Origin: Brachyspira alvinipulli ATCC 51933
GTDB taxonomy: Bacteria; Spirochaetota; Brachyspiria; Brachyspirales; Brachyspiraceae
Direction: 5' to 3'
DNA length: 64,000 nucleotides
Assembly (NCBI RefSeq): GCF_000518245.1
Contig: NZ_KI912403.1
Location: 258,600 to 322,599 of the forward strand
The notes below the pieces were generated by a model. That model was not told the DNA's origin. It did no database searches and worked only from the letters and a program-made list of their open reading frames with translations. Positions 1 to 64,000 of the stretch are shown here, one piece after another (within the stretch, counting starts at the first letter, position 1; the number at the start of each line of letters is the position of its first letter). The translations under genes and the position numbers were made by a program.

Positions 1-42
1 AATTTATTATCAAAAAAAAATAATAATTATAAGGAGGTATTT

Positions 43-579
43 ATGACTAAAAAAACATTATTTATTTTATTCATTATGGCTATAGTTTCTGTATCTGCAT
101 TTGCATATTCAAGTTATGATTCTTATGATTCTTCTGATTCTTATGATTCACGCAAAAGCATAGCAGTAATAACATTTCAAGGTCCTAATGATATGGACAA
201 TGTATCATTATCTAATCTATTTGCAATAGAATTAGGTAATTATAAAGATATAATAGTAAGAAGCGGTAAATTTATAGACAGTTCTTTTCAAGACAAAGAT
301 AGAGACAGAGATCAAAACGAATATTACAGTTCATTATATTCTTCCAACTATGAGTACAGTGCCATAAAAATAGCTAAAGAACTTCGCAGTAATTATGTAC
401 TTATAGGACAAATAAATAAATTGGGAAAAACACATAAACTTATAGTAAGAGTTATAGATACAGATGGAAATCATATAGCTGGTTCACAAAATACATTTGA
501 AAACATTTCAGATTTATCAGATTTAATACCAAGCATGTGCCAAAAAATAATAGAAAAGATCAATAATTCAAATAGTTAA
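43..579 (+). CDS. secreted CsgG/TolB-like envelope protein
   Basis: 178 residues. A hydrophobic signal peptide at residues 4-21 ends near AFA, followed by a Tyr/Ser/Asp-rich linker at 22-36. The body begins with KSIAVITFQG, the strand pattern that opens CsgG, LpoB and TolB-N type domains, and later has SNYVLIGQINKL, the second conserved strand of that fold. A strong AAGGAGG lies 7 nt before the ATG. It is the first of five forward genes encoding similar small exported proteins, so a role in envelope assembly or sensing is likely. No catalytic residues are visible. Family assignment is by fold-like pattern only and the precise function is unknown. Confidence 0.75.
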   Translation: MTKKTLFILFIMAIVSVSAFAYSSYDSYDSSDSYDSRKSIAVITFQGPNDMDNVSLSNLFAIELGNYKDIIVRSGKFIDSSFQDKDRDRDQNEYYSSLYSSNYEYSAIKIAKELRSNYVLIGQINKLGKTHKLIVRVIDTDGNHIAGSQNTFENISDLSDLIPSMCQKIIEKINNSNS

Positions 580-608
580 TATTAATTAAAGGAGAAATAC
601 ATATTTAA

Positions 609-638
609 CTGGTATGGTTAATAATTTAATCATACCAG
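609..638. other. inverted repeat between secreted-protein genes
   Basis: An 11-bp stem (CTGGTATGGTT with AATCATACCAG, one G-U pair) around an 8-nt loop lies in the 90-bp gap between two co-directional genes. No T-run follows, so it is not a classical terminator. It may be an mRNA-stability or attenuation hairpin. Confidence 0.4.
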
Positions 639-669
639 ATTAAAAATAAAATTAATAGGAGTATTATTT

Positions 670-1113
670 ATGTTAAAATTCTTACTAATGTTTATACTAA
701 TCGCTTCTTCCCTATTCTCAGAAACATTGATCATATCACCTTTTAAGGGACTTGAATATAATGACAATATAAGCATATCAGAAATGTTCAATGAGCATCT
801 ATCAAAAACTATAAAAACAATTAATTCGCAATTATTCGATTACAATTTTGGATTATTAGATATGAGAGACTATAATGAAATAATAATGAATGATGCTAAA
901 GACTCAAATGCTGATTATGTACTATTTGGATATATAAGCAGAATACATAAGATAAACAAATTAAATATAAAAGTAGTTAATGTTAAATATGGTCATTGCA
1001 TATACACATATTCTTGGTCTTTTCAATATATAGAAAAAATAGAAGCAGAAATATATAGAATTCATATTTATATAATTGAAAAAATATTAAATGATTCAAG
1101 TATTCAATTTTAA
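670..1113 (+). CDS. secreted CsgG/TolB-like envelope protein
   Basis: 147 residues, with a signal peptide at 1-17 (LFILIASSLFS type) and no lipobox. The start LIISPFKGLEYN and the later ADYVLFGYISRI match the two conserved strands of the preceding gene product, so the two are probably distant paralogues. Start ATG follows AGGAGT. It runs straight into the next gene, whose ribosome site overlaps its stop. Function unknown. Confidence 0.7.
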   Translation: MLKFLLMFILIASSLFSETLIISPFKGLEYNDNISISEMFNEHLSKTIKTINSQLFDYNFGLLDMRDYNEIIMNDAKDSNADYVLFGYISRIHKINKLNIKVVNVKYGHCIYTYSWSFQYIEKIEAEIYRIHIYIIEKILNDSSIQF

Positions 1114-1123
1114 GGAGTTATTA

Positions 1124-2149
1124 ATGAAAAGAATTATTGTATTAAAAATAATATTTATATGCTTTTATATAAATGCTTTGGCTGAAGTTCCAAATAGTAT
1201 AAAAAAATTAGAAAAAAAATATATGAATAACGATGAATACTTATATTCTATAGGTGAAGGAGAAACTAGTGAAGAAGCAAAAATAAATGCATATATTAAT
1301 ATGGCAGATAAATACTTCTATATAGGTTTTAAAGCTGAAAGCATATTTTTGGAGCAATATAAAGAAAAAAATATGAATATAGCTTATATGCCATTTTTAG
1401 AAGAAAATTCCTATTTACAAAATTATGCTGAGATTTTTAATATAGAATTTGTAAAAGAAGAGTATAACGACAAAGAAAAAAAATATTATGTATTTTCTGC
1501 AGCAAATAAAGTACAGCTATATTCAATACTAAAAAACAAAATACTCAAAAATGAAAACAGCATTGAAGCATATAATGAACATTTATCATTTGAAAAAGAT
1601 CATTTAAACAAATTTATGTATTTAGAAATTATATATATTCTATCAAGAAAAAACTATGTTTATAACAAACAAATTGAGGCCATGAATTTTAAATGTTTGA
1701 ATCTTAATTATAAATATGATGATTTTCTATACAGATTAAAAGAAACAGAAACACAATTAACTTTTGCAATATCTGCAAATACAGGTATAGAAATAAATAA
1801 AGAAATAATGGATTTGTTATTTTATGGTATAAACCAATACGGTCTAAACGGAGCATCAAGCAGTAATGCCAATTATATTTTTAAGCTTAATATAATATTA
1901 ACCCCTGTAGAGAACAGAACTATAAATAAAATAAAATATATAATGCAGTTTACTTTATCTATTTCAAGAAATGATGAGATTATACATACTTTTAAATTTA
2001 AAGATGATAAAGCTAACTATAAAAAAATAGGTATATCTGATTTAAAAAAAGCCCAAGATCAGGCTAGATATAATACAGCAAAAATATTAAAAGAAGAATT
2101 CGGTATACAATTAAAAGAATTCTTTAACAAAAAAATCAAAAATTTATAA
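1124..2149 (+). CDS. secreted LPP20/CsgG-region-like protein
   Basis: 342 residues from the ATG at 1124, chosen because AAGGAG sits 7 nt upstream and the protein then begins with a clean signal peptide ending near NALA. An in-frame ATG at 1091 lacks both. Residues about 38-60 contain YLYSIGEGETSEEAKINAY, the GxGxxxxEAxxxA pattern of LPP20 and related spirochaete envelope proteins. The remainder is alpha/beta without a recognised motif. It lies in the run of exported proteins and is probably co-transcribed with its neighbours. An accessory role to the CsgG-like proteins is inferred. Confidence 0.65.
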   Translation: MKRIIVLKIIFICFYINALAEVPNSIKKLEKKYMNNDEYLYSIGEGETSEEAKINAYINMADKYFYIGFKAESIFLEQYKEKNMNIAYMPFLEENSYLQNYAEIFNIEFVKEEYNDKEKKYYVFSAANKVQLYSILKNKILKNENSIEAYNEHLSFEKDHLNKFMYLEIIYILSRKNYVYNKQIEAMNFKCLNLNYKYDDFLYRLKETETQLTFAISANTGIEINKEIMDLLFYGINQYGLNGASSSNANYIFKLNIILTPVENRTINKIKYIMQFTLSISRNDEIIHTFKFKDDKANYKKIGISDLKKAQDQARYNTAKILKEEFGIQLKEFFNKKIKNL

Positions 2150-2163
2150 TTGGAGTGTTATCG

Positions 2164-2697
2164 ATGAAAAAATTATTAATTATATTTATTATTTTGAATA
2201 GTTTGTATGCTTATAGTCAAACAAATGATAATAATGAGTCAGGAAATACAAAGAAAAAAATTGTTATAGCAGCATTTGAAATAGATTATAGTATAGAAAC
2301 AATCAATTCTCAATTTTATAAAAATGTATTTACTAATTTATCTAAAATACTAATAAATGAACTTAGCAATGAAGAATATAATAACTTCATTATTGTAGAT
2401 AAAGATATAGAAAATTACAGATATGACGAAGTTAATTATCAAATTGATAACTTAAATCGTGATAAAGCTAATAGTTTCAATATACCATATAATGCTGACT
2501 ATATCATATTTAATAAAATATTAAAAAGTACTACAAATGAATATTTTATTATTAGTAAAATGATCAATATTGTAAACAACCAAATTTTTTTAAGTAAACG
2601 TGAAAGAATAGAAGACTTTGAACAGTTTACATCTGATCCAAATATAATATTACAAAAAATAAAATCTCTTGCCAAGAAAATATCACTAGGTTTATAA
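2164..2697 (+). CDS. secreted TolB-like small protein
   Basis: 177 residues. The ATG at 2164 is preferred over the in-frame GTG at 2155, since GGAG at 2152-2155 is then correctly spaced and MKKLLIIFIILNSLYAYSQ forms a signal peptide. Residues about 30-45 (KKIVIAAFEID) and NADYIIFNKILKS repeat the two-strand pattern of the first two genes in the run. Probably another paralogue of that exported family. Function unknown. Confidence 0.65.
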   Translation: MKKLLIIFIILNSLYAYSQTNDNNESGNTKKKIVIAAFEIDYSIETINSQFYKNVFTNLSKILINELSNEEYNNFIIVDKDIENYRYDEVNYQIDNLNRDKANSFNIPYNADYIIFNKILKSTTNEYFIISKMINIVNNQIFLSKRERIEDFEQFTSDPNIILQKIKSLAKKISLGL

Positions 2698-2727
2698 AAT
2701 AAATTAATTAAATAAAAGGAGTATTAT

Positions 2728-3735
2728 ATGATAAAAAAAATATCTACATTATCAATATTATTCTTAATGTTTTTTGTAAATTCATTATTGGCAAATACTA
2801 ATGATTACAAAAATTACAAAATAGCAATAAGACCTTTAAATTTTGATCCCAATTATGACACTTATATAGAGGAAATAATAGTAAGCGTATTAACTGATAA
2901 CGGATTAAATGTTTTTAACAGAAATAAAAAAATAGATGAAATAATCGATAATGAGTATAAAGATATAAATGAGAATAATCCAGAAGCTAAATCTATTGAT
3001 AAATCTATAATAACTCATGTTGTATCAGGAAATATCATCGAATTAAATGGTCAATATATATGTTCTCTATCTATAAAGAATATAGGAACATATAAATCCG
3101 AAAAATCTGTAACTAAAGTTTTATATGATTTAAGCTATGATAATGTAGTGAGACTTGCTTCATCTCTATATGAAGAAATAACAGGCTATAATGTAACAAG
3201 CCCTTATGATTCTGTATGCGAAATCAAATATTATAAAACTTCTTCTGTATCAAAAGAATTAGAGAATAACATCAACATAAAAAAGAAGAGCAGAGTACCA
3301 GCCATGGTTACAGGAATATTATTCTTAGCTTCAGGATTAGCTGGAACTATATATTCAACTTTTGAATTGGTAGATTGGCATTCCGAGATAGGAGGAAGTG
3401 CTGCAAATGAATACTATCTTTATAAAAATCCTAATTCATCCCTTTCAGGTTCAATACAATACAGAAAACTAACTTTATACAATGCTTGGAAAAAAGGAGA
3501 GATTAATACAAAACCTGATAATATGCCTTACTTTAATCCTGTAGGAAGCAGTATCATGCTAGGATCTTCTATTGCTTTAACTATAATAGGGCTTGGATTA
3601 TTTGGATGGTCATTATCAGATCAAGATACTTCTTATTCCACATCAACAAGCAGCTTCAATATTACACCTACTATATTTGATGAGAACGGACTGTTTGATA
3701 TGGGTGTACAAATGGCATTCAGTCATAAACTATAA
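2728..3735 (+). CDS. exported protein with TolB-like N-domain and two C-terminal membrane segments
   Basis: 335 residues. A signal peptide (1-22) precedes a domain starting YKIAIRPLNFDPNYD with VVSGNIIELNGQY, as in the neighbouring TolB-like proteins. Two hydrophobic segments follow, near residues 192-212 and 272-295, so unlike its neighbours it is anchored in the inner membrane by its C-terminal half. AAAGGAG precedes the ATG. It is the largest member of the upstream run and a plausible membrane partner for the small exported proteins. No enzymatic motif seen. Confidence 0.65.
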   Translation: MIKKISTLSILFLMFFVNSLLANTNDYKNYKIAIRPLNFDPNYDTYIEEIIVSVLTDNGLNVFNRNKKIDEIIDNEYKDINENNPEAKSIDKSIITHVVSGNIIELNGQYICSLSIKNIGTYKSEKSVTKVLYDLSYDNVVRLASSLYEEITGYNVTSPYDSVCEIKYYKTSSVSKELENNINIKKKSRVPAMVTGILFLASGLAGTIYSTFELVDWHSEIGGSAANEYYLYKNPNSSLSGSIQYRKLTLYNAWKKGEINTKPDNMPYFNPVGSSIMLGSSIALTIIGLGLFGWSLSDQDTSYSTSTSSFNITPTIFDENGLFDMGVQMAFSHKL

Positions 3736-3756
3736 CTTACAAAAGGAGTACAATAT

Positions 3757-4157
3757 ATGAAAAAAAATATACTGCTTATAACTATTATAATGCCTTTATT
3801 ATTAATACTATTTGCATCATGCACTGCAAACACTAAACCTAATATTTATCACTCTCTTATAACAATTAAAACTAGCTCTATAACTAATCCAGCATTGCCT
3901 ATATCTGTTTATATTTCTAAAAGCAATGAAAATAGTTATGAACTTATGGGCATCTTACATATAATAAATATTCAGAAGAATATGACAGCAGCACAAAATC
4001 ATACAATATAAACTTTTATTTAGATGAAGGAAATTATGATATAAAGTTTATTTGGTATATGGATCCTCAGGGCATTGAAAAAGAATATATATTAAAAAAT
4101 GAGAGAATAGAAAAAGGTCAAAACTATAAATATGATCTAGAACAAATAATAAAATAA
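3757..4157 (+). pseudogene. frameshifted lipoprotein gene
   Basis: The open frame from 3757 codes for a lipoprotein signal (LLLILFASC, Cys about 22) but stops at 4011 after 84 residues. From about 3948 the +1 frame continues without stop to TAA at 4155-4157 with a protein-like sequence (NFYLDEGNYDIKFIWYMD). Adding one G to the GGG at 3949-3951 joins the halves into a 133-residue lipoprotein. AAAGGAG precedes the start. Either a real one-base loss or a sequencing error. Function unknown. Confidence 0.6.
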
Positions 4158-4181
4158 TAAAAATAAAGGAGTAAATAATAT

Positions 4182-4742
4182 ATGAAAAAAATAATATCTA
4201 ATATCAAATCAATAATTATAATATTAATAGTATTACATATTGCTGACATATTTATTCTTGGAAATACATTAAATATACCTAAAAGAGGAAAACAAATATT
4301 TAATAAAATTTCAGAATATGATACAAAATATTTTATAGATTCTATTAAAAATATAAAATATTATATAAACAACAATTTTGATAAATATAAATACAAATGG
4401 GAAAATATATCATCAGGCAAGGCTTTTATAGGAAGCGACGGCAAAGGAAAATACACTTTTGATGATAAAGGAGTACTGCATTTTAGTTCTGTTAAAAATA
4501 CAGATGCATTTATGAAAGCTAATTTCAAATTAGTATATTTGGCAGATACAAATAAAGCGGTATTTGAATCAGAATTTCCAGAGTTTAACATTAAATATAA
4601 TGGAAAAATACTATACCCCATAGAAATAAAAAATAATAAAATATATTTCTATGAATCTATAAATAAAAATGAATATTTACTTGCAATAGATAATATAGAT
4701 TGGAAAAATCATTTTGACTTAGCTAATAGAATAAAAAAATAA
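4182..4742 (+). CDS. membrane-anchored protein of unknown function
   Basis: 186 residues. One hydrophobic segment near the N-terminus (about 8-28) looks like an uncleaved signal anchor; the remaining 150 residues are predicted outside. The C-terminal half is beta-rich, with GKAFIGSDGKGKYTFDDKG and a string of short strands, but no known domain is recognised. AAAGGAG lies about 10 nt before the ATG. It is the last forward gene of the envelope run and ends 2 bp from the end of the convergent reverse gene. Confidence 0.6.
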   Translation: MKKIISNIKSIIIILIVLHIADIFILGNTLNIPKRGKQIFNKISEYDTKYFIDSIKNIKYYINNNFDKYKYKWENISSGKAFIGSDGKGKYTFDDKGVLHFSSVKNTDAFMKANFKLVYLADTNKAVFESEFPEFNIKYNGKILYPIEIKNNKIYFYESINKNEYLLAIDNIDWKNHFDLANRIKK

Positions 4743-4744
4743 TA

Positions 4745-5887
4745 TTACATATATAATTTATCTCTTACTTTTGATGCCCATTCTTTTTTATCATTTATTG
4801 AATCTTTAGATAATAGTAACTCATTAAAGGTATTTTTATATCCATCAGAAGTATCAGATAATTTTTCTATAATATCCAAAGCTTTATCAATATTGGATTC
4901 ATTATCCATTAATATCTCTATTATATATAATGAAAGCATTCTCATTTCATTAAATGTTCCTTTTTTACCTATCATAAAACCATAACATCTTTCAAAATAT
5001 TTAGTGTTAACCTCTTTATTATTATATTTATACAATAATAAAGTATATTCTTTTTGTATATCTACATCTTCCATTGAAGATAAATTGTATTTTATAAAAT
5101 TTTTCTCATTAGAAATTAATAAAGCAGCAATTTCTTTTGATTTTTGACTTATTTTAAATGTATTGCAGTATCTTAAAAGCCTTATAACAAAAAACTTACA
5201 TCCTTTATCTTTTTTATTATATTGAGATAAATATATATTAATTTTATCACCTAATTCACCGATATTTTCATCATCCTCTAATATTAAATCCAAATATTTT
5301 TGAGTATATTCTAAAAACTCTTCTTCATTTTTAGCACTTATAGCTAAATTTTGTAAATAACTATATTCTCTAATAATTTGATAATTATTATTTTCAAAAT
5401 ATTCTATTGATTTAAAATAAAAATCTTTAGCTTTTTCTAAATCATTTGTATCATTTGTAACATAATAACTGATATTATAGCTTTGTCCTAAAGTGCCATA
5501 TAATTTTGCTCTATCTTCTGATTTTATATTATTATCATCTAAAGTTTCATTTAATGCTTTTATAGAATCTTGAGCATTATATTTATACCAATACACAATA
5601 TAACTTATCGTATCAAATAATATAACCCTATCTTTAAACTCACTGCTATTTAAAGCATAATCTCTATAATTTTTATTATCTACTAAAACTTCATAAGCGT
5701 TTTTATCATCATCTGAATGATTAAAAACTGCCAATTTTTCTGTATTAATTGCAAATACTATTGCTTTATTCAAAGATATGTCATCTGTTAAAATATTTTT
5801 TTTAGCTAAAGATATTAAAATATCATAAGATTCTATAATATCATCATAATTATAAAGTGAATTAGATTCATACTCAATATTTTCCAA
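4745..5887 (-). CDS. helical-repeat (TPR-like) protein, probably 3' part of the split DUF3800 gene
   Basis: 380 residues read from the first possible start, a TTG at 5887 without a ribosome site. The frame is open all the way up to the TAA at 6002-6004 that ends the DUF3800 ORF, and both ORFs are in the same frame, separated only by that stop. The upstream extension reads as protein (KIFSKIANYFKEDKHWKK). The body is all-alpha with paired helices of about 35 residues (RAKLYGTLGQSYNISYYV, LEKAKDFYFKSIEYFENN), resembling TPR repeats. It may be the C-terminal domain of a 1155-residue protein cut by a nonsense mutation, or a separate downstream gene. Confidence 0.5.
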   Translation of the reverse strand: MENIEYESNSLYNYDDIIESYDILISLAKKNILTDDISLNKAIVFAINTEKLAVFNHSDDDKNAYEVLVDNKNYRDYALNSSEFKDRVILFDTISYIVYWYKYNAQDSIKALNETLDDNNIKSEDRAKLYGTLGQSYNISYYVTNDTNDLEKAKDFYFKSIEYFENNNYQIIREYSYLQNLAISAKNEEEFLEYTQKYLDLILEDDENIGELGDKINIYLSQYNKKDKGCKFFVIRLLRYCNTFKISQKSKEIAALLISNEKNFIKYNLSSMEDVDIQKEYTLLLYKYNNKEVNTKYFERCYGFMIGKKGTFNEMRMLSLYIIEILMDNESNIDKALDIIEKLSDTSDGYKNTFNELLLSKDSINDKKEWASKVRDKLYM

Positions 5888-6001
5888 AATAGATTTTAAA
5901 GCTGCAACTATATATCTGATTTTTTTCCAATGCTTATCTTCTTTAAAATAATTTGCAATTTTTGAAAATATTTTTTCAGCATATGCTTTAGTGTTTATAT
6001 T

Positions 6002-8211
6002 TTAATTATTTGAAAAATAAATCTTTCTAAATGTAATATATTTACTTAAAATATTAAAATAATCTTTTTTTTCTAGATATAAATCTATATCTTTACTAAA
6101 AGGATTATACTTAATTTTTAAATAACATAAATATAAAAATGTTGTAAATATCCCAGTGTCCATTCCATTACCATGTTTAAATGAATAAAACATATTACAA
6201 AAATAATCAGCTATAACTAAATCAGTATCTTTTGTAGCATTTGTTAAAGGAAGTATGGAATATTCTAAATTTTTACTATTCAACCCATAATTAATTTTTA
6301 TTTTCTCTATTCCATCTTTTATAAATGGTTCTATATCCAATATTTCTAAATATCTAGTATTGGATAGATATCTCATATTTTGTTTTTTCCATTCATCTAA
6401 TATATCATTTATATTTACTGCATTTTCTATAGAAGACATCAAAAAATTTTCAACATCTTTAAATTTAAAAGTAAGGCTTTTATATTTATCTTCATAGCTT
6501 CTTGATGAAAGTTTTATAATTAATAGCAATTTTTCTTCACTTAAATTAATTTTATCATCTGATATGATTTTATTTAATGTTTTAATTACTAAATCAGAAA
6601 GCAAATCAACATAATATTGTCTAGTAAAATCTATATTAAAAGGATTTTTTTCATATACATATATAAATTTTCCGCCATTTATTTTTATTAATCTAAATAC
6701 ATCATAAGTAATTGCTTTCTTTTTATTCTTTTCTAGTTCATTTCTATGCAATAAAGTATCATCAAATATTCTAAATTTATGTCTTAATATATCAAAATAA
6801 TTTTTTGTAATATTATTCCATTTTCTCATATTAATATCATTAATTAAATATCCGCCTATTATAAATACATTCTCTCTATTATCATTAATATTGCCGCTTT
6901 CATCCATATAAAGATTGTATACCCTCAAATCAGAAAATAATAAATCCATTATTTCATATCTTACATTAATTTTATTACAGAATGAATATAATTTCTCCGA
7001 AGAAACAGAATGTTTGAAAATTGCAAGTAAATAAATCAATGGAAAATTATTATTTTCTATTTTAAGATTAAAAACTTCCTGCAAATACTTATCTATATAA
7101 TTGTTTTCTTCATTATTTTTTTTATCTTTTTCTTTTAATACTATATCTGTAGCCTTATTTTTAAATAGTAAAAGATCTTCATCTGTTAAAGAATTTATAA
7201 TTAATTTGTCATCTAATATATCAATATTTGATATGATTCTTTTTATGTTATCATCATCAATTTTATTTTCTTTAGCCTTAGTAAGTAATTCTAGTATATA
7301 ACCTTTGCTATTATTATCTAAAATACTAAAAACATCTCTAAAAGTAATTAACTGTTTATTTTCAAAAAGAACAATATTTATAATATCTTTTTTAATATCA
7401 GATTCATCATCAAATAAATATATCAATGAAGAGAATAAATACATAAAAGGAAAATTAGAATTATCATTAATAATATTATCTAAGTTAACATCTAATAAGT
7501 TTTTAATATAATCCATTTTTTCATTTTCTTCTCTTATCTTTTTTTTACAAAATAATTTTTGTATTATATCCTTCACTATACCCAATTGAATTTCATCAAA
7601 ATTATTAACTTTAATTTGGATATTAGTAATATTAATATCTTTAATTAAAGAGTCTATATATTCATTATGATAATCATATCTTTTTAATTCTATAAATAAA
7701 TCTCTAATCTTTTTTTGTCTTCAGGATACAATATATCAAATAAATCTTCAAAAAATATTTTGTCTGTATTTTCAATAAATACAATATTATTTATTTTCTT
7801 TATAAATTCATCATTAAAATATTCATCAACATTACAAAAATAAAAAATAGATAAAATATAAGCAAATGGAAATAATTTATTATTATTTTTTATATCATCT
7901 ATTATGGTATTTGGAATATTATAAATATATTTGTTGATTTCATCAAAAGTAATATTTTCATTATATTCTATATATTTATATAAATATTCTTTTAACAATA
8001 TGTGTAAAAAATCAATCTGTTCCTCTGAAATATTATTTATCTTAAAATTATAACTTATCGTAGATTCTATATTAGAAATTATTTTCTCTAAATCAGTATT
8101 TTCATGGTTACTATTTTTAGCATTATGTACTAATTGTAATAATTCATTTTTAATATTATCATTGCTTATTATATCATTACAATATATAAATTTTTCATTA
8201 TCAATTAACAT
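6002..8211 (-). pseudogene. DUF3800-domain protein gene split by a frameshift
   Basis: Two abutting open stretches, 8211-7690 and about 7716-6002, are in adjacent frames. Adding one base to the seven-T run at 7710-7716 (A7 on the coding strand) joins them without a break into 736 residues. Near restored residue 435 the protein has YMDESG followed by NVFIIGGYLI, and near 665 VIADYF: the N- and C-terminal signatures of DUF3800, an RNase H-like-fold family often found in mobile or defence loci. The first 430 residues hold three copies of a module with FPFAYILSIFYF, FPFMYLFSSLIYLF and FPLIYLLAIF. The ATG at 8211 has a weak upstream GAGGATT. It could be inactive, phase-variable at A7, or an assembly error. 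Confidence 0.65.
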
Positions 8212-8440
8212 ATTAAGAATCCTCTAAATATTATATGATTTTCATATAATATAATAAATACATATAAAAACAAGTTAAATAATACTTGAAATAATATAAA
8301 AATTATATTAAACTATAAGTATATAATAATTAGTTCTTTTACATTTTATTTCTTGAATATAGATTAATTATTTTTTAGTTTGAATTTGAAATATGATATT
8401 TTTAATATCATCGAATCTATATTAATTTTAAGGAGATAAA

Positions 8441-9352
8441 ATGAAGAACATCATAATATCAATAATATTTATTTGCAATAGTATTGCATTTTCTTATGAC
8501 CTAGTTTCTATAATTAATGATTATAGATTCAAAAATGGAAGACTATCATTAAAACAAAGTTATGAATTAGATATAGCTACATCTAAAATGGCGGAAATGT
8601 ATGCCAATGAAGGTACTTTGGATAATGATATGATTGGAGAAGCACTTTCAGATATCAATTTAAATATTACTTCTTTTGTAATTAGCAATATAGACGGATT
8701 CGATTCTTCTGATTCATTAGTAAAAATTTGTCTGCCTTCTAATGATTTTTTAGCTAATTATGATTATGCCTCAGTTGGAGTTTATAGGGTTGGAAATTAT
8801 AATTATGTGGTAACTGCTATTTATAATGAAATTGATTATAATGCTGAAGTTGATAAAATATATGATTTAATAACATACAATAGGAATAATAATGGAGCTA
8901 TAACAAAATTAAAAAGAGATAAAAATTTAGAAAAAATGGCAATGGCTAGAGCAAAAGAATTATTTGAAAACTATTCACATACGAGACCAAATGGAAAAGA
9001 ATTCTACACAATAATGGAAGACTTGAATATAAAAAATTACTGGAATGGAAATGGAGAAAATATTGCTTATGGATATAAGGATGCCAAACATGTAATGAAA
9101 GGCTGGATGGAATCTAAAGGTCATAGAGAAAATATTCTTGATAAAAGATATACAAGTGTTGGAGTAGGATTATATATAAAAAACGGCTTAGCTTATTGGG
9201 TACAAATATTTGGAATAGATAATCCAAAATATAAAGATAATAATACTGAATATAATAAAAAAGACAATGAATATAATACTTATAATCAATATGATTCTTA
9301 TCAAGACTATGATGAATACGAAGATCATTATAAAAATGATTCTTTATACTGA
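8441..9352 (+). CDS. secreted CAP/SCP-domain protein, two CAP-like halves
   Basis: 303 residues with a signal peptide (1-19, ending near AFS). Residues about 147-262 form a CAP (SCP/PR-1) domain with the usual signatures HTRPNGKEF, GENIAYGY, and GWMESKGHRENIL, including both histidines of the cavity. Residues 20-140 look like a second, degenerate CAP fold (DYRFKNGRLSLKQSYELDIA) lacking those histidines. The tail from about 268 is a low-complexity Tyr/Asp/Asn stretch. Bacterial CAP proteins are exported and of mostly unknown activity. AAGGAG precedes the ATG. Its stop lies 4 bp before the promoter of the left repeat array. Confidence 0.85.
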   Translation: MKNIIISIIFICNSIAFSYDLVSIINDYRFKNGRLSLKQSYELDIATSKMAEMYANEGTLDNDMIGEALSDINLNITSFVISNIDGFDSSDSLVKICLPSNDFLANYDYASVGVYRVGNYNYVVTAIYNEIDYNAEVDKIYDLITYNRNNNGAITKLKRDKNLEKMAMARAKELFENYSHTRPNGKEFYTIMEDLNIKNYWNGNGENIAYGYKDAKHVMKGWMESKGHRENILDKRYTSVGVGLYIKNGLAYWVQIFGIDNPKYKDNNTEYNKKDNEYNTYNQYDSYQDYDEYEDHYKNDSLY

Positions 9353-9356
9353 GTAT

Positions 9357-9385
9357 TTGACAATACAATAAAATGATATTATACT
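9357..9385 (+). promoter_or_regulatory. sigma70-like promoter of left repeat array
   Basis: TTGACA at 9357-9362, a 17-bp spacer, then TATACT at 9380-9385. This is a 6/6 and 5/6 match at ideal spacing, pointing into the array. The expected RNA start is near 9392, about 12 nt before the first 28-nt variable segment. Confidence 0.6.
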
Positions 9386-9403
9386 TATTTACATATTTGC
9401 TTA

Positions 9404-9776
9404 ATAGGAGGCGTGGTACAAAGTATCATCCGTCCCGATACCCTGTTGCTTATGCCTTAAAGAGTGGTTTTAATAAACTGTTTCTGGATATACAGGAAAG
9501 CGGGATTTCCACCAGCTACTGCAATAGTTTTTTAGGTCTCGATACCCTGTTGCTTATGGCTTAAAGAGAGGTTTTAATAAACTGTTTCTGGATATACAGG
9601 AAAGCGGGATTTGTATTGATTTTTAATCTCAGTCATGTAGTCTCGATACCCTATTCAAAGGACTGCGTGTGCCTTTGGCTATAAAAATTGCTAGTGCCTG
9701 CCTAACATTCGAAAGAATGGCATAAGTTATTAACTAGTAATTTTTTATTGATGATAAAATATAGGAAAGTGGGATT
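9404..9776 (+). CRISPR. atypical CRISPR-like array, left (two 76-nt repeats plus one 137-nt repeat)
   Basis: Repeat 1 is 9432-9507 and repeat 2 is 9536-9611; they differ at only a few positions. Both begin GTCYCGATACCC and end AGGAAAGCGGGATT. A third unit, 9640-9776, shares these ends but has a different, longer interior. The segments between them, 9508-9535 and 9612-9639, are both exactly 28 nt and unrelated in sequence; the 28 nt before repeat 1 (9404-9431) would be a further one. Each 76-nt repeat can fold: GAT(A)CCC pairs with GGGATT, GCTT with AAGC, and inside are hairpins TTAAA/TTTAA and TTTCTG/CAGGAA. A promoter and a terminator bracket the array. The repeats are far longer than ordinary CRISPR repeats, so the CRISPR label is tentative; tandem small RNAs are the alternative. 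Confidence 0.45.
9640..9776 (+). ncRNA. long terminal repeat-unit RNA of left array
   Basis: A 137-nt unit with the 76-nt repeat's ends (GTCTCGATACCC and AGGAAAGTGGGATT) around a different core. The core has a CAAAGG/CCTTTG stem, a 13-bp stem AAAAATTGCTAGT with ACTAGTAATTTTT, and an apical CATTC-GAAA-GAATG hairpin with a GNRA loop. It is about 80% identical to the unit at 13627-13758, with partly compensated stem changes. It is followed after 4 nt by the terminator. It may be a variant final repeat or a distinct structural RNA domain. Confidence 0.45.
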
Positions 9777-9780
9777 AATG

Positions 9781-9816
9781 GCTCTGTTAAGGTTCATAAT
9801 CTTGGCATGGCTTTTT
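9781..9816 (+). terminator. terminator of left repeat array
   Basis: Stem GCTCTG-TT-AAGGTT, loop CAT, AATCTT-GG-CATGGC (with wobble pairs and one mismatch), followed by TTTTT. It lies 4 nt after the long repeat, exactly as in the right array. Confidence 0.6.
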
Positions 9817-9970
9817 ATATTTTAATTAGATTTTTTATATGATATATGTCTATTAATGATATTAAATTGTTTCTACATATAAATAATGTTTTATTAAAAT
9901 TTGAAATTAACAATACATACCTAAACAACTATATTTTGTCAAAAATAAGTTTATATTTTTGTTTTTATAT

Positions 9971-10110
9971 ATGGGGCTTTGCCCCATACCCCAGTTCTTT
10001 TACGACCGAAGGAAGTACTGTAAGTATTGGTATAAGGCACAGCCCGCCTTCGGCGAGAACCTATATCCTCGACAGGCTCGGATACGCTTCGCGAACAACT
10101 GCATTTTTAA
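9971..10110. repeat. GC-rich hairpin element, noncoding
   Basis: A locally GC-rich stretch in an AT-rich background, with ATGGGGC-TTT-GCCCCAT (9971-9987) and CGCC-TTC-GGCG (10045-10055) hairpins. It lies between the left array and the 3' end of the Cas13-like gene. Open frames through it look artificial. It resembles a dispersed intergenic element of the genus, judged by composition and not by any second copy in this window. Confidence 0.4.
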
Positions 10111-10182
10111 CCTAAAATTAGGGTATTACACCATATTTAATAGATATTCTTAAATATAAAGTTCTAGTAATTGCGTTTTTTG

Positions 10183-10209
10183 CAACTTTTTTGTGCAGCA
10201 AAAAAGTTG
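10183..10209. terminator. perfect inverted repeat downstream of the Cas13-like gene
   Basis: CAACTTTTTTG and CAAAAAAGTTG form a perfect 11-bp stem with a 5-nt loop, 87 bp past the reverse-strand stop. No external T-run follows on either strand, but the stem itself carries T6/A6. A possible bidirectional terminator. Confidence 0.4.
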
Positions 10210-10295
10210 ATAAAATTTAGATAAAATCCATCAGTTAAGAAAGTTAAAAATTCTTAGTATATACCGAATATATACAACTGCAAAATAAATATGCA

Positions 10296-13200
10296 TTATT
10301 TTTTATTGTATTTATTATTTTTTAGATATACATCTTTTAAAGATTTTTCTAAAGTTTTTTTCATAGCATCATCTAATATAGATATAGCAGACTTATAATT
10401 AAGTTCAGCACTTTCATCAAATAATCTTCCATGTGCCAACATATTTCTAACATTTATTATTTTTTCAGTTTCAGAATCATCAAAAGCAGAATTATTTTTA
10501 TGATTATCTAAAACTCTTATTTTTTCTATATCTATATTATGTAAACTAACTAAATCTCTGAAATTGAAATATCCCTCTTCTCTTGTTAATTCATCTATTT
10601 GAGGTTGAGTATATATTTTATTTAGTGTGTATATAATATCAGCCTCTATGTTACAAATAAAATATAATAATTCTTTTTGAGCCCATACCAAAACTTTTAC
10701 CATATCTTTTATATTATCTGCATTTAAAATATCTTTGCCAATCTCTGCAGAAACTTTAGGACATTTATTTTTTAATATATAATGAGAAGTAATCATTTTA
10801 TAAGATTTAATGACATTAGTAAGACATTCCTGTAAATCTTTCTTTCCTCCAATTCTACCTTCTTCTTTTATTCTTGAAGCATCGAATATCCAATTTAAAG
10901 CAGAACGTATATCTTTTTTCATATAGTCTTTTATATTAATTTCAATGATAGGATTTAATTCCCATATTAAATTAAATTTTAAAGGGCTATTATCTGTTAT
11001 ATCCTCATAACTTTCTAATCTGAAATAAGAATTTCTATTTTTATTCATATTATTAACATATTGTAAAGATATATATGTTAATATCATTTCTTCTGCTATA
11101 ATATTTCTAATTTCTTTATTTCTGTATTTATCTATTTTATTATTTTTAATATAATCATTATATATATCAACTAAATGAGGAGGAGTCATTTTTTCTTGTT
11201 CAAAAATTTTTGACAGTATATCAAATAAATCCGCATTTTTATTTTTAATATCATATTTAGTTTTTATATCATTCCATTGAAGTATGTCTGAAATTTCTTT
11301 GTTTTTCTCATTACAAGGAAGAAATGCAAATTTACTCCAAGTTTTAAAAAGTAAATTATCAGAATCGTTTTTTATTTCTTTATTTGGAATAGTAAATAAA
11401 GTAAAAGATTGATTAAGCATTTCAGATAAAGTATTACATCTAAGTACATTCTTTACTTTATCAGAAAAATTACGTGTATCAACTTTATATCTATGCATAA
11501 CAGCAATGACATCATCATATACATTTCCAGTTCTATTATCTAATAAATATAAAACTCTAGTAAATTCATGGAAGAAAGCAACACTATCTCTGTTATGTAA
11601 TTTCACATTTTTCATAGCACTTCTTCTAATAACTTTAATTATAAAAGAAGCCTGCTGATATCTATTCCAATTTTCACTTTTCTTTTTAATAGCATCAATT
11701 AATAATCTATCATTATTAACTTTATTAGTTTCTTTATTATTAGAAGCGGTACAATTATCTGATGCAGTAGTTTTTAATTTTTTGAATTCCACTCCACCAT
11801 TAATTAAAATAGAAGTTATTAAGGCTCTTAAATTATGTCTGTTTAAACTGTATCTTTCTGCATTTTTTTTACTGTACACTATTTTATATATGGAATGTAA
11901 TCCATTTTTTGAAGGCTTAACTTTTCTTCTCAGATCAAATAATATATCATCATTAGGCTCAATCCATATAATAGTATTTCCAGATATAGTCCAAGTATTA
12001 TTTCCAAATTGACTTTTATATTTTAAAGATAAAAATTCAGCTGCATCTTTAATAAAAATATCTTCATTTCTAAACACATTAGTTAATAAAGGTATAATAT
12101 TTTTATACTCAGTTTCCAAACGAGGTACAGGCTGTTCTTTTAATATTTCATCACGCCCTACTTTAGCATTATGCTCTTTAACATTTCTATTAAACTCTAT
12201 TATACCATCAATTTTATTCTTATTGGCATTCGCTATTTCTTTGGCTTTAAACTCTCTTATTAAATCTTCAAATTCTTCAATCTTTGGAAAACTTGTTCTA
12301 TAGCTATAGAATTTCAAAATCTTTTTATAAACTGCAAAGTCATTATTAACATCAATATCATTAATATTGAAATATGATAAGTTTTTTTTAAGTCTTCTTC
12401 CTGTAGTAGAAACTTCATTATTAACTATATATTCATTTTCTATTTGTTTTAAATATAATTCATCATCTTCTAAAGAAATACCTGGAACAAAAGTTTTATA
12501 TCCACCTCTTAAAGAAAATGAAAGTATAAATTCCTCAATAAATTTTTTCAATTTTATTAAGTCCAAAATATCTTTTATATACTTACTTTCAACAAACATA
12601 GCCAATATTGATAAAGCATATATAAATGGTACATTGGCAAAATTTTCTCCCATTCTTTCAGCATTCATTTCCAATACTTTTTTTATATATTCATTTTTAA
12701 TCTCAAATTTATCAGATGATAATTTTATACCTTCTTCTTTATTTTTTTCTTTTAATAAAGATTTTTGTTTATCATTGATTCCAAAAGCAGCCTTCATATT
12801 AAGTATTAAAAATGTAAATAAATCTCCTTGAAATTTTTTAAATTTACATCTTGAAAAAGTATCTTCTTTTACATTTTTATGCATCATTATATTTCTAAAA
12901 TCTCTTAAAAATACTGCAGCCTCAGTAAAAGCATTATTGATTTTATACTCCAACACATTCTGTCTAATAAGCATATTATCTTCTTTGATAAATTCATCTT
13001 TATATTCTGAAGGAAGTTTTTCAAATCTATTTCTTATAACAACTGCAAAATCTTTTTTAAGATGTGATTTTTCATATTTAAATTGTTTATTTTCAACAAT
13101 AAATGTAAGAAGCGGTATTAATAGTTTTTTAATTTTATTTTTATCTTTGTCATTGTGCTTCTTATCTTCTTTCAAAAAATAAGATAAATAATATATTTCA

Positions 13201-13355
13201 TTGTTATTTCTATTATTGTTATTATTTCTATTGTTATTATTATTATTATTGCTGTCTACAGTATTTTCATCAGAATTAAATAATTGATCAAATGGATTAT
13301 AAGTTTGAGAATCGGGTGTATATGAATATCTTTTTTTACTATGATTATTAGACAT
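10296..13355 (-). CDS. Cas13-like protein with two HEPN RNxxxH motifs
   Basis: 1019 residues. The N-terminal motif RNIMMH (R154-H159, in FLRDFRNIMMHKNV) and the C-terminal motif RNMLAH (R970-H975, in NVRNMLAHGRLF) both match R-N-x3-H, the HEPN ribonuclease signature. One motif near each end, the second 44 residues from the terminus, is the topology of Cas13b and Cas13X/Y, not of Cas13a/d; the size lies between Cas13d and Cas13b. In Cas13 the two HEPN domains form one RNase site after guide-RNA pairing. Residues 36-53 are a poly-Asn linker. The start ATG follows AAAGGA. Structured repeat arrays flank it on the opposite strand and no cas1/cas2 is present. What lies between the motifs is not recognisable by eye. 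Alternatives are a toxin-type HEPN RNase controlled by the flanking RNAs. The HEPN assignment is secure in motif; Cas13 homology is inferred. Confidence 0.65.
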   Translation of the reverse strand: MSNNHSKKRYSYTPDSQTYNPFDQLFNSDENTVDSNNNNNNNRNNNNNRNNNEIYYLSYFLKEDKKHNDKDKNKIKKLLIPLLTFIVENKQFKYEKSHLKKDFAVVIRNRFEKLPSEYKDEFIKEDNMLIRQNVLEYKINNAFTEAAVFLRDFRNIMMHKNVKEDTFSRCKFKKFQGDLFTFLILNMKAAFGINDKQKSLLKEKNKEEGIKLSSDKFEIKNEYIKKVLEMNAERMGENFANVPFIYALSILAMFVESKYIKDILDLIKLKKFIEEFILSFSLRGGYKTFVPGISLEDDELYLKQIENEYIVNNEVSTTGRRLKKNLSYFNINDIDVNNDFAVYKKILKFYSYRTSFPKIEEFEDLIREFKAKEIANANKNKIDGIIEFNRNVKEHNAKVGRDEILKEQPVPRLETEYKNIIPLLTNVFRNEDIFIKDAAEFLSLKYKSQFGNNTWTISGNTIIWIEPNDDILFDLRRKVKPSKNGLHSIYKIVYSKKNAERYSLNRHNLRALITSILINGGVEFKKLKTTASDNCTASNNKETNKVNNDRLLIDAIKKKSENWNRYQQASFIIKVIRRSAMKNVKLHNRDSVAFFHEFTRVLYLLDNRTGNVYDDVIAVMHRYKVDTRNFSDKVKNVLRCNTLSEMLNQSFTLFTIPNKEIKNDSDNLLFKTWSKFAFLPCNEKNKEISDILQWNDIKTKYDIKNKNADLFDILSKIFEQEKMTPPHLVDIYNDYIKNNKIDKYRNKEIRNIIAEEMILTYISLQYVNNMNKNRNSYFRLESYEDITDNSPLKFNLIWELNPIIEINIKDYMKKDIRSALNWIFDASRIKEEGRIGGKKDLQECLTNVIKSYKMITSHYILKNKCPKVSAEIGKDILNADNIKDMVKVLVWAQKELLYFICNIEADIIYTLNKIYTQPQIDELTREEGYFNFRDLVSLHNIDIEKIRVLDNHKNNSAFDDSETEKIINVRNMLAHGRLFDESAELNYKSAISILDDAMKKTLEKSLKDVYLKNNKYNKK

Positions 13356-13451
13356 ATAAAAATCCTTTAAGAATATGTAATTTTATTATATTATAAAAAA
13401 TTATAAAATCAATGATATAAATTATAAAATAATATTAATACGTTATGATCA

Positions 13452-13480
13452 TTGACATATTAATATTTAGTTGTTAAAAT
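13452..13480 (+). promoter_or_regulatory. sigma70-like promoter of right repeat array
   Basis: TTGACA at 13452-13457, a 17-bp spacer, and TAAAAT at 13475-13480, pointing away from the Cas13-like gene into the right array. The expected start is near 13487. The gap from the -10 box to the putative first 28-nt segment is 16 nt, against 18 nt in the left array. Confidence 0.6.
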
Positions 13481-13496
13481 AATACAACTAACTAAA

Positions 13497-13758
13497 TTAC
13501 AGTTTCTATATGGGTTCGCCACCAGTCTCGATACCCTGTTGCTTATAGCTTAAAAAGTGGTTTTAATAAATCGTTTCTGGATATACAGGAAAGCGGGATT
13601 ACCGGGATTTCTGTAATCTCTTGTGTGTCTTGATACCCTATTCAAAGGACTGCGTGTGCCTTAATAAAAAATTGTGAGTGCCTGGCATTCAAGAGAATAG
13701 CAGGAGCTTATTAACGAGCAATTTTTTATTTATGATAAAAATATAGGAAAGCGGGATT
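13497..13758 (+). CRISPR. atypical CRISPR-like array, right (one 76-nt repeat plus one 132-nt repeat)
   Basis: The 76-nt repeat at 13525-13600 matches the two in the left array, including GTCTCGATACCCTG, TTTCTGGATATACAGGAAAG and the final GCGGGATT. A 26-nt unrelated segment (13601-13626) separates it from the long unit 13627-13758. The 28 nt at 13497-13524 fit a leading variable segment. It is transcribed divergently from the Cas13-like gene, from a promoter at 13452-13480 to a terminator at 13763-13806, predicting an RNA of about 320 nt. As for the left array, the repeats are unusually long for CRISPR. Confidence 0.45.
13627..13758 (+). ncRNA. long terminal repeat-unit RNA of right array
   Basis: The counterpart of 9640-9776, starting GTCTTGATACCCTATTC and ending AGGAAAGCGGGATT. 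The central AAAAAATTG/CAATTTTTT stem and the apical ATTC-AAGA-GAAT hairpin are kept despite small indels, as expected for a conserved RNA fold. Confidence 0.45.
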
Positions 13759-13762
13759 AATA

Positions 13763-13806
13763 GCTCTGTTAAGATTCAAAATCTTGGCAGGGCCTTTGTT
13801 TTTTTA
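13763..13806 (+). terminator. terminator of right repeat array
   Basis: GCTCTG-TT-AAGATT, loop CAA, AATCTT-GG-CAGGGC, then CTTTGTTTTTTT. The stem is fully paired apart from an internal TT/GG step, and the T-run makes it a strong intrinsic terminator on the plus strand. Positioned 4 nt past the long repeat. Confidence 0.75.
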
Positions 13807-13910
13807 AAGTTTGATATTTGTATTAGTGTTTTTGTATGAGATATACAATGATTTTGTTTCTTGATTTATATATTTTTAAGAATTGATTTTATGATATGTA
13901 TTTGAAATTT

Positions 13911-13953
13911 AAAAATAAAAAACCGTTGGCATTCTATTAAGAATACCAACGGT
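13911..13953 (-). terminator. rplT operon terminator
   Basis: On the reverse strand ACCGTTGGTATTCT, a TAAT-type loop, and AGAATGCCAACGGT are followed by TTTTTTATTTTT. It ends the thrS-infC-rpmI-rplT transcript. Confidence 0.75.
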
Positions 13954-13988
13954 AATTTTATACATAAGTAAATATTTTTTAAGTCTAA

Positions 13989-14342
13989 TTAAGCAAGTGC
14001 CTTCTTAGCTACTTCAACTACTGCTTCAAATGCTTTATAATCTTCAATAGCTAAATTAGATAAAGCCTTTCTGTCTATTATAACATTAGCTTTTTTAAGT
14101 CCGTTAATGAACTTGCTGTAAGATATGCCTAAAGGTCTGCATGCAGCATTGATTCTTAAAGTCCATAAACGTCTCATCATTCTTTTTTTCTGTCTTCTAT
14201 CACGATAAGCGTATTTTAAACCTCTTATTACAGCCTCTTTAGCCTGCTTCATTTGCTTGCTATGAGAACCATAATAGCCTTTAGCCATCTTTAATATTTT
14301 TTTAACCTTTTTCTTTCTTACTACACCGCTAACTGCTCTCAT
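13989..14342 (-). CDS. rplT: 50S ribosomal protein L20
   Basis: 117 residues, full length for L20, with the family's start [20 protein letters not shown], the [15 protein letters not shown] stretch and [13 protein letters not shown]. It binds 23S rRNA early in large-subunit assembly. It is last in the conserved order thrS-infC-rpmI-rplT on the reverse strand, 14 bp after rpmI, and is followed by a strong terminator. Confidence 0.97.
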
Positions 14343-14356
14343 TTTAGTCTCCTTTA

Positions 14357-14560
14357 TTATCTGCCATAAGGCATCAATCTAGGCATTTCAGCCATATTAG
14401 TGTCATCAGCTATTCTAGCTTTACGATACTTTCTTTTAGTATCTGGTCTTTTGTTCAAAAATTTGTGGCTACCAAATGCATGAGCAAATTTAACTTTACC
14501 GCTTTTAGAAAATCTAAAACGCTTTTTAGCACCGCTTTTTGTTTTTAACTTTTGTTTCAT
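14357..14560 (-). CDS. rpmI: 50S ribosomal protein L35
   Basis: 67 residues, typical for L35: [19 protein letters not shown] at the start, then basic residues throughout and [17 protein letters not shown] component of the large ribosomal subunit. It sits between infC and rplT as in most bacteria, 89 bp after infC and 14 bp before rplT. Confidence 0.96.
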
Positions 14561-14649
14561 AAACTAATATCCTTTTAAAATTATATTTACTGTATGCTCA
14601 AACTATATGTATGATAAGTACATATAGGTAGTGGGCTTATTAAAAAATA

Positions 14650-15237
14650 TTACTCCTCTGTATCTTCAGAAACTTCTTTCTTTGAAGAACTTTCAGAATC
14701 AGAAGAACTTTTTTTCATTTTTATAGGATTAAGTACTGCAGATAAATTTTTTCCTTCCAATTTGGCAGGCTTTTCTGTAGCAGCTTCATTCTCTAAATCC
14801 TGTATAATCTTTTCAATAAGGTCATAACCAAATTTAGTATGGGCCATTTCCCTACCTCTAAACATTATAGTAATCTTAACCTTATTGCCTTCATCTAAGA
14901 ATTCACGAATATGCTTCATTTTAAAGTTATAATCATGTATGCTTATTTGAGGACGCATCTTGATTTCTTTAAGCTGTACTAACTTTTGTTTCTTCTTAGC
15001 TTCTTTACTCTTCTTTTGAATATCAAATTTATATTTACCATAATTGATAATCTTACAAACAGGCGGCTCTGCTGTAGGTACAATCTCCACCAAATCTGAG
15101 CCTTCCTCTTTGGCTAATGCTAAAGCATCTTTAATGCTCATTATACCAAGACTTCCCCTCTCATCATGCACAACTCTAACTTCTGGTGCAGTAATAAATT
15201 GATTAATTCTTTCTCCTTCTTTTTTTACTGTTGCCAT
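14650..15237 (-). CDS. infC: translation initiation factor IF-3
   Basis: 195 residues. The N-domain has INQFITAPEVRVVHDERG and EEGSDLVEIVPTAEPPVCKI; the C-domain has IKMRPQISIHDYNFKMKHIREFL and FRGREMAH, all IF-3 signatures. It binds the 30S subunit and proofreads initiator tRNA selection. It starts with an ordinary ATG, whereas many bacteria use AUU for infC autoregulation. The Ser/Glu-rich C-terminal tail of about 20 residues is longer than usual. Located 14 bp after thrS. Confidence 0.96.
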   Translation of the reverse strand: MATVKKEGERINQFITAPEVRVVHDERGSLGIMSIKDALALAKEEGSDLVEIVPTAEPPVCKIINYGKYKFDIQKKSKEAKKKQKLVQLKEIKMRPQISIHDYNFKMKHIREFLDEGNKVKITIMFRGREMAHTKFGYDLIEKIIQDLENEAATEKPAKLEGKNLSAVLNPIKMKKSSSDSESSSKKEVSEDTEE

Positions 15238-15251
15238 ATTATTTATCTACC

Positions 15252-17183
15252 TCATTTAGTAGTAAATATAGAATCATTCATTCTCTCCTTAAATTCTTTT
15301 TTGAGTTTCTCTATAAACTCATTTAAATCCATATCTTTAATTTCTTGTGAAGAGCGTGTTCTAACAGATAATTTTCCGCTGGAAACCTCTTCGGCTCCTA
15401 TTATAACCGTATATGGAGTTCTTTGCAAGCGGTATTTCTTAATCTTAGTACCTAAATTTTCATTACCTTCATCAATTTCTACTCTGAATCCTGCATCTTT
15501 TAATGCCTTAGCTACTTCGTTAGCTCTGTCAATTTGAGGCTGTTCATTAAGTACATTAACTACAGCTACTTGTAAAGGTGATAACCATAATGGGAATTTA
15601 CCATTATAATGCTCAACTAATATTCCTATAAAACGTTCCATAGAACCTAATATAGCTCTGTGAAGCATTACAGGAGTATGTTTCTTACCATCTTTACCTT
15701 CATAGCTAATCTCAAATCTTATAGGAAGTGAGAAGTCTACTTGTAAAGTACCACATTGCCAGTTTCTATCAAGAACATCTTTAATATTGAAGTCTATCTT
15801 AGGACCATAGAAAGCTCCGTCACCTTCATTAATTTTATACTTTATTCCAAGTTTATCTAAAGCATTAATTAATGATTTAGTAGCAAGCTCCCAAATCTCA
15901 TCGCTTCCGATTGATTTAGCTGGTCTAGTAGAAACAAATATTTCAAAGTTCTCGAAACCAAAGTCTTTATATACAGATAAATAGTATTCAATAGTATTAA
16001 TAATTTCATCGCCTAATTGCTCTTCAGTACAGAATATATGAGCATCATCTTGAGTGAAAGCTCTTACTCTAAAAAGTCCATGCAAAGCTCCTGAAAGCTC
16101 ATGTCTATGAACAAAACCTAATTCAGCAACTCTTAAAGGCAAATCTCTATAACTATGTATGTTAGAATTATAAACAATCAAACCGCCTGGGCAGTTCATT
16201 GGTTTTACAGCATATTTAGTTTCATCAATTTCTGTAAAATACATGTTTTCTTTATAATTATCCCAGTGTCCGCTTCTATGCCATAATTCTTCATTAAGAA
16301 TGGCAGGAGTTTTTATTTCAACGTATCCACGTTTATCATTTTCATTTCTAATATATGATTCAACAGCTTTATAAATAACCATTCCTCTAGGATGCCAGAA
16401 AGGAAAACCAGGACCTTCATCATGGAAACTAAATAAATTTAATTCCTTACCTAATTTTCTATGATCTCTTTCTTTAGCTTCTTGCAATTTTTTTAGATAT
16501 TTATCTAAAGATTCTTTGCTTTCAAAAGCTGTACCATATATACGAGAAAGCATTTTATTATTAGAATCACCTCTCCAATAACTTCCTGCAACAGACATCA
16601 ATTTATAAGATTTCAAATATCCTGTAGAAGGAACATGAGGTCCACGGCAAAGATCTATAAAATCGCCTTGTTCATAAAAAGATACTGTATCAGCATCTAT
16701 CCCTTCTATAATTTCAACTTTATAAGGTTCATTAGCTTTCTTGAAATATTCTATAGCCTCATTTTTATTCATCACTTTTCTTATTACAGGTATATTTTCT
16801 TTGATGATTTTTTTCATTTCATCTTCGATTTTTGGTAAATCTTCTTCAGTGAAAGGCTTTTCTGCATCAAAATCATAGTAGAAACCATCTTTAATAGCAG
16901 GACCTATAGTAACCTGAGTATTAGGATAAAGTCTTCTAACTGCCTGAGCCATTAAGTGACTTGTAGAGTGTCTTAATATTTCAAGTCCCTCATCTGAGGT
17001 GGTAAGTATCAATTCTAAATCGCCGTCTGTTTCAGGCGTATATGTAAGGTCAACTTGTATTCCATTAAACTTAGCTGCTACTGCATCTTTGGAATCTTTT
17101 TTAGCATTTTGTTTAAGGAAGTCTAATAAAGACTCTCCTTTAGACAAGTCATAAGACTGTCCTAAATAATTAATTTTTGACAT
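15252..17183 (-). CDS. thrS: threonyl-tRNA synthetase
   Basis: 643 residues from the ATG at 17183, which has GAGGTG upstream; a frame open further upstream lacks a ribosome site. The TGS domain (about 1-60), the editing domain with HSTSHLMAQAV, the class II core (GPGFPFWHPRG, motif 2 RVAELGFVHRHE, RVRAFTQDDAHIFC, motif 3 LHRAILGSMERFIGIL) and the anticodon-binding C-domain are all present. It charges tRNA-Thr. Head of the thrS-infC-rpmI-rplT cluster. No T-box or operator structure is evident upstream. Confidence 0.97.
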   Translation of the reverse strand: MSKINYLGQSYDLSKGESLLDFLKQNAKKDSKDAVAAKFNGIQVDLTYTPETDGDLELILTTSDEGLEILRHSTSHLMAQAVRRLYPNTQVTIGPAIKDGFYYDFDAEKPFTEEDLPKIEDEMKKIIKENIPVIRKVMNKNEAIEYFKKANEPYKVEIIEGIDADTVSFYEQGDFIDLCRGPHVPSTGYLKSYKLMSVAGSYWRGDSNNKMLSRIYGTAFESKESLDKYLKKLQEAKERDHRKLGKELNLFSFHDEGPGFPFWHPRGMVIYKAVESYIRNENDKRGYVEIKTPAILNEELWHRSGHWDNYKENMYFTEIDETKYAVKPMNCPGGLIVYNSNIHSYRDLPLRVAELGFVHRHELSGALHGLFRVRAFTQDDAHIFCTEEQLGDEIINTIEYYLSVYKDFGFENFEIFVSTRPAKSIGSDEIWELATKSLINALDKLGIKYKINEGDGAFYGPKIDFNIKDVLDRNWQCGTLQVDFSLPIRFEISYEGKDGKKHTPVMLHRAILGSMERFIGILVEHYNGKFPLWLSPLQVAVVNVLNEQPQIDRANEVAKALKDAGFRVEIDEGNENLGTKIKKYRLQRTPYTVIIGAEEVSSGKLSVRTRSSQEIKDMDLNEFIEKLKKEFKERMNDSIFTTK

Positions 17184-17402
17184 TATAACACCTCTTGAAT
17201 TGATACTTTTATTTGCAAAACTTTTGCAAATATTTAGAGCCATTATAACATACATACAAACAATAGTCAACAAATGAACTATAAAATAATTATTTATAGC
17301 ATAGATTTTTTACTCACTGCTTTGGCATTACAATACAAAAATACGCATATCAATTTTAATAAATTTATATTATAGCAATAAATTGAGTTATAATTTACTA
17401 AT

Positions 17403-17506
17403 CATCTGCTCGTTTATCAGTTAAATTATTTATTATTCTTGATATTCATTTTTTATAATTATTTCTATGCTTCGTGATTTTATTAATACCATTTTTTATT
17501 ATTGCT
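17403..17506. repeat. degenerate copy of the rsgA 3' end
   Basis: This stretch repeats, imperfectly, 17547-17650, which spans the end of rsgA. Shared blocks include CTGCTCGTTTATCA and ATGCTTCGTGATTTT in the same order and spacing. It looks like an old tandem duplication of the gene's tail with subsequent drift. The rest of the 395-bp gap between thrS and rsgA holds the rsgA terminator and no gene. Confidence 0.55.
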
Positions 17507-17573
17507 AGTGATAAACTCGCCCATTATTAGCTGACAACTTCCTTCGTCAGTTATCAGCTGCTCGTTTATCACT
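17507..17573 (-). terminator. nested inverted repeat after rsgA
   Basis: Outer arms AGTGATAAAC (17507-17516) and GTTTATCACT (17564-17573) enclose an 11-bp inner stem AGCTGACAACT (17529-17539) with AGTTATCAGCT (17549-17559). It sits within 10 bp of the rsgA stop, so it probably ends or stabilises the rsgA message. Confidence 0.5.
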
Positions 17574-17578
17574 TTAAA

Positions 17579-18682
17579 CTACTTCTTATTTTTTACATTC
17601 ATCTTCTTATAATTATTTTTATGCTTCGTGATTTTCTTTAATGCCATTTTCCTGTCTTTTTTTATCTCTATAGAAGTTTTTTGAAGTTCTCTATTTTCAT
17701 TAAGCAGAGTTATATAAGCATCATATCTTTCATAAGGTATTTCATCATTTTCAAGTAATTCTAATATATAACAATCAGGTTCATGCTGATGAGTGCAGTC
17801 TTTAAACTTACATTTTTTAGCATACTCTTCCAAATCTTCAAAAGTTTTCTTTATTCCTTTGTTATCTTCCCATAAACCTAAATTTCTTAACCCCGGAGTA
17901 TCTATTACAACACCTCCGCTGTCTAATACTAAAAGCTCTCTATGAGTTGTGGTATGCATTCCTTTAAAATCATACTCTCTTACTTCCTGAGTTTTCATCT
18001 TTTCATCTTTTAAAAGATAATTGATAATAGTAGATTTTCCTGCTCCTGAAGCTCCTATAAATACTGATGAAGTATCTTTCTTAATATATTTTAGAAATGT
18101 ATCAGCATTCTTTCCTGTTTTTGAACTGTAAGCAAATGCTGTTTCATTAGGATAAGTTTCTTTTATAGTCGCTAACAATTCTTTATACTCAGCATCTTCA
18201 TATAAGTCTATTTTACTTATAGCAATTATTGGTTTAATTCCAGAAGTATGAACAACTGACAAATATCTTGCTATAGCAGACATAGGCATCTCATTATCAA
18301 TACCTACTATAATAAAAGCATAATCAATATTGCTTACTATAGCCTGAATATCATTTTTTTTAACATTAGCTTTTCTATACAAAATATTTTTTCTAGTGAG
18401 AATTGTATCAATAAAGGCGTTATTATCAGACTTTTTCATTAAAACCCAATCGCCTACAACAGGAAGCTCGCTTTGTACTTCTGAATTATATCTAATCTTA
18501 CCCTTTATTCTAGCTAAAAACTCGCCTTCATCAGAAAAAAGAGTATAATATCTTTTATTAATTCTTATTACTCTTGCTGGAATAAGTTCTTCTTTATTAA
18601 TTTCATCTAAAGAATTAATATTTAAACTCTTAAGTGCTAATTTCTCAAAATATTCATCGAAACCTATATCTTTTATTTTCAA
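17579..18682 (-). CDS. rsgA: ribosome small-subunit GTPase RsgA
   Basis: A circularly permuted GTPase: an OB-like N-domain (ELPVVGDWVLM), then G4 ISKIDL, G1 GASGAGKST, G2 region HTTTHRE, and G3 DTPG, followed by the zinc knuckle CKFKDCTHQHEPDC. It assists late 30S maturation. I prefer the TTG at 18682 (367 residues) because GGGGA lies 8 nt upstream; the frame is open to a TTG at 18742, which would add a hydrophobic extension without a ribosome site. The Lys-rich C-tail is repeated in degenerate form downstream. Confidence 0.93.
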   Translation of the reverse strand: MKIKDIGFDEYFEKLALKSLNINSLDEINKEELIPARVIRINKRYYTLFSDEGEFLARIKGKIRYNSEVQSELPVVGDWVLMKKSDNNAFIDTILTRKNILYRKANVKKNDIQAIVSNIDYAFIIVGIDNEMPMSAIARYLSVVHTSGIKPIIAISKIDLYEDAEYKELLATIKETYPNETAFAYSSKTGKNADTFLKYIKKDTSSVFIGASGAGKSTIINYLLKDEKMKTQEVREYDFKGMHTTTHRELLVLDSGGVVIDTPGLRNLGLWEDNKGIKKTFEDLEEYAKKCKFKDCTHQHEPDCYILELLENDEIPYERYDAYITLLNENRELQKTSIEIKKDRKMALKKITKHKNNYKKMNVKNKK

Positions 18683-18818
18683 TATTTTTATCCCCAAATA
18701 AAATATACAGCAATATAATACTAAATATAAAAGTTTTGTCAATTTAATTATTTATAATAGATATTGAATAAAAAATTATTTATATTATAATATTCAAATA
18801 ATTTTATGGATATTTAAT

Positions 18819-19991
18819 ATGGTTAATTTACTACTTGCTATTATGTATTTATCATTTATCAGTTTGGGACTTCCGGATGCCCTTCTTGGTTCAGCATGGC
18901 CTACTATGCATAAAGAATTGAATGTGCCTATTTCTTATGCTGGTATAATATCAATGATTATATCAGCAGGAACTATAATTTCTAGTTTGCAAAGTGACAG
19001 ATTAACTAAAAGATTCGGAGCTGGAAAAATAACTGCATTCAGCGTAGCCATGACAGCTATAGCACTTTTTGGTTTTTCTATTACTCATTCATATATATTT
19101 TTATGTGTTTGGGCTATACCTTATGGATTAGGGGCAGGAAGTGTAGATGCTTCTTTAAATAATTATGTAGCACTTCATTACAAAAGCAAACATATGAGCT
19201 GGCTTCATTGTATGTGGGGAATAGGTGCAACTACTGGACCGTATATAATGGGATATGCTATCACTAATAGTAATTGGAATGCAGGATACAGATATATATC
19301 AATAATACAGATAGTACTAACTGCCATTTTATTTTTGAGCCTTCCTTTATGGAATAAAAATGATGAAGAAAATAAAGAAAAAATAAGTACAAAAGCTTTA
19401 AGTTTGAAAGAAATAATAAAAATACCCGGTGCCAGAGAAATTATGATATGCTTTTTTTGTTATTGTGCTCTTGAAGCTACAACAGGATTATGGGCAAGCA
19501 GCTATTTAAATCTATATAAAGGTGTTGATATAAAAACTGCAGCTTCATTTGGAAGTTTATTTTATATAGGCATCACTGTTGGAAGAGCTATATCGGGATT
19601 TATAACAATGAAATTAAATGATAATCAAATGATAACTTTAGGCGAGTTATTAATTTTAATAGGTATTATATTAATGATTATTCCTGCTGTAAATATTGTA
19701 TCTTTAATAGGATTTATAATTATAGGTCTAGGATGTGCACCAATATACCCTTCTATAATACACTCAACTCCATATAATTTTGGAGCAGAAAATTCTCAGG
19801 CTATAATAGGGGTACAAATGGCTAGTGCTTATATAGGTACTCTTGCAATGCCTCCGTTATTTGGCTACATTGCAAATCACATATCAATATCATTATTACC
19901 ATTCTATTTGATATTAATTTTAATATTGATGTTTATCATGCATAAATTAATGATAAAAAAGACTATAAAAAATAAAAATATAGATGCATAA
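18819..19991 (+). CDS. MFS transporter, FucP/sugar-permease-like
   Basis: 390 residues with about 12 hydrophobic segments. The first reads FISLGLPDALLGSAWPTMH, and SDRLTKRFGAGK follows TM2 as the MFS loop 2-3 motif. LGAGSVDASLNNYVALHYKSK and the second half's GLGCAPIYPSIIHSTP are typical of the fucose-permease branch. Substrate cannot be told. The ribosome site is weak. It is convergent with the metal ATPase and shares a hairpin terminator. Confidence 0.85.
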   Translation: MVNLLLAIMYLSFISLGLPDALLGSAWPTMHKELNVPISYAGIISMIISAGTIISSLQSDRLTKRFGAGKITAFSVAMTAIALFGFSITHSYIFLCVWAIPYGLGAGSVDASLNNYVALHYKSKHMSWLHCMWGIGATTGPYIMGYAITNSNWNAGYRYISIIQIVLTAILFLSLPLWNKNDEENKEKISTKALSLKEIIKIPGAREIMICFFCYCALEATTGLWASSYLNLYKGVDIKTAASFGSLFYIGITVGRAISGFITMKLNDNQMITLGELLILIGIILMIIPAVNIVSLIGFIIIGLGCAPIYPSIIHSTPYNFGAENSQAIIGVQMASAYIGTLAMPPLFGYIANHISISLLPFYLILILILMFIMHKLMIKKTIKNKNIDA

Positions 19992-20014
19992 TAAAAATCA
20001 TGCATCTATATTTT
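19980..20014. terminator. bidirectional terminator between MFS and P-ATPase genes
   Basis: A perfect 10-bp stem (ATAGATGCAT with ATGCATCTAT) overlaps the MFS stop codon and is followed by ATTTT. It separates two convergent genes. Confidence 0.6.
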
Positions 20015-20035
20015 CACAACATTATAAATATCAAA

Positions 20036-21979
20036 TCAATGTTCGCATCCACAATTACAATTAGTTACTTTAATATCACAGGCTTCTGTATTGACATTTA
20101 TATTTTCCTGTTTTTCACCTAAAGGATAAAGCAGTCTTAAAGCATTAAGAACAACTATAACAGTAACTCCTGTATCAGCAAATATAGCTAACCACATAGA
20201 AGCAAGTCCTAAAGCTCCTAATATAATAGCTCCAAATTTAATAACTAATGCTAAAAGTATATTTTGCAAAACTACTATATGATTTTTCTTAGCTAATTTT
20301 ATTGCAGCGGCAACTTTTGAAGGCTTATCATCCATAATAACAACATCAGCATTTTCTATAGCAGCATCGGAACCAAGTCCGCCCATAGCAATACCTATAT
20401 CAGCACGGGCAAGAGAAGGAGCATCATTTATACCATCACCTACGAATATTGAAGCCTTAGAATCTTTCATCATTTCTTCTAATACAGTTACTTTGTCTTC
20501 AGGCAAACAACCTCCTTTAAATGATTGTATATTCATCTCTTTTGCAAATGCTTCTACTCTGTCAACATTATCACCACTTATTAATGCAGTTTTTATACTC
20601 ATTGAATTTAATAAATCAATAGCTTCTTTAGTATCATCTTTCACGCTATCATCAATGAAAAATCCGCCGGCATATTTTGAGTCTACAGCAATATGAACAT
20701 TAATATTTTCTTTAATTTCTAATATTTCAACATTATTTTGTTTTAATAAATCGAGTCCTCCTATCAATATATTTTTATTTTCCACTATTGATGAAGCACC
20801 TTTTCCGCTTATATCTTTATGACTCGAAATTAAACTGTCATTTACAACACCATTATGATGATTCTTATAATGCTCAACTATTGATACAGCAATTGGATGG
20901 GAAGAACCTGTTTCAGCATAAGCTGCATATTTAAGTAATGTTTCATCATCGTATACACCAGTATTATATATCTCTCTTATAGAAAATTCACCTTTAGTAA
21001 GAGTTCCTGTTTTATCAAAAATAACCTTATCAACTTTAGCAAGTAAATCTAAAAATATACCACCTTTAACCATTATTCCAAATTTAGAAGCTCTTCCTAT
21101 AGAAGCAAAATATGTTAAAGGAATACCAACCATAAATGCACAAGGACAAGACACAACCAACAGAGTCAAAGAACGTTTGAACCAATTATCAAAAACTTCT
21201 GTACCGTATATTATAGTAGGTATCACAGTAAGGAAAATTGCACCGAATACCACTATAGGGGTATATATTCCTGCAAATCTGCTTATAAATTGCTCAATAT
21301 TAGCTTTTCTATTTTGTGAATCCTGAACAAGTTTTAATATTTTAGCTATAGAAGATTCAGAATATCCTCTTATAACTTTAGCCTTAATAGTATTATCTCC
21401 GTTTATAGTTCCAGCTAAAATTTCATCATTAACTTTAACACTTCTAGGCATACTCTCACCTGTCAAAGCTTTAGTATCAATCCAACTTTCACCTTCATAT
21501 ATAACAGAGTCAAGAGGCACTTTCTCAAACGGATTTATTATTATACTATCATTGATATGTACCTCAGATATGTCAACTTTTTCAACATTTCCATTAGCTC
21601 TTATAATATTTGCTGAATCTGGTCTTATTGCCATCAATGCTGCTATTGTTCTCTTAGATTTATCAACTGCCATATCTTCAAAGTACTCACCTACCCTATA
21701 AAACATAAGTACAGCCAAAGCCTCAGGAAGTTCATGAAGTATAATAGCTCCAACTGTAGCAATACTCATAAGAAAACTTTCACGCATAAACTTTCCCTTA
21801 ATAAAATCTAAAGCAGCATTTTTAAATACTTCTCTTCCTAAAATCAAATATGGTATAAAGAAAATAATATATTCTATAGTACCATGTATATTGTTATGTA
21901 AAGTGTATAATAATATTAATACTATAAGTCCTAGCAAAATTTCTAATAAAAATAAAAGTCTTTCTTTATTCTTTAACAT
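20036..21979 (-). CDS. heavy-metal P1B-type ATPase (Zn/Cd type)
   Basis: About 647 residues. The ATG at 21979 is favoured since GGGGG is then 8 nt upstream; an ATG at 21985 is also possible. Key motifs: TGES, the transmembrane CPC of SCPCAFMVGIP, the phosphorylation site DKTGTLT, HP in SSHPIAV, and GDGINDAPSLARADIG. The N-terminal metal-binding HMA domain is absent; instead the C-terminus ends in a Cys/His-rich tail (TNCNCGCEH). It exports divalent soft metals across the inner membrane. It overlaps the ArsR-family repressor gene by 14 bp, which is probably its regulator. Confidence 0.93.
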   Translation of the reverse strand: MLKNKERLLFLLEILLGLIVLILLYTLHNNIHGTIEYIIFFIPYLILGREVFKNAALDFIKGKFMRESFLMSIATVGAIILHELPEALAVLMFYRVGEYFEDMAVDKSKRTIAALMAIRPDSANIIRANGNVEKVDISEVHINDSIIINPFEKVPLDSVIYEGESWIDTKALTGESMPRSVKVNDEILAGTINGDNTIKAKVIRGYSESSIAKILKLVQDSQNRKANIEQFISRFAGIYTPIVVFGAIFLTVIPTIIYGTEVFDNWFKRSLTLLVVSCPCAFMVGIPLTYFASIGRASKFGIMVKGGIFLDLLAKVDKVIFDKTGTLTKGEFSIREIYNTGVYDDETLLKYAAYAETGSSHPIAVSIVEHYKNHHNGVVNDSLISSHKDISGKGASSIVENKNILIGGLDLLKQNNVEILEIKENINVHIAVDSKYAGGFFIDDSVKDDTKEAIDLLNSMSIKTALISGDNVDRVEAFAKEMNIQSFKGGCLPEDKVTVLEEMMKDSKASIFVGDGINDAPSLARADIGIAMGGLGSDAAIENADVVIMDDKPSKVAAAIKLAKKNHIVVLQNILLALVIKFGAIILGALGLASMWLAIFADTGVTVIVVLNALRLLYPLGEKQENINVNTEACDIKVTNCNCGCEH

Positions 21980-22361
21980 GTTCATACCCCCAACTATAAA
22001 TTTTTTCTATATGCTCATCATCTAATCTATAAAATACATGAAGCCCGACTTTTCTTTTCTTTACTACCCTAGCCTGCCACAGCATCTTTAAATGCTGAGA
22101 TACAGATGGCTGCTTCATATCAAGCAATGATGATAATTCATGCACACATAATTCCTTCTCACTCAGGGCAGATATTATCTTTAATCTTGTAGGATCAGAA
22201 AACACAGAAAAGAAATCAGCTAAAAGAGAAAACTCTTCATCATTTGGAAGTCTAGGTATAAATGATGATATACTGCTATCAGTTATGTTAACTTCGCAGT
22301 CATTATCTAAGTCTTTATTTATAAACTCTTTTTCATCAATATTTTGTAATTTATTTTTCAT
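21966..22361 (-). CDS. ArsR/SmtB-family metal-sensing repressor
   Basis: 131 residues. A winged-helix domain with FSDPTRLKIISALSEKELCVHELSSLL (pieces FSDPTRLKIISAL and ELCVHEL) and MKQPSVSQHLKML as recognition helix. ELCVHEL resembles the alpha3 metal site of CadC-type sensors (ELCVxDL). The acidic N-terminal extension contains one further Cys near residue 22. It is co-transcribed with the metal ATPase that follows and is expected to repress the pair until Zn, Cd or Pb binds. Confidence 0.92.
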   Translation of the reverse strand: MKNKLQNIDEKEFINKDLDNDCEVNITDSSISSFIPRLPNDEEFSLLADFFSVFSDPTRLKIISALSEKELCVHELSSLLDMKQPSVSQHLKMLWQARVVKKRKVGLHVFYRLDDEHIEKIYSWGYEHVKE

Positions 22362-22754
22362 ATTACCAACTTTATATAAGTATATTATAATATAATAATA
22401 TATTTATATAATAATTAAGTCAATAATTTTTTTAAAAATTTAATTTGAAAATAAAAAAATTGTGTAAAGAAGAAAGTAAACATTATTTAATAAAAAAATA
22501 TTTTTTTAGAAAAAAGATAAATAAAGATTACATATGAAAATATTTTTTAATATTTTATTTACAACTATAAAATTCGATTTGAGATATAAAAACATGAAAA
22601 TATTTATAAATAAAAATTAATACTAATCATTAAAAATAAATATTTTCTATAATATGTTTTCAATGATTAAAAAAAATTAAAAAAACAAATATTTTTATCA
22701 TAAAAAAAAGATTTGAGTATTGACATAAAAAATAAAGAACTCTAGCATTTAAGT

Positions 22755-22910
22755 ATGATAAAATTAGAAACATTAATAAAAAAGTTAAAAACAATATTTG
22801 TAAAGTTAGATTACACTAAAAGTAAAAAAATATTTTACGTAAAAAACAATATAGTATCAGTTAATTATATTGATTTTCCAAAGAATAATATATTTATTTT
22901 CTGCAAATAA
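22755..22910 (+). CDS. possible small ORF
   Basis: 51 codons in a 650-bp AT-rich gap between the metal-resistance pair and a lipoprotein gene, beginning MIKLETLIKKLKTIF. It has no convincing ribosome site and no known relatives that I recognise. The rest of the gap shows only A/T-rich sequence without a clear element. It may be noncoding or a remnant. Confidence 0.2.
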   Translation: MIKLETLIKKLKTIFVKLDYTKSKKIFYVKNNIVSVNYIDFPKNNIFIFCK

Positions 22911-23012
22911 AAGTTTTGAATTCTTATAATTAATGTTTCTAAAAAAATATTTAATCAAGAAATAAACATTAGCAATAGTGTTTATTATAAAAAATTATTT
23001 AAAGGAGTTCAT

Positions 23013-23522
23013 ATGAACAAAAAAATTTTATCATTATTTTTAGTTGTTGCTGCCTCAGCTATTTTAGCTATAAGCTGTAACAACAAATCAACAAACCCTA
23101 CTGCAGCTGGAAACGACAAAGAATTATCTAATGCTGATCTTGTAAATGCTTTAAAAGGTCTTGGAAAAGTTGGAGATGCTAGTAAGACAGGAACATTTGA
23201 TTTTTCTGCAATTACATCTGTAGATGGAGGAACTGTAAAAGAAGAAATAACAGGAAGCGATAATAGCGGTGGAAACACTTCAAAAAGCGAATTAGAGAAA
23301 AAACTAGGAGAAGCTTTTGCTAAATTATCTGATAAAGGTTTTAAAGTAACATCAGACTATAGTACATTAAAAAGTGCTGGAAATGATGAAAATACAGTTT
23401 CACTTTCTTTAAATGTTACTCCTAATGCTGGCTTTAAATTTGGACAAGAATTAAATAGCACTTTAAAAAGTGGAAAATTGATTTTAAAATTAAAACCTCA
23501 ATCATCAAAAAACTGGAACTAA
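23013..23522 (+). CDS. lipoprotein of unknown function
   Basis: 169 residues. Lipoprotein signal with LAISC, lipidated Cys near residue 22, followed by a Ser/Thr/Asn linker. The mature part is polar with Lys/Gly-rich repeats and no recognised domain. AAAGGAG precedes the ATG. GC content and the codon pattern (more GGA, GCT) are slightly unlike its AT-rich surroundings. Probably surface exposed. Confidence 0.75.
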   Translation: MNKKILSLFLVVAASAILAISCNNKSTNPTAAGNDKELSNADLVNALKGLGKVGDASKTGTFDFSAITSVDGGTVKEEITGSDNSGGNTSKSELEKKLGEAFAKLSDKGFKVTSDYSTLKSAGNDENTVSLSLNVTPNAGFKFGQELNSTLKSGKLILKLKPQSSKNWN

Positions 23523-23590
23523 AAATATAGCAGAAGTATGTTTATAATATAATAACATAGCTGCCATACAAAAAATTGAATAAAATAAGC

Positions 23591-23621
23591 GGTATGAGCA
23601 TAAATAAAATATGCTCATACC
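23591..23621. terminator. perfect inverted repeat after lipoprotein gene
   Basis: GGTATGAGCAT and ATGCTCATACC form a perfect 11-bp stem with a 9-nt loop, 70 bp beyond the stop. No T-run follows, so termination is uncertain. Confidence 0.4.
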
Positions 23622-23758
23622 ATTATAAAAAAACATAAGAGAAATTAATAAACTATTTAAGATTTTTCATAAGAGATAACTAAAAAATTAATAAATGATA
23701 AAAAATAAAAAGAATCTATGATTTTGAGACTAATATCTAATTAGAATACTATTTTTAT

Positions 23759-23796
23759 ATGGGCAGGAGTGTTTTTAGAAAAAACATTCCTACCAT
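23759..23796. terminator. second hairpin downstream of lipoprotein gene
   Basis: A long imperfect stem (ATGGGCAGGAGTGTTTTT with a near-complement AAAAACATTCCTACCAT). It and the earlier gap are each followed or flanked by the same 19-bp sequence CCATACAAAAAATTGAATA, at 23564-23582 and 23793-23811. The roughly 440-bp gap holds no gene that I can see. Confidence 0.4.
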
Positions 23797-24008
23797 ACAA
23801 AAAATTGAATACATTTATATTATAATGTATTTAAAATAAGTCAATAGAATAAATAATTTTTTATAGAAAATTATTTCATTTCAGTATATAATCTGTAATA
23901 TTTTTCATTTTTTAACGAATTTAAAAATTTTGATTAAAATATCATAATTTTACGATAGTTAACATAATGCTAAATAAAAATTATAAACAAAAGGAAAGTT
24001 TTTTAGTT

Positions 24009-25997
24009 ATGTATAGTTTTACTAAGGATGATAAAGAGTTCAGAAATTTAACAAATGAGGAAATAGAATTCCTAAAATCTCAAGGATGTTCATCTCAATC
24101 TTGGGATAAAATATTTATAAAAAACGTAGATTTAACAAGAATAAAAGATGTACAGTTTCATGGTAAAGTAAAAATAAATGCACTTAATGGAATGGTAAAA
24201 TATCACAACAAAGTACAAGTTCCTGCTTCAATTAACAGAGCAACATTAATAGATGTATTTATTAACGGAAATGTTTATATCAATAATGTAGGAAGATTCA
24301 TTGCTAATTATAAAATAGAAAACGGAGTAATAATAGAAAATGCCGGTTCTATATATATGGAAGGAAAAAGCAGTTTTGGAAACGGAGTAGAAACTTCACC
24401 TATAATGGAAGGAGACGGAAGAAGCGTAAAAATATTTAATAGGCTAAATTCTCATATAGCTTATATGGTAGCAATGTACAGGCACAGATTTTTAATGCGT
24501 GCTAGAATAAATGCCATGATAGATGATTATACAGCAAAAAAAACTAGAAGATTTGGAAAAATAAAAGAACATGCCAAAATAATTAATGCAAGACTTATAA
24601 AAAATTCGCATATAGACCCTTATACTACAATAGAAAATACAGATGAAATCAATAATACAACAGTTATAAGTACAAAAGAATGTCCATCATATATTGGAAC
24701 ATCCGTTATATTAAAAGATTCTATAGTATTAAAAGGTGCGCATATAGTTGATAGTACAGTGATAAAAAAAGCATTTATAGGAGAAGGTGTAAAACTTGGA
24801 AGACAATTCTCATGCGAAGATTCTCTTCTATTTGCTAACTGCGAAGGAGAGCATGGTGAGATGTTCTCTATATTTGCCGGACCTTATACTGTTACTCATC
24901 ACAAAGCAACACTTTTAATAGCAAGTCATTTTTCTTTCTTTAATGCAGGAAGCGGAACCAACCAAAGCAATCATATGTACAAATTAGGACCTTATCATCA
25001 TGGTTTTATGGAAAGAGGATGTAAAACAGGCAGTAACTCATATATTTTATGGCCTTCTCATATAGGAGCATTTTCTACAGTTATAGGTGCTCATTATGAT
25101 AATGTTGATACTTCTGATTTTCCATTCTCATATATAACAGAACATGGTTATCATCAAACAAGACTAATACCTGGATTGAATTTATTTGGTGTAGGGCTTT
25201 GCCGAGATGAAAACAAATGGAAAGATAGAGACAGAAGAGTTGGGGACAAGAAAGATTTAATCATATTTGATGTATTTAGTCCATATACTGTATCTAAAAT
25301 GATTAATTCTGAAAGTATATTAAAAGAAATAAGAACAGAAATAGAGAATATAAATAAAGAAGGAGACTATATATTATATAAAAATATGATAATCAAAAAA
25401 TCTTCTTTAGATAAATATTCTCAAAGATATTCTGTAGCAATTGATTTATATTTGCATGATAAAATACTTTCATATATTAAAGACTCAAAAAATATAGATG
25501 AAATAATAACAAACTTAGAATACAGGGATGATAAAGTATTTGAAAAATGGGTTGATGTAGGAGGACTTATATGTTCTAAAGACAGAATAGATGGTGTTAT
25601 AAAAGATATAGAAAATAATAAAATCAATTCTTTAGAACTATTAATAAATGCATTTGAAGATTTATATAATTCCTATCAATCAGATGAAAAATCTTGGGTT
25701 ATGAATACTATAAAAAGAAGATACGGCATAGAAAGTATAGATAAAGAAATAATTATTAAACTTTTAAAAGAACATATACTACTTTTAAAAGAAGCATACA
25801 AGATATTCTACAGAGATGTAAAAAAAGAATATGATTTATCTAAAATGGTAAGCTGCGGGGTTGATGATAAATCAACAATGGAAAGAGATTTTGAGGCTAT
25901 AAGAGGAACAGTAAAAGATAATTCTTTTGTTGTAAAATATAAAAATGATATAGAAGAAAAAATTAATAATATAAATAATATTATGAGTATACTATAA
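24009..25997 (+). CDS. DUF4954 family protein (left-handed beta-helix)
   Basis: 662 residues from the ATG at 24009, which has AAAGGAAAG upstream; an in-frame ATG at 23967 has none. The central part has hexapeptide-like turns (SIVLKGAHIVDSTVIKKAF, GEGVKLGRQFSC), the pattern of a left-handed beta-helix, with conserved stretches such as GPYTVTHHKATLLIAS and NSYILWPSHIGAFSTVIGAH. DUF4954 is typical of spirochaetes and Bacteroidetes, and its role is undefined, possibly sugar-nucleotide or acyl-transfer related by fold. The C-terminal 200 residues are helical. It ends 11 bp before prmA. Confidence 0.85.
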   Translation: MYSFTKDDKEFRNLTNEEIEFLKSQGCSSQSWDKIFIKNVDLTRIKDVQFHGKVKINALNGMVKYHNKVQVPASINRATLIDVFINGNVYINNVGRFIANYKIENGVIIENAGSIYMEGKSSFGNGVETSPIMEGDGRSVKIFNRLNSHIAYMVAMYRHRFLMRARINAMIDDYTAKKTRRFGKIKEHAKIINARLIKNSHIDPYTTIENTDEINNTTVISTKECPSYIGTSVILKDSIVLKGAHIVDSTVIKKAFIGEGVKLGRQFSCEDSLLFANCEGEHGEMFSIFAGPYTVTHHKATLLIASHFSFFNAGSGTNQSNHMYKLGPYHHGFMERGCKTGSNSYILWPSHIGAFSTVIGAHYDNVDTSDFPFSYITEHGYHQTRLIPGLNLFGVGLCRDENKWKDRDRRVGDKKDLIIFDVFSPYTVSKMINSESILKEIRTEIENINKEGDYILYKNMIIKKSSLDKYSQRYSVAIDLYLHDKILSYIKDSKNIDEIITNLEYRDDKVFEKWVDVGGLICSKDRIDGVIKDIENNKINSLELLINAFEDLYNSYQSDEKSWVMNTIKRRYGIESIDKEIIIKLLKEHILLLKEAYKIFYRDVKKEYDLSKMVSCGVDDKSTMERDFEAIRGTVKDNSFVVKYKNDIEEKINNINNIMSIL

Positions 25998-26008
25998 TAG
26001 GAGCTGTT

Positions 26009-26881
26009 ATGCTGATACATTCATTGTCTATAATATTAGAAAGAGGTTTTGAAGATATAATAGAAGCAACCATAGAAAGCGGAGAATTAAATATACTTGG
26101 ATTCAATATAGAATTTCCAATCAATGATGAAAATATAGCTATTGTAAATATATATAATGAAAACAATGATATATTAAAAAACAATTTAGCTATTATAGAA
26201 AAAAATATTAATGATATTGTAAAATACAATTATGAAATAAAAGAATTGGAATCAGATGAATATCTAACTTCATATATGGAATTCTTAAAACCATTTTGTA
26301 TAGGTAATATAACTATAGTTCCTAATTTAAAAAATGACTCTGATGAATTAAATGATAGTACTCTTTATATAGCAAAACAATATGCATTCGGAACAGGTAC
26401 ACATGAAACTACATCATTGGCACTTGAAATGATAAACGAATATAGTGAAAATAATGATATAGCTTCAAAAAGTATAGCTGATATAGGATGCGGAAGTGGA
26501 ATATTATCATTATTTGCTTATAAATTAGGGGCAAGAAATATTACTTCTATAGATATAGATAATGATGCTGTTAATTGTACTTTAGATAATGCTTCTTACA
26601 ATAATATTAAATTAGATAATGTAATTCTTGGAAATACTAAAGATTTAATAAATATGAATTTTAAATTTGACTTGGTTATTGCCAATATAGAAACTGATGT
26701 ATTAGTAGAAATTCTTTCAGAGTTAAAACAGCTTTTAAAACCTAATTCCACATTAATATTATCGGGTATTTTATTAGAAAAAGAATCTTCTATGAATAAT
26801 GCTATAAGAGAAAATAATCTTCATATTATTTTAAGAAAGAGAAAAAATGATTGGGTATCTTTAATGCTTAATATTGAATAA
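26009..26881 (+). CDS. prmA: ribosomal protein L11 methyltransferase
   Basis: 290 residues. The SAM-binding core has ADIGCGSGILSLFAYKLGA, preceded by the PrmA-specific QYAFGTGTHETTSLALEMI and followed by NIETDVLVEIL, corresponding to the NxL catalytic loop. The N-domain (about 1-100) fits the L11-recognition domain. It trimethylates ribosomal protein L11. AGGAGC precedes the ATG. It is followed immediately by proA. Confidence 0.93.
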   Translation: MLIHSLSIILERGFEDIIEATIESGELNILGFNIEFPINDENIAIVNIYNENNDILKNNLAIIEKNINDIVKYNYEIKELESDEYLTSYMEFLKPFCIGNITIVPNLKNDSDELNDSTLYIAKQYAFGTGTHETTSLALEMINEYSENNDIASKSIADIGCGSGILSLFAYKLGARNITSIDIDNDAVNCTLDNASYNNIKLDNVILGNTKDLINMNFKFDLVIANIETDVLVEILSELKQLLKPNSTLILSGILLEKESSMNNAIRENNLHIILRKRKNDWVSLMLNIE

Positions 26882-26892
26882 TGGAGGTATAT

Positions 26893-28191
26893 ATGCAATT
26901 AATAGATTTAGTAAAAAATGCCAAAGAAGCTACATATAAATTACAATCTTTAAATACAGATATAAAAAATAATGCTCTTCTTGAAATAGCAAAAAAAATT
27001 GAAGAAAATAAAGATAAAATATTTGAAGCTAATAAAAAAGATCTAGAATATGCACAAAAACTTCTTGATGAAAATAAAATTTCAAAATCTATGTTTAACA
27101 GATTAAAACTGGATGAAAATAAATTAATAGATGTTGTTTCAGGAATTAGAGATGTTGTAAAACTTGAAGACCCTATTAATAAAGTATTATTAGAAACAGA
27201 GCTTGATGACAATTTAGTATTAAAAAAAATATCCTGCCCTATTGGTTTAATCGCTGTAATATTTGAGGCTCGTCCTGATGTAATATCTCAAATATCTTCT
27301 TTGTGTATAAAATCATCTAATGCAGTTATACTTAAAGGAGGAAGTGAGGGAGAAAACACCAATAAAGCAATATACAATATAACAGAAGAAACTCTAAACA
27401 ATATAAAAGAATTCCCAAAAAACTCTGTTAATTTAGTATTCACAAGAGAGGATATAAAAGAATTATTATCAATGGATAAATATATTGATTTGATAATACC
27501 AAGAGGCGGAAACAGTTTAGTACAGTATATAAAGTCAAATACAAATATACCTGTACTAGGACATGCTGACGGTATATGTCATTTATATATAGATGAATCT
27601 GCCAATCATGAAAAAGCATTAAAAATATGTTTGGATTCAAAAGCTCAATACCCAAGTGCCTGCAATGCTGTTGAAACTATACTCATAAATAAAAACATAG
27701 CTTCAGAATACTTGCCAAAACTTTATAATTTATTCAAAGAAAATGAAATAAAAATGAACGGAGACACTGAAGTAAAAAAGATATTAACTTCATCTGATAT
27801 AGGCGAAGTAAAAGAATGGCATTTAGAATACGGTGACAAAGAGGTATCTTTAAAAATAGTATCAGATACAGAAGAAGCATACAATCATATTAACAAATAC
27901 AGCTCTCATCATACAGACTCTATAATATCAGAAAATAAAGACAATATAGAAAAGTTTATGACATTCGTTGATTCTGCTAATGTATACTGCAATGCTTCAA
28001 CAAGATTTTCAGACGGGTTCAGATACGGTTTCGGTGCTGAAGTAGGAATCTCAACAAATAAAACTCATGCAAGAGGCCCTGTAGGTTTGGAAGGCTTAAC
28101 AATATACAAATATAAAATTTTTGGAAACTATCAAATCGTAGACGACTATGTTACTCATAAAGCAAGTTTTAAACATAAAAGAATAAAATAA
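26893..28191 (+). CDS. proA: gamma-glutamyl phosphate reductase
   Basis: 432 residues from the ATG at 26893, chosen because TGGAGG lies 7 nt before it; an ATG at 26881 overlaps the prmA stop. Aldehyde-dehydrogenase fold with IGLIAVIFEARPDV, NAVILKGGSE, the catalytic cysteine in QYPSACNAVET, and GAEVGISTNKTHARGPVGL near the end. It reduces gamma-glutamyl phosphate in proline synthesis. No proB is nearby. A strong terminator follows. Confidence 0.96.
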   Translation: MQLIDLVKNAKEATYKLQSLNTDIKNNALLEIAKKIEENKDKIFEANKKDLEYAQKLLDENKISKSMFNRLKLDENKLIDVVSGIRDVVKLEDPINKVLLETELDDNLVLKKISCPIGLIAVIFEARPDVISQISSLCIKSSNAVILKGGSEGENTNKAIYNITEETLNNIKEFPKNSVNLVFTREDIKELLSMDKYIDLIIPRGGNSLVQYIKSNTNIPVLGHADGICHLYIDESANHEKALKICLDSKAQYPSACNAVETILINKNIASEYLPKLYNLFKENEIKMNGDTEVKKILTSSDIGEVKEWHLEYGDKEVSLKIVSDTEEAYNHINKYSSHHTDSIISENKDNIEKFMTFVDSANVYCNASTRFSDGFRYGFGAEVGISTNKTHARGPVGLEGLTIYKYKIFGNYQIVDDYVTHKASFKHKRIK

Positions 28192-28242
28192 GATTAATTT
28201 TCAAATGTGAGTAAATCATAAAACAATTTTTATAAAATTATT

Positions 28243-28283
28243 AAAGGCAAGAGATTTTTATTAAAGCTCTTGCCTTTTAATTT
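28243..28283 (+). terminator. proA terminator
   Basis: AAAGGCAAGAG and CTCTTGCCTTT form an 11-bp stem, followed by TTAATTTTT. A classical intrinsic terminator 50 bp past proA. Confidence 0.8.
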
Positions 28284-28299
28284 TTAAACTAATAAACAA

Positions 28300-29938
28300 T
28301 TATTTAAAAAACTTGCCTATCCCTTTAACTATACCAGAAACTATGTCAGAAGGAGAACTAATATTTCGCAATCGTTCTTTAACATAATCATTATCAGGCT
28401 CTATTTCTAAAGACTTGTTATAGGCATATTTAGCATCTTCAATTCTTCCTGCATTTTCCAAAGCAACACCATAATTTTGCCATGCATAAGGATTACTATC
28501 ATCTAAATCTAAAGTTTTTTTATAACTTTTTATAGCTTCCTGATAATTACCTAATGTTAAATATGAATAAGATAAAGAAAACATAACCTCATATAATAAT
28601 TCATCATTAAGATCATAATTTTCTATTAAATTTATAAAATCATCTATTGCTTTATAATAATGACCAATAAAATAATATGATTTAGAAGAAAAAAATAAAT
28701 AAAACATATTATTTATAAAATCAGAATAACCTTTAGCCTCCAAAATAGAAATATTTTTATTTATATAAAGAATATCACTATATCTTTTCATATCATACAA
28801 TTTTAAAACAAGCTGTTCAGATAAATTAAAAAAAGCCTCTGTATAATTATAATCTTCATTTTCAAATAATTGTTTCATTTTATCAAGGGCTTCATTACAT
28901 GCCAATTTTAACTCTTTACCTTCATTAGCATTTTCTAGCTTTTCAATTAATTCAAAAATGTTATCATCCTCATTTAACGCTTCTAAAATATTTGTAAGTT
29001 TTTCTTGTTTTTCTATAGAATCTAATATTTCTTTCATTTTATCATCGGAAGGATAAAATTGTAAATATTTATTAATAGTCTCTTTTGCATCTTTTCATCT
29101 TTTAGCAGAAAATAAGCTATAGCTAATGCCCCATAAGCTGAAGTATGCAATTCTGATGCCTTTAATGCATATTCTATAGCTTTATCATAATTTTCCATAA
29201 AACGGTAAACATTGGATATGTTAACCAAAGGAGTATAATTTTGTTTATCCAACTGTATTGCCTTATTTAATGCTTCTAAAGCTTTTTCATACTCCTTTTT
29301 TCCTTGATATAGTAAACCTAATGAATTCCAATTGTTTGACTTATTAGAATCAATTTCTATAGCTTTCAGGAATGCTTCTAAAGCTTCATCGTTATTTGAG
29401 TTTAAAAGATATGCATTACCAAGCCAACGCCAAGATTCATCATTATTAGGTTCTAATTCTACTGTTTTCTTAAAACATTTTATAGCCTCTTCATATTGTT
29501 TATCATCATAGTATGACCTACCTTATTCAAATAAATCTTTAGCATTTTCTTTATTAGAACTATTTGAAGTAGTATCATTAACTCCTTTAATACTTTTTAT
29601 ATAATCCTCAAATTCTCTTGCTCTTTCATCTGATATACCATACTTTATTTTCTTTTGTTTAATAAACTTCTTCCACTTTCATCTATAGCTCCGTCTTCAA
29701 GCATATCTTCCAAAAGCTCGTAATATTCTTCTTCGCCTTCTGTATTAAATTTAGGCTTATTTTTATTTTGTATTTCTTGAAGGGCAAAATCTTCTATTTC
29801 TTTTGCTCTTGAATCGGATGAACCGTATCTACCCTTTTTCTTATCTAATAGATTCCTCTCGCTATCGTCTATAATTCTATCATCTAACATGTCTAATATG
29901 AGTTCATAATAGTTTTGTTCCTGCTGTGTAAAATTCAT
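28300..29938 (-). pseudogene. TPR-repeat protein gene, broken by two frameshifts and one stop
   Basis: Four stretches of one gene lie in order. 29938-29645 (97 residues) has the tandem motif YYELILDMLDDRIIDDSERNLL and YYELLEDMLEDGAIDESGRSLL (given here in pieces YYELILDMLDD, YYELLEDMLED). After a frameshift near 29650 the sequence continues YGISDERAREFEDYIKS; an in-frame TAA at 29523-29525 interrupts it. TPR repeats then run to a second frameshift near 29090, after which the 245-residue frame to 28300 holds more TPRs (EAIKSYKKTLDLDDSNPYAW). Adding one A at each frameshift gives 547 codons. TPR proteins are scaffolds for protein contacts; the partner is unknown. Confidence 0.65.
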
Positions 29939-30184
29939 TATTGTACTCCTTTAATTATAATTGATTAGAAATACCAAAAGAAAGGCATTAATATATTTAA
30001 GTATTTTAAAATATTGAAACTTTAATTTTGAATTGAAATTATGATTAATGAAATTTATGAAAATTCTAATTTGATTTTTAGCATAATTAAACAAACCTTA
30101 AATTAATGTTTCATTAGATTAGTATATATTATAATAGTTGTTTGTCAATATTTTATGCTGATTTTATATATTTAATGTATATAA

Positions 30185-30220
30185 AATTAAAACAAGAGGC
30201 TTATACCCCTTGTTTTAATT
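30185..30220 (-). terminator. terminator downstream of DUF1232 remnant
   Basis: AATTAAAACAAGAGG pairs with CCCCTTGTTTTAATT (one mismatch) around a 6-nt loop. Symmetric enough to act on both strands. The rest of the 305-bp gap from 29939 is AT-rich and holds nothing else recognisable. Confidence 0.5.
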
Positions 30221-30243
30221 ATAAATTTAATAAAAAATAGTTC

Positions 30244-30582
30244 TTAATTTGAAGCAACCTTGAAAACTAAGACTACAAGAAGAACTATTATTAGAATTCC
30301 TATACCCCCTATTATAAAAACTCCCCATTTTATATATTTTATTATTTTTCTTATATAACTATTAGCATCTACAACACCATTTTGTACTCCATTAAGTCCC
30401 CCAACTAAAAGAAATAAAGCATCCTTGAACTAACCAAGAATAGGCAATACATCAGGAACTAAATCTACTGGTGAAACTGTGTATATAACTGCCAATATTA
30501 AAGGTATCCAAGGCACTATGCCAGACTGTACAGGTTTTGACGGCTGATTGGAATTATCATTGTAGTTATTATATTCACTCAT
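30244..30582 (-). pseudogene. DUF1232 (YkvA-like) membrane protein gene with internal stop
   Basis: Read from the ATG at 30582 the frame gives a polar Asn-rich start, then a hydrophobic segment and SPVDLVPDVLPILG, the hallmark of DUF1232, then TAG at 30430-30432, then KDALFLLVGGLNGVQNG and a second membrane segment to TAA at 30244. The stop stands where the family has an aromatic or similar residue; TGG to TAG would explain it. With the codon restored the protein is 112 residues, with two membrane spans. No frameshift is present. Function of the family is unknown. Confidence 0.6.
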
Positions 30583-30780
30583 AAAACCCTCTATTATTTG
30601 ATAAAATAAAAAGCATTAATATGTTTTAATATTATAAAAATTAAATATATTTAGTTACACATTTGCTTTAATAAAACATAGCATCTATATTATTAAAAAA
30701 CATAAGTAAACATATTAATATTAAATTATATTATACAATACAATAATTATTTATCAATACTTTTTTATAACAGAAATAAT

Positions 30781-30822
30781 AAAAAAGTACATACTAATAA
30801 CTTTTAAGCTAATAGTATGTAC
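30781..30822 (-). terminator. terminator of the 31-kb lipoprotein gene
   Basis: On the reverse strand GTACATACTA pairs with TAGTATGTAC and is followed by TTTTTT. It lies 22 bp past the stop. Confidence 0.7.
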
Positions 30823-30843
30823 CTAATCTTTTATAGTATAAAA

Positions 30844-31227
30844 TTATAGCTTTTCGTAATAAGATGTTCCACCATTATTACCATAAAATACTTCACATTC
30901 ACTATCACTCATAAATACAAATCTAACATTTCCTACAATTGGTATACCATATAGAACAAACTCATGCCAAGTATCTTCTACATATTTAATTCTATTCCAA
31001 TTACTAATAGGAACGCTGCTTGATGAACCATCAGCATTATAGAAAGTAACTACCCCATCCCTAGTAATAACAAACAGCTCAAGACGATCGTATATGTTTC
31101 TCCAAGCACCTACTAAATCGTATGGCGTAAATGTTCTGTTAGGTTCAAACATAGATGAACAGCTTGTCAAAACCAAAGACATTATCAATAATAATACAAT
31201 TTTCATAATACTTTTGTTTTTAATCAT
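30844..31227 (-). CDS. lipoprotein of unknown function
   Basis: 127 residues, with a lipoprotein signal ending in LVLTSC (Cys about 23). The mature part starts FTPYDLVGAWRNIYDRLELF and is beta-rich, resembling a small lipocalin-like or META-type barrel with DGVVTFYNADGSS and VRFVFMSDSECEVFY. AGGAGG precedes the ATG. Own terminator downstream. No neighbour suggests a role. Confidence 0.7.
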   Translation of the reverse strand: MIKNKSIMKIVLLLIMSLVLTSCSSMFEPNRTFTPYDLVGAWRNIYDRLELFVITRDGVVTFYNADGSSSSVPISNWNRIKYVEDTWHEFVLYGIPIVGNVRFVFMSDSECEVFYGNNGGTSYYEKL

Positions 31228-31436
31228 AAAACCTCCTAATTTAATAATATTGTTATAATGAATACAAATAACAATATTATTTGATTATTATTGTTTAATA
31301 AATCATATACCTCACATAGCTATAATATATTTTTAATATTTTTTATCAACATGTAAAAATATATTACAAAATAATTATATAATTTTTACAATAAATGTAA
31401 ATATTACTTATATAGTAAATTTACAAAATAAAAAAC

Positions 31437-31464
31437 TTGATAAAATACATGATTTTGATATAAT
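31437..31464 (+). promoter_or_regulatory. parA promoter
   Basis: TTGATA at 31437-31442, a 16-bp spacer, TATAAT at 31459-31464. It ends about 41 bp before the parA ATG and is the best sigma70 match in this gap. Confidence 0.5.
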
Positions 31465-31505
31465 AATATAATTTCACGATATTTTTTTAGTTTGAGGATA
31501 TATTT

Positions 31506-32270
31506 ATGTCTAAAGTTATAGCTATAGTTAATCAAAAAGGCGGTGTAGGAAAAACTACTACAGCCGTTAATTTAAGTGCTACAATAGCATCAATGGGCAA
31601 AAAAACATTATTAATAGATATTGACCCGCAGGCTAATGCTTGTTTGGGTGTAGGCGTTACTAGAGACAAAATGGAAAAAAGTGTATATGATTTATTAATA
31701 GGACAAGCAGAGGCAAATGAAGTTATAATGCCTACATATCAGGAAAATCTTTTTCTAATACCTGCAGATTCAGATTTGGTTGGTGCTCAAATAGAATTAG
31801 TTAATGAAATAGCTAGAGAATACAAACTAAAAAAGGCTATAGATACTGTAAAAGATAATTATGAATATATTATTATAGACTGCCCTCCTACTCTAGGTAT
31901 ATTAACACTTAATGCATTAACTGCTGCTGATTCTGTGCTTATACCTATACAATGTGAGTTCTATGCATTAGACGGAGTAGCTGAACTTAATAATACAATA
32001 GCACTTGTTAAAGAAAATCTAAATAAAGAATTAAAAATAGAAGGCGTACTTCTTACAATGTATGATTCAAGAACAAAATTAAGTGCTGATGTTGTACGTG
32101 AGGTTGTAAATTTCTTTAAAGATAAAACATATAAAACTATGATACCTAGAAATGTACGCTTAAGCGAAGCTCCTTCTTATGGTAAAGCTATAAGCGATTA
32201 TGATAAAGACTGCATAGGAGCAAGAAGTTACAGAGAATTTTCTAAAGAGTTTATTGAAAAGTCTAAATAA
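31506..32270 (+). CDS. parA: chromosome-partitioning ATPase ParA (Soj)
   Basis: 254 residues. Deviant Walker A QKGGVGKTTTAVN at the N-terminus, Walker A' DIDPQANA, Walker B YIIIDCPPTLG, and PRNVRLSEAPSYGKA near the end, all as in chromosomal Soj/ParA. It binds DNA as an ATP dimer and moves ParB-parS complexes. A GNAT gene lies between it and parB. I see no parS-like 16-bp palindrome in the window. Confidence 0.95.
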   Translation: MSKVIAIVNQKGGVGKTTTAVNLSATIASMGKKTLLIDIDPQANACLGVGVTRDKMEKSVYDLLIGQAEANEVIMPTYQENLFLIPADSDLVGAQIELVNEIAREYKLKKAIDTVKDNYEYIIIDCPPTLGILTLNALTAADSVLIPIQCEFYALDGVAELNNTIALVKENLNKELKIEGVLLTMYDSRTKLSADVVREVVNFFKDKTYKTMIPRNVRLSEAPSYGKAISDYDKDCIGARSYREFSKEFIEKSK

Positions 32271-32302
32271 ATTATATTTTTTTAATATAAGGATATTACT
32301 AT

Positions 32303-32809
32303 ATGAATGATATTATTTTAAAAGATGTAAAAGAAGAAGATATTTTCATGTTTAAAAATAAATTACAAGAATCATTTATATTTGGAGCAAAAAATTATTT
32401 TGGAGAAGATATTACAGATAAAATACCAGAAGAAAAAGATATTGAAGAATCTTTAAATATGGAACAAGTATATTCTTATCATTTAGTACTAAATAATGAA
32501 AAAATAGGCGGAGCAATAATAGAAATAAATAATGAAACAAACCATAATGAACTTCATTTCTTTTTTATTTATCCTGAATATCAAAATAAAAAAATAGGAT
32601 ATTTATCTTGGAAATCAATAGAAAATAAATATCCTCAAACCAAAACTTGGACATGTTATACACCATATTTTGAGAAAAGAAATATTAATTTTTATGTAAA
32701 TAAATGCGGTTTTCATATTGTTGCTTTTTATAATAAATATAATAAACTTGAAGGTATGGATAGCGGTCCTGAAGAGTTTTTTAAATTTGAAAAAGTTATG
32801 AATAAATAA
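32303..32809 (+). CDS. GNAT-family N-acetyltransferase
   Basis: 168 residues. The core strand and acetyl-CoA loop read ELHFFFIYPEYQNKKIGYLSW, where the usual Q/R-x-x-G-x-G/A is QNKKIGY, and the C-terminal NFYVNKCGFHIV is the standard beta6-alpha4 region of the fold. Acceptor unknown. Unusually it sits between parA and parB with short gaps, so it may be co-transcribed with them. Fold assignment is good; a role in partitioning is not implied. Confidence 0.85.
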   Translation: MNDIILKDVKEEDIFMFKNKLQESFIFGAKNYFGEDITDKIPEEKDIEESLNMEQVYSYHLVLNNEKIGGAIIEINNETNHNELHFFFIYPEYQNKKIGYLSWKSIENKYPQTKTWTCYTPYFEKRNINFYVNKCGFHIVAFYNKYNKLEGMDSGPEEFFKFEKVMNK

Positions 32810-32856
32810 TATAATTAATATTTAAATAATGAATTTTAATATATAAGAGGATTTTT

Positions 32857-33810
32857 ATGAGCAGAAAAGGCGGTCTTGGCGGACAAGGTATGAATGCCTT
32901 AATAAAATCTGGAGACAAAGAAATAAAGAGAGCTGTTGAAGAGGCTGAAAAAAACGGAGTACTAGAAATAGATGTTTCGCTTATAGATGTAAACCCTGAC
33001 CAGCCTAGAAAAGTATTTAATGAAGAAGAAATACAAGGTCTTGCAGAATCTATCAAGGAGAACGGACTTATAAACCCTATAACTTTAAGAGAAAAAGAGG
33101 GCAAATATCAAATAATATCCGGCGAGAGAAGATTCAGAGCTTTTAAATTTTTAAATAGAGACAAAGTACCGGCATTAGTGCTTCAAAATATAGCAGATTC
33201 AAAAATGCTTGAGCTTACCCTAGTAGAAAATATACAAAGAGCAGATTTAAATGCAATAGAAGTGGCAAGAAGCTATAAAAAATTAATATATGATTTAAAT
33301 ATTAAACAAGAGGAATTAGCCAATAGAGTTGGAAAAAGCAGAAGCACAATATCAAATTCAATGCGTATATTGGAATTAAGCGAAAATATACAAAATTTAA
33401 TATTAGAATCAAAAATTACTGAAGGTCATGCCAGAGCTATATTATCTTTAACAGATGAAAATGAAAGAGAAGCATTTGCAAAAGAAATAATAGAAAATGG
33501 TTATTCTGTTAGAGAATGCGAAAAAATAGTAAAAGATAAAAAAGAAAATAACAGTACTGCAGATAATGAAAATAATGAAAAATCTGATAATAAAGTAAAA
33601 AAAGAAAATAAAAAAGATCCTAATATAAAGCAATTAGAAAATGATTTAGAAAAGATATTCTCTACAAAAGTAAATGTTTTAGACAAAAATGGAAAAGAAG
33701 GTAAAATAGTAATAGAATACTACAGTGCAGATGACTTATCAAGAATCATGGATATGCTTGAAAAAATACATGAAAAAGAAAACAGCACAAGCCCTACACT
33801 TGAATATTAG
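32857..33810 (+). CDS. parB: chromosome-partitioning protein ParB (Spo0J)
   Basis: 317 residues. The N-domain carries NPDQPRKVFNEEEIQGLAESI and the CTPase box GERRFRAFK, then LTLVENIQRADLNAIEVA and a helix-turn-helix NRVGKSRSTISNSMRIL for parS binding; a Lys/Asn-rich linker (about 225-262) leads to the C-terminal dimer domain. It loads on parS as a CTP-dependent clamp. It is followed 8 bp later by a DUF4384 gene. Confidence 0.95.
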   Translation: MSRKGGLGGQGMNALIKSGDKEIKRAVEEAEKNGVLEIDVSLIDVNPDQPRKVFNEEEIQGLAESIKENGLINPITLREKEGKYQIISGERRFRAFKFLNRDKVPALVLQNIADSKMLELTLVENIQRADLNAIEVARSYKKLIYDLNIKQEELANRVGKSRSTISNSMRILELSENIQNLILESKITEGHARAILSLTDENEREAFAKEIIENGYSVRECEKIVKDKKENNSTADNENNEKSDNKVKKENKKDPNIKQLENDLEKIFSTKVNVLDKNGKEGKIVIEYYSADDLSRIMDMLEKIHEKENSTSPTLEY

Positions 33811-33818
33811 GAGTAATT

Positions 33819-35018
33819 TTGAAATTCAAAATTTTAGCAGTGATATTATTTCTATCTCTAACTCTATATTCAAAAGAAAGAATGCCTATAGCCACTATAG
33901 ATTTAGATCATAGTTTAAGGGCAAATGAACCTTTAAGAAAAGAATTAGTAAGAGCTATAAATAAATTTGTATATTTAAAACAAAAAACTTCTATATCTGT
34001 AGATAGACAAAAGAAAAAACTATTCGGTACTAATGAATTGGATTTAGAACAGGGATTAACTGTAGCTTCTAATCTAAATGTAAGAATAGCAATAATAATG
34101 AAAAGTGAAAAAGTATTGAAAAATACAAATAATAATCAAAACAAAATAGAAAATTTAACAATAAAATCTAATGAAATAAATGATATTATGAGCAATTATA
34201 ATATTACCAATACAATATTAAGTAATGATATTATACTTACAAATGAAGCAAAAGATTTAGGAGATTTAATAGAATACGGAATAGGTAAAAAAACTGAAGA
34301 TATGGATAAAGAAGGTGAAGAAAAAAAAGATGAAGAACTTTATGATATAAAATATAATTTTCAAGTCATAGATATAGAAACAGGAGAAACATTAAAAAAA
34401 TATGACAAAAGAACATCATCTGAAGCTTTGCTTGCTATGCAGGAAATATGCTTGTATTTAGAATTTTATTTTTCTAATATATTATTCAAAAAAATAGAAC
34501 ATCAAATAAACGGTATTAATTTAAATTTGAGAGTAGAAAGAACAACTTTAGAAAATAAAACAAATGCAATATATGATAGAGGAGAAATAATAGAAGGAGA
34601 ATCATTTACTCTAAACTTTAGATGCAATATGGACGGATATGTATATATATTTGCTTTTCAAAATGATGGAAATGTTATATTAATGCATCCAAATGATTTT
34701 AATAACTTTATAGATAACAAATATCAAAATCAAACTGAGGGAAAGAAAAACTACATAATACCTCCTGAAAACTCTATATTTAGAATAAGAATAAGACCTC
34801 CTTTCGGAGAGGATGCTTTCTATGCAGTTTATAGTAAAAAAGAACTTCCATGGATCACAGGTTTATACTTTAAAGGTGACGGATTTAAGATATGTGATAA
34901 AAGTAAAGTAGCAGAGTTCACGGCAAAATTAAAGTCCACATTAAAATTTATGAATGATAATAATTGGCAGATAGCTAAAATATACTTACATACTATCTCA
35001 GAATTAGAAGAAAATTAA
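33819..35018 (+). CDS. exported DUF4384-domain protein
   Basis: 399 residues starting at TTG, with GGAG 8 nt upstream and a signal peptide (KFKILAVILFLSLTLYS). The N-half has the CsgG-like pattern IATIDLDHSLRANEP and LNVRIAIIMKSEK. The C-half has GESFTLNFRCNMDGYVYIFAFQ (pieces GESFTLNF, GYVYIFAFQNDG) and VILMHPND, the DUF4384 signature. The family is linked to envelope or protein-surface assembly in other bacteria. It directly follows parB and is probably read from the same transcript. Confidence 0.8.
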   Translation: MKFKILAVILFLSLTLYSKERMPIATIDLDHSLRANEPLRKELVRAINKFVYLKQKTSISVDRQKKKLFGTNELDLEQGLTVASNLNVRIAIIMKSEKVLKNTNNNQNKIENLTIKSNEINDIMSNYNITNTILSNDIILTNEAKDLGDLIEYGIGKKTEDMDKEGEEKKDEELYDIKYNFQVIDIETGETLKKYDKRTSSEALLAMQEICLYLEFYFSNILFKKIEHQINGINLNLRVERTTLENKTNAIYDRGEIIEGESFTLNFRCNMDGYVYIFAFQNDGNVILMHPNDFNNFIDNKYQNQTEGKKNYIIPPENSIFRIRIRPPFGEDAFYAVYSKKELPWITGLYFKGDGFKICDKSKVAEFTAKLKSTLKFMNDNNWQIAKIYLHTISELEEN

Positions 35019-35053
35019 AAAAGACTTATAAAATTACATTTATAAGTCTTTTT
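35018..35053. terminator. bidirectional terminator
   Basis: AAAAAGACTTATAAA pairs with TTTATAAGTCTTTTT around a 6-nt loop, between two convergent genes. Confidence 0.75.
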
Positions 35054-35059
35054 AATATT

Positions 35060-35302
35060 TTAATCATCAATATCAATTACTCTTCCGCCTCTAGTTATTT
35101 CTAATTCCAAACCATTACTAAGTTTAACTTTATATAAACCATCATCCATTTCAACTTTCCAAATTCTAGCTCTAGGATAATATCTTTTTGCTGCATTTAT
35201 AACTCTTCTAGGAACTTGATTAATAGGAACAACCCAATCTGCAAAAAGGCTTGAACTTCCAATTATAGAAAAAGCAAATATTAAACAAAATAGTTTTTTC
35301 AT
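35060..35302 (-). CDS. small periplasmic PepSY-like protein
   Basis: 80 residues with a signal peptide (about 1-21, ending LFA). The mature part, VPRRVINAAKRYYPRARIWKVE followed by YKVKLSNGLELEI, is the helix-strand-strand unit of PepSY-like (DUF2874) proteins. AAAGGA precedes the ATG. A periplasmic or extracellular binding role is likely; no enzyme residues. Confidence 0.75.
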   Translation of the reverse strand: MKKLFCLIFAFSIIGSSSLFADWVVPINQVPRRVINAAKRYYPRARIWKVEMDDGLYKVKLSNGLELEITRGGRVIDIDD

Positions 35303-35430
35303 AAATATATCCTTTCAAAATATAAAATTATCTTATAGTTATATAATAATACATTTTTTAATTATTGTCAATTTATTTTACATAAAAAGTAAAAAAATTC
35401 TTATTTTTTTAAATAAAACTACAATATAGT

Positions 35431-35470
35431 AAAAAAGGTTTACAAATAACATATAGTATTTGTAAACCTT
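35431..35470 (-). terminator. terminator of the activase gene
   Basis: Reverse strand: AAGGTTTACAAATA pairs with the TATTTGTAAACCTT arm around a short loop and is followed by TTTTTT. It lies 28 bp beyond the stop. Confidence 0.75.
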
Positions 35471-35497
35471 TGTAAATTCTTTTTTATTAAAGTAAAA

Positions 35498-38400
35498 TTA
35501 TTTATTATAAGAAGCAATAGACTCAATAATATCTTTTTCTTCAGGAACCATTATAGTGTTCATACTGTCTTTAGCAGAACGTACAAAGAACTCTAAACGA
35601 TTTACAGTATTAACTTCACTAGCACCAGCATCCATATCCAAATATAAAAGATTTAATTCAGGATATCTAGTTTTAAGTCTAGTTTCAATACCTCTAGCTA
35701 TGATATGGTTAGCAATACAACCGAAAGGCTGCAAGCAAAGTACATTATTTATACCCTCTTCAGCAAAAGTAGCTATTTCACCAGGTAAAAGCCAAGCCTC
35801 TCCGAATTGATTGGTCATAGCAGTAACTTTAGCAGCATTCTCAGCTATTTGTCTTATATGATGTGCTGGTCTGAAACCCTTAAACTTAGACATTATTTGA
35901 TTTACAGAATCAATTCTAACATCAATAACTTTTTCTGATAATTTAGAACCATAATATCCTAAGAATGATACATCTCTAGCATTAGTTTCTTTATTAACCT
36001 GCTCACTTATAACCTTTTGTACAAAGAAGTCAAATACAGGAGGAACTATTACCTCAACACCTTTAGACATAAGCCAATCGCAAACATCTCCATTAGCAAA
36101 TTTGTTGTATTTTACATATATTTCACCAACTAATCCTGCTTTAGGTAAAATTAAATCATCATTAGTTTCAATAGCATTAAACTCTGCAACGGCTTGTTTC
36201 AATAATTTATCAGTTGCTTTAAGAGAAAAATCTTTAGGATGTAATGCTATATATTTATTGGCAAGTGCTAAAGATTCGCCTTTTTTTACTTCTCTAGCAG
36301 CAGTATAATAATACATTGTAGATATAGCATCAGCATAAGGCATAGCTACAATACCTTCTTTCATCATATCGATTTTAGAAAGTTTAAATCCAGGCTGATC
36401 ATTTATCATTGTAAGCCCTACAGTTACTACTGGAACATCAGGATATCCAGCATTGATTAAACCTCTTTTTATAAGAGAAGCATAATTACTTGCTCTACAT
36501 TGTCCTCCAGTTTGAGTAATACCAGCAGCTATATTTTTAGGATCATATTTTCCGCTTTGAACAGCTCTTATAATATCTCCTATTACAATAGTAGCAGGAT
36601 AACATATATCTTGGTTGGCATATCTTAAACCCAATTCTACAGATTCAACATCCGGTTCAGGAAGAGCAATTGTATCATATCCGCTTCTTTGAAGTAAAGT
36701 TAAAATCATAGGATCATAGAAATGTCCGAATTTAGGTACAAGTATTGCACGTCTGTCATTTTTCTCATATCTTTTAATAATAGTTCTACTAGATTCTTCA
36801 TTTGGTTTAAAATCACCTTTCATCTTCATACTTTCTATCATAGAACGTATTCTTAATCTTATACTTCCAGGACTTGATATCTCATCTACTTTTACTAAAG
36901 TAGGACTCTTACCATAAGCATTAAGTATAGATTTTATTTCATCTGAAGTAGTAGCATCAGGACCGCATCCAAAGCTATTAATTTGTACAACTTCAAGCTT
37001 CATATCTCTTTGTTTGCAAGCCCATAAAGCAGCTTTAAACATCTTATTAGGATAAGACCATTGAGTTAATACTTGAACATCTGCAAGAGATTCATCTATA
37101 TCAAGCCCATCCTCTGTGATAACATTAATACCAAATGAAGCAATAGTTTCTGGTATTTTATGATTGATTAATGGGTCTATATGATAAGGTCTGCTTACTA
37201 TAAGTATAGTAGGAGTTTGAGTTTCTTTAGCATGTTCAATTATTTTTCTGCCCTCAGCCCTTAACTCTTCTTTTATTCTAATTTGTTCCTGCAAAGCCAT
37301 TTTAAAAGCTCTCTTAAAATCTTTTTTATCTATTCCAAGAACTTTTACAAAATAAGATTTACATCCTTTATATAACAATTCTTCATTTAAGAAAGAAATA
37401 GTTGGAGCATCAAAAGGTATACCATACTTACTTAAAGGACTTATAGAACTATCTATTACATCAGGATATCCTGTAACTACCGGACAGTTATAACTATTAA
37501 CACTTCCATCATCTTCAGATTTCTCTAATACAACAGAAGGATAGAATATTCTATCAACTTTGGATTCTATCAAATCATATATATGTCCATTAGCAATTTT
37601 AGCAGGAAAACATATATTATCACTCATAACAGTACCAGAACCTTTCTCAGCTATAGCCATACTTGAAGGTGAAGATAATTGAACTCTGTATCCACATTCT
37701 ACAAGCATAGTAGCCCAAAATGGGAAGTTTTGATACATATTAAGTACACGAGGTATGCCAATAGTACCTTTTATTTCATCTGTAGCAGGTGCTAAAGGTC
37801 TGTCAAATAGCAATGAAAGTTTTTTCTGAGTAATATCCATTCCGTATTTCTTCTCACCTGTACCTTTATTTGAGAATATTCTTTCACATTTGTTACCTGT
37901 ATAGAATGATTTATTATCCTTGAATTTTAATCTAGTAACAGTACAAAGGTTTTCACAACCTTTACAAGTAAGCTGTTTTCTTTCATAATCATTTGCTTCC
38001 TGTAAATTATCCAAACCTATAAAAGCAGTATCTTCTTTTTTAGAATTGAAAGTATCCAAAGCCAATAACGCACATCCGTAAGCTCCCATAAGCTCAGATA
38101 TATCAGGACGAATAACTTTTTTATTTAAGAATTTTTCTACAGAACGAAGAACAGCAGCATTTTTAAAAGTACCGCCTTGAACAACTATATGTTCTCCTAA
38201 TATAGAAGTATCTGTAATTTTTAATACTTTAGTGAAACAGTTTAAAGTAACACTCTTAGCAAGTCCGGCAGAAATATCAGCAACTGAAGAACCTTCTCTC
38301 AAAGACTGTTTTACTTTACTATTCATAAACACTGTACAGCGGCTTCCTAAATCACAAGGACTAGCAGATTCACATGCTATATTGGCAAAATCAGCAACTT

Positions 38401-39811
38401 TATAACCCATTCCACGAGCAAATGTTTCTATAAACGAACCGCATCCTGAAGAACAAGCTTCATTAATTTCAATATTTTCTATAATACCATCTTTAATAAA
38501 TATAGCTTTCATATCCTGTCCGCCTATATCAAGTATGAAGCTTACATCTTTATCAAAAGCCTTAGCACCTCTGTAATGAGCCATAGTTTCAACTATACCC
38601 TCATCCATATTGAATGCTGCTTTTATTAAATCTTCTCCATATCCTGTAACAGCAGTTCTAGCTATATTTATTTTTATATTCTTTTCATCTAATTCTTTTT
38701 TAATTTCTGTTAATCCTTCAGTAACAGCACCTACTGGATTTCCATTATTATTTCTATAATGTCTTAATACTACTTGTCCGTTTTCATCTATAATAACAAT
38801 TTTTGTTGTAGTAGAACCAGAGTCTATACCTAAGAATGTATTTTTTCCCTCTACTGTAGATACATCAGCAGATTTTACTTTATCTTTGCTATGCTCTTCT
38901 TTCCAACTTTCATATTCTTCCTGACTGCTAAATAATGCTTCTCTAGTTTTTGAATTTGTAATTTTTACTTCAGCAGATATATTTTGCACTAATTTAGTAA
39001 ATTTTGAAACTGTTATTATAGTTTTATCTTCTTTTTCACCAAAAGCTGCTCCTATAGCTGCAGTTAATTCAGGATGATCAACTGTATACATATCATCTTC
39101 TGTAGCATCAAGCAAAGTTAAAAATGTTTTTCTTAATTCTGGAAGGAATGTTAAAGGACCGCCTGTGAATAATATTTTAGGTTTTATTTCAAAACCTTTA
39201 GCAAGCGTGTTAATTGTTTGAACAGCAACTGCTTGGAATATACTTTTAGCAATATCAGCTTTTGGTATATCACGGCTTATAAGAGTTTGTACGTCTGTTT
39301 TAGCAAATACTCCGCATCTGCTTGCCATTGGATAAATAGAAGTAGATTTTTCTGCTAATGTTGAAAGCTCTGAAGGATGAACATTAAGAAGTGTAGCCAT
39401 TTGATCTATAAACGCCCCTGTTCCTCCAGCACAGTTTCCATTCATTCTTATATCAGCTTTAAAATTATCATCAAAAACTATAATTTTTGCATCTTCTCCG
39501 CCTATATCAATCAATGTTCTTCCATAAGGATAAATCTTTCTAATAGCTGTCGAAGAAGCAATAACTTCCTGCACAAAACTAATTCCTGTTTTTTCACAAA
39601 CTCCCATACCAGCTGTACCTGTAATAGCAAGGGAAAGCTGTAAATCTCCATGCATAGTATGGAGATTTTCTAATATGGACAGCAATGTATCTTTTATATC
39701 AGCATTATGCCTAACATAAGTTTTAAATATCATATTATCATTATTATCATATACAACCATTTTTGCGGTAGTTGAACCTATATCAATACCTGCTTTAAAA
39801 ATTTTTTCCAT
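35498..39811 (-). CDS. fused 2-hydroxyacyl-CoA dehydratase activase / DUF2229 protein
   Basis: 1437 residues. Two ASKHA ATPase modules in tandem: AGIDIGSTTAKMVVYD near residue 7 with NCAGGTGAFIDQMA, and LGIDSGSTTTKIVIID near 325 with ACSSGCGSFIETFARG; the Cys-x3-Cys of the second is the [4Fe-4S] site of HgdC-type activases. After about 640 come a Cys cluster (CKGCENLCTVTRLKF) and a DUF2229/HgdB-like region (ICYPATIVIGDII, GGQCRASNY). Such fusions are known in anaerobes and are thought to use ATP to drive low-potential electron transfer. The true substrate is unknown. GGAGAG precedes the ATG. Confidence 0.88.
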   Translation of the reverse strand: MEKIFKAGIDIGSTTAKMVVYDNNDNMIFKTYVRHNADIKDTLLSILENLHTMHGDLQLSLAITGTAGMGVCEKTGISFVQEVIASSTAIRKIYPYGRTLIDIGGEDAKIIVFDDNFKADIRMNGNCAGGTGAFIDQMATLLNVHPSELSTLAEKSTSIYPMASRCGVFAKTDVQTLISRDIPKADIAKSIFQAVAVQTINTLAKGFEIKPKILFTGGPLTFLPELRKTFLTLLDATEDDMYTVDHPELTAAIGAAFGEKEDKTIITVSKFTKLVQNISAEVKITNSKTREALFSSQEEYESWKEEHSKDKVKSADVSTVEGKNTFLGIDSGSTTTKIVIIDENGQVVLRHYRNNNGNPVGAVTEGLTEIKKELDEKNIKINIARTAVTGYGEDLIKAAFNMDEGIVETMAHYRGAKAFDKDVSFILDIGGQDMKAIFIKDGIIENIEINEACSSGCGSFIETFARGMGYKVADFANIACESASPCDLGSRCTVFMNSKVKQSLREGSSVADISAGLAKSVTLNCFTKVLKITDTSILGEHIVVQGGTFKNAAVLRSVEKFLNKKVIRPDISELMGAYGCALLALDTFNSKKEDTAFIGLDNLQEANDYERKQLTCKGCENLCTVTRLKFKDNKSFYTGNKCERIFSNKGTGEKKYGMDITQKKLSLLFDRPLAPATDEIKGTIGIPRVLNMYQNFPFWATMLVECGYRVQLSSPSSMAIAEKGSGTVMSDNICFPAKIANGHIYDLIESKVDRIFYPSVVLEKSEDDGSVNSYNCPVVTGYPDVIDSSISPLSKYGIPFDAPTISFLNEELLYKGCKSYFVKVLGIDKKDFKRAFKMALQEQIRIKEELRAEGRKIIEHAKETQTPTILIVSRPYHIDPLINHKIPETIASFGINVITEDGLDIDESLADVQVLTQWSYPNKMFKAALWACKQRDMKLEVVQINSFGCGPDATTSDEIKSILNAYGKSPTLVKVDEISSPGSIRLRIRSMIESMKMKGDFKPNEESSRTIIKRYEKNDRRAILVPKFGHFYDPMILTLLQRSGYDTIALPEPDVESVELGLRYANQDICYPATIVIGDIIRAVQSGKYDPKNIAAGITQTGGQCRASNYASLIKRGLINAGYPDVPVVTVGLTMINDQPGFKLSKIDMMKEGIVAMPYADAISTMYYYTAAREVKKGESLALANKYIALHPKDFSLKATDKLLKQAVAEFNAIETNDDLILPKAGLVGEIYVKYNKFANGDVCDWLMSKGVEVIVPPVFDFFVQKVISEQVNKETNARDVSFLGYYGSKLSEKVIDVRIDSVNQIMSKFKGFRPAHHIRQIAENAAKVTAMTNQFGEAWLLPGEIATFAEEGINNVLCLQPFGCIANHIIARGIETRLKTRYPELNLLYLDMDAGASEVNTVNRLEFFVRSAKDSMNTIMVPEEKDIIESIASYNK

Positions 39812-39841
39812 AATATCTCTCCTAATAAATATAAACTATTT

Positions 39842-40192
39842 TTATTCTATAATCATATTCTGCATATTAACAAATATTACTTTAGTCTTATGGCTTTTTA
39901 AATTTTCTTCTGGTATATGTCCATAAAGAAGTATTATTATAGTATCATCTTTTTGTGCATAATGTACATTGCTTCCATTTATTCCTATAACCCCTGTTCC
40001 TCTTATACCTTTAACAACAACTGTTTCAAATCTTTCATCATTACTCAAATTAATAATGGATACTTTATCGCCTTCCATTATATCTGCTTTATCCATCAAA
40101 TTTTCATCTATTGTTATAGAATCTCTAAAATTTAAATCAGTTCTTGTAACAGTGAGTCTGTTAATTTTAGATTTTATAATACTCCTCATCAT
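39842..40192 (-). CDS. PanD-like aspartate decarboxylase homologue with altered active site
   Basis: 116 residues that align along the whole length of PanD: K9 in KSKINRLTVT, S25 in DSITID, R54 in ERFETV and N72 in GINGS. However the self-cleavage Gly24 is Asp (RDS instead of xGS), Tyr22 is Phe, and the proton-donor Tyr58 is Val. PanD makes beta-alanine for pantothenate after Gly24-Ser25 cleavage forms a pyruvoyl group. These changes suggest impaired processing or another role. It is 30 bp downstream of nothing pantothenate-related; its neighbours are the activase and a DUF2262-like gene. The ribosome site is weak. Confidence 0.8.
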   Translation of the reverse strand: MMRSIIKSKINRLTVTRTDLNFRDSITIDENLMDKADIMEGDKVSIINLSNDERFETVVVKGIRGTGVIGINGSNVHYAQKDDTIIILLYGHIPEENLKSHKTKVIFVNMQNMIIE

Positions 40193-40376
40193 AATGGTAC
40201 AAAACCTAAAAACTATTCTTTCTTATATATAAGAATAATTTTTTACAAACATTTTACTAATATGATGAAAAATGTCAATATTATAATTAAAGATATTTAT
40301 TAATAATAGTTACTATATACTATAACTATATTTGGTTTAACACTACATTTTGTACAAAATTTCAAGATATATAGTC

Positions 40377-41210
40377 TTAAAATTGACTAATAAAAGCATT
40401 TATGAAATTACCATTCAAATCGCCTTCAACAATAACATCTAAAGGGAACACTTTTTTATTACCAAGTCTATAATTAATATAATTATCACGCTCATGAATT
40501 ATAATTTCTGAAAGTTCTATTTTACTCATAAAGGCATTAATAAATGCTTCTTCATCTACAATATTTCCGCCTCTTTTAGCTGAAATCTCATTTCCTTGTC
40601 TTATTATTTTTATGGCAGAATAATCTTTTATCTTTTTATCAAATTCTTCTTTATCCATAAAAATATTTCTTATAAAGCTAACAGCCTTTTCTTTATCATA
40701 TTCATTGGAATCATCAAAAGCAACAAGAATCTTTTTATTAATCCATTCCATTTCTTTATCAAAAGAACCTACAGCTCTATTATATAAAAAATCTCCAAGC
40801 ATATCATCATTATAATATATAGGCTCTAAATACTTACTAAGAATTAAATTTAAATCCTCATCTTTATAATGATTATCTATAATATCAGCAAGTAAAAATT
40901 CGACAATTTCTTCGCCTTGTTCTTTTTCGTATCTTACTTTTAATTTTACAATGGATTCTCTATTTATAATGGATTTATAATAGTCCAATTCTTTTTCATC
41001 TATTTTCATTCTAACGACAATTTTCTTATTTTGTTCAATATATCCTGTTTCAATATCTTTATAAGCCATGCATATCATAAGAACATTTATTTTATCATCA
41101 TCTTCAGTTCTTGCCCCAATAAAATCGGGAGAACCTATTATAAATGCCACATCTTTATATTCATCTAAAAATTCGCTTTCTTTTTGTAAATAGAACATAT
41201 TCAAATCCAT
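40377..41210 (-). CDS. DUF2262-like protein
   Basis: About 277 residues from an ATG at 41210; a TTG at 41225 is also possible and no ribosome site is clear. Residues about 140-200 have MLGDFLYNRAVGSFDKEMEWI followed by an acidic helix and a strand, the DUF2262 pattern (LGxFxL...W). It has no signal peptide, so it is cytoplasmic. Its function is unknown, and no neighbour suggests one. Confidence 0.55.
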   Translation of the reverse strand: MDLNMFYLQKESEFLDEYKDVAFIIGSPDFIGARTEDDDKINVLMICMAYKDIETGYIEQNKKIVVRMKIDEKELDYYKSIINRESIVKLKVRYEKEQGEEIVEFLLADIIDNHYKDEDLNLILSKYLEPIYYNDDMLGDFLYNRAVGSFDKEMEWINKKILVAFDDSNEYDKEKAVSFIRNIFMDKEEFDKKIKDYSAIKIIRQGNEISAKRGGNIVDEEAFINAFMSKIELSEIIIHERDNYINYRLGNKKVFPLDVIVEGDLNGNFINAFISQF

Positions 41211-41299
41211 TAACAGAATAATCAATATTCTAAATCAAATATTAATAATTATCAATAAATTTACAAAAACATTTTTTATTAAAAAATATAAATTAAAAA

Positions 41300-42043
41300 T
41301 TAACGCACAATAGCTTTTAGATCAAACTCTCCTTTAAATTTAACCTCTTTCCAAGTATATCCTCCCCATTTAGGCCAAGAACCATATTGAACAGTAGTAC
41401 TCATATTTCCAGATGCACTATCTCTATCTATATTAGGTAAATATAAAGTTATTTGTCCGCTAGGTATATTTCTCCATGCCTCGCCCGGTTTATCTCCGCC
41501 TGTAAAACTTATATTTTTACCAAAATATACAACCGTCTTTAAATTAGTACAATTTCCAAACATATCTGGACGCATTCTGCCAAGTGTATCCGGTATAGCT
41601 ATCATCTCTAAATTTGAACAATTTTCAAAAGCATACCAATATATCTCTCTTGTATCTGATGGAAAGTAAATAGCTGTTATATTAGTTTTGTCCCTAAAAT
41701 ATGTATACCAAGCTTTATTACTTATAGGTTCATAATATGTTGAATATCTCAAATCTAAATATACAAGAAGTTTATTTTTCTCTAAACAGTTTGCTATGCT
41801 GTTTATAGAATCACTATTTACTATGCCTCTTATACAAAGCATATCGCCGCCGCTATTCTCTACGGAATAAAGTATATCCTGACAATCAAATTGTGAACCT
41901 CCCTGAGGGCTGTAATCTAAATTTATATAGTATTTAGTATATTCCAAATCTGAAATTTCTTCTGCAGGCTTAAGAAAAGTATTATTGCAGGATAACACAA
42001 TAACTGTTGCTAATAAAAATAAAATAATTAATAATTTTTTCAT
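41300..42043 (-). CDS. BspA-like leucine-rich-repeat lipoprotein
   Basis: 247 residues. Lipoprotein signal with VIVLSC (Cys about 19). LRR_5-type repeats of the BspA kind: NITAIYFPSDTREIYWYAFENC, NLEMIAIPDTLGRMRPDMFGNC and NLKTVVYFGKN (cut here to short pieces: YAFENCSNLEMIAIP, MFGNCTNLKTVVYF). Surface proteins with these repeats bind host or bacterial partners. AGGAGA precedes the ATG. Confidence 0.8.
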   Translation of the reverse strand: MKKLLIILFLLATVIVLSCNNTFLKPAEEISDLEYTKYYINLDYSPQGGSQFDCQDILYSVENSGGDMLCIRGIVNSDSINSIANCLEKNKLLVYLDLRYSTYYEPISNKAWYTYFRDKTNITAIYFPSDTREIYWYAFENCSNLEMIAIPDTLGRMRPDMFGNCTNLKTVVYFGKNISFTGGDKPGEAWRNIPSGQITLYLPNIDRDSASGNMSTTVQYGSWPKWGGYTWKEVKFKGEFDLKAIVR

Positions 42044-42065
42044 AAATTAATATCTCCTAATAAAA

Positions 42066-43317
42066 TTAAGTTTTAGGTTCTTCTCCAAACCTATAAACAA
42101 ATGGTACAAAATTAAAAGAAAAACTTTTTGAATATAATGCATATTCAACAGATATAGATTGATAAAATATATCTATTGTAAGCCCAAATCTTATATCATA
42201 ATAAAAATATGAGTCTTTGAGACCAAACGAAGGAATATCCATATAAAAAATCATGTTCTACACTATTAGGAAAAGAAGATTTGATAGTATTAAGAGAAAA
42301 TTGTCCTCCAACATCTAGAGAAGAATACACAAGATCTACACCAACAAATCCATAAACAGCAAGATAATCAATATATGGAACTCTCTCTTTAGGCTTAAAT
42401 CCAAATACAATTTTTGGTGTAACTGCAAAACTTGTCCATTTATTTCTTAGGGATGCATCAGAAGTAATAAAAGCTCCAGTATTTATTGAATGATCAGCAT
42501 CATATTCTTGATAAGATGTAGAATTTTCATATGATAAATTCAATGTTCCATAATCAAAATTAAAATCTGTTCTAGCATCCAAAAATATATATTTATTTCT
42601 ATAGATATAAAATTTTATATCTAAACCTCCATGAAATCCTAAAGCCTCAACATAAGTATCTTTGACAAAATGTCTGAATAAATCGCTGTATCCTGGTAAA
42701 AAAGAACACCTTAATCCAATAGATATAGGAGCAGTCCATGCATTAATAGAGGTAAATAATTGCACATAAGGAAGAGCTACCCTATCTATAGCATTTACTA
42801 TATTAACAAAATTATTATTATCCTTTACATTTTTTGTAAAAGTATCATAACTCATATTCACATAAGTTCCTATTCCCACTGTACCTAATGGAAAATGCAA
42901 AGGTATAACTAATCCGTAATTATCTCCTGAAGCTGCATTAAAAAATGCTTTTCTTTTTATTTTATCCATTACAAGAGAAGAAACACCCAAATTAAACATA
43001 TATGTATCATACAAATATTCCGCACCTGCCATCATAAGTATTACATCTTCATTTTCTGTATACAATGAAATTAAAGAAGGATCATTTAAAACTTTAGTCC
43101 AATCATCAGGATTTATGTTGTTTACATAGTCTTTAGCTCCATCAAAAAATGATGGAATATATGAATTTTGCAATACAAAATTTATGGCATCAGAATTATT
43201 TAATCCCTTAGAAGTAAAATAACCATTAAAAAAATCATATAAATCTGCCGTTTGGGAATAAATTGTATTGATACCAATTATAAAAAATAGTATTATACAA
43301 ACAAAACGTTTTAACAT
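42066..43317 (-). pseudogene. outer-membrane beta-barrel protein gene, frameshifted near its 3' end
   Basis: From the ATG at 43317 a signal peptide (ending TIYSQ) and a beta-strand-rich body run to TGA at 42196. The adjacent frame opens at the overlap and continues with FYMDIPSFGLKDSYFYYDI to TAA at 42066, ending in strands alternating aromatic and polar residues (FSFNFVPFVYRF). Removing one T from the six-T run near 42245-42250 on the coding strand joins both into 416 residues. A C-terminal barrel strand is normally needed for outer-membrane insertion, so the present frame would give a defective protein. A T-run here could also allow phase variation. Confidence 0.6.
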
Positions 43318-43437
43318 ATTACCAACTCTTAACACTTTTAAATATAAAAAAAATATTTATCAAAGTCAATATAAAATTATTGATAATTAACTTCTTTTGT
43401 TATAGAATTACAAACAAATATATTAAAGGAGTTGAAA

Positions 43438-44523
43438 ATGAAAAAAGACATTTTCACGAGCTCTATAGGAGTTATAATAGCGGGTGCTGTTATAGGTGCT
43501 ATAGCTGCTTGGCTCTCTGTAATGGGCAATCCTGCTAATATGGGTATATGTATAGCATGTTTCACCCGTGATTTGGCTGGAGGACTTGGATTACATAGAG
43601 CAGCTGCTGTACAATATATAAGGCCGGAATTAATAGGTCTTGTTATTGGTGCCACAGCTTCGGCAATGCTTTCTAAGGAATTTGTTCCTAAGGGAGGAAG
43701 TTCGCCTATTATAAGATTCTGTTTAGGCTTCTTTGCTATGATTGGAGCTTTAGTTTTCTTAGGATGTCCTTGGAGAACTTTGCTTAGAGTAGCAGGAGGA
43801 GATATTAACGGAATATTTGGCTTAATAGGCATTATTATAGGCGGAGGAATTGGCGTTTTCTTTTGGAAAAAGAATTTCTCATTGGGACAGCCTAAAGCTT
43901 ATAAGAATAAGCTTGTGGGATTTTTACCGCTTGCTATATCAATAATTCTTTTAATATTGTTATTGCAGCAAACAAAATTTTCTGAAGGTGGTCCAATATT
44001 CTTCTCTGAATCAGGTCCTGGAAGTATGAGAGCACCTATAGCTATAGCATTAATAGCTTCTATAGTAATAGGATTTATAGCTCAAAAATCAAGATTCTGT
44101 ACTGTGGGCGGGCTTAGAGACGGAATATTTATGAAAGATTTTCATATGACTAAAGGAGTAATTGCATTTATAGTTGCTGCTTTTATAGTTAATATAGCAA
44201 CGAGCAGATTTAATTTATCTATGGAAAATCAACCAATAGCCCATACAAATATTTTATGGAACACTGTATCAATGATTCTTACAGGATTGGCTTTTACTTT
44301 AGGTGCAGGCTGTCCTGGCAGACAAGTGATACAATCTTCGGAAGGTGATATGGACAGTTTCATTTTCGTTATAGGAATGCTAGTTGGTGCCGGATTTGCT
44401 CATAACTTTAATTTAGCAAGTTCAACTGCTGGTCCTACGGTATATGGAATGGGAGCTGTTATATTAGGCTTAGTATTTTGCATTATCATTGGTTTTACAA
44501 TGAAAGAAAATACTGCCAACTGA
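43438..44523 (+). CDS. yedE: YedE-family selenium-associated membrane protein
   Basis: 361 residues from the ATG at 43438, 7 nt after AAAGGAG; a TTG at 43432 is too close. About 10 membrane segments in two related halves, each with a Cys-bearing signature: GNPANMGICIACFTRDLAGG in the first and GAGCPGRQVIQSSEGD in the second; GCPWRTLLRVAGGD and KSRFCTVGGLRDG also fit YeeE/YedE transporters. The YedE branch occurs with YedF in selenium-using bacteria and is thought to move a selenium or sulfur species. It stops at TGA; see the finding on the sequence after it. Confidence 0.85.
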   Translation: MKKDIFTSSIGVIIAGAVIGAIAAWLSVMGNPANMGICIACFTRDLAGGLGLHRAAAVQYIRPELIGLVIGATASAMLSKEFVPKGGSSPIIRFCLGFFAMIGALVFLGCPWRTLLRVAGGDINGIFGLIGIIIGGGIGVFFWKKNFSLGQPKAYKNKLVGFLPLAISIILLILLLQQTKFSEGGPIFFSESGPGSMRAPIAIALIASIVIGFIAQKSRFCTVGGLRDGIFMKDFHMTKGVIAFIVAAFIVNIATSRFNLSMENQPIAHTNILWNTVSMILTGLAFTLGAGCPGRQVIQSSEGDMDSFIFVIGMLVGAGFAHNFNLASSTAGPTVYGMGAVILGLVFCIIIGFTMKENTAN

Positions 44524-44603
44524 TATATTTCTTGTGCAGCCGGGTGTTGTCATTATATAAAAAGAAATATACCGTGTAAAATTTTTGGAAGTTATATAAT
44601 GAA

Positions 44604-44666
44604 CTCTGCCGTTACGCTGTATTATTAGAACTAATACAGTTATGGTAATATAGAGTAGCGGCAGAG
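44604..44666 (+). other. structured RNA-like double stem between yedE and yedF
   Basis: CTCTGCCG (44604-44611) pairs with CGGCAGAG (44659-44666), and inside it CTGTATTA pairs with TAATACAG. No strong T-run follows, so it is not a simple terminator. It may control the downstream yedF-like gene. The remainder of this 284-bp gap is AT-rich. Confidence 0.45.
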
Positions 44667-44807
44667 GTTATAATAAAAATATTTAGATATATAATCTAAT
44701 GCTTATTATAATAGTTAAGACTTTCTTATTAAATTACAGTAAGGTATATTTATTATGATTATGGTATCTTTTACCATTAATAAAAGTTAAAATAAGGAAA
44801 TTTTACT

Positions 44808-45041
44808 ATGTCAGAAACTATAAAAGTAGATACTAGAGGAATGTCATGTTCTCAAGCATCTTTTCAAGCTAAATGTGCAGCTATTAACAATACAGAATTA
44901 AATACTATAATAGAAGTTTTAGTAAGCGGACATTCAAGCTGCGAAAGTGTAATCAGAGGATGTGAAAAATACGGATATGAAGGGAGTTTTGAACATATAG
45001 AAAATGAGGATATACTTGTAACTTTGAAAAAAATTAAATAG
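44808..45041 (+). CDS. TusA/YedF-like sulfur or selenium relay protein
   Basis: 77 residues with the TusA start pattern KVDTRGMSC, but the family CPxP box is CSQA, lacking both prolines; the Cys (residue 14) is kept. The second half (NTIIEVLVSGHSSCESV) matches the usual beta-alpha-beta. YedF proteins accompany YedE in selenium metabolism. AAGGAAA lies about 9 nt upstream. Assignment by position and fold is good; the activity is unproven. Confidence 0.75.
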   Translation: MSETIKVDTRGMSCSQASFQAKCAAINNTELNTIIEVLVSGHSSCESVIRGCEKYGYEGSFEHIENEDILVTLKKIK

Positions 45042-45061
45042 TATAATTAATATCAAAATAA

Positions 45062-46054
45062 TTATTGAACATTTTTATAAATATTTAAAATACTTGGTAA
45101 AATCTCTTCAGGCATAAGTTTCTTCAAACAATCTATTGTTTTGCATCCGCGTTTCATATACTCGCAATGAAAACTTTTTAATGCTGTACAATACTTTTTT
45201 CTTGCTTCTATATTAAATGCTTTATCTCCCCTAGCCCCATAAATTAAAGGCAAAGTATCACCAAATACACCTATAGAATATATATTGCATGCATTGGCTA
45301 TATGAAGAGGTGCACTGTCTCCTCCTATAAGTGCATAAGAATGCTTAATTACAGATATAAGTTCTCTAATATTCAATTTGGCAGTAAAATCATCCGCTAT
45401 AATGCTGCCTAATCTTTTTTTCATTTCATTAGAAAAATCTAAATCATCTTTTGAACCTATTAATATTACAGGCACTTTATACTCTTTGTAAAACATATCT
45501 ATTAATTTTGAAAAATTATCAGCACCATATCTTTTGCTTATTCTTGTAGCTCCTCCATGTACAAGCAAAGCATTTTTATAATCTTTCATTTTATTAATTC
45601 CAAAATTATCTTCTTCTTCATTTAAAAATATTTCAGTATTGATTCCGTCATCTTCTATACCCATAGGCTTTAGTATAGAAAGTATTGTATCGACTATATG
45701 TCTGCTATGCTTTTTCCAAGGAGTTTTTTTAGTAAGCAGAAATCCCCTGCATTCGCTATTTACTCCAGCCCTTACAGGTATTTTTGCCTTATATAAAATA
45801 GAAGCACCATAAAATGCTGTTGTTGCAGTAAAGCCTATATCATAATTTTGAGTTTTTATATATTCTATAATTTTATCATCACGTACTATTATATTGTTTA
45901 TATATGGATTTTCTTTTAATATATCTATTCCTCTAACTCCATTTACTACATCTATAACACAATCTTTATAATGTTTTTTTACAGCTCTTATAAGCGGAGT
46001 TATAAATATTGTATCTCCAATATAATTCATTCCTATAATTAATATTTTTGTCAT
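45062..46054 (-). CDS. glycosyltransferase family 9 (heptosyltransferase-like)
   Basis: 330 residues. N-terminal KILIIGMNYIGDTIFITPLIRAV (seen in pieces MNYIGDTIF, TPLIRAV) and the C-terminal LIGGDSAPLHIANAC are the two nucleotide-sugar and acceptor signatures of GT9. Two Cys pairs near the C-terminus (YCTALKSFHCEYMKRGCKT, IDCLKKL) resemble those of related spirochaete enzymes. It probably adds a sugar to a cell-surface glycolipid. Cytoplasmic face of the inner membrane. Confidence 0.88.
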   Translation of the reverse strand: MTKILIIGMNYIGDTIFITPLIRAVKKHYKDCVIDVVNGVRGIDILKENPYINNIIVRDDKIIEYIKTQNYDIGFTATTAFYGASILYKAKIPVRAGVNSECRGFLLTKKTPWKKHSRHIVDTILSILKPMGIEDDGINTEIFLNEEEDNFGINKMKDYKNALLVHGGATRISKRYGADNFSKLIDMFYKEYKVPVILIGSKDDLDFSNEMKKRLGSIIADDFTAKLNIRELISVIKHSYALIGGDSAPLHIANACNIYSIGVFGDTLPLIYGARGDKAFNIEARKKYCTALKSFHCEYMKRGCKTIDCLKKLMPEEILPSILNIYKNVQ

Positions 46055-46089
46055 ATATAAAACTCTATTAAAAAATATACTTTAATAAA

Positions 46090-47208
46090 TTACTGAAGCC
46101 TTCTTCTCTTTGCAAATCTTTCTTTCTTAGCTTCAAGCAGTCTTTCTTCATTGTATATTTTCATTATTTCAAAGAATAGTATAAAAGTTAAAGGACCAAG
46201 TAAAATTCCAGAAAGTCCAAAGAATAAAACACCTCCAAGTATAGAAAAGAATATAAATAAAGGATGAAGTTCTATTCTATTACCTAGAAGAAGAGGACGT
46301 ACAAAATTATCCGGTATTGTAATAAAGAACCAAGCACAAACTATAAATATTATAGCTTTTACCAACTCTCCATTTATAACAAACAATATTCCCAAAGGAA
46401 TCCATATAATAGTAGTACCTATTATAGGCATAAAGGAAGCTATAATAGTTAAAAATGCAAATGTAAATGAATTAGCCACACCAAATACAGTATATACTAT
46501 AAAAGCACAAAAACCTTGGAATATTCCTGTAAATAAATTACCAAATACTATACCTTTAATACCTTCTGATACCTGTTTAATCAATCTATCAAGATACTTT
46601 CTCTCTATAGGTAATAAAGTTCTAACCTGCTCTATTAAATAATCCCCATCTATAAAAAAGAAAAATAAAGAAAACATCATAAATATAAATGAACTTACAA
46701 ATCCGCCTGTACTTTTAAGCAATCCTGCTACATTTTGAGTAAGATATGAACTGAGAAAAGTCAAATTTGAAAGCGAAGAGTCCTGTATTCTCTTTAATAT
46801 TGTCTCCATAGAAACTTCTACAGGCAAAGATTTAAGAATATTATTAATAGCAGAATTATTTATAACCTCATTAACATCAAGATTCATAAAATATTTTATA
46901 CCTATATTGGAAATATCTATAAGCTGAACTATTATAGTATATACTAATATACTTGTAGGAACTAAAAATATAATCAAAGATATCAATGAAAACAATAATG
47001 CCAATGTATTTCTTTTTATAATAGCTAATTTATTATTCTGCTTATAGCTTTTACCCATAGCTCTTATAAATAATGGATTTAATACCACATAAAAAACCAC
47101 AGCAAAGAATATAATCATTCCAAATGGTTTTAATAATTGATACATTATAAATATGGCTAAAAATATAAAGGCTATAAAGAAAATGTAGGCAATATTATTT
47201 TTACTCAT
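46090..47208 (-). CDS. AI-2E (PerM) family transporter
   Basis: 372 residues with about 7-8 membrane segments: LKPFGMIIFFAVVFYVVLNPL at the start and LLGNRIELHPLFIFFSILGG with GLSGILLGPL near the end, as in all AI-2E/PerM proteins. A soluble insert lies at about 95-160. Substrates differ between members. GGAAAG precedes the ATG. The basic C-tail (KKERFAKRRRLQ) is cytoplasmic. Confidence 0.88.
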   Translation of the reverse strand: MSKNNIAYIFFIAFIFLAIFIMYQLLKPFGMIIFFAVVFYVVLNPLFIRAMGKSYKQNNKLAIIKRNTLALLFSLISLIIFLVPTSILVYTIIVQLIDISNIGIKYFMNLDVNEVINNSAINNILKSLPVEVSMETILKRIQDSSLSNLTFLSSYLTQNVAGLLKSTGGFVSSFIFMMFSLFFFFIDGDYLIEQVRTLLPIERKYLDRLIKQVSEGIKGIVFGNLFTGIFQGFCAFIVYTVFGVANSFTFAFLTIIASFMPIIGTTIIWIPLGILFVINGELVKAIIFIVCAWFFITIPDNFVRPLLLGNRIELHPLFIFFSILGGVLFFGLSGILLGPLTFILFFEIMKIYNEERLLEAKKERFAKRRRLQ

Positions 47209-47324
47209 AAACTTTCCGTTAAAAAATACTAAATATTATTAGAGTTTTTTTATCATAATATATATATAATATTTTTCAAGCATTTTAAATTTGAATTATT
47301 ATTTTTTCATGTTATTATATAGTA

Positions 47325-50300
47325 ATGAAATTTTCTTTAAATTCTAAACAAAAAGAAATATTGGATTGTTTTTTTAACAATGGCGTATGTTTTGTAAATG
47401 CTTCAGCTGGAACTGGTAAAACCAGCACTATAACAGAACTATATTTAGAATTATTAAGAAAAAAAGAAAGAGTATCAAACATAGTTGTAATAACTTTCAC
47501 AAAAGCTGCCGCAAATGAAATGCTTATAAGAATAAGGCTCAAAATAAGAAATGAAATAAAAGAAGCTAAATCAGAAAATGACAAAAAATATTGGCAGAAT
47601 ATTTATAGAGATATATTAACAAGTGCTAAAATATCTACTATTAACTCATTTGCTCATTCAATAGTTCTTGAGCATTCTATGGGACTTTCCATGCCTCCTA
47701 ATATAGCAATACTTGAAGATAGTTCTGAATTCAATAATCGTTTAAAAGATGAAATACTTAATGTTTTAAAAGATGTTTCATACACAGAAAAAATAAGAAA
47801 GCTATACAGAATATATACAGAAGAATCAAAAAATCAATTTGCAGATAAAATATTAAAGTTTTTAATAAAAATAAAACCTAGATTGGAAAATATTGAAAAC
47901 TTTGAAAAAAAAGCATTAGAAATAATAAATATAGATAAAGAAGAATATGACAAATTATACAATGAAATATATAATCATAGCATAGATTTAATTGATGATA
48001 AATCAAAAACCGGAAAATACATAAATGACTGTCAGAATAAATTATCTCTTTTAATAGAAAAAATAGATTTAATAAAAGATAAAGAAAATGTAAAAGCATT
48101 ACATATAGAAGACTATGAATACATAACAAATGCTCTATACGAAGCATCTCAGGCAAAATTAGGTAATACCAAACATGATGATTTCAGAGCAGTTCTTTCA
48201 GCATTACAGCCACTTTGCACAATTATGATTAATTATGTTAATATATTATATAATGAAGAAAATTATATAACTGTTATCAATTTTATAAAAGATACTTTCA
48301 ATAGATTTGAATATGTAAAAAAAATTATAGGTGCCTACTCTTATGAAGATATAATGCATAAAGCTATAGAAGCATTAGAAAATGATAATATTTCAAAAGA
48401 AATTAGAGAAAATATAAGCACATTAATATTAGATGAGGCACAAGATACAAGCTCACTTCAGTTTGCATTTATGAATTTAATAGCATATGGAAAAAGAGAT
48501 GTAAAAAGCGAAGATAAAACAAACAAAAAAATAATGATAGTAGGAGATAGAAAACAATCCATATACAGATTTAGAAATGCCAATTTAAATGCTTTTACAA
48601 AAACTCAAGAAATATTTGAAAAAAATGTAAGATATTTAAAAGATAATTACAGAAGCTGCTCTATGTTAATAGAGTTCTTTAATGAGTTTTTTCAAGAAAT
48701 AGTATTTAAAGATGATAAAATTAAATACATAGATGAAGATAATCTAGTATATAATAAAAAAACAAATGATAAGTCTGTATCTATATTGGTATTAAACAAT
48801 AATGTTCAAGATGAAAATTCCCAATTAATAAAAAGCATAGAATATAAAACGGAACTAGAAGCATACAGCATAGCAAAATACATAAAAAAATACTACAGCA
48901 ATGATTATAAAAATGTGGTTATACTTCTTCAAGCAACAAAAAGATTAAATGTGTATTTAAAAGCATTATCAGATTTGAAAATACCATATTATATAGACGG
49001 CGGAAACGGATTCTATGAGAGAGAAGAAATAATTTTAATAAAAACATTCTTGGAATATTTAATACTTAGAGACCATGCTAAACTAACTATCTTATTAAGA
49101 AGTGATTTCTTTGACATAGACATAAGTAATCTATCAGATTTCTTATTCACATTACTTATTAATAATTTGGATATAAATGATTATTTTCCTGTACATACAA
49201 TAAACAAAAATAATTATGATAAAATACTTGAAATAGTAAAATCAAAAAGCTATTACAAACAATTAGAAAAAGCCAAAAATCTATTAAACACAATAGAAAA
49301 TAAAATAGTTACTATGAATACAGCAGAAGCAATTGAAACTATATGTACAGAAACAAATTATTATAATTATTTAATGACAAGAGAAGATGCAGAACTTGCT
49401 TATGCTAATATAGAAAAATTAAAAAATATAGCCTATGAATTCGAAAATCAAACAGGACACAGCATATATGACTTTGTTTTATCTATTCAAAATATAAGCA
49501 ATGATATGCCTTATTCATCTATACCAAAATTATCTGTAGAAGCTGTAAAAATAATGACTATACATAAATCCAAAGGATTGGAATTTGATAATGTATTTGT
49601 TGCAGGAATAGGACATGCTAGAAATCCAATAACAAATGATTTTGATTTTATAGATGATGCCCCATTAATAAAACTCCCTATATATGGAAAAAACAATTAC
49701 AAAACTTTTGATTTTTGTGCATTAGATAGCGAATACAATAAACAAAGTAATTCATCAGAAAAAAAGAGACTTTTATATGTTGCTTTAACAAGAGCATCTA
49801 ATAATCTAATATTATCAGGAGAATGTTCCAGAGTATCAAAAAACAACAGTTACAGAACATATATAAACAATTACTGTAATGAAATTAATGATTATAAAGC
49901 AGAAAATCTAAGCGAAGATATTAATGAAATAATAGAAGTTAAAGATATAAATAATAAATTTATGAATATTTATACTTATGGATTGGCAATAAAACCTAAT
50001 GAAGAAATAAATAATCATCAAATAAATATAGAAGAAATCAAAAAGAAAATAGAAAATATAAAAAATAATAAAAAAAATATAAAAGAAAAAGAAATAAAAA
50101 CAAGATTGAATATTAATCCTTCTTTGATAAATCATTATGAAAGAAATTTTAATGATATTTCAGCAATTCTTGATGAGAAAATATCAGAATTAGAAAATGA
50201 TATTGACAATGAAGCAAACTATGATGAGGATGTTTCATTCATATCATATAAAGATATGGGTACTATAATACATAAAATATTAGAACATTTTGATTTTGAA

Positions 50301-50714
50301 AAATATAAAAAAGAAAAAGAAATATATTTAGATAAAATAAAAATGGATGTAATTAAAAGCTATAATCATTACAATGAAAATCAATTAATTAAAAACTTAA
50401 ATACAGCATTCGATAAATTATTTGAAAATCAGCATATACAAAATATAATAAATGGAAATGAAATAATAATATCTAGGGAACATACTTTTCAGCATTATGA
50501 TGAAGACAAGACAATAACCGGAAACATAGATTTAATTACAAAGAATGTTAATACTAATGAATATTTTGTATTAGATTATAAAACCTCAAAGTACAGCAAG
50601 GAAAAAGAAGACTATTATAAGCCTCAATTAGATACTTATAAATCCATGGTGCAAAATGTATTTAATATAGAAAATGAAAATAAAATTAGCACTGGACTTA
50701 TATTCTTAAAATAA
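47325..50714 (+). CDS. AddA/RecB-like UvrD helicase with C-terminal nuclease
   Basis: 1129 residues. Superfamily 1 motifs in order: Walker A VNASAGTGKTSTITELY, Ia VITFTKAAANEM, Walker B LILDEAQDTSS, III VGDRKQSIYRFRNAN, V IMTIHKSKGLEFDNVF, VI LLYVALTRAS. The last 200 residues contain a RecB-type PD-(D/E)xK nuclease: GTIIHKILEHF, GNIDLITK, VLDYKTSKY and QLDTYK. It fits the AddA subunit of the AddAB end-resection enzyme. No addB partner lies next to it. The ribosome site is weak. Confidence 0.85.
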   Translation: MKFSLNSKQKEILDCFFNNGVCFVNASAGTGKTSTITELYLELLRKKERVSNIVVITFTKAAANEMLIRIRLKIRNEIKEAKSENDKKYWQNIYRDILTSAKISTINSFAHSIVLEHSMGLSMPPNIAILEDSSEFNNRLKDEILNVLKDVSYTEKIRKLYRIYTEESKNQFADKILKFLIKIKPRLENIENFEKKALEIINIDKEEYDKLYNEIYNHSIDLIDDKSKTGKYINDCQNKLSLLIEKIDLIKDKENVKALHIEDYEYITNALYEASQAKLGNTKHDDFRAVLSALQPLCTIMINYVNILYNEENYITVINFIKDTFNRFEYVKKIIGAYSYEDIMHKAIEALENDNISKEIRENISTLILDEAQDTSSLQFAFMNLIAYGKRDVKSEDKTNKKIMIVGDRKQSIYRFRNANLNAFTKTQEIFEKNVRYLKDNYRSCSMLIEFFNEFFQEIVFKDDKIKYIDEDNLVYNKKTNDKSVSILVLNNNVQDENSQLIKSIEYKTELEAYSIAKYIKKYYSNDYKNVVILLQATKRLNVYLKALSDLKIPYYIDGGNGFYEREEIILIKTFLEYLILRDHAKLTILLRSDFFDIDISNLSDFLFTLLINNLDINDYFPVHTINKNNYDKILEIVKSKSYYKQLEKAKNLLNTIENKIVTMNTAEAIETICTETNYYNYLMTREDAELAYANIEKLKNIAYEFENQTGHSIYDFVLSIQNISNDMPYSSIPKLSVEAVKIMTIHKSKGLEFDNVFVAGIGHARNPITNDFDFIDDAPLIKLPIYGKNNYKTFDFCALDSEYNKQSNSSEKKRLLYVALTRASNNLILSGECSRVSKNNSYRTYINNYCNEINDYKAENLSEDINEIIEVKDINNKFMNIYTYGLAIKPNEEINNHQINIEEIKKKIENIKNNKKNIKEKEIKTRLNINPSLINHYERNFNDISAILDEKISELENDIDNEANYDEDVSFISYKDMGTIIHKILEHFDFEKYKKEKEIYLDKIKMDVIKSYNHYNENQLIKNLNTAFDKLFENQHIQNIINGNEIIISREHTFQHYDEDKTITGNIDLITKNVNTNEYFVLDYKTSKYSKEKEDYYKPQLDTYKSMVQNVFNIENENKISTGLIFLK

Positions 50715-50874
50715 AAATATTCTTATATATATAAAATACATGATAATCAAAACAAAAAAACACTATACATTTATATTAAACATTATATTTTTATTAATTA
50801 TATACTATATATATTAATAATTTCCTTTACTTTTTTTGTAATATGTATATATTATAAAAGGTAAGGAATATATA

Positions 50875-51588
50875 ATGAGAATAATTTATAAATGTATAGT
50901 ATTAGCTATTTGTTTTTTATCTTTAATATCATGCAATATGCAAATTTTCAGTAATAGGTTTAATTTAAATAGAGCCTATAATTTATATGAAAAAGGTAAA
51001 AATGAAGATGATGACCAAGCTTTGCTTGAAATAACTTCAATATATAATGATATTATTAATCAAAAAATATATGCTCAGGATAGATTGGCATCTGTTTATA
51101 GAGTATTGGGAGAAAGAAGTTTAGCTAAACAACAATACGCTTACTCTGCAAAATATTTCACAGAAGCATTAAAAATACTTCCAAATAGTCCGTATTTAAG
51201 ATATGGTTTAGGTATATCCTATGCTAATTTGGCCGACAGTGCAGATACTCCGGAAAAAAAAACAGAGTTTATAAATAGAGCAGAAACAAATATAAATTTT
51301 GCTATTGGCAAAGATCCAAATAATGCAAATTATTATGCCGCATTAGCATCTTTAAAAGGAATACAGCAGGACAAATATGAAGAAGCATTTGAAAATATAA
51401 GCAAAGCTGTAGAAATGAGTCCTGACAACATAGACTATTTATTTATATTAGCTAGAATACAATACAGCAGAGAAAACTATAATGAAGCTGTAGCAGCATA
51501 TAGAAAAATATCAAATCTTGCTACTGAAACTTCTATTAAGCAGACTGCATTAAATAATATTAATCAAATTATAGGACAGCAAAATTGA
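50875..51588 (+). CDS. TPR-repeat lipoprotein
   Basis: 237 residues, with a lipoprotein signal ending SLISC (Cys about 21). The mature part has tetratricopeptide repeats: AKQQYAYSAKYFTEALKILP, YYAALASLKGIQ and EAFENISKAVEMSPDNIDYL. Likely a periplasmic scaffold. GTAAGGA precedes the ATG. Its last codons overlap dprA by 4 nt, so the two are co-transcribed. Confidence 0.85.
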   Translation: MRIIYKCIVLAICFLSLISCNMQIFSNRFNLNRAYNLYEKGKNEDDDQALLEITSIYNDIINQKIYAQDRLASVYRVLGERSLAKQQYAYSAKYFTEALKILPNSPYLRYGLGISYANLADSADTPEKKTEFINRAETNINFAIGKDPNNANYYAALASLKGIQQDKYEEAFENISKAVEMSPDNIDYLFILARIQYSRENYNEAVAAYRKISNLATETSIKQTALNNINQIIGQQN

Positions 51589-52841
51589 ACAGTAGTAATG
51601 ATATAAAAACATATTTGATTGCCTTAAATCAAATTGATAAAGTAGGAGACAGAAGAATATCAGAACTAATTAATCATTATGAATCTGTAGAAAATATATT
51701 TGAAGATAAAGAAGAAAATATAAAATCATTAATAGAAAAAAAATTCAAATCTCAAATAGGAAAATTTGAAAAGAATGAAATATTGGATAAGGCAAGAAAC
51801 ATAATAGAAAAATCAAATGATTACGGTATAGGTATATTAACCCTATTTGATGATGAATATCCTTTTAATTTAAAGCAAATAGATAATCCTCCATACATAC
51901 TCTACTATAAAGGTGATTTGAAAAAATTAAGACGCAATTCTATAGCCATAGTAGGAACAAGAAATCCTACAAAGGAAAGCTGTAAATATTCTTTTGAACT
52001 TGCAAGTAAATTATCATCTTTGAATATATCTGTTGTATCCGGAATGGCTAAAGGAGTAGACAGAGAAGCACATCTTGGAGCTATATCATCTTTGGTTAAT
52101 ACGGCTGCTGTTTTAGGCAATGGAATAGATACAGTTTATCCATCTGAAAATTTAAAAATATATGATAAATTAATAGAAAAAGGTGTAATTGTAAGCGAAT
52201 TTGAAATAGGAAGGAAACCTGATAGAACAAATTTCCCAAGAAGAAACAGAATTATATCAGGACTTTCTTATGCTGTTGTTATGGTAGAAGCAGCAAGCAA
52301 ATCCGGAGCATTGATTACTGTTGATTATGCTTTAAATCAGGGAAGAGATGTTTATATTGCTCCTTATGATGAAAAAAATAGTTCGTATTTTGGAAATCAT
52401 AAACTGTATAAAGACGGTGCTAAAATAGCTCATAATGTAATGGATATATTAGAAGATTTTGATTCTATATTTTCAAATGATGATGATTATGTGAAAATGA
52501 AATTAAAATATTTTGAAGGCGGAGATATAAGAAAAAATAAAAATAATAAAAATGAGATAAGAGAGCATATAGAAATTAATATAAATGATAATGATGATGT
52601 AAAAAAGAAAAAAAAGGTTAAAGAAAATAAAAAAACAAAAAACAATGAAATAATCAATAATTTAAAAGAAGATGAATCTGCTCTTTATAATATAATAAGC
52701 GAATCTGATAAAATACATATTGATGATATTATAGAAAAAAGCAATATAAAAGTTCAAATTATAACTTCAATATTAATGCAATTGGAAATTAGCGGGCTTA
52801 TAAAACAATTAGCAGGAAAATATTATACTATAGAAAAATAA
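51585..52841 (+). CDS. dprA: DNA-processing protein DprA
   Basis: 418 residues starting at TTG within the stop of the previous gene (translational coupling). The Rossmann core holds NSIAIVGTRNPTKESCKY, SVVSGMAKGVDREAHLGA, GNGIDTVYPSEN, FPRRNRIISGLSYAVVMVEA and SGALITVDYALNQGRDVY (cut into short motifs here). A Lys/Asn-rich linker leads to a winged-helix DML1-like domain. It loads RecA on incoming single strands in competent bacteria. It precedes topA, a common pairing. Confidence 0.95.
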   Translation: MNSSNDIKTYLIALNQIDKVGDRRISELINHYESVENIFEDKEENIKSLIEKKFKSQIGKFEKNEILDKARNIIEKSNDYGIGILTLFDDEYPFNLKQIDNPPYILYYKGDLKKLRRNSIAIVGTRNPTKESCKYSFELASKLSSLNISVVSGMAKGVDREAHLGAISSLVNTAAVLGNGIDTVYPSENLKIYDKLIEKGVIVSEFEIGRKPDRTNFPRRNRIISGLSYAVVMVEAASKSGALITVDYALNQGRDVYIAPYDEKNSSYFGNHKLYKDGAKIAHNVMDILEDFDSIFSNDDDYVKMKLKYFEGGDIRKNKNNKNEIREHIEININDNDDVKKKKKVKENKKTKNNEIINNLKEDESALYNIISESDKIHIDDIIEKSNIKVQIITSILMQLEISGLIKQLAGKYYTIEK

Positions 52842-52871
52842 CTTAATTAGGATTTAAAGGAGATTTTATTT

Positions 52872-55031
52872 ATGGCTGATACAATAACAGACGAAAAGGT
52901 AAAAAATACAAAGGCTAAAAAAACAAAAGGGAAAAAGGAATCTAATAGTAAGAAGAAAAAACTAGTTATAGTAGAGTCTCCTGCAAAAGCAAAAACAATT
53001 AACAGATATTTAGGCTCTGATTATTTAGTACTATCTTCTATGGGACATTTAATAGATTTACCTAGAAGCAGACTTGCTATAGATGTTGATAATGGTTTTG
53101 AACCTGAATACATCACAATAAGAGGAAGAGCTAAAATATTAAATGATTTAAAAAAAGAAGCTAAAAAAGCAGAAGAAGTTTTACTTGCTGCCGACGATGA
53201 CCGAGAAGGAGAAAGCATTGCTTGGCATATAGGAAACAAAATAAGAGGAGTAAACTCTGCTGTACCTATAAAAAGAATAGTATTTCATGAAATAACAAAA
53301 GATGCTTTAAAAGAAGCTATTGATCAGCCTAGAGATATAGATATTTCAAAAGTTAATGCTCAGAAAGCAAGAAGAGTATTAGACAGACTTATTGGTTATA
53401 ACTTGAGTCCTTTGCTTTGGGATAAAATTAAAAGAGGACTTTCTGCCGGAAGAGTTCAAAACGTAGCACTTCTTATTATATGCAATAGAGAAGATGAAAT
53501 TGAAACATTTGTACCTGTAGAATATTGGACTTTTGGAGTATTTTTGAAACATAAAAATAAAGAGTTTTTAGCAGAACTTCAAAAATACAAAGGTGAAAAA
53601 CCAGATTTAAAAACTAAACAAGATGTTGATGATATAATGGAGCATCTTAAAGATAAAACTTATACTGTTGCCAGCATAGAAGTAAAAGACAGATTAAGAA
53701 ACCCTACAGCTCCTTACACAACAAGTAAACTTCAGCAGGCAGCAAGCAGTGCATTGGGTTATAGTGCTTCAAAAACTATGCAGGTAGCACAATCACTTTA
53801 TGAAGGTGTTGATATTGCTGGAGAGGCAACTGGTTTAATAACATATATGCGTACTGATAGTGTAAGAATATCTCCTGTTGCTCAGGAACAAGCAAGAGAA
53901 TTTATAGGAAAAGAATACGGAAGCAATTATTTGCCTTCAGAACCTCCTACATATTCAGTAAAAAAGAATGCTCAGGATGCACACGAGGCTATAAGACCTA
54001 CTAATGTATTCTTAACTCCAGACAGTATAAAAGAATATTTAAAAACAGATCAATATAAACTGTATAAACTTATATGGGAGAGATTTGTATCTTCACAAAT
54101 GCTTCCTGCAAAAATGAAAAATACAAGGGCTATAATAGTTGCTGGAGATTGTGAATTTACTCTATCTTCTTCAAAAATAGAATTTGACGGATTTATGAAA
54201 GTTCTTACAATAGATAAAGAAGATAAAGAAAAAGCTTCAAAAATGCCTAATTTATCAAAAGATGATGTTTGTGAATTTGTTGAAAATAATCCTCAGCAGC
54301 ATTTTACAACACCTCCTCCAAGATATACAGATGCTTCACTCGTAAAAATACTTGAGGAATCAGGGATAGGCAGACCTTCTACTTATGCCCCAACTATTAA
54401 AACAATTATATCAAGGCATTATGTACAGAGAAAGGGAAAGCAGTTGATACCTACAGAATTAGGAAAACTTGTTAATGAGCTTATAAGCGAAAACTTCCCA
54501 GAACTCGTAAATATTAACTTTACTGCTGATATGGAAAGTAAACTTGATAAAATAGAAGACGATAATATAGAATGGAATAATATATTAAAAGAATTCTATC
54601 CTCATTTTTTGGATACATTGAAAACAGCTACTGAAAACATAAACAATATGAAAGACTTTTTCAATGAAGAAACTGATTTTGTATGTGAAAAATGCGGTAA
54701 AAAAATGATTAAGCGTTTAGGAAGATACGGATACTTTATAGCTTGTTCCGGATTTCCTGAATGTAAAAATACTAAAGGTATTTCTTTTGGTGTTTGTCCT
54801 AAATGCGGTGGAGATATAACTTTAAAACGTTCAAAAAGAGGAAGAGAATTCTACGGATGTTCCAATTATCCTAAATGCGATTTTGTAAGCTGGGATAAAC
54901 CTCTTCAAGAACCTTGTCCTAAATGTAATGGACTTATGGTTGAAAGGAACATAAAAAACAAAGGATTGTTTAAAGTTTGTATCAAGGAAGATTGTGGTTA
55001 TTCAGAGGAAATCAAAGAGGACGAAGAATAA
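52872..55031 (+). CDS. topA: DNA topoisomerase I
   Basis: 719 residues. After a Lys-rich tail, the TOPRIM domain has LVIVESPAKAKTINRYLG and AADDDREGESIAWHI; the catalytic Tyr is in GLITYMRTDSVRIS; GIGRPSTYAPTIKTI is conserved. The C-terminus carries three zinc ribbons (CEKCGKKM/CSGFPEC, CPKCGGDI/CSNYPKC, CPKCNGLM/CIKEDC). Relaxes negative supercoils. GGAG precedes the ATG. The following amidase gene overlaps its 3' end. Confidence 0.97.
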   Translation: MADTITDEKVKNTKAKKTKGKKESNSKKKKLVIVESPAKAKTINRYLGSDYLVLSSMGHLIDLPRSRLAIDVDNGFEPEYITIRGRAKILNDLKKEAKKAEEVLLAADDDREGESIAWHIGNKIRGVNSAVPIKRIVFHEITKDALKEAIDQPRDIDISKVNAQKARRVLDRLIGYNLSPLLWDKIKRGLSAGRVQNVALLIICNREDEIETFVPVEYWTFGVFLKHKNKEFLAELQKYKGEKPDLKTKQDVDDIMEHLKDKTYTVASIEVKDRLRNPTAPYTTSKLQQAASSALGYSASKTMQVAQSLYEGVDIAGEATGLITYMRTDSVRISPVAQEQAREFIGKEYGSNYLPSEPPTYSVKKNAQDAHEAIRPTNVFLTPDSIKEYLKTDQYKLYKLIWERFVSSQMLPAKMKNTRAIIVAGDCEFTLSSSKIEFDGFMKVLTIDKEDKEKASKMPNLSKDDVCEFVENNPQQHFTTPPPRYTDASLVKILEESGIGRPSTYAPTIKTIISRHYVQRKGKQLIPTELGKLVNELISENFPELVNINFTADMESKLDKIEDDNIEWNNILKEFYPHFLDTLKTATENINNMKDFFNEETDFVCEKCGKKMIKRLGRYGYFIACSGFPECKNTKGISFGVCPKCGGDITLKRSKRGREFYGCSNYPKCDFVSWDKPLQEPCPKCNGLMVERNIKNKGLFKVCIKEDCGYSEEIKEDEE

Positions 55032-55924
55032 CATTATTTTTTACTGTAGTATTAACTCTGTTTATTAATACTTGCTTATTGTACAGCCAAAACAATGATA
55101 AGATAAAGTTAAATAATTTAAACATCAAGATAGAAGATTTAAAAAATGCTTTTAATCCTGCTGTAAGTAAGTTTAATGAAAAAACAATATCTACAATTAT
55201 AATAGATCCAGGACATGGAGGAAAAGATCCAGGTGCTATTGGTGTAAACAGATTATTTGAAAAGGATGTTGTACTTGCTTTTTCATTAGAATTAAAAGAA
55301 GAGTTAGAAGAAATACTTCCAAATGTAAAAATAGTACTTACAAGAACAAAGGATACCTACCCTACTCTTGAAGAACGTTTTGAGATAGCTAATAATGCTG
55401 CCAAAATAAATACTGATAAGGCAAAAAATGCTTTATTTGTAAGCGTACATGCAAATGCTTCATTTAGTCCTAATGCTAAAGGTTTTGAGGCTTATTTTGT
55501 AAGTGCTCAGGAATCAAGCGAATATGCAAGAGCTGTATCAATGTTTGAAAATGAGGCTTTAGTTAAATTTGATAATATAGATACTTCAAAATATGAAAAA
55601 GATTCATCTCAAATAACACATAACTATATGTTAGTGGAACAGTATCAAAAAGAAAGTAAATTATTAGCAGAATCAATTACTTCAGAAGTTCTTAAAGTAT
55701 CAGGAGTTGCAAAAAGAACAAAACCTGTTCAGAATGCATTATTCTATGTTTTAAAAGGTGCTATAATGCCTTCTACTTTAATAGAGATAGGGTTTATAAC
55801 AAATCCAGATGATGCCAAATTTATGAATACAAAAGAAACAAGATTAAAAATGGTAAAAGCAACAGCTGAAGGCATAAAACAATATATAGAAGTTTTTGAA
55901 AAGACAGAAGGTTTTACAAAATAA
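54977..55924 (+). CDS. N-acetylmuramoyl-L-alanine amidase (AmiC type)
   Basis: Amidase_3 domain at about 65-305: IIIDPGHGGKDPGAIG (first zinc His), EKDVVLAF, VLTRTKD, VSVHANAS (third zinc ligand region), and the catalytic Glu in TLIEIGFITN. A hydrophobic export segment LFFTVVLTLFINTCLL follows a basic start. It cuts peptide stems from peptidoglycan in the periplasm. The start is uncertain: a TTG at 54977 or at 54992 (AAGGAAG nearby), both inside topA. No ATG or GTG lies between there and the signal peptide. Confidence 0.85.
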   Translation: MYQGRLWLFRGNQRGRRITLFFTVVLTLFINTCLLYSQNNDKIKLNNLNIKIEDLKNAFNPAVSKFNEKTISTIIIDPGHGGKDPGAIGVNRLFEKDVVLAFSLELKEELEEILPNVKIVLTRTKDTYPTLEERFEIANNAAKINTDKAKNALFVSVHANASFSPNAKGFEAYFVSAQESSEYARAVSMFENEALVKFDNIDTSKYEKDSSQITHNYMLVEQYQKESKLLAESITSEVLKVSGVAKRTKPVQNALFYVLKGAIMPSTLIEIGFITNPDDAKFMNTKETRLKMVKATAEGIKQYIEVFEKTEGFTK

Positions 55925-55978
55925 TTTTTTGAATATATAATAATATTCTAAATCATTTAATAATAACTTGGAATCAAT

Positions 55979-57319
55979 ATGGAACTTCAATTAAGAAATA
56001 TAGGAATGATAAAAGAAGCTGATATCATATTAGACGGACTTACTTTAATAGCTGGTGAAAATGATACAGGTAAAAGTACAGTTGGAAAGGCTTTATATTC
56101 TGTTGTTGCTGGTTTGAACAATGCTGAAAAAACTACAAAGAATATGTTGAAGAAATAAAAATATATCCTATAACAAGAAATATAGTAAGAAAATTAGAAA
56201 ATGAATTCATCAAAAAAATGAATGATGAAAACTCTTTAATTAGAAAAAATAAATCAGATTTAAATGGATTTCAAGAAAAAATAAATGAAATAATAAGCTT
56301 TTTTGATTTTAATATAGATAATCTAGATAAATACTACTATATATTTGAAGAATTTAAAAATTTACTTCAAATATATGATTTATACAACTGCATAGAAGAA
56401 GATATTCAAGAATATTTTGATATCTTAAGAAAAAAACCAAACATTAATGAAATAAAGTATTATAGTATCAAACAGCATATATTAAATGAATTAAAAAATA
56501 ATGTACAATCTTTTAATTGTGAAAAATCAAATATATCTATATTAGAAGATAATAACAAAATTATTAATATAAATATTATAAATAATCAATTTGACGATGA
56601 TGAATTAATAGGAAATGTATATGCATCTAATATAACGTATAGAAACCCCATTTATATTTAACATAATAGAAAATTATATAACACCTTATAAATTAAAAAA
56701 ATATACTATTGATAATCATTTAATAGATTTAAGTAAAAAAATAATTGAAAATAGAGATAAGTATACAATAGATACTAATTATTTTCTTTTTGAAGAACTA
56801 AATAAAACAAAAAAATTATCAGATGAAATACAAAAAAATATAAGTGGTTTTATAGAATATGATGATGTAAAAAATATATTACTATTCCAAAAAAATAACA
56901 ACTATATAGAACTTTCAAATACTGCTGTAGGAATAAAATCTTTTGCTATAATAGATTTACTTCTTAAATCAGGTATTTTTGATGATAAACATATTCTAAT
57001 ACTTGATGAGCCTGAAGTACATCTGCATCCTAAATGGCAAATTGAATATGCTAAACTTATGGTAAAAATGGCTGAAGAATTGGATATACAAATTTTAATT
57101 AATTCTCATAGTCCATACTTTATAGAAGCTATACAAAAATATTCAGAAAAATCAGAAAAAATTGCTGATAAAACTAACTTTTATTTAAGTGAAAAACAAG
57201 ATGACGGTTATGCTGTAATAAAAAATGTTAATGATAATATAGAAAGCATATACAAAACTTTAGCCGATGCTTACAGAAAATTAGATGAAGATACATTATG
57301 GAATGAGTCAGAAAAATGA
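55979..57319 (+). pseudogene. AAA/ABC-type ATPase gene with two frameshifts
   Basis: The ATG at 55979 starts MELQLRNIGMIKEADIILDG with Walker A GENDTGKST, but the frame stops after 59 codons near 56158. The protein continues in another frame (EIKIYPITRN to 56661), then in a third with GIKSFAIIDLLL, Walker B ILILDEPEVHLHPKWQIEYA and the switch His in ILINSHSPYF. Adding one A at the A6 near 56131 and removing one C from CCCC near 56646 gives 446 continuous residues of the overcoming-lysogenization/AAA_15-like group. The downstream PD-(D/E)xK-like ORF overlaps its end by 4 nt. Such pairs often act in phage defence; here probably inactive. Confidence 0.6.
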
Positions 57320-57921
57320 CATCAGAAGAAATAAACTATATTACAAATCAATTAAATAATATATTAAATACATATTTTAATAATTGCAAAGATAAAATAT
57401 CAGAAGTATGCAAAGATTTTTATAAGAATATAAGCAACATAAATTCAGATGCAGAAGTTTTTGATTTTGATAAAATAACTTTTAATATAAAAAAGAATAA
57501 CAGACCAAAATCAGCCGATATGATACATATACAGAATAATATAATATATTTAATAGAATTTAAAAATACATCTTTATTAATAAATTCAGAAAACAGTAAA
57601 GATTTTAAGCAAAAATTAAAAAATGAAATAAAATTAAAAGGCATAGAAAGTTTAATAACAATACATAAAATAATTAATAAAATGATAGATGCAAATATTA
57701 AATTTAATTCTATTTTAGATTTAAATATATATTATTACCTAATAGCAAATGAAAATTCAGAAAACAATATTTCAGAAAATAAAGAAAATAGAAATAGAGT
57801 TAACATGAATGAAGATTGTGCAAGATTGACAACAGATTATAAAAGCCGTTATTTCAAAGATGTAAAAATATCATCTTTTGGAAGTTTTGAAAAAGACTTT
57901 ATTAGTAAATATTTTAATTAA
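57316..57921 (+). CDS. PD-(D/E)xK-like nuclease candidate, partner of broken ATPase
   Basis: 201 residues. RPKSADMIHIQNNIIYLIEF reads as the strand-loop-strand of a PD-(D/E)xK nuclease: D68, then 12 residues, then E81-F-K83. Its start overlaps the ATPase stop (ATGA), so translation would be coupled. No other domain is recognised. Because the ATPase is frameshifted the pair is probably non-functional in this strain unless corrected. It is a hypothetical defence effector by context. Confidence 0.55.
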   Translation: MTSEEINYITNQLNNILNTYFNNCKDKISEVCKDFYKNISNINSDAEVFDFDKITFNIKKNNRPKSADMIHIQNNIIYLIEFKNTSLLINSENSKDFKQKLKNEIKLKGIESLITIHKIINKMIDANIKFNSILDLNIYYYLIANENSENNISENKENRNRVNMNEDCARLTTDYKSRYFKDVKISSFGSFEKDFISKYFN

Positions 57922-57965
57922 AGAAAAATTTTATTATATCTAGTAAAAAAATTTTATAAAACATA

Positions 57966-57993
57966 TTGACAAATATACAATTAGTTATATATT
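57966..57993 (+). promoter_or_regulatory. promoter of MATE transporter gene
   Basis: TTGACA at 57966-57971, a 16-bp spacer and TATATT at 57988-57993, about 70 bp before the start codon. Confidence 0.4.
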
Positions 57994-58061
57994 ACTTCAC
58001 GTTTTTTATTAAATAGGCTTAAAACATACTTCTAAACACTAAAAATAAAGAGATTATACTT

Positions 58062-59459
58062 ATGAATACCAATTCAATAAAATCCAATAATAAAATAACT
58101 ATGTTCGGCAACTTTGATTTTTATAAATTATGCATATCCATTGCAGTACCAGTAATGCTTCAGCAGCTTATTATGGGAATGGTATCATTAATAGATAATT
58201 TCATGGTTGCAGAACTAGGTGATATAAAAATGGCTGCGGTAAATGTATCTAATCAAATGAACTTTATATATTTGGTTATACTAAATACATGTTATGGTGC
58301 TGGTGGAATATATATGGCTCAAAATAATGGTGCTGATAATAAAGAAGGTATGCAGCAGGCATTCAGATTCAAAGTTATACTTCCTCTTATAATATCTATT
58401 ACTTATATGATATTAATGCTCGTTAATCCTGAAATATTTATGCGTTTAATGACTCAAGGAAATGCATCCCAAGAAGAAATATTAATATCCAGCACAAAAT
58501 ATATGAGTATAATAGCATTTACTTTTATACCAATATCAATATCAGGTGCTATAGGTACATCATATAGAGAAATAGGAAAACCTCATATTCCGCTTATAAT
58601 ATCAGTTATAGCCACATTCTGTAACACAGCTGGAAATTACATACTTATATATGGTAATTTTGGTGCTCCAAGATTAGAGGAAAAAGGTGCTGCTATTGCT
58701 ACATTAATAGCTAGAATAATAGAAATGATTTTATTTATAGTATATATAAAACTTCATAAAGAGAAATTTTATGTAAGAACTAGAGAAATTTTAAAAGTCA
58801 AATTAAATGTATTTTATTCTATGCTAAGCAAATCAAGTTTAATATTTTTTAGTGAAATAAGCTGGGGTATAAGCGAAATGTTTATGACAGCTCTTTATAA
58901 CAGCAGAGGCGGTGCAGAAACTGTGGCTGGTATGGCATCTGGCTTTACAATAGCAAATATTTTCTTTTTAGTATTTCAAGGAATATTTGTTTCCACTATG
59001 GTTGTTGTGGGAGGCACATTAGGACGCGGAGAACTTGATGATGCTAGAAAAAAAGCAAAATGGATACGAAGCGGTGCTATAGTGGCAGGTATTATAATAG
59101 GATTAATAGAAATGTCATCAATATTTTTAATACCTATTATATTTTCAAAATTAACACCTGATGCTCAAACAATTACTAGAAACTTGGTTATATTGGTATC
59201 ATGCTATATGCCTGTATGGACTTACATTAATTCCCAATTTGCCGTTTCAAGAGCTGGAGGAGATACTATGTTCGGAGTAGCTGTAGATGTTCCTGTATCT
59301 TTGCTATTATTTGCTCCTATAGCTTTAATTTTAGCTAAATTCACATCTGTAGGTCCAGTTGCAATGTTTGGAATAGCTAAACTAACTGATTTCATAAAAA
59401 TAACCATTGGAATCATAATGTTAAGAAAAGAACGATGGGTAAAAAAACTTACAGAATAA
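58062..59459 (+). CDS. MATE-family efflux transporter
   Basis: 465 residues with about 12 membrane segments. The first segment reads SIAVPVMLQQLIMGMVSLIDNFMVAELG and the second half LVFQGIFVSTMVVVGGTLGRGELDDARKKAKW, the repeated MATE pattern (motifs short here: QQLIMGMVSLIDNFMVA, GGTLGRGELDDA). It exports cationic compounds by Na+ or H+ exchange. GAG-rich ribosome site. Substrate unknown. Confidence 0.9.
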   Translation: MNTNSIKSNNKITMFGNFDFYKLCISIAVPVMLQQLIMGMVSLIDNFMVAELGDIKMAAVNVSNQMNFIYLVILNTCYGAGGIYMAQNNGADNKEGMQQAFRFKVILPLIISITYMILMLVNPEIFMRLMTQGNASQEEILISSTKYMSIIAFTFIPISISGAIGTSYREIGKPHIPLIISVIATFCNTAGNYILIYGNFGAPRLEEKGAAIATLIARIIEMILFIVYIKLHKEKFYVRTREILKVKLNVFYSMLSKSSLIFFSEISWGISEMFMTALYNSRGGAETVAGMASGFTIANIFFLVFQGIFVSTMVVVGGTLGRGELDDARKKAKWIRSGAIVAGIIIGLIEMSSIFLIPIIFSKLTPDAQTITRNLVILVSCYMPVWTYINSQFAVSRAGGDTMFGVAVDVPVSLLLFAPIALILAKFTSVGPVAMFGIAKLTDFIKITIGIIMLRKERWVKKLTE

Positions 59460-59606
59460 AAAAATACTATTGCATGTAAATAGTTAATAAAGTAATTCCG
59501 AATATATAAACGATATTTTATTTTTTAGTTAATTTTATTTTTTATGCTTTATAATTATAAAAATTAACTTATAATATCCTAAATAGTTTTATATTTTAGA
59601 GGACTT

Positions 59607-61541
59607 ATGAATTATAATTTTACCATAATAACACTAGAATTAGGAATTCCTGTTATAGCAACTATCATATCATTAGTTGGTATAATATTATATGCATATA
59701 TATATCTTCAATTATATGAAGAAACTCAGGCTATAATATTAGCTATAGGTTTTCTTTCCTTTGTATTCTCTGCTTTAGAGGCAGCTAATATAATTATATC
59801 ATTGTCTAACCCTAATTCCGAAATTTCTCTTAATTTATATAAGTTTGAACAAATAGCATTATCACTTACTATAATACCATGGTTAATATATATAAAAAAT
59901 AAATTAAAATTAAATGAAAGTTATCATTCTGTATTAGAAAAATTATATATAGCAGCTGTATTTTTATTTATTTTAATATCAGCAATAGCTTTATTATATC
60001 CTCAATTATTTATATCTACAAAAGATCCAATGACAACTCTTAATGAAACAATGCAAAAGAGTATAAAAAGTAGGGGGGAATTAGGAGCAGCATATATATT
60101 TAGAGATTTTGTATTCACAATATACTGTTTTGTTATAATATCTTCTTTTATATATGAAATGTCAGTGAATAAATTAGTTAGAGAGAATATATTAGGATTA
60201 GTATTAATATCATTAATATCTTTAGCGTTTTTTGATGATTTTAATGGTATATCAATATATTATCAATATTCAAGCGGTTTTCTAGTATTCCCTAATTGGA
60301 CTTTTTCAAGAGTAACACTTGTTTATTCTATATTTAATATAATAATGATATATTCATCTGTAAGCAGATTTATATCAGCAATACATAAAAAAAGCAATCA
60401 ATATTATGATCTGGAAAGCATCAAAGCTCAGGATTCTATTATAATAAATACAGCAATAACTACATCTGAAAAATTATCCGAATTAAAAGAAAGTTTTAAA
60501 GAATCTGTAAGTAATTTGGTATCTAAAGTAGAAAATACATACTCAACTATAAATAATTTTAAAAATGATATCAATAAAATTATAGATTATACAAATGAAT
60601 TTATTACTATAGAAAGTTTCCAATTAAATGATGGTAATACAAATTTAGAAAAAATAGAGGAACTTATAAACACCTACCCTAATTTGCAAATGTCTGTAGA
60701 ATTACAAAAGAAAACATTGGAAGAATCTAATGCAAAATTACAAGAATCTATAGAAAAAATATATTATTTACAATCTGAAAGTAAAAAAGTAATTACCGAA
60801 TTTGAATATTTCCAAGATAAACTTAATGCAGAAGAATTAAATTTTGCTAAAGAACTTGGAAAATCGGAATCTTTTAATCAATTGAGTTTTCAAATTAATA
60901 GAATTATATTGTTTATGAATAATATGTCAGATAAAACCAAAACTCTAGCTATAAACTCAAGTATACAAGCATCAAAGTCAGGAGAATGGTATAATAACTT
61001 TTCTGTTGTATCAAAAGAAGTATCAGAACTTGTAACTGAAACAGCTCAAGCTACAAATAGAATGCAGAATTTATTATTCAAAATAGAAGATATATTCAAA
61101 AAATTTAATTATTCAAAAAATAATATTAACAATAATATATCAAGTTTAATAGAAGAAATATCAAGTTATTATGATAAGTTAAATAGATTTAACAGAGGTA
61201 TGGAAAAACAAAATGATTATAATATGAATATTATAAAAAGTACAGACAAACTATATAGCTCTATATCCAATATGACAAATATAATAATTAATGAGGAAAA
61301 TGATTTTGTTAATATAAAAAATAAAATAGAGGAAATTAATAATTACATAGAAAATATAGCAGAAAAAGCTTCTATACAAAATTTAGAAGTAAAAAATCTA
61401 ATGCGCGATATGAATAAATTATTAGCTACCTCTGATGATTTAGAATCTGTAACAAATAAACTTAATGAAGAAATTACAAAATTCTTAGAATATACTGATG
61501 ATTTAGAATCTAAAGTTGATGAATATTCTAAAGTTATATAA
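59607..61541 (+). CDS. 7TM receptor with degenerate chemoreceptor signalling domain
   Basis: 644 residues. Seven hydrophobic segments fill the first 265 residues, followed by a long coiled coil. Near residues 440-475 the hairpin tip reads TKTLAINSSIQASKSGEW followed by FSVVSKEVSELV, recognisable as the MCP tip but with Gln where the Glu of xAAIEAA is normal. It may interact with CheA or CheW weakly or not at all. GAGGA precedes the ATG. It forms an operon with a similar gene and cvpA. Confidence 0.75.
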   Translation: MNYNFTIITLELGIPVIATIISLVGIILYAYIYLQLYEETQAIILAIGFLSFVFSALEAANIIISLSNPNSEISLNLYKFEQIALSLTIIPWLIYIKNKLKLNESYHSVLEKLYIAAVFLFILISAIALLYPQLFISTKDPMTTLNETMQKSIKSRGELGAAYIFRDFVFTIYCFVIISSFIYEMSVNKLVRENILGLVLISLISLAFFDDFNGISIYYQYSSGFLVFPNWTFSRVTLVYSIFNIIMIYSSVSRFISAIHKKSNQYYDLESIKAQDSIIINTAITTSEKLSELKESFKESVSNLVSKVENTYSTINNFKNDINKIIDYTNEFITIESFQLNDGNTNLEKIEELINTYPNLQMSVELQKKTLEESNAKLQESIEKIYYLQSESKKVITEFEYFQDKLNAEELNFAKELGKSESFNQLSFQINRIILFMNNMSDKTKTLAINSSIQASKSGEWYNNFSVVSKEVSELVTETAQATNRMQNLLFKIEDIFKKFNYSKNNINNNISSLIEEISSYYDKLNRFNRGMEKQNDYNMNIIKSTDKLYSSISNMTNIIINEENDFVNIKNKIEEINNYIENIAEKASIQNLEVKNLMRDMNKLLATSDDLESVTNKLNEEITKFLEYTDDLESKVDEYSKVI

Positions 61542-61553
61542 AGAGGAATAGTT

Positions 61554-63503
61554 ATGAATATATTATCAAATTTAATATCTGGATATAATATAACAATATT
61601 AAAATTATTAGTACCAGTAATCGGTGTTTCTGTAATGTCAATATTTATTATGTTATATTTATTATTGGCAATAAAAACAAGAAAGGCAACATATATAACT
61701 ATTTCTATTACACTTATATTAATTTTAATATATAATATTCTATCCCTTATTATAATATTCTTGGAATTATATGGAATAAATCAGCAACTTTCCTCTATAT
61801 TAGTTATATCAAATAATATTATAATACTCGCTGCTGTAATATTAATGCCTATAAACTCTACAAGTTTTATAGGAAGCATAAAAGCATTAAAAAATATTAA
61901 TACAGGAATATTTATCATTAGTATAACTTCATCAATTGTTTTAATGATTGTAAGTATAATGTATTCAAATACTTTTTTTGCAACTACTGTAAATTATTAT
62001 GATTCTACAAGCATATCATATTTTATAAGACCAACTGGAGAGTTCTTTCTTTATAAGACATACATAATATTATTTGTATTTTTCTTAACATTTATATCCA
62101 TAATATCAGATATGATTATAAATTATAACTATAAAAATAATATAATTATGGTCCTTTCAAATATATTAGCATTAATATTGATAATTAGATATATTTATGT
62201 AGATAAAACATTAAATGGATTAGATTTTGACAGAATAGGTTTAGCTATTATAATATCTTCTTCTTTTAGATCTATAGCTATATTTGCATCATTTACTAAG
62301 AATGCTCTTGATTCTATAAAGAAAGAGAGTTTATTAAATAACAGACTTCATTTAAATTTAAAAACATTAAACAATATAGATAGAATATCTGAAGCATTAA
62401 ATACAATAGATAAAAATTTAATGGATACTTCTATGTTTGTATTTGAAATAGATAAAGAAAGTAAAGATGCTTATAATATTATTAATCATAAAATAGATGC
62501 TATACTAGAAGCAAATGAAAATTTAGTAGATGCAAAAAACACAAAGAAAAACATAATAAAAGACGGATTAAAATATACAAATACAATTTTTACGTTCTTT
62601 GATAAATATAAAAACCAAATGCAGGATCATTTTAGAATATTAAATCAAACCATTGCTAACATGAAAGAATCTGACTTTTCTAATGATCAGATTATATCAT
62701 TAAATAATGATCTAAAAAACATAAAAATAGGATTAAAGGAAACTTCTGATAAATTCTTAAATAATATAATGGAATCAGCTAACCAATTTAGAGATGTAAA
62801 TAATATAACAGATTCCATATATGAAACTATAGAATATATCAAATCCATAACTAATAAAACAAACCTATTATCAATAAATGCCGGAATTCAAGCATCTAAA
62901 GCAGGTTTTTATGGTAAAAGTTTCTCAGTCGTAGCAAAGGAAATAGGTACTCTGTCATTTGAAATTTCTAAAGGTACAGAATCTATAGAAAAGATGCTTA
63001 CAGATATATTTGCTGGATTGGTAGTTATAGAAAACTCTTCTTTCTATATAAAAGACCGTTGTAAAATAATAGAAAGAGAAGTTAATAAAATGATAAAAGG
63101 TATTGATAAATACATAAACGATATAGAAACAAATATTAATACTGATTCTAAAAAACTTAGTCATTTTAAATCATTAGATCAATATAATGAAACTATGTCA
63201 AATATATTAGTAAATCAAAATTTAATAGTATTAGCTGTTAAAGAAAATATAGCTGCTATGCTTGAAGTTCAAAACAATTTGAACTCTAAAATAGATTATC
63301 AAAATCAGGATATATCTAAAATATTCAATAATTTTAATAATATGATAAAAGCGAAAAATGAATTAAATGATATAACTAAAAAGATAGGAAATTATTCATC
63401 ATTTTCACATACTGATATAGAAGCATTATCTAATATTATTAACACTCATAGAAAAAAAAGCAGCTTTACATTTGCACCTATAATTGCTTTATTAAAGAAA
63501 TAA
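61554..63503 (+). CDS. 7TM receptor with chemoreceptor-like signalling domain
   Basis: 649 residues, a diverged paralogue of the preceding gene: seven membrane segments in the first 265 residues, then coiled coil. The tip near residue 435 is TNLLSINAGIQASKAGFYGKSFSVVAKEIG, closer to the MCP consensus than its neighbour (pieces: TNLLSINAGIQASKAG, FSVVAKEIG), again with Gln at the usual Glu. AGAGGAA precedes the ATG. The TAA overlaps the next start. Confidence 0.78.
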   Translation: MNILSNLISGYNITILKLLVPVIGVSVMSIFIMLYLLLAIKTRKATYITISITLILILIYNILSLIIIFLELYGINQQLSSILVISNNIIILAAVILMPINSTSFIGSIKALKNINTGIFIISITSSIVLMIVSIMYSNTFFATTVNYYDSTSISYFIRPTGEFFLYKTYIILFVFFLTFISIISDMIINYNYKNNIIMVLSNILALILIIRYIYVDKTLNGLDFDRIGLAIIISSSFRSIAIFASFTKNALDSIKKESLLNNRLHLNLKTLNNIDRISEALNTIDKNLMDTSMFVFEIDKESKDAYNIINHKIDAILEANENLVDAKNTKKNIIKDGLKYTNTIFTFFDKYKNQMQDHFRILNQTIANMKESDFSNDQIISLNNDLKNIKIGLKETSDKFLNNIMESANQFRDVNNITDSIYETIEYIKSITNKTNLLSINAGIQASKAGFYGKSFSVVAKEIGTLSFEISKGTESIEKMLTDIFAGLVVIENSSFYIKDRCKIIEREVNKMIKGIDKYINDIETNINTDSKKLSHFKSLDQYNETMSNILVNQNLIVLAVKENIAAMLEVQNNLNSKIDYQNQDISKIFNNFNNMIKAKNELNDITKKIGNYSSFSHTDIEALSNIINTHRKKSSFTFAPIIALLKK

Positions 63504-63961
63504 TGATGTTTACAACAGTTGATACTGTATTGATTATAATATTATCCATACTTTTTATATATGGTTTTTGTAAGGGTTTTATATCTATGACTATACCTAT
63601 TATAGCAATAGTTATAACTCTTATAGCAGCACCATTAATATATAATCATATGTCCAAATATTTTAATCATTCTCTCATACTAAAAATAATATCACTTATA
63701 GCTAGTTATTCTATTATAAGAATAATTCTATCAAAAATAGAAATAAATTTTAAAAAAATATTAAAAGCAATATTTTTAGATTGGGTTGATAGAGTTCTTG
63801 GAGCGATAGTATTATTATTTATATCATGTTTCATTATTGCAATAATAGTTTCTTTGCTTATATCATTAGATAGTAAATACAATGATATAATCAATCAATC
63901 AAAAATAGCAATATATATTTATAATATTTTTAGTAAAAGTAATTATAGTTTATTAGTTTAA
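63503..63961 (+). CDS. CvpA family membrane protein
   Basis: 152 residues with four membrane segments. TVDTVLIIILSILFIYGFCKGF at the start and WVDRVLGAIVLLF at the third span fit CvpA (colicin V production / envelope maintenance) proteins (short motifs: YGFCKGF, DRVLGA). It overlaps the stop of the chemoreceptor-like gene (ATG at 63503 or 63506), suggesting co-translation. The window ends 39 bp later. Confidence 0.75.
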   Translation: MMFTTVDTVLIIILSILFIYGFCKGFISMTIPIIAIVITLIAAPLIYNHMSKYFNHSLILKIISLIASYSIIRIILSKIEINFKKILKAIFLDWVDRVLGAIVLLFISCFIIAIIVSLLISLDSKYNDIINQSKIAIYIYNIFSKSNYSLLV

Positions 63962-64000
63962 TTATAATTGACAATAAAATCATTTTATTATATTATATTA

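What the first reader, a model, noticed from the sequence alone, without database searches (positions are those of the whole stretch)
10296..13355. Cas13-like protein with two RNxxxH HEPN motifs in a spirochaete
Seen: R154-N-I-M-M-H159 and R970-N-M-L-A-H975 in one 1019-residue protein, one near each end, the second 44 residues from the C-terminus. Known: Cas13b and Cas13X/Y have exactly this topology, with two HEPN domains forming one RNase centre. To my knowledge VI-B effectors have been described mainly in Bacteroidetes. Inferred: a new Cas13-like branch, or a HEPN RNase precursor of Cas13 that uses structured RNAs.
Basis: partly seen in the sequence, partly recalled or inferred. Interest (0 to 1): 0.95.

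Follow-up and report, generated by a model that had tools for sequence, protein, structure and literature searches.

The report
Brachyspira VI-F Cas13 with stretched repeats
The gene encodes the RNA-cutting effector of a CRISPR immune system (subtype VI-F) that was named in 2025 from gut spirochaetes, and the less expected part is that its guide-RNA repeats have grown from 35 to as much as 172 bases by swallowing hairpin elements.

Summary
In detail: a 1019-residue protein carries RNIMMH at 154-159 and RNMLAH at 970-975. It is a true CRISPR effector, not a precursor. It matches PADLOC's Cas13gr13 profile over its full length (1621 bits), and it corresponds to subtype VI-F, which Makarova et al. 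2025 report only from Brachyspira. Relatives have cas1, cas2, effector and a DUF3800 gene together.

The less expected part is the repeats. A 35-nt core (GTCTCGATACCC...GGAAAGCGGGAT) folds into a covarying two-stem hairpin. In most arrays its apical loop is replaced by larger hairpins, giving repeats of 35, 54-56, 74-75, 102-136 or 172 nt, while spacers stay 27-31 nt. In Brachyspira the largest inserts belong to a palindrome family scattered through the genus. All repeats in this window are expanded. A relative in another spirochaete family (30% identical) shows the same architecture, so VI-F is not confined to Brachyspira.

Not shown: the HEPN fold (no PDB match), RNA cleavage, crRNA processing, or targets of this window's spacers. 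The effector is already known; the composite repeats and the second host family appear new.

The parts
10296..13355 (-). cas13f (subtype VI-F effector), 1019 aa
   Evidence: PADLOC Cas13gr13 1620.8 bits over 61-1010; homologues in 8 Brachyspira genomes and one other spirochaete
12879..12896 (-). first catalytic motif RNIMMH (R154-H159), HEPN1
   Evidence: invariant R, N and H in 8 homologues
10431..10448 (-). second catalytic motif RNMLAH (R970-H975), HEPN2
   Evidence: N and H invariant in 8 homologues, R->K only in G001
9357..9385 (+). promoter-like site TTGACA-17-TATACT before the left array
   Evidence: 11 of 12 matches, joint best in the region
9432..9506 (+). CRISPR repeat 1 of left array, 75-nt composite form
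9507..9535 (+). spacer, 29 nt
   Evidence: no target found
9536..9610 (+). CRISPR repeat 2 of left array, 75-nt composite form
9611..9639 (+). spacer, 29 nt
   Evidence: no target found
9640..9775 (+). terminal repeat of left array, 136-nt composite form with a dispersed palindrome inside
9780..9816 (+). hairpin followed by T-run after the left array
   Evidence: read from sequence; same position and similar sequence as the right-hand terminator
13452..13480 (+). promoter-like site TTGACA-17-TAAAAT (extended -10) before the right array
   Evidence: 11 of 12 matches, joint best in the region
13525..13599 (+). CRISPR repeat 1 of right array, 75-nt composite form
13600..13626 (+). spacer, 27 nt
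   Evidence: no target found
13627..13757 (+). terminal repeat of right array, 131-nt composite form with a dispersed palindrome inside
13763..13793 (+). intrinsic terminator after the right array
   Evidence: 14-pair stem plus T-run
4745..7585 (-). DUF3800 accessory gene, one frame broken by an in-frame TAA at 6002-6004 (intact, 881-918 aa, beside cas13f in relatives)
   Evidence: Pfam DUF3800 E 6.7e-6; tblastn 39-52% identity over 914-925 columns; stop seen; DUF3800 in VI-F loci per PMC12669027

Best explanation
This is a type VI CRISPR-Cas locus of subtype VI-F. The 1019-aa protein is Cas13f in the sense of Makarova et al. 2025. Pre-crRNA is transcribed from two short arrays on the strand opposite to the effector. 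Each repeat folds as a basal stem (GUCUCG/CGGGAU), a 4x4 internal loop and a 5-bp apical stem. Cas13f binds and probably processes that handle, pairs the 27-31-nt spacer with foreign RNA, and the two RNxxxH motifs join into one RNase site that cuts RNA. The apical loop tolerates large inserted hairpins, many from a genus-wide palindrome family, so crRNA handles of 35-136 nt can be used, and spacer acquisition copies the expanded form. Shown: protein family, motif conservation, arrays, repeat covariation and strand, promoters, insert family, conserved neighbours. Inferred: HEPN fold, handle recognition, processing, RNA cleavage, function of expanded repeats, and the copying route.
For: PADLOC Cas13gr13 1621 bits full length plus Cas13Nterm and Cas13Cterm. 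Motifs conserved in 8 homologues. Arrays in 18 places of 8 Brachyspira genomes, 66 spacers of 27-31 nt, 64 distinct. The repeat-spacer-repeat pattern is found only in Brachyspira genomes with cas13f, plus G024, an 85%-complete MAG; control pattern 0. Repeat pairing 95.3% against 85.5% in shuffles and 33-45% in slid controls, 7 of 11 pairs with changes on both sides. The + strand folds better in 56 of 57 distinct repeats, 93% against 79% of pairs. The two best promoter-like sites of the region lie just before the two arrays, and the leader is conserved in most arrays. cas1-cas2 adjacent in G003, G011, G021. DUF3800 adjacent in several, including G114. Inserts are a dispersed family in 19 of 26 genomes. 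The same design is seen in G114. Literature: subtype VI-F in Brachyspira with DUF3800 (PMC12669027).
Against: No PDB match by sequence or by fold, so the HEPN fold is not shown. The window lacks cas1-cas2 nearby and its DUF3800 gene is broken by a stop, so the local system may be aging. None of this window's three spacers has a known target. The clear spacer matches found elsewhere lie in the sense orientation, which cannot pair with that mRNA if the assigned strand is right: three exact hits to G021's own genes and one phage hit. Self-hits in a harmless orientation would be expected to survive, but the phage hit is not explained by that.
Confidence: 0.9

Rival explanations
1. The expanded repeats are decay: mobile palindromes landed in old repeats, those repeats no longer make usable crRNAs, and this window's locus is a remnant.
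For: Long forms are enriched at the oldest, leader-distal position: 11 of 18 terminal against 20 of 66 other repeats, p=0.026. No cas1-cas2 nearby, DUF3800 broken. G001 shows a truly decayed array together with R970K.
Against: The outer 12 nt at each end, the pairing and the spacer length stay conserved in expanded repeats. The 75-nt form is the leader-proximal repeat in several arrays. Effector motifs are intact here. Composite repeats recur in G114, another family.
Confidence: 0.3
2. The long repeats are regulatory: their A-tract/T-tract hairpins work as internal terminators or attenuators that set how many downstream spacers are transcribed.
For: Long forms hold strong hairpins followed by T-runs and tend to end the array.
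Against: Arrays already carry a separate terminator after the last repeat. Long forms also sit in the middle of long arrays such as L023. The 54- and 75-nt forms have no such T-run.
Confidence: 0.2
3. A free-standing HEPN RNase that is a precursor of Cas13 and uses structured RNAs, as the first reader suggested as an alternative.
For: Repeats are unusually long and structured, and the window alone has few of them.
Against: Classic 35-nt repeats with 30-nt spacers and cas1-cas2 occur with the same protein family. The protein falls in a named Cas13 profile.
Confidence: 0.03

Closest known systems
CRISPR-Cas subtype VI-F (Cas13f of Makarova et al. 2025, PMC12669027; PADLOC Cas13gr13)
   Same: Effector profile over full length, genus Brachyspira, DUF3800 neighbour
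   Different: All repeats in this window are expanded (75 and 131-136 nt), two arrays flank the gene, cas1-cas2 absent nearby, DUF3800 interrupted. The main text of that paper describes neither composite repeats nor members outside the genus, such as G114.
CRISPR-Cas subtype VI-B (Cas13b)
   Same: HEPN motifs near both ends; long crRNAs with a composite repeat made of 5' and 3' parts of the 36-nt repeat around an intervening sequence (PMC8209922)
   Different: No match to a Cas13b profile; no Csx27/Csx28 recognised; cas1-cas2 present in some loci; several insert sizes rather than one, partly from a dispersed palindrome family
REP/MITE-like dispersed palindromes of bacteria
   Same: Short palindromes scattered between genes, here in 19 of 26 Brachyspira genomes
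   Different: Here also nested in the loop of CRISPR repeats and present at many positions of an array

Membership tests
Subtype VI-F | Effector belongs to the Cas13 group 13 / Cas13f family | tested here: met
   PDLC01195 1620.8 bits, 61-1010. That PADLOC gr13 equals VI-F is inferred from the Brachyspira-only description in PMC12669027.
Subtype VI-F | Two RNxxxH catalytic motifs, one near each end, conserved | tested here: met
Subtype VI-F | Associated CRISPR array | tested here: met
Subtype VI-F | DUF3800 RNase H-fold gene in some loci | tested here: met
   in this window interrupted by one stop
Subtype VI-F | Reported range limited to Brachyspira (a reported distribution, not a defining property) | tested here: not met
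   This window fits the range, but G114, another family of the phylum, has a full-length member on a contig of that genome's own composition.
Cas13 (type VI effectors) | Both motifs inside HEPN four-helix bundles | tested here: inconclusive
   Full-length model pLDDT 52. C-terminal model pLDDT 84, all helical, but no PDB match at E<=0.001; a HEPN protein (4nqf) is only rank 50 at E 8.7. G114 has a sub-threshold DUF4145 hit over motif 1.
Cas13 (type VI effectors) | Guide-dependent RNA cleavage | not testable with these tools
   Needs biochemistry
Subtype VI-B | Cas13b effector profile | tested here: not met
   Only group 13 and its two terminal profiles match any of 7 members at E<=10
Subtype VI-B | Composite long repeat built from the two ends of the short repeat | tested here: met
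   VI-B side from PMC8209922

The most novel reading that the evidence does not exclude
VI-F systems keep composite repeats as a working feature: Cas13f reads only the basal stem, internal loop and apical stem, and the loop is an open port into which genomic palindromes are inserted and then copied by spacer acquisition, giving crRNAs with handles of 35 to 172 nt. Because the same design occurs in a second spirochaete family with a different insert, it would be an ancient, selected property, possibly linked to transcription control or to the DUF3800 partner.
Probability: 0.3. Interest if true: 0.7.

Novelty: new member of a known kind. Interest (0 to 1): 0.5.

Why it matters
I found no experimental work on VI-F in the paper library searched. 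This gives its repeat structure, crRNA strand, leader, array layout, a second host family and the residues to mutate. If expanded repeats make usable crRNAs, Cas13 handles tolerate large insertions, and arrays with repeats of unequal length may be missed by finders that assume short uniform repeats (my inference). A 2012 comparison reported CRISPR only in B. murdochii among the Brachyspira it examined (PMC3532143).

Tried and rejected
Pfam and NCBIfam: no family for the effector. PDB by sequence with one protein and with the profile: none. Rfam: none in the window region or in three related loci. AlphaFold full length: poor, not used. Foldseek of the C-terminal model: nothing significant. Relatives in IMG/VR or plasmids: none. 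Spacers against phage genomes and five spacers against IMG/VR: none. I first took the pre-crRNA strand to be that of the cas genes, by analogy with VI-B repeats; folding, G-U pairing, leader and promoters reversed this. Spacer base bias is weak: purine 0.468, 95% interval 0.444-0.493. Contamination of G114 by Brachyspira was considered and is disfavoured by GC and tetranucleotides.

Full report
Observation. The ORF at 10296-13355 (-) is 1019 aa and holds RNIMMH at 154-159 and RNMLAH at 970-975, as reported. A third RNxxxH at 390-395 is not conserved. Among 20,000 shuffles of the protein, 51 have two or more RNxxxH. Conservation is more telling: across eight homologues of 30-93% identity both motifs are kept, with one R-to-K change in G001.

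Identity. PADLOC's Cas13gr13 profile covers residues 61-1010 with 1621 bits, and the Cas13 N- and C-terminal profiles match separately. No other Cas13 profile matches any of seven members at E up to 10. Makarova et al. [quoted passage not shown] The window genome sits in a genus where 8 of 26 genomes carry the protein; the relatives that could be named are B. pilosicoli, B. hampsonii and an uncultured Brachyspira. The effector is therefore Cas13f of VI-F; that the PADLOC group equals VI-F is inferred, but nothing contradicts it.

Arrays. Two arrays lie on the + strand, either side of the effector: repeats 9432-9506, 9536-9610 and 9640-9775 on the left, 13525-13599 and 13627-13757 on the right, with spacers of 29, 29 and 27 nt. 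The two highest-scoring promoter-like sites of the region, 9357-9385 and 13452-13480, stand just before them, and a terminator follows the right array at 13763-13793. Copies elsewhere in the same genome are on contigs C4 and C13.

Related loci. In three relatives cas1 and cas2 adjoin cas13f, and an 881-918 aa protein follows it in several. In this window that gene is 4745-7585 (-), carries DUF3800 and is broken by one TAA at 6002-6004. A pattern joining repeat end, spacer and repeat start is found in the Brachyspira genomes with cas13f that have undecayed arrays, plus G024 (an 85%-complete MAG with no cas13f found), and the control pattern is absent everywhere.

Composite repeats. Across 18 arrays in eight Brachyspira genomes I counted 85 repeats. 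All share about 12 nt at each end; the middle varies, so lengths are 35 (28 copies), 54-56 (17), 74-75 (9), 102-136 (30) and 172 (1). Spacers are 27-31 nt regardless. The largest inserts belong to a palindrome family found in 19 of 26 Brachyspira genomes, including several without VI-F, mostly outside arrays and between other flanks. The 75-nt interior was found only in arrays. Long forms are commoner at the leader-distal end, 11 of 18 against 20 of 66, p=0.026.

Structure and strand. The repeat ends pair as a 6-bp basal stem and 5-bp apical stem. On 27 distinct arms, 95.3% of cells pair, 7 of 11 pairs change on both sides, and shuffled and slid controls are far lower. Related arms inflate such counts, but the slid control keeps relatedness. 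The + strand is the more stable fold in 56 of 57 distinct repeats and keeps 93% of pairs against 79% for the complement. The leader next to the GTCTCG end is conserved in most arrays, cis and trans.

Outside the genus. Of 393 Spirochaetota genomes, one in another family (G114) has a full-length member at 30% identity with both motifs, a neighbouring DUF3800-like protein (below Pfam's cut-off), 36-nt repeats GTCACGGTACCC...GGAGAGCGTGAT and composite repeats of 65, 69 and 86 nt. Its contig matches the composition of that genome. Twelve other genomes of its order lack it. In G114 the insert was not shown to be dispersed.

Targets. No target was found for the three window spacers. Elsewhere, three spacers of G021 match that genome's own genes exactly and one spacer of G011 matches a phage nucleoside 2-deoxyribosyltransferase-like gene in other genomes. 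All four are sense to the gene. If the strand assignment is right they cannot pair with that mRNA. This is expected for self-hits that survive, but it is unexplained for the phage hit, and it is the main loose end.

Limits. The HEPN fold was not demonstrated: the full-length model is poor and the good C-terminal model has no significant PDB match. Function, processing and cleavage are inferred from the family. The literature comparison used open papers only, and supplements could not be read.

Noticed in passing
L022 7530-8240 (G001): A strongly decayed VI-F array beside a Cas13f whose second motif is K instead of R (VKNILAH); loss of selection on the system is a possible reading.
   Followed up: partly
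window 4745-7585: The DUF3800 protein is only 52% identical to that of G008 while the neighbouring Cas13f is 93% identical, which suggests replacement or fast divergence of the accessory gene.
   Followed up: no
window 7690-8211: A 173-aa ORF upstream of the DUF3800 gene resembles its N-terminal part by eye, possibly a partial duplication.
   Followed up: no
window 8441-9352: A CAP-domain (YkwD-like) protein lies between the left array and the DUF3800 gene, also in G008; probably unrelated to the CRISPR system.
   Followed up: no
L122 239-807; L120 368-723: Dispersed palindromes also occur as tandem copies (82-nt and 147-nt periods) elsewhere in Brachyspira, in L122 apparently running on from the end of a gene.
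   Followed up: no
L223, L224, L225 (G021): Three spacers of one MAG match its own chromosomal genes exactly, all in the sense orientation.
   Followed up: partly
L088 and L089 (G000 C3 and C7): The window's genome has two other cas1 genes; the one on C3 lies in what looks like a type I operon (cas2, cas1 and further cas-like genes), a possible source of spacer acquisition in trans.
   Followed up: partly

Follow-up and report, generated by a model that had tools for sequence, protein, structure and literature searches.

Positions 13452 to 13806 (plus strand) of the 64,000-nt stretch of Brachyspira alvinipulli ATCC 51933 DNA analyzed here, which we call the window, most probably (probability of about 0.8) form a two-unit CRISPR array that belongs to VI-F, a rare RNA-targeting subtype, and opens with a sigma-70-like promoter. 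On our best reading, it is a frozen but probably transcribed mini-array that would make long guides of the order 5'-spacer-repeat-3', and its direct repeats were putatively stretched to up to fourfold the normal length by hairpin elements that settled in the loop and left the presumed protein-binding part intact. The subtype as such is already known; the undescribed part, as far as we searched, is its repeat architecture, for which we found no description in the text of the key papers.

Organization of the array and of its counterpart

The array opens with the promoter TTGACA-17-TAAAAT (13452 to 13480), which agrees with the consensus at 11 of 12 positions and has homologues in the Brachyspira genome G093 and on contig C4 of the own genome. 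The segment that separates the first repeat from the expected transcript start (13487 to 13524) ends in about 28 nt that could be a first spacer or a leader; since it has a recognizable but diverged homologue in G093, it may be a leader and not a spacer. It is followed by the 76-nt form of the direct repeat (13525 to 13600), i.e., the 36-nt repeat extended by ~40 nt in its loop, a 26-nt spacer (13601 to 13626), and the 132-nt form (13627 to 13758), in which the 36-nt repeat carries an insert of ~96 nt that includes a dispersed palindromic element (13664 to 13730). The intrinsic terminator (13763 to 13806) starts 4 nt further on, with its stem at 13763 to 13793 and a T-rich tail after it.

A left array (9357 to 9820, plus strand) mirrors the right one, and both lie opposite to the gene of a Cas13 protein. 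It consists of the promoter TTGACA-17-TATACT (9357 to 9385), a stretch between expected transcript start and first repeat (9392 to 9431) that is a possible first spacer and is unconserved in G093, two 76-nt repeats (9432 to 9507 and 9536 to 9611), two 28-nt spacers (9508 to 9535 and 9612 to 9639), a 137-nt repeat with a palindromic insert (9640 to 9776), and a terminator-like hairpin with a T-run (9780 to 9820; repeat family D2) that is homologous to the right terminator. The 76-nt copies at 9536 to 9611 and 13525 to 13600 are each 89% identical to the reference copy of the direct-repeat family D1. Between positions 9200 and 14000, the two array promoters, both matching the consensus at 11 of 12 positions, are the top two among 52 promoter-like sites, and the right terminator stem is the sole plus-strand terminator-like site (2 sites found in total versus 0.7 expected).

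The first-pass annotation had listed the promoter, the 76-nt repeat, the 26-nt segment, the 132-nt repeat, and the terminator of the right array, and all of them are located where it had put them. Its statement that the same 132-nt repeat is present on both sides holds for the right array, whereas the left copy measures 137 nt. The distances of 16 and 18 nt that it gave from the -10 box to the first spacer hold only if a first spacer of 28 nt is assumed; with a transcript start about 7 nt past the -10 box, 38 to 40 nt lie ahead of the first repeat.

Elsewhere in the own genome, at least two more repeat-spacer loci exist in trans, on contigs C4 (L009) and C13 (L010). The C4 locus is a single unit of promoter, 34 nt, one repeat, and terminator. 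The two flanking arrays have a common terminator, and each is probably a cassette copy of the other; the one-repeat unit on C4 is probably a further copy.

Directly upstream of the left array, a gene for a CAP-domain (cysteine-rich secretory) protein is located on the same strand (8441 to 9352) and is kept in G093. The intergenic DNA that separates the left array from the 3' end of cas13 contains a GC-rich, imperfectly palindromic stretch (9970 to 10120), which is also found in G093.

The Cas13 effector and its neighboring genes

The cas13 gene (10296 to 13355, minus strand) encodes a subtype VI-F protein of 1019 aa that matches the PADLOC profile Cas13gr13 over its full length (1620.8 bits). 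In an alignment with seven relatives, both HEPN motifs (RxxxxH) are intact, R154NIMMH159 and R970NMLAH975, and the protein is predicted to cut RNA under the guidance of a crRNA. The PADLOC group Cas13gr13 would correspond to the published Cas13f, judging from the common genus and the DUF3800 partner. Subtype VI-F is among the least studied Cas13 groups, with none of the solved structures matched by sequence, and searches of Pfam, NCBIfam, and PDB sequences gave no match for the protein. An AlphaFold model (five sequences) yielded a best PDB fold match to Cas13bt3 that was not significant (E = 0.063), and the fold comparison was kept out of the membership evidence because the pLDDT of the model was only 49.7. 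Among the relatives, cas13 of G065 (L030) is interrupted by stops, and Cas13 of G022 (L026) has Lys for Arg in the second HEPN motif.

On the same strand as cas13, a broken companion gene is found, of which the N-terminal part (6002 to 7585) carries a Pfam DUF3800 domain and aligns with residues 43 to 555 of a 976-aa open reading frame (ORF) in G093, and the C-terminal part (4745 to 5887) is 67% identical to residues 596 to 976 of that ORF. The companion is a single long ORF in G093, G098, G118, G123, G065, and G099; in the first five of these, cas13 is accompanied by a DUF3800-type protein that extends into a long C-terminal part. A 173-aa ORF at 7690 to 8211 also resembles the N-terminal part of the companion. 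The window thus contains the features of subtype VI-F, namely, a Cas13 effector, two HEPN motifs, an associated array, and a DUF3800 companion, the last in broken form.

In three relatives (G098, G167, and G118; loci L027, L028, and L025), cas1, which is closest to type II Cas1, and cas2 are located directly upstream of cas13; the window locus has neither of them. Two other cas1 genes exist elsewhere in the own genome, and the one that was compared (contig C3) is not a close relative.

One 36-nt direct repeat with a conserved clamp

Both repeat forms reported for the window by the first-pass annotation are present, yet they are not separate repeats: the first ~13 and the last ~14 nt are common to them, and they are length variants of one unit. 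This unit is a 36-nt direct repeat with the ends GTCTCGATACCCT and AGGAAAGCGGGATT, from which the 76- and 132-nt forms differ by loop inserts of different lengths. In G093, the Cas13 protein of which is 93% identical, the right array has the bare 36-nt unit GTCTCGATACCCTATTAGATATAGGAAAGCGGGATT beside 76-nt units, and the bare form was also detected in G118, G167, G163, and others. We had considered the long repeat as an element of its own and dropped this idea after the 36-nt form was found. Other Brachyspira arrays mix units of 36, 55 to 57, 103, 115 to 129, and 173 nt with the same two ends, and the 82 repeats collected across Brachyspira genomes range from 34 to 173 nt, a fivefold variation.

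The length forms that we folded have a common clamp of 6 bp, a 4x4 internal loop, and 5 bp (11 bp in total). Across 20 distinct clamp sequences, 95.0% of cells are paired compared to 90.2% in shuffles (0/500), and two-sided changes number 15 compared to 5.3 in shuffles, far above every slid control. The predicted clamp of the repeat halves is conserved, as judged from these comparative data and the compensatory changes in them; in the window repeats as well, the clamp pairs are kept via G-U pairs and compensatory changes. All 11 pairs are kept in 32 of 34 short repeats and in 30 of 45 long ones, and some long repeats may be decaying, since full clamps are rarer among them. Taken as a whole, the 76-nt unit does not fold more stably than its shuffles (z = -0.58). 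The only Rfam match, to a parechovirus element, fell below the threshold and was rejected.

Spacers and their targets

The 59 spacers from Brachyspira genomes (57 of them distinct) are 26 to 30 nt long (mean, 28.2; standard deviation, 0.74). This constant length, together with the fivefold variation of the repeats, identifies the loci as CRISPR arrays whose repeat carries inserts. No intact spacer is common to the window and G093, although cas13 and the upstream flank are 92 to 96% identical.

All window spacers and ~50 spacers of relatives were searched against 26 Brachyspira genomes, a subset of them against phage records, and six spacer cores against IMG/VR. The sole convincing match in all these searches was spacer 1 of G167, which agrees at 28/28 positions with a xanthine-dehydrogenase-like (xdh-like) gene in the same genome (L064, contig C74, 15151 to 15178) in sense orientation. 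Real spacer capture is supported by this exact copy of a host gene; given the sense orientation, a guide with this spacer would be unable to pair with the mRNA. For the window spacers, including the 26-nt spacer of the right array, no convincing target was found in the 26 Brachyspira genomes, the phage records (searched with a subset of the spacers), or the IMG/VR viral contigs (searched with spacer cores). A match of the second left spacer in IMG/VR covered only ~21 of 28 nt and was ascribed to chance; AT-rich matches of 20 to 25 nt in G009, G058, G147, and others likewise looked accidental. One viral contig with the start motif of the repeat (L066) contained no array.

The first-pass annotation had proposed that two CRISPR-like arrays with promoters of their own flank a Cas13-type gene on the opposite strand. 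This is seen in the sequence, and the comparative evidence agrees with it: the repeats differ in length and the spacers hardly do, cas1-cas2 are part of the loci of some relatives, one spacer of a relative is an exact 28-nt copy of a host gene, G093 has none of the intact spacers of the window, and two effector-flanking arrays on the opposite strand recur in G093 and in a metagenome-assembled genome (MAG) labelled Brevinema.

Loop inserts and repeat age

The inserts are of more than one kind. Relatives of the palindrome at 13664 to 13730 occur in 16 of 26 Brachyspira genomes, many of them outside arrays and in genomes in which VI-F Cas13 was not detected; in the own genome, it is also present on contigs C15, C9, and C8. 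Matches to a second palindrome, which lies in the 115- to 122-nt repeats of relatives, were found in 18 of the 26 genomes. All copies found of the ~40-nt insert in the 76-nt form lie in arrays, and this form matches only G000 and G093, both of which carry the gene.

Long repeats are concentrated toward the leader-distal end of the arrays (permutation P value, ~1e-4; 4.5e-4 if the last repeat is left out). In known CRISPR arrays, new repeats arise at the leader end, and the leader-distal position of long repeats therefore fits with inserts being gained with age. A more speculative idea, which we hold to be rather doubtful, is that VI-F repeats are a preferred and tolerated landing site for dispersed hairpin elements and that these, once in the loop, attenuate array transcription by their U-rich, terminator-like stems, so that older spacers would be expressed less. 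If true, each repeat would be a guide handle and at the same time a built-in dimmer that keeps a record of its age.

Comparison with known systems

In the 2025 classification (Makarova et al. 2025, PMC12669027), subtype VI-F (Cas13f) is limited to Brachyspira, and a nuclease with a DUF3800 RNase H fold is said to be encoded in some loci. As far as the text of that paper goes, the published subtype resembles the window in its genus, the two-HEPN Cas13, and a DUF3800 RNase H-fold companion in most loci. The same text gives no account of repeats, loop inserts, scattered arrays, or cas1-cas2, some of which may be shown in its figures and supplements.

Subtype VI-B (Cas13b) has short 36-nt and long 88-nt repeats (PMC8209922). 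The window resembles it in the 36-nt repeat, in a long form that consists of the repeat halves split by intervening sequence (PMC8209922), and in the distorted stem-loop, and its guides would have the 5'-spacer-repeat-3' order as well. In contrast, inserts of the kind found in the window are of many types and lengths (repeats of 34 to 173 nt), some of them being genome-dispersed elements, and by sequence the window Cas13 matched none of the Cas13b structures. Among the neighboring ORFs scanned, none matched Csx27 or Csx28. A small mobile palindromic element within a CRISPR array is also known from Haloquadratum walsbyi (PMC3119063); there, a single miniature inverted-repeat transposable element (MITE) interrupts a spacer, whereas in VI-F the elements recur in the repeats, at the clamp loop, and the spacers are spared.

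Alternative explanations

The locus might also be read as a type III toxin-antitoxin-like system of the AbiF/AbiFr kind, in which the HEPN protein would be the toxin and the repeats the antitoxin RNA, separated by variable segments that serve as neutral linkers. AbiF, the antitoxin of which is a structured RNA, has a common ancestry with HEPN RNases and Cas13 (PMC12737573), and the window has the same pairing of an HEPN RNase with a structured RNA partner, with long, structured repeats in few units. However, linkers need no fixed length of 28 nt, which is nevertheless kept over 57 distinct sequences, and one such "linker" is the exact copy of a host gene. AbiF/AbiFr systems have neither spacers nor cas1-cas2 (PMC12737573), and type III antitoxin RNAs in general come without acquired spacers or adaptation genes, which does not describe the loci studied here: cas1-cas2 adjoin the gene in three relatives, the protein matches the Cas13 profile in full length, and arrays are scattered far from the gene. 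We regard this explanation as very improbable. Still less credible is a chance flanking of the gene by ordinary intergenic palindromic elements (REP/MITE-like). Part of the 132- and 137-nt repeats is indeed such an element, with its copies on C15, C9, and C8 and in 16 of 26 genomes, but the repeat ends and the 76-nt form are confined to arrays, the latter to the two gene-carrying genomes G000 and G093, and the array unit of relatives is the 36-nt core free of any element.

Another possibility is that the array is a dead relict, the repeats of which decayed by insertions, with transcription and Cas13 binding lost. The absence of cas1-cas2, the broken companion gene, the presence of only long repeats, the loss of some clamp pairs in long repeats, and the lack of spacer targets in our searches are all in line with decay. 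Against this stand the intact Cas13 ORF with both HEPN motifs, the promoter with 11 of 12 consensus positions, the intact terminator, the G-U and compensatory changes by which the window repeats keep their clamp, and the flanking arrays with different spacers in G093. Taken together, a dead array seems unlikely, and a frozen VI-F array that probably is still transcribed remains our preferred reading.

Proposed guide formation

Based on its consensus match, the promoter of the right array would drive a plus-strand transcript ending at the array's own terminator. In this RNA, the halves of the 36-nt repeat would pair into the clamp, with the additional hairpin sequence in the clamp loop extending the repeat to 76 or 132 nt, and Cas13 would bind the clamp and ignore the insert. 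The guide would carry the spacer at its 5' end and the repeat at its 3' end, as in Cas13b, with a length of ~104 to 160 nt compared to 118 nt of the long Cas13b crRNA. Recognition of a target would then lead to cleavage of RNA by the two HEPN motifs.

The proposed polarity follows from the order of parts in the window arrays, where promoter, 38 to 40 nt, repeat, spacer, and repeat are directly followed by the terminator. A spacer at the 5' end is favored because every unit would be used; with the repeat at the 5' end, the last repeat would be of no use and the C4 locus would yield no guide. In group-2 relatives, the first repeat is located close behind the promoter, with no spacer ahead of it, and the polarity argument therefore applies to the reduced arrays of the own genome and G093. 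Where relatives have retained cas1-cas2, new spacers would be added at the promoter end, and inserts would build up in the older, distal repeats. Since the locus of the window is without cas1-cas2, all repeats of its arrays are long, old ones, and the arrays are probably frozen.

These arrays suggest that, in nature, very long loop inserts are tolerated in the VI-F guide handle, and from this a site for cargo on the guide RNA can be predicted. For type VI arrays, they also give a clear signal of polarity and age, and they place type II-like cas1-cas2 next to a Cas13f.

Distribution of VI-F loci

Profile searches detected the VI-F effector in 9 of 393 genomes of the spirochaete phylum, namely, 8 from Brachyspira and the uncultured MAG labelled Brevinema (L031/L043); a Cas13 scan of viral contigs found none. 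The VI-F-like Cas13 of the MAG (~32% identity) is paired with a gene for a DUF3800-type protein that has a long C-terminal part. Two arrays flank the cas13-DUF3800 pair, both in opposite orientation, with repeats of 36, 65, 69, and 86 nt and spacers of 28 to 30 nt. Neither the arrangement on both sides of the gene nor the stretching of the repeats is thus peculiar to the window. While the text of the classification gives Brachyspira as the only genus (PMC12669027), the MAG carries VI-F with repeats of 36, 65, and 86 nt, and its locus extends the subtype past this single genus. Given their fivefold variation in repeat length, such arrays could escape programs that assume near-identical repeats.

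The MAG G163 (85% complete) contains four leader-led or partial VI-F arrays (L079, L080, L083, and L084), with no cas13 detected. Arrays that start with a conserved leader and are located far from cas13 are also found in G118, G123, and G093.
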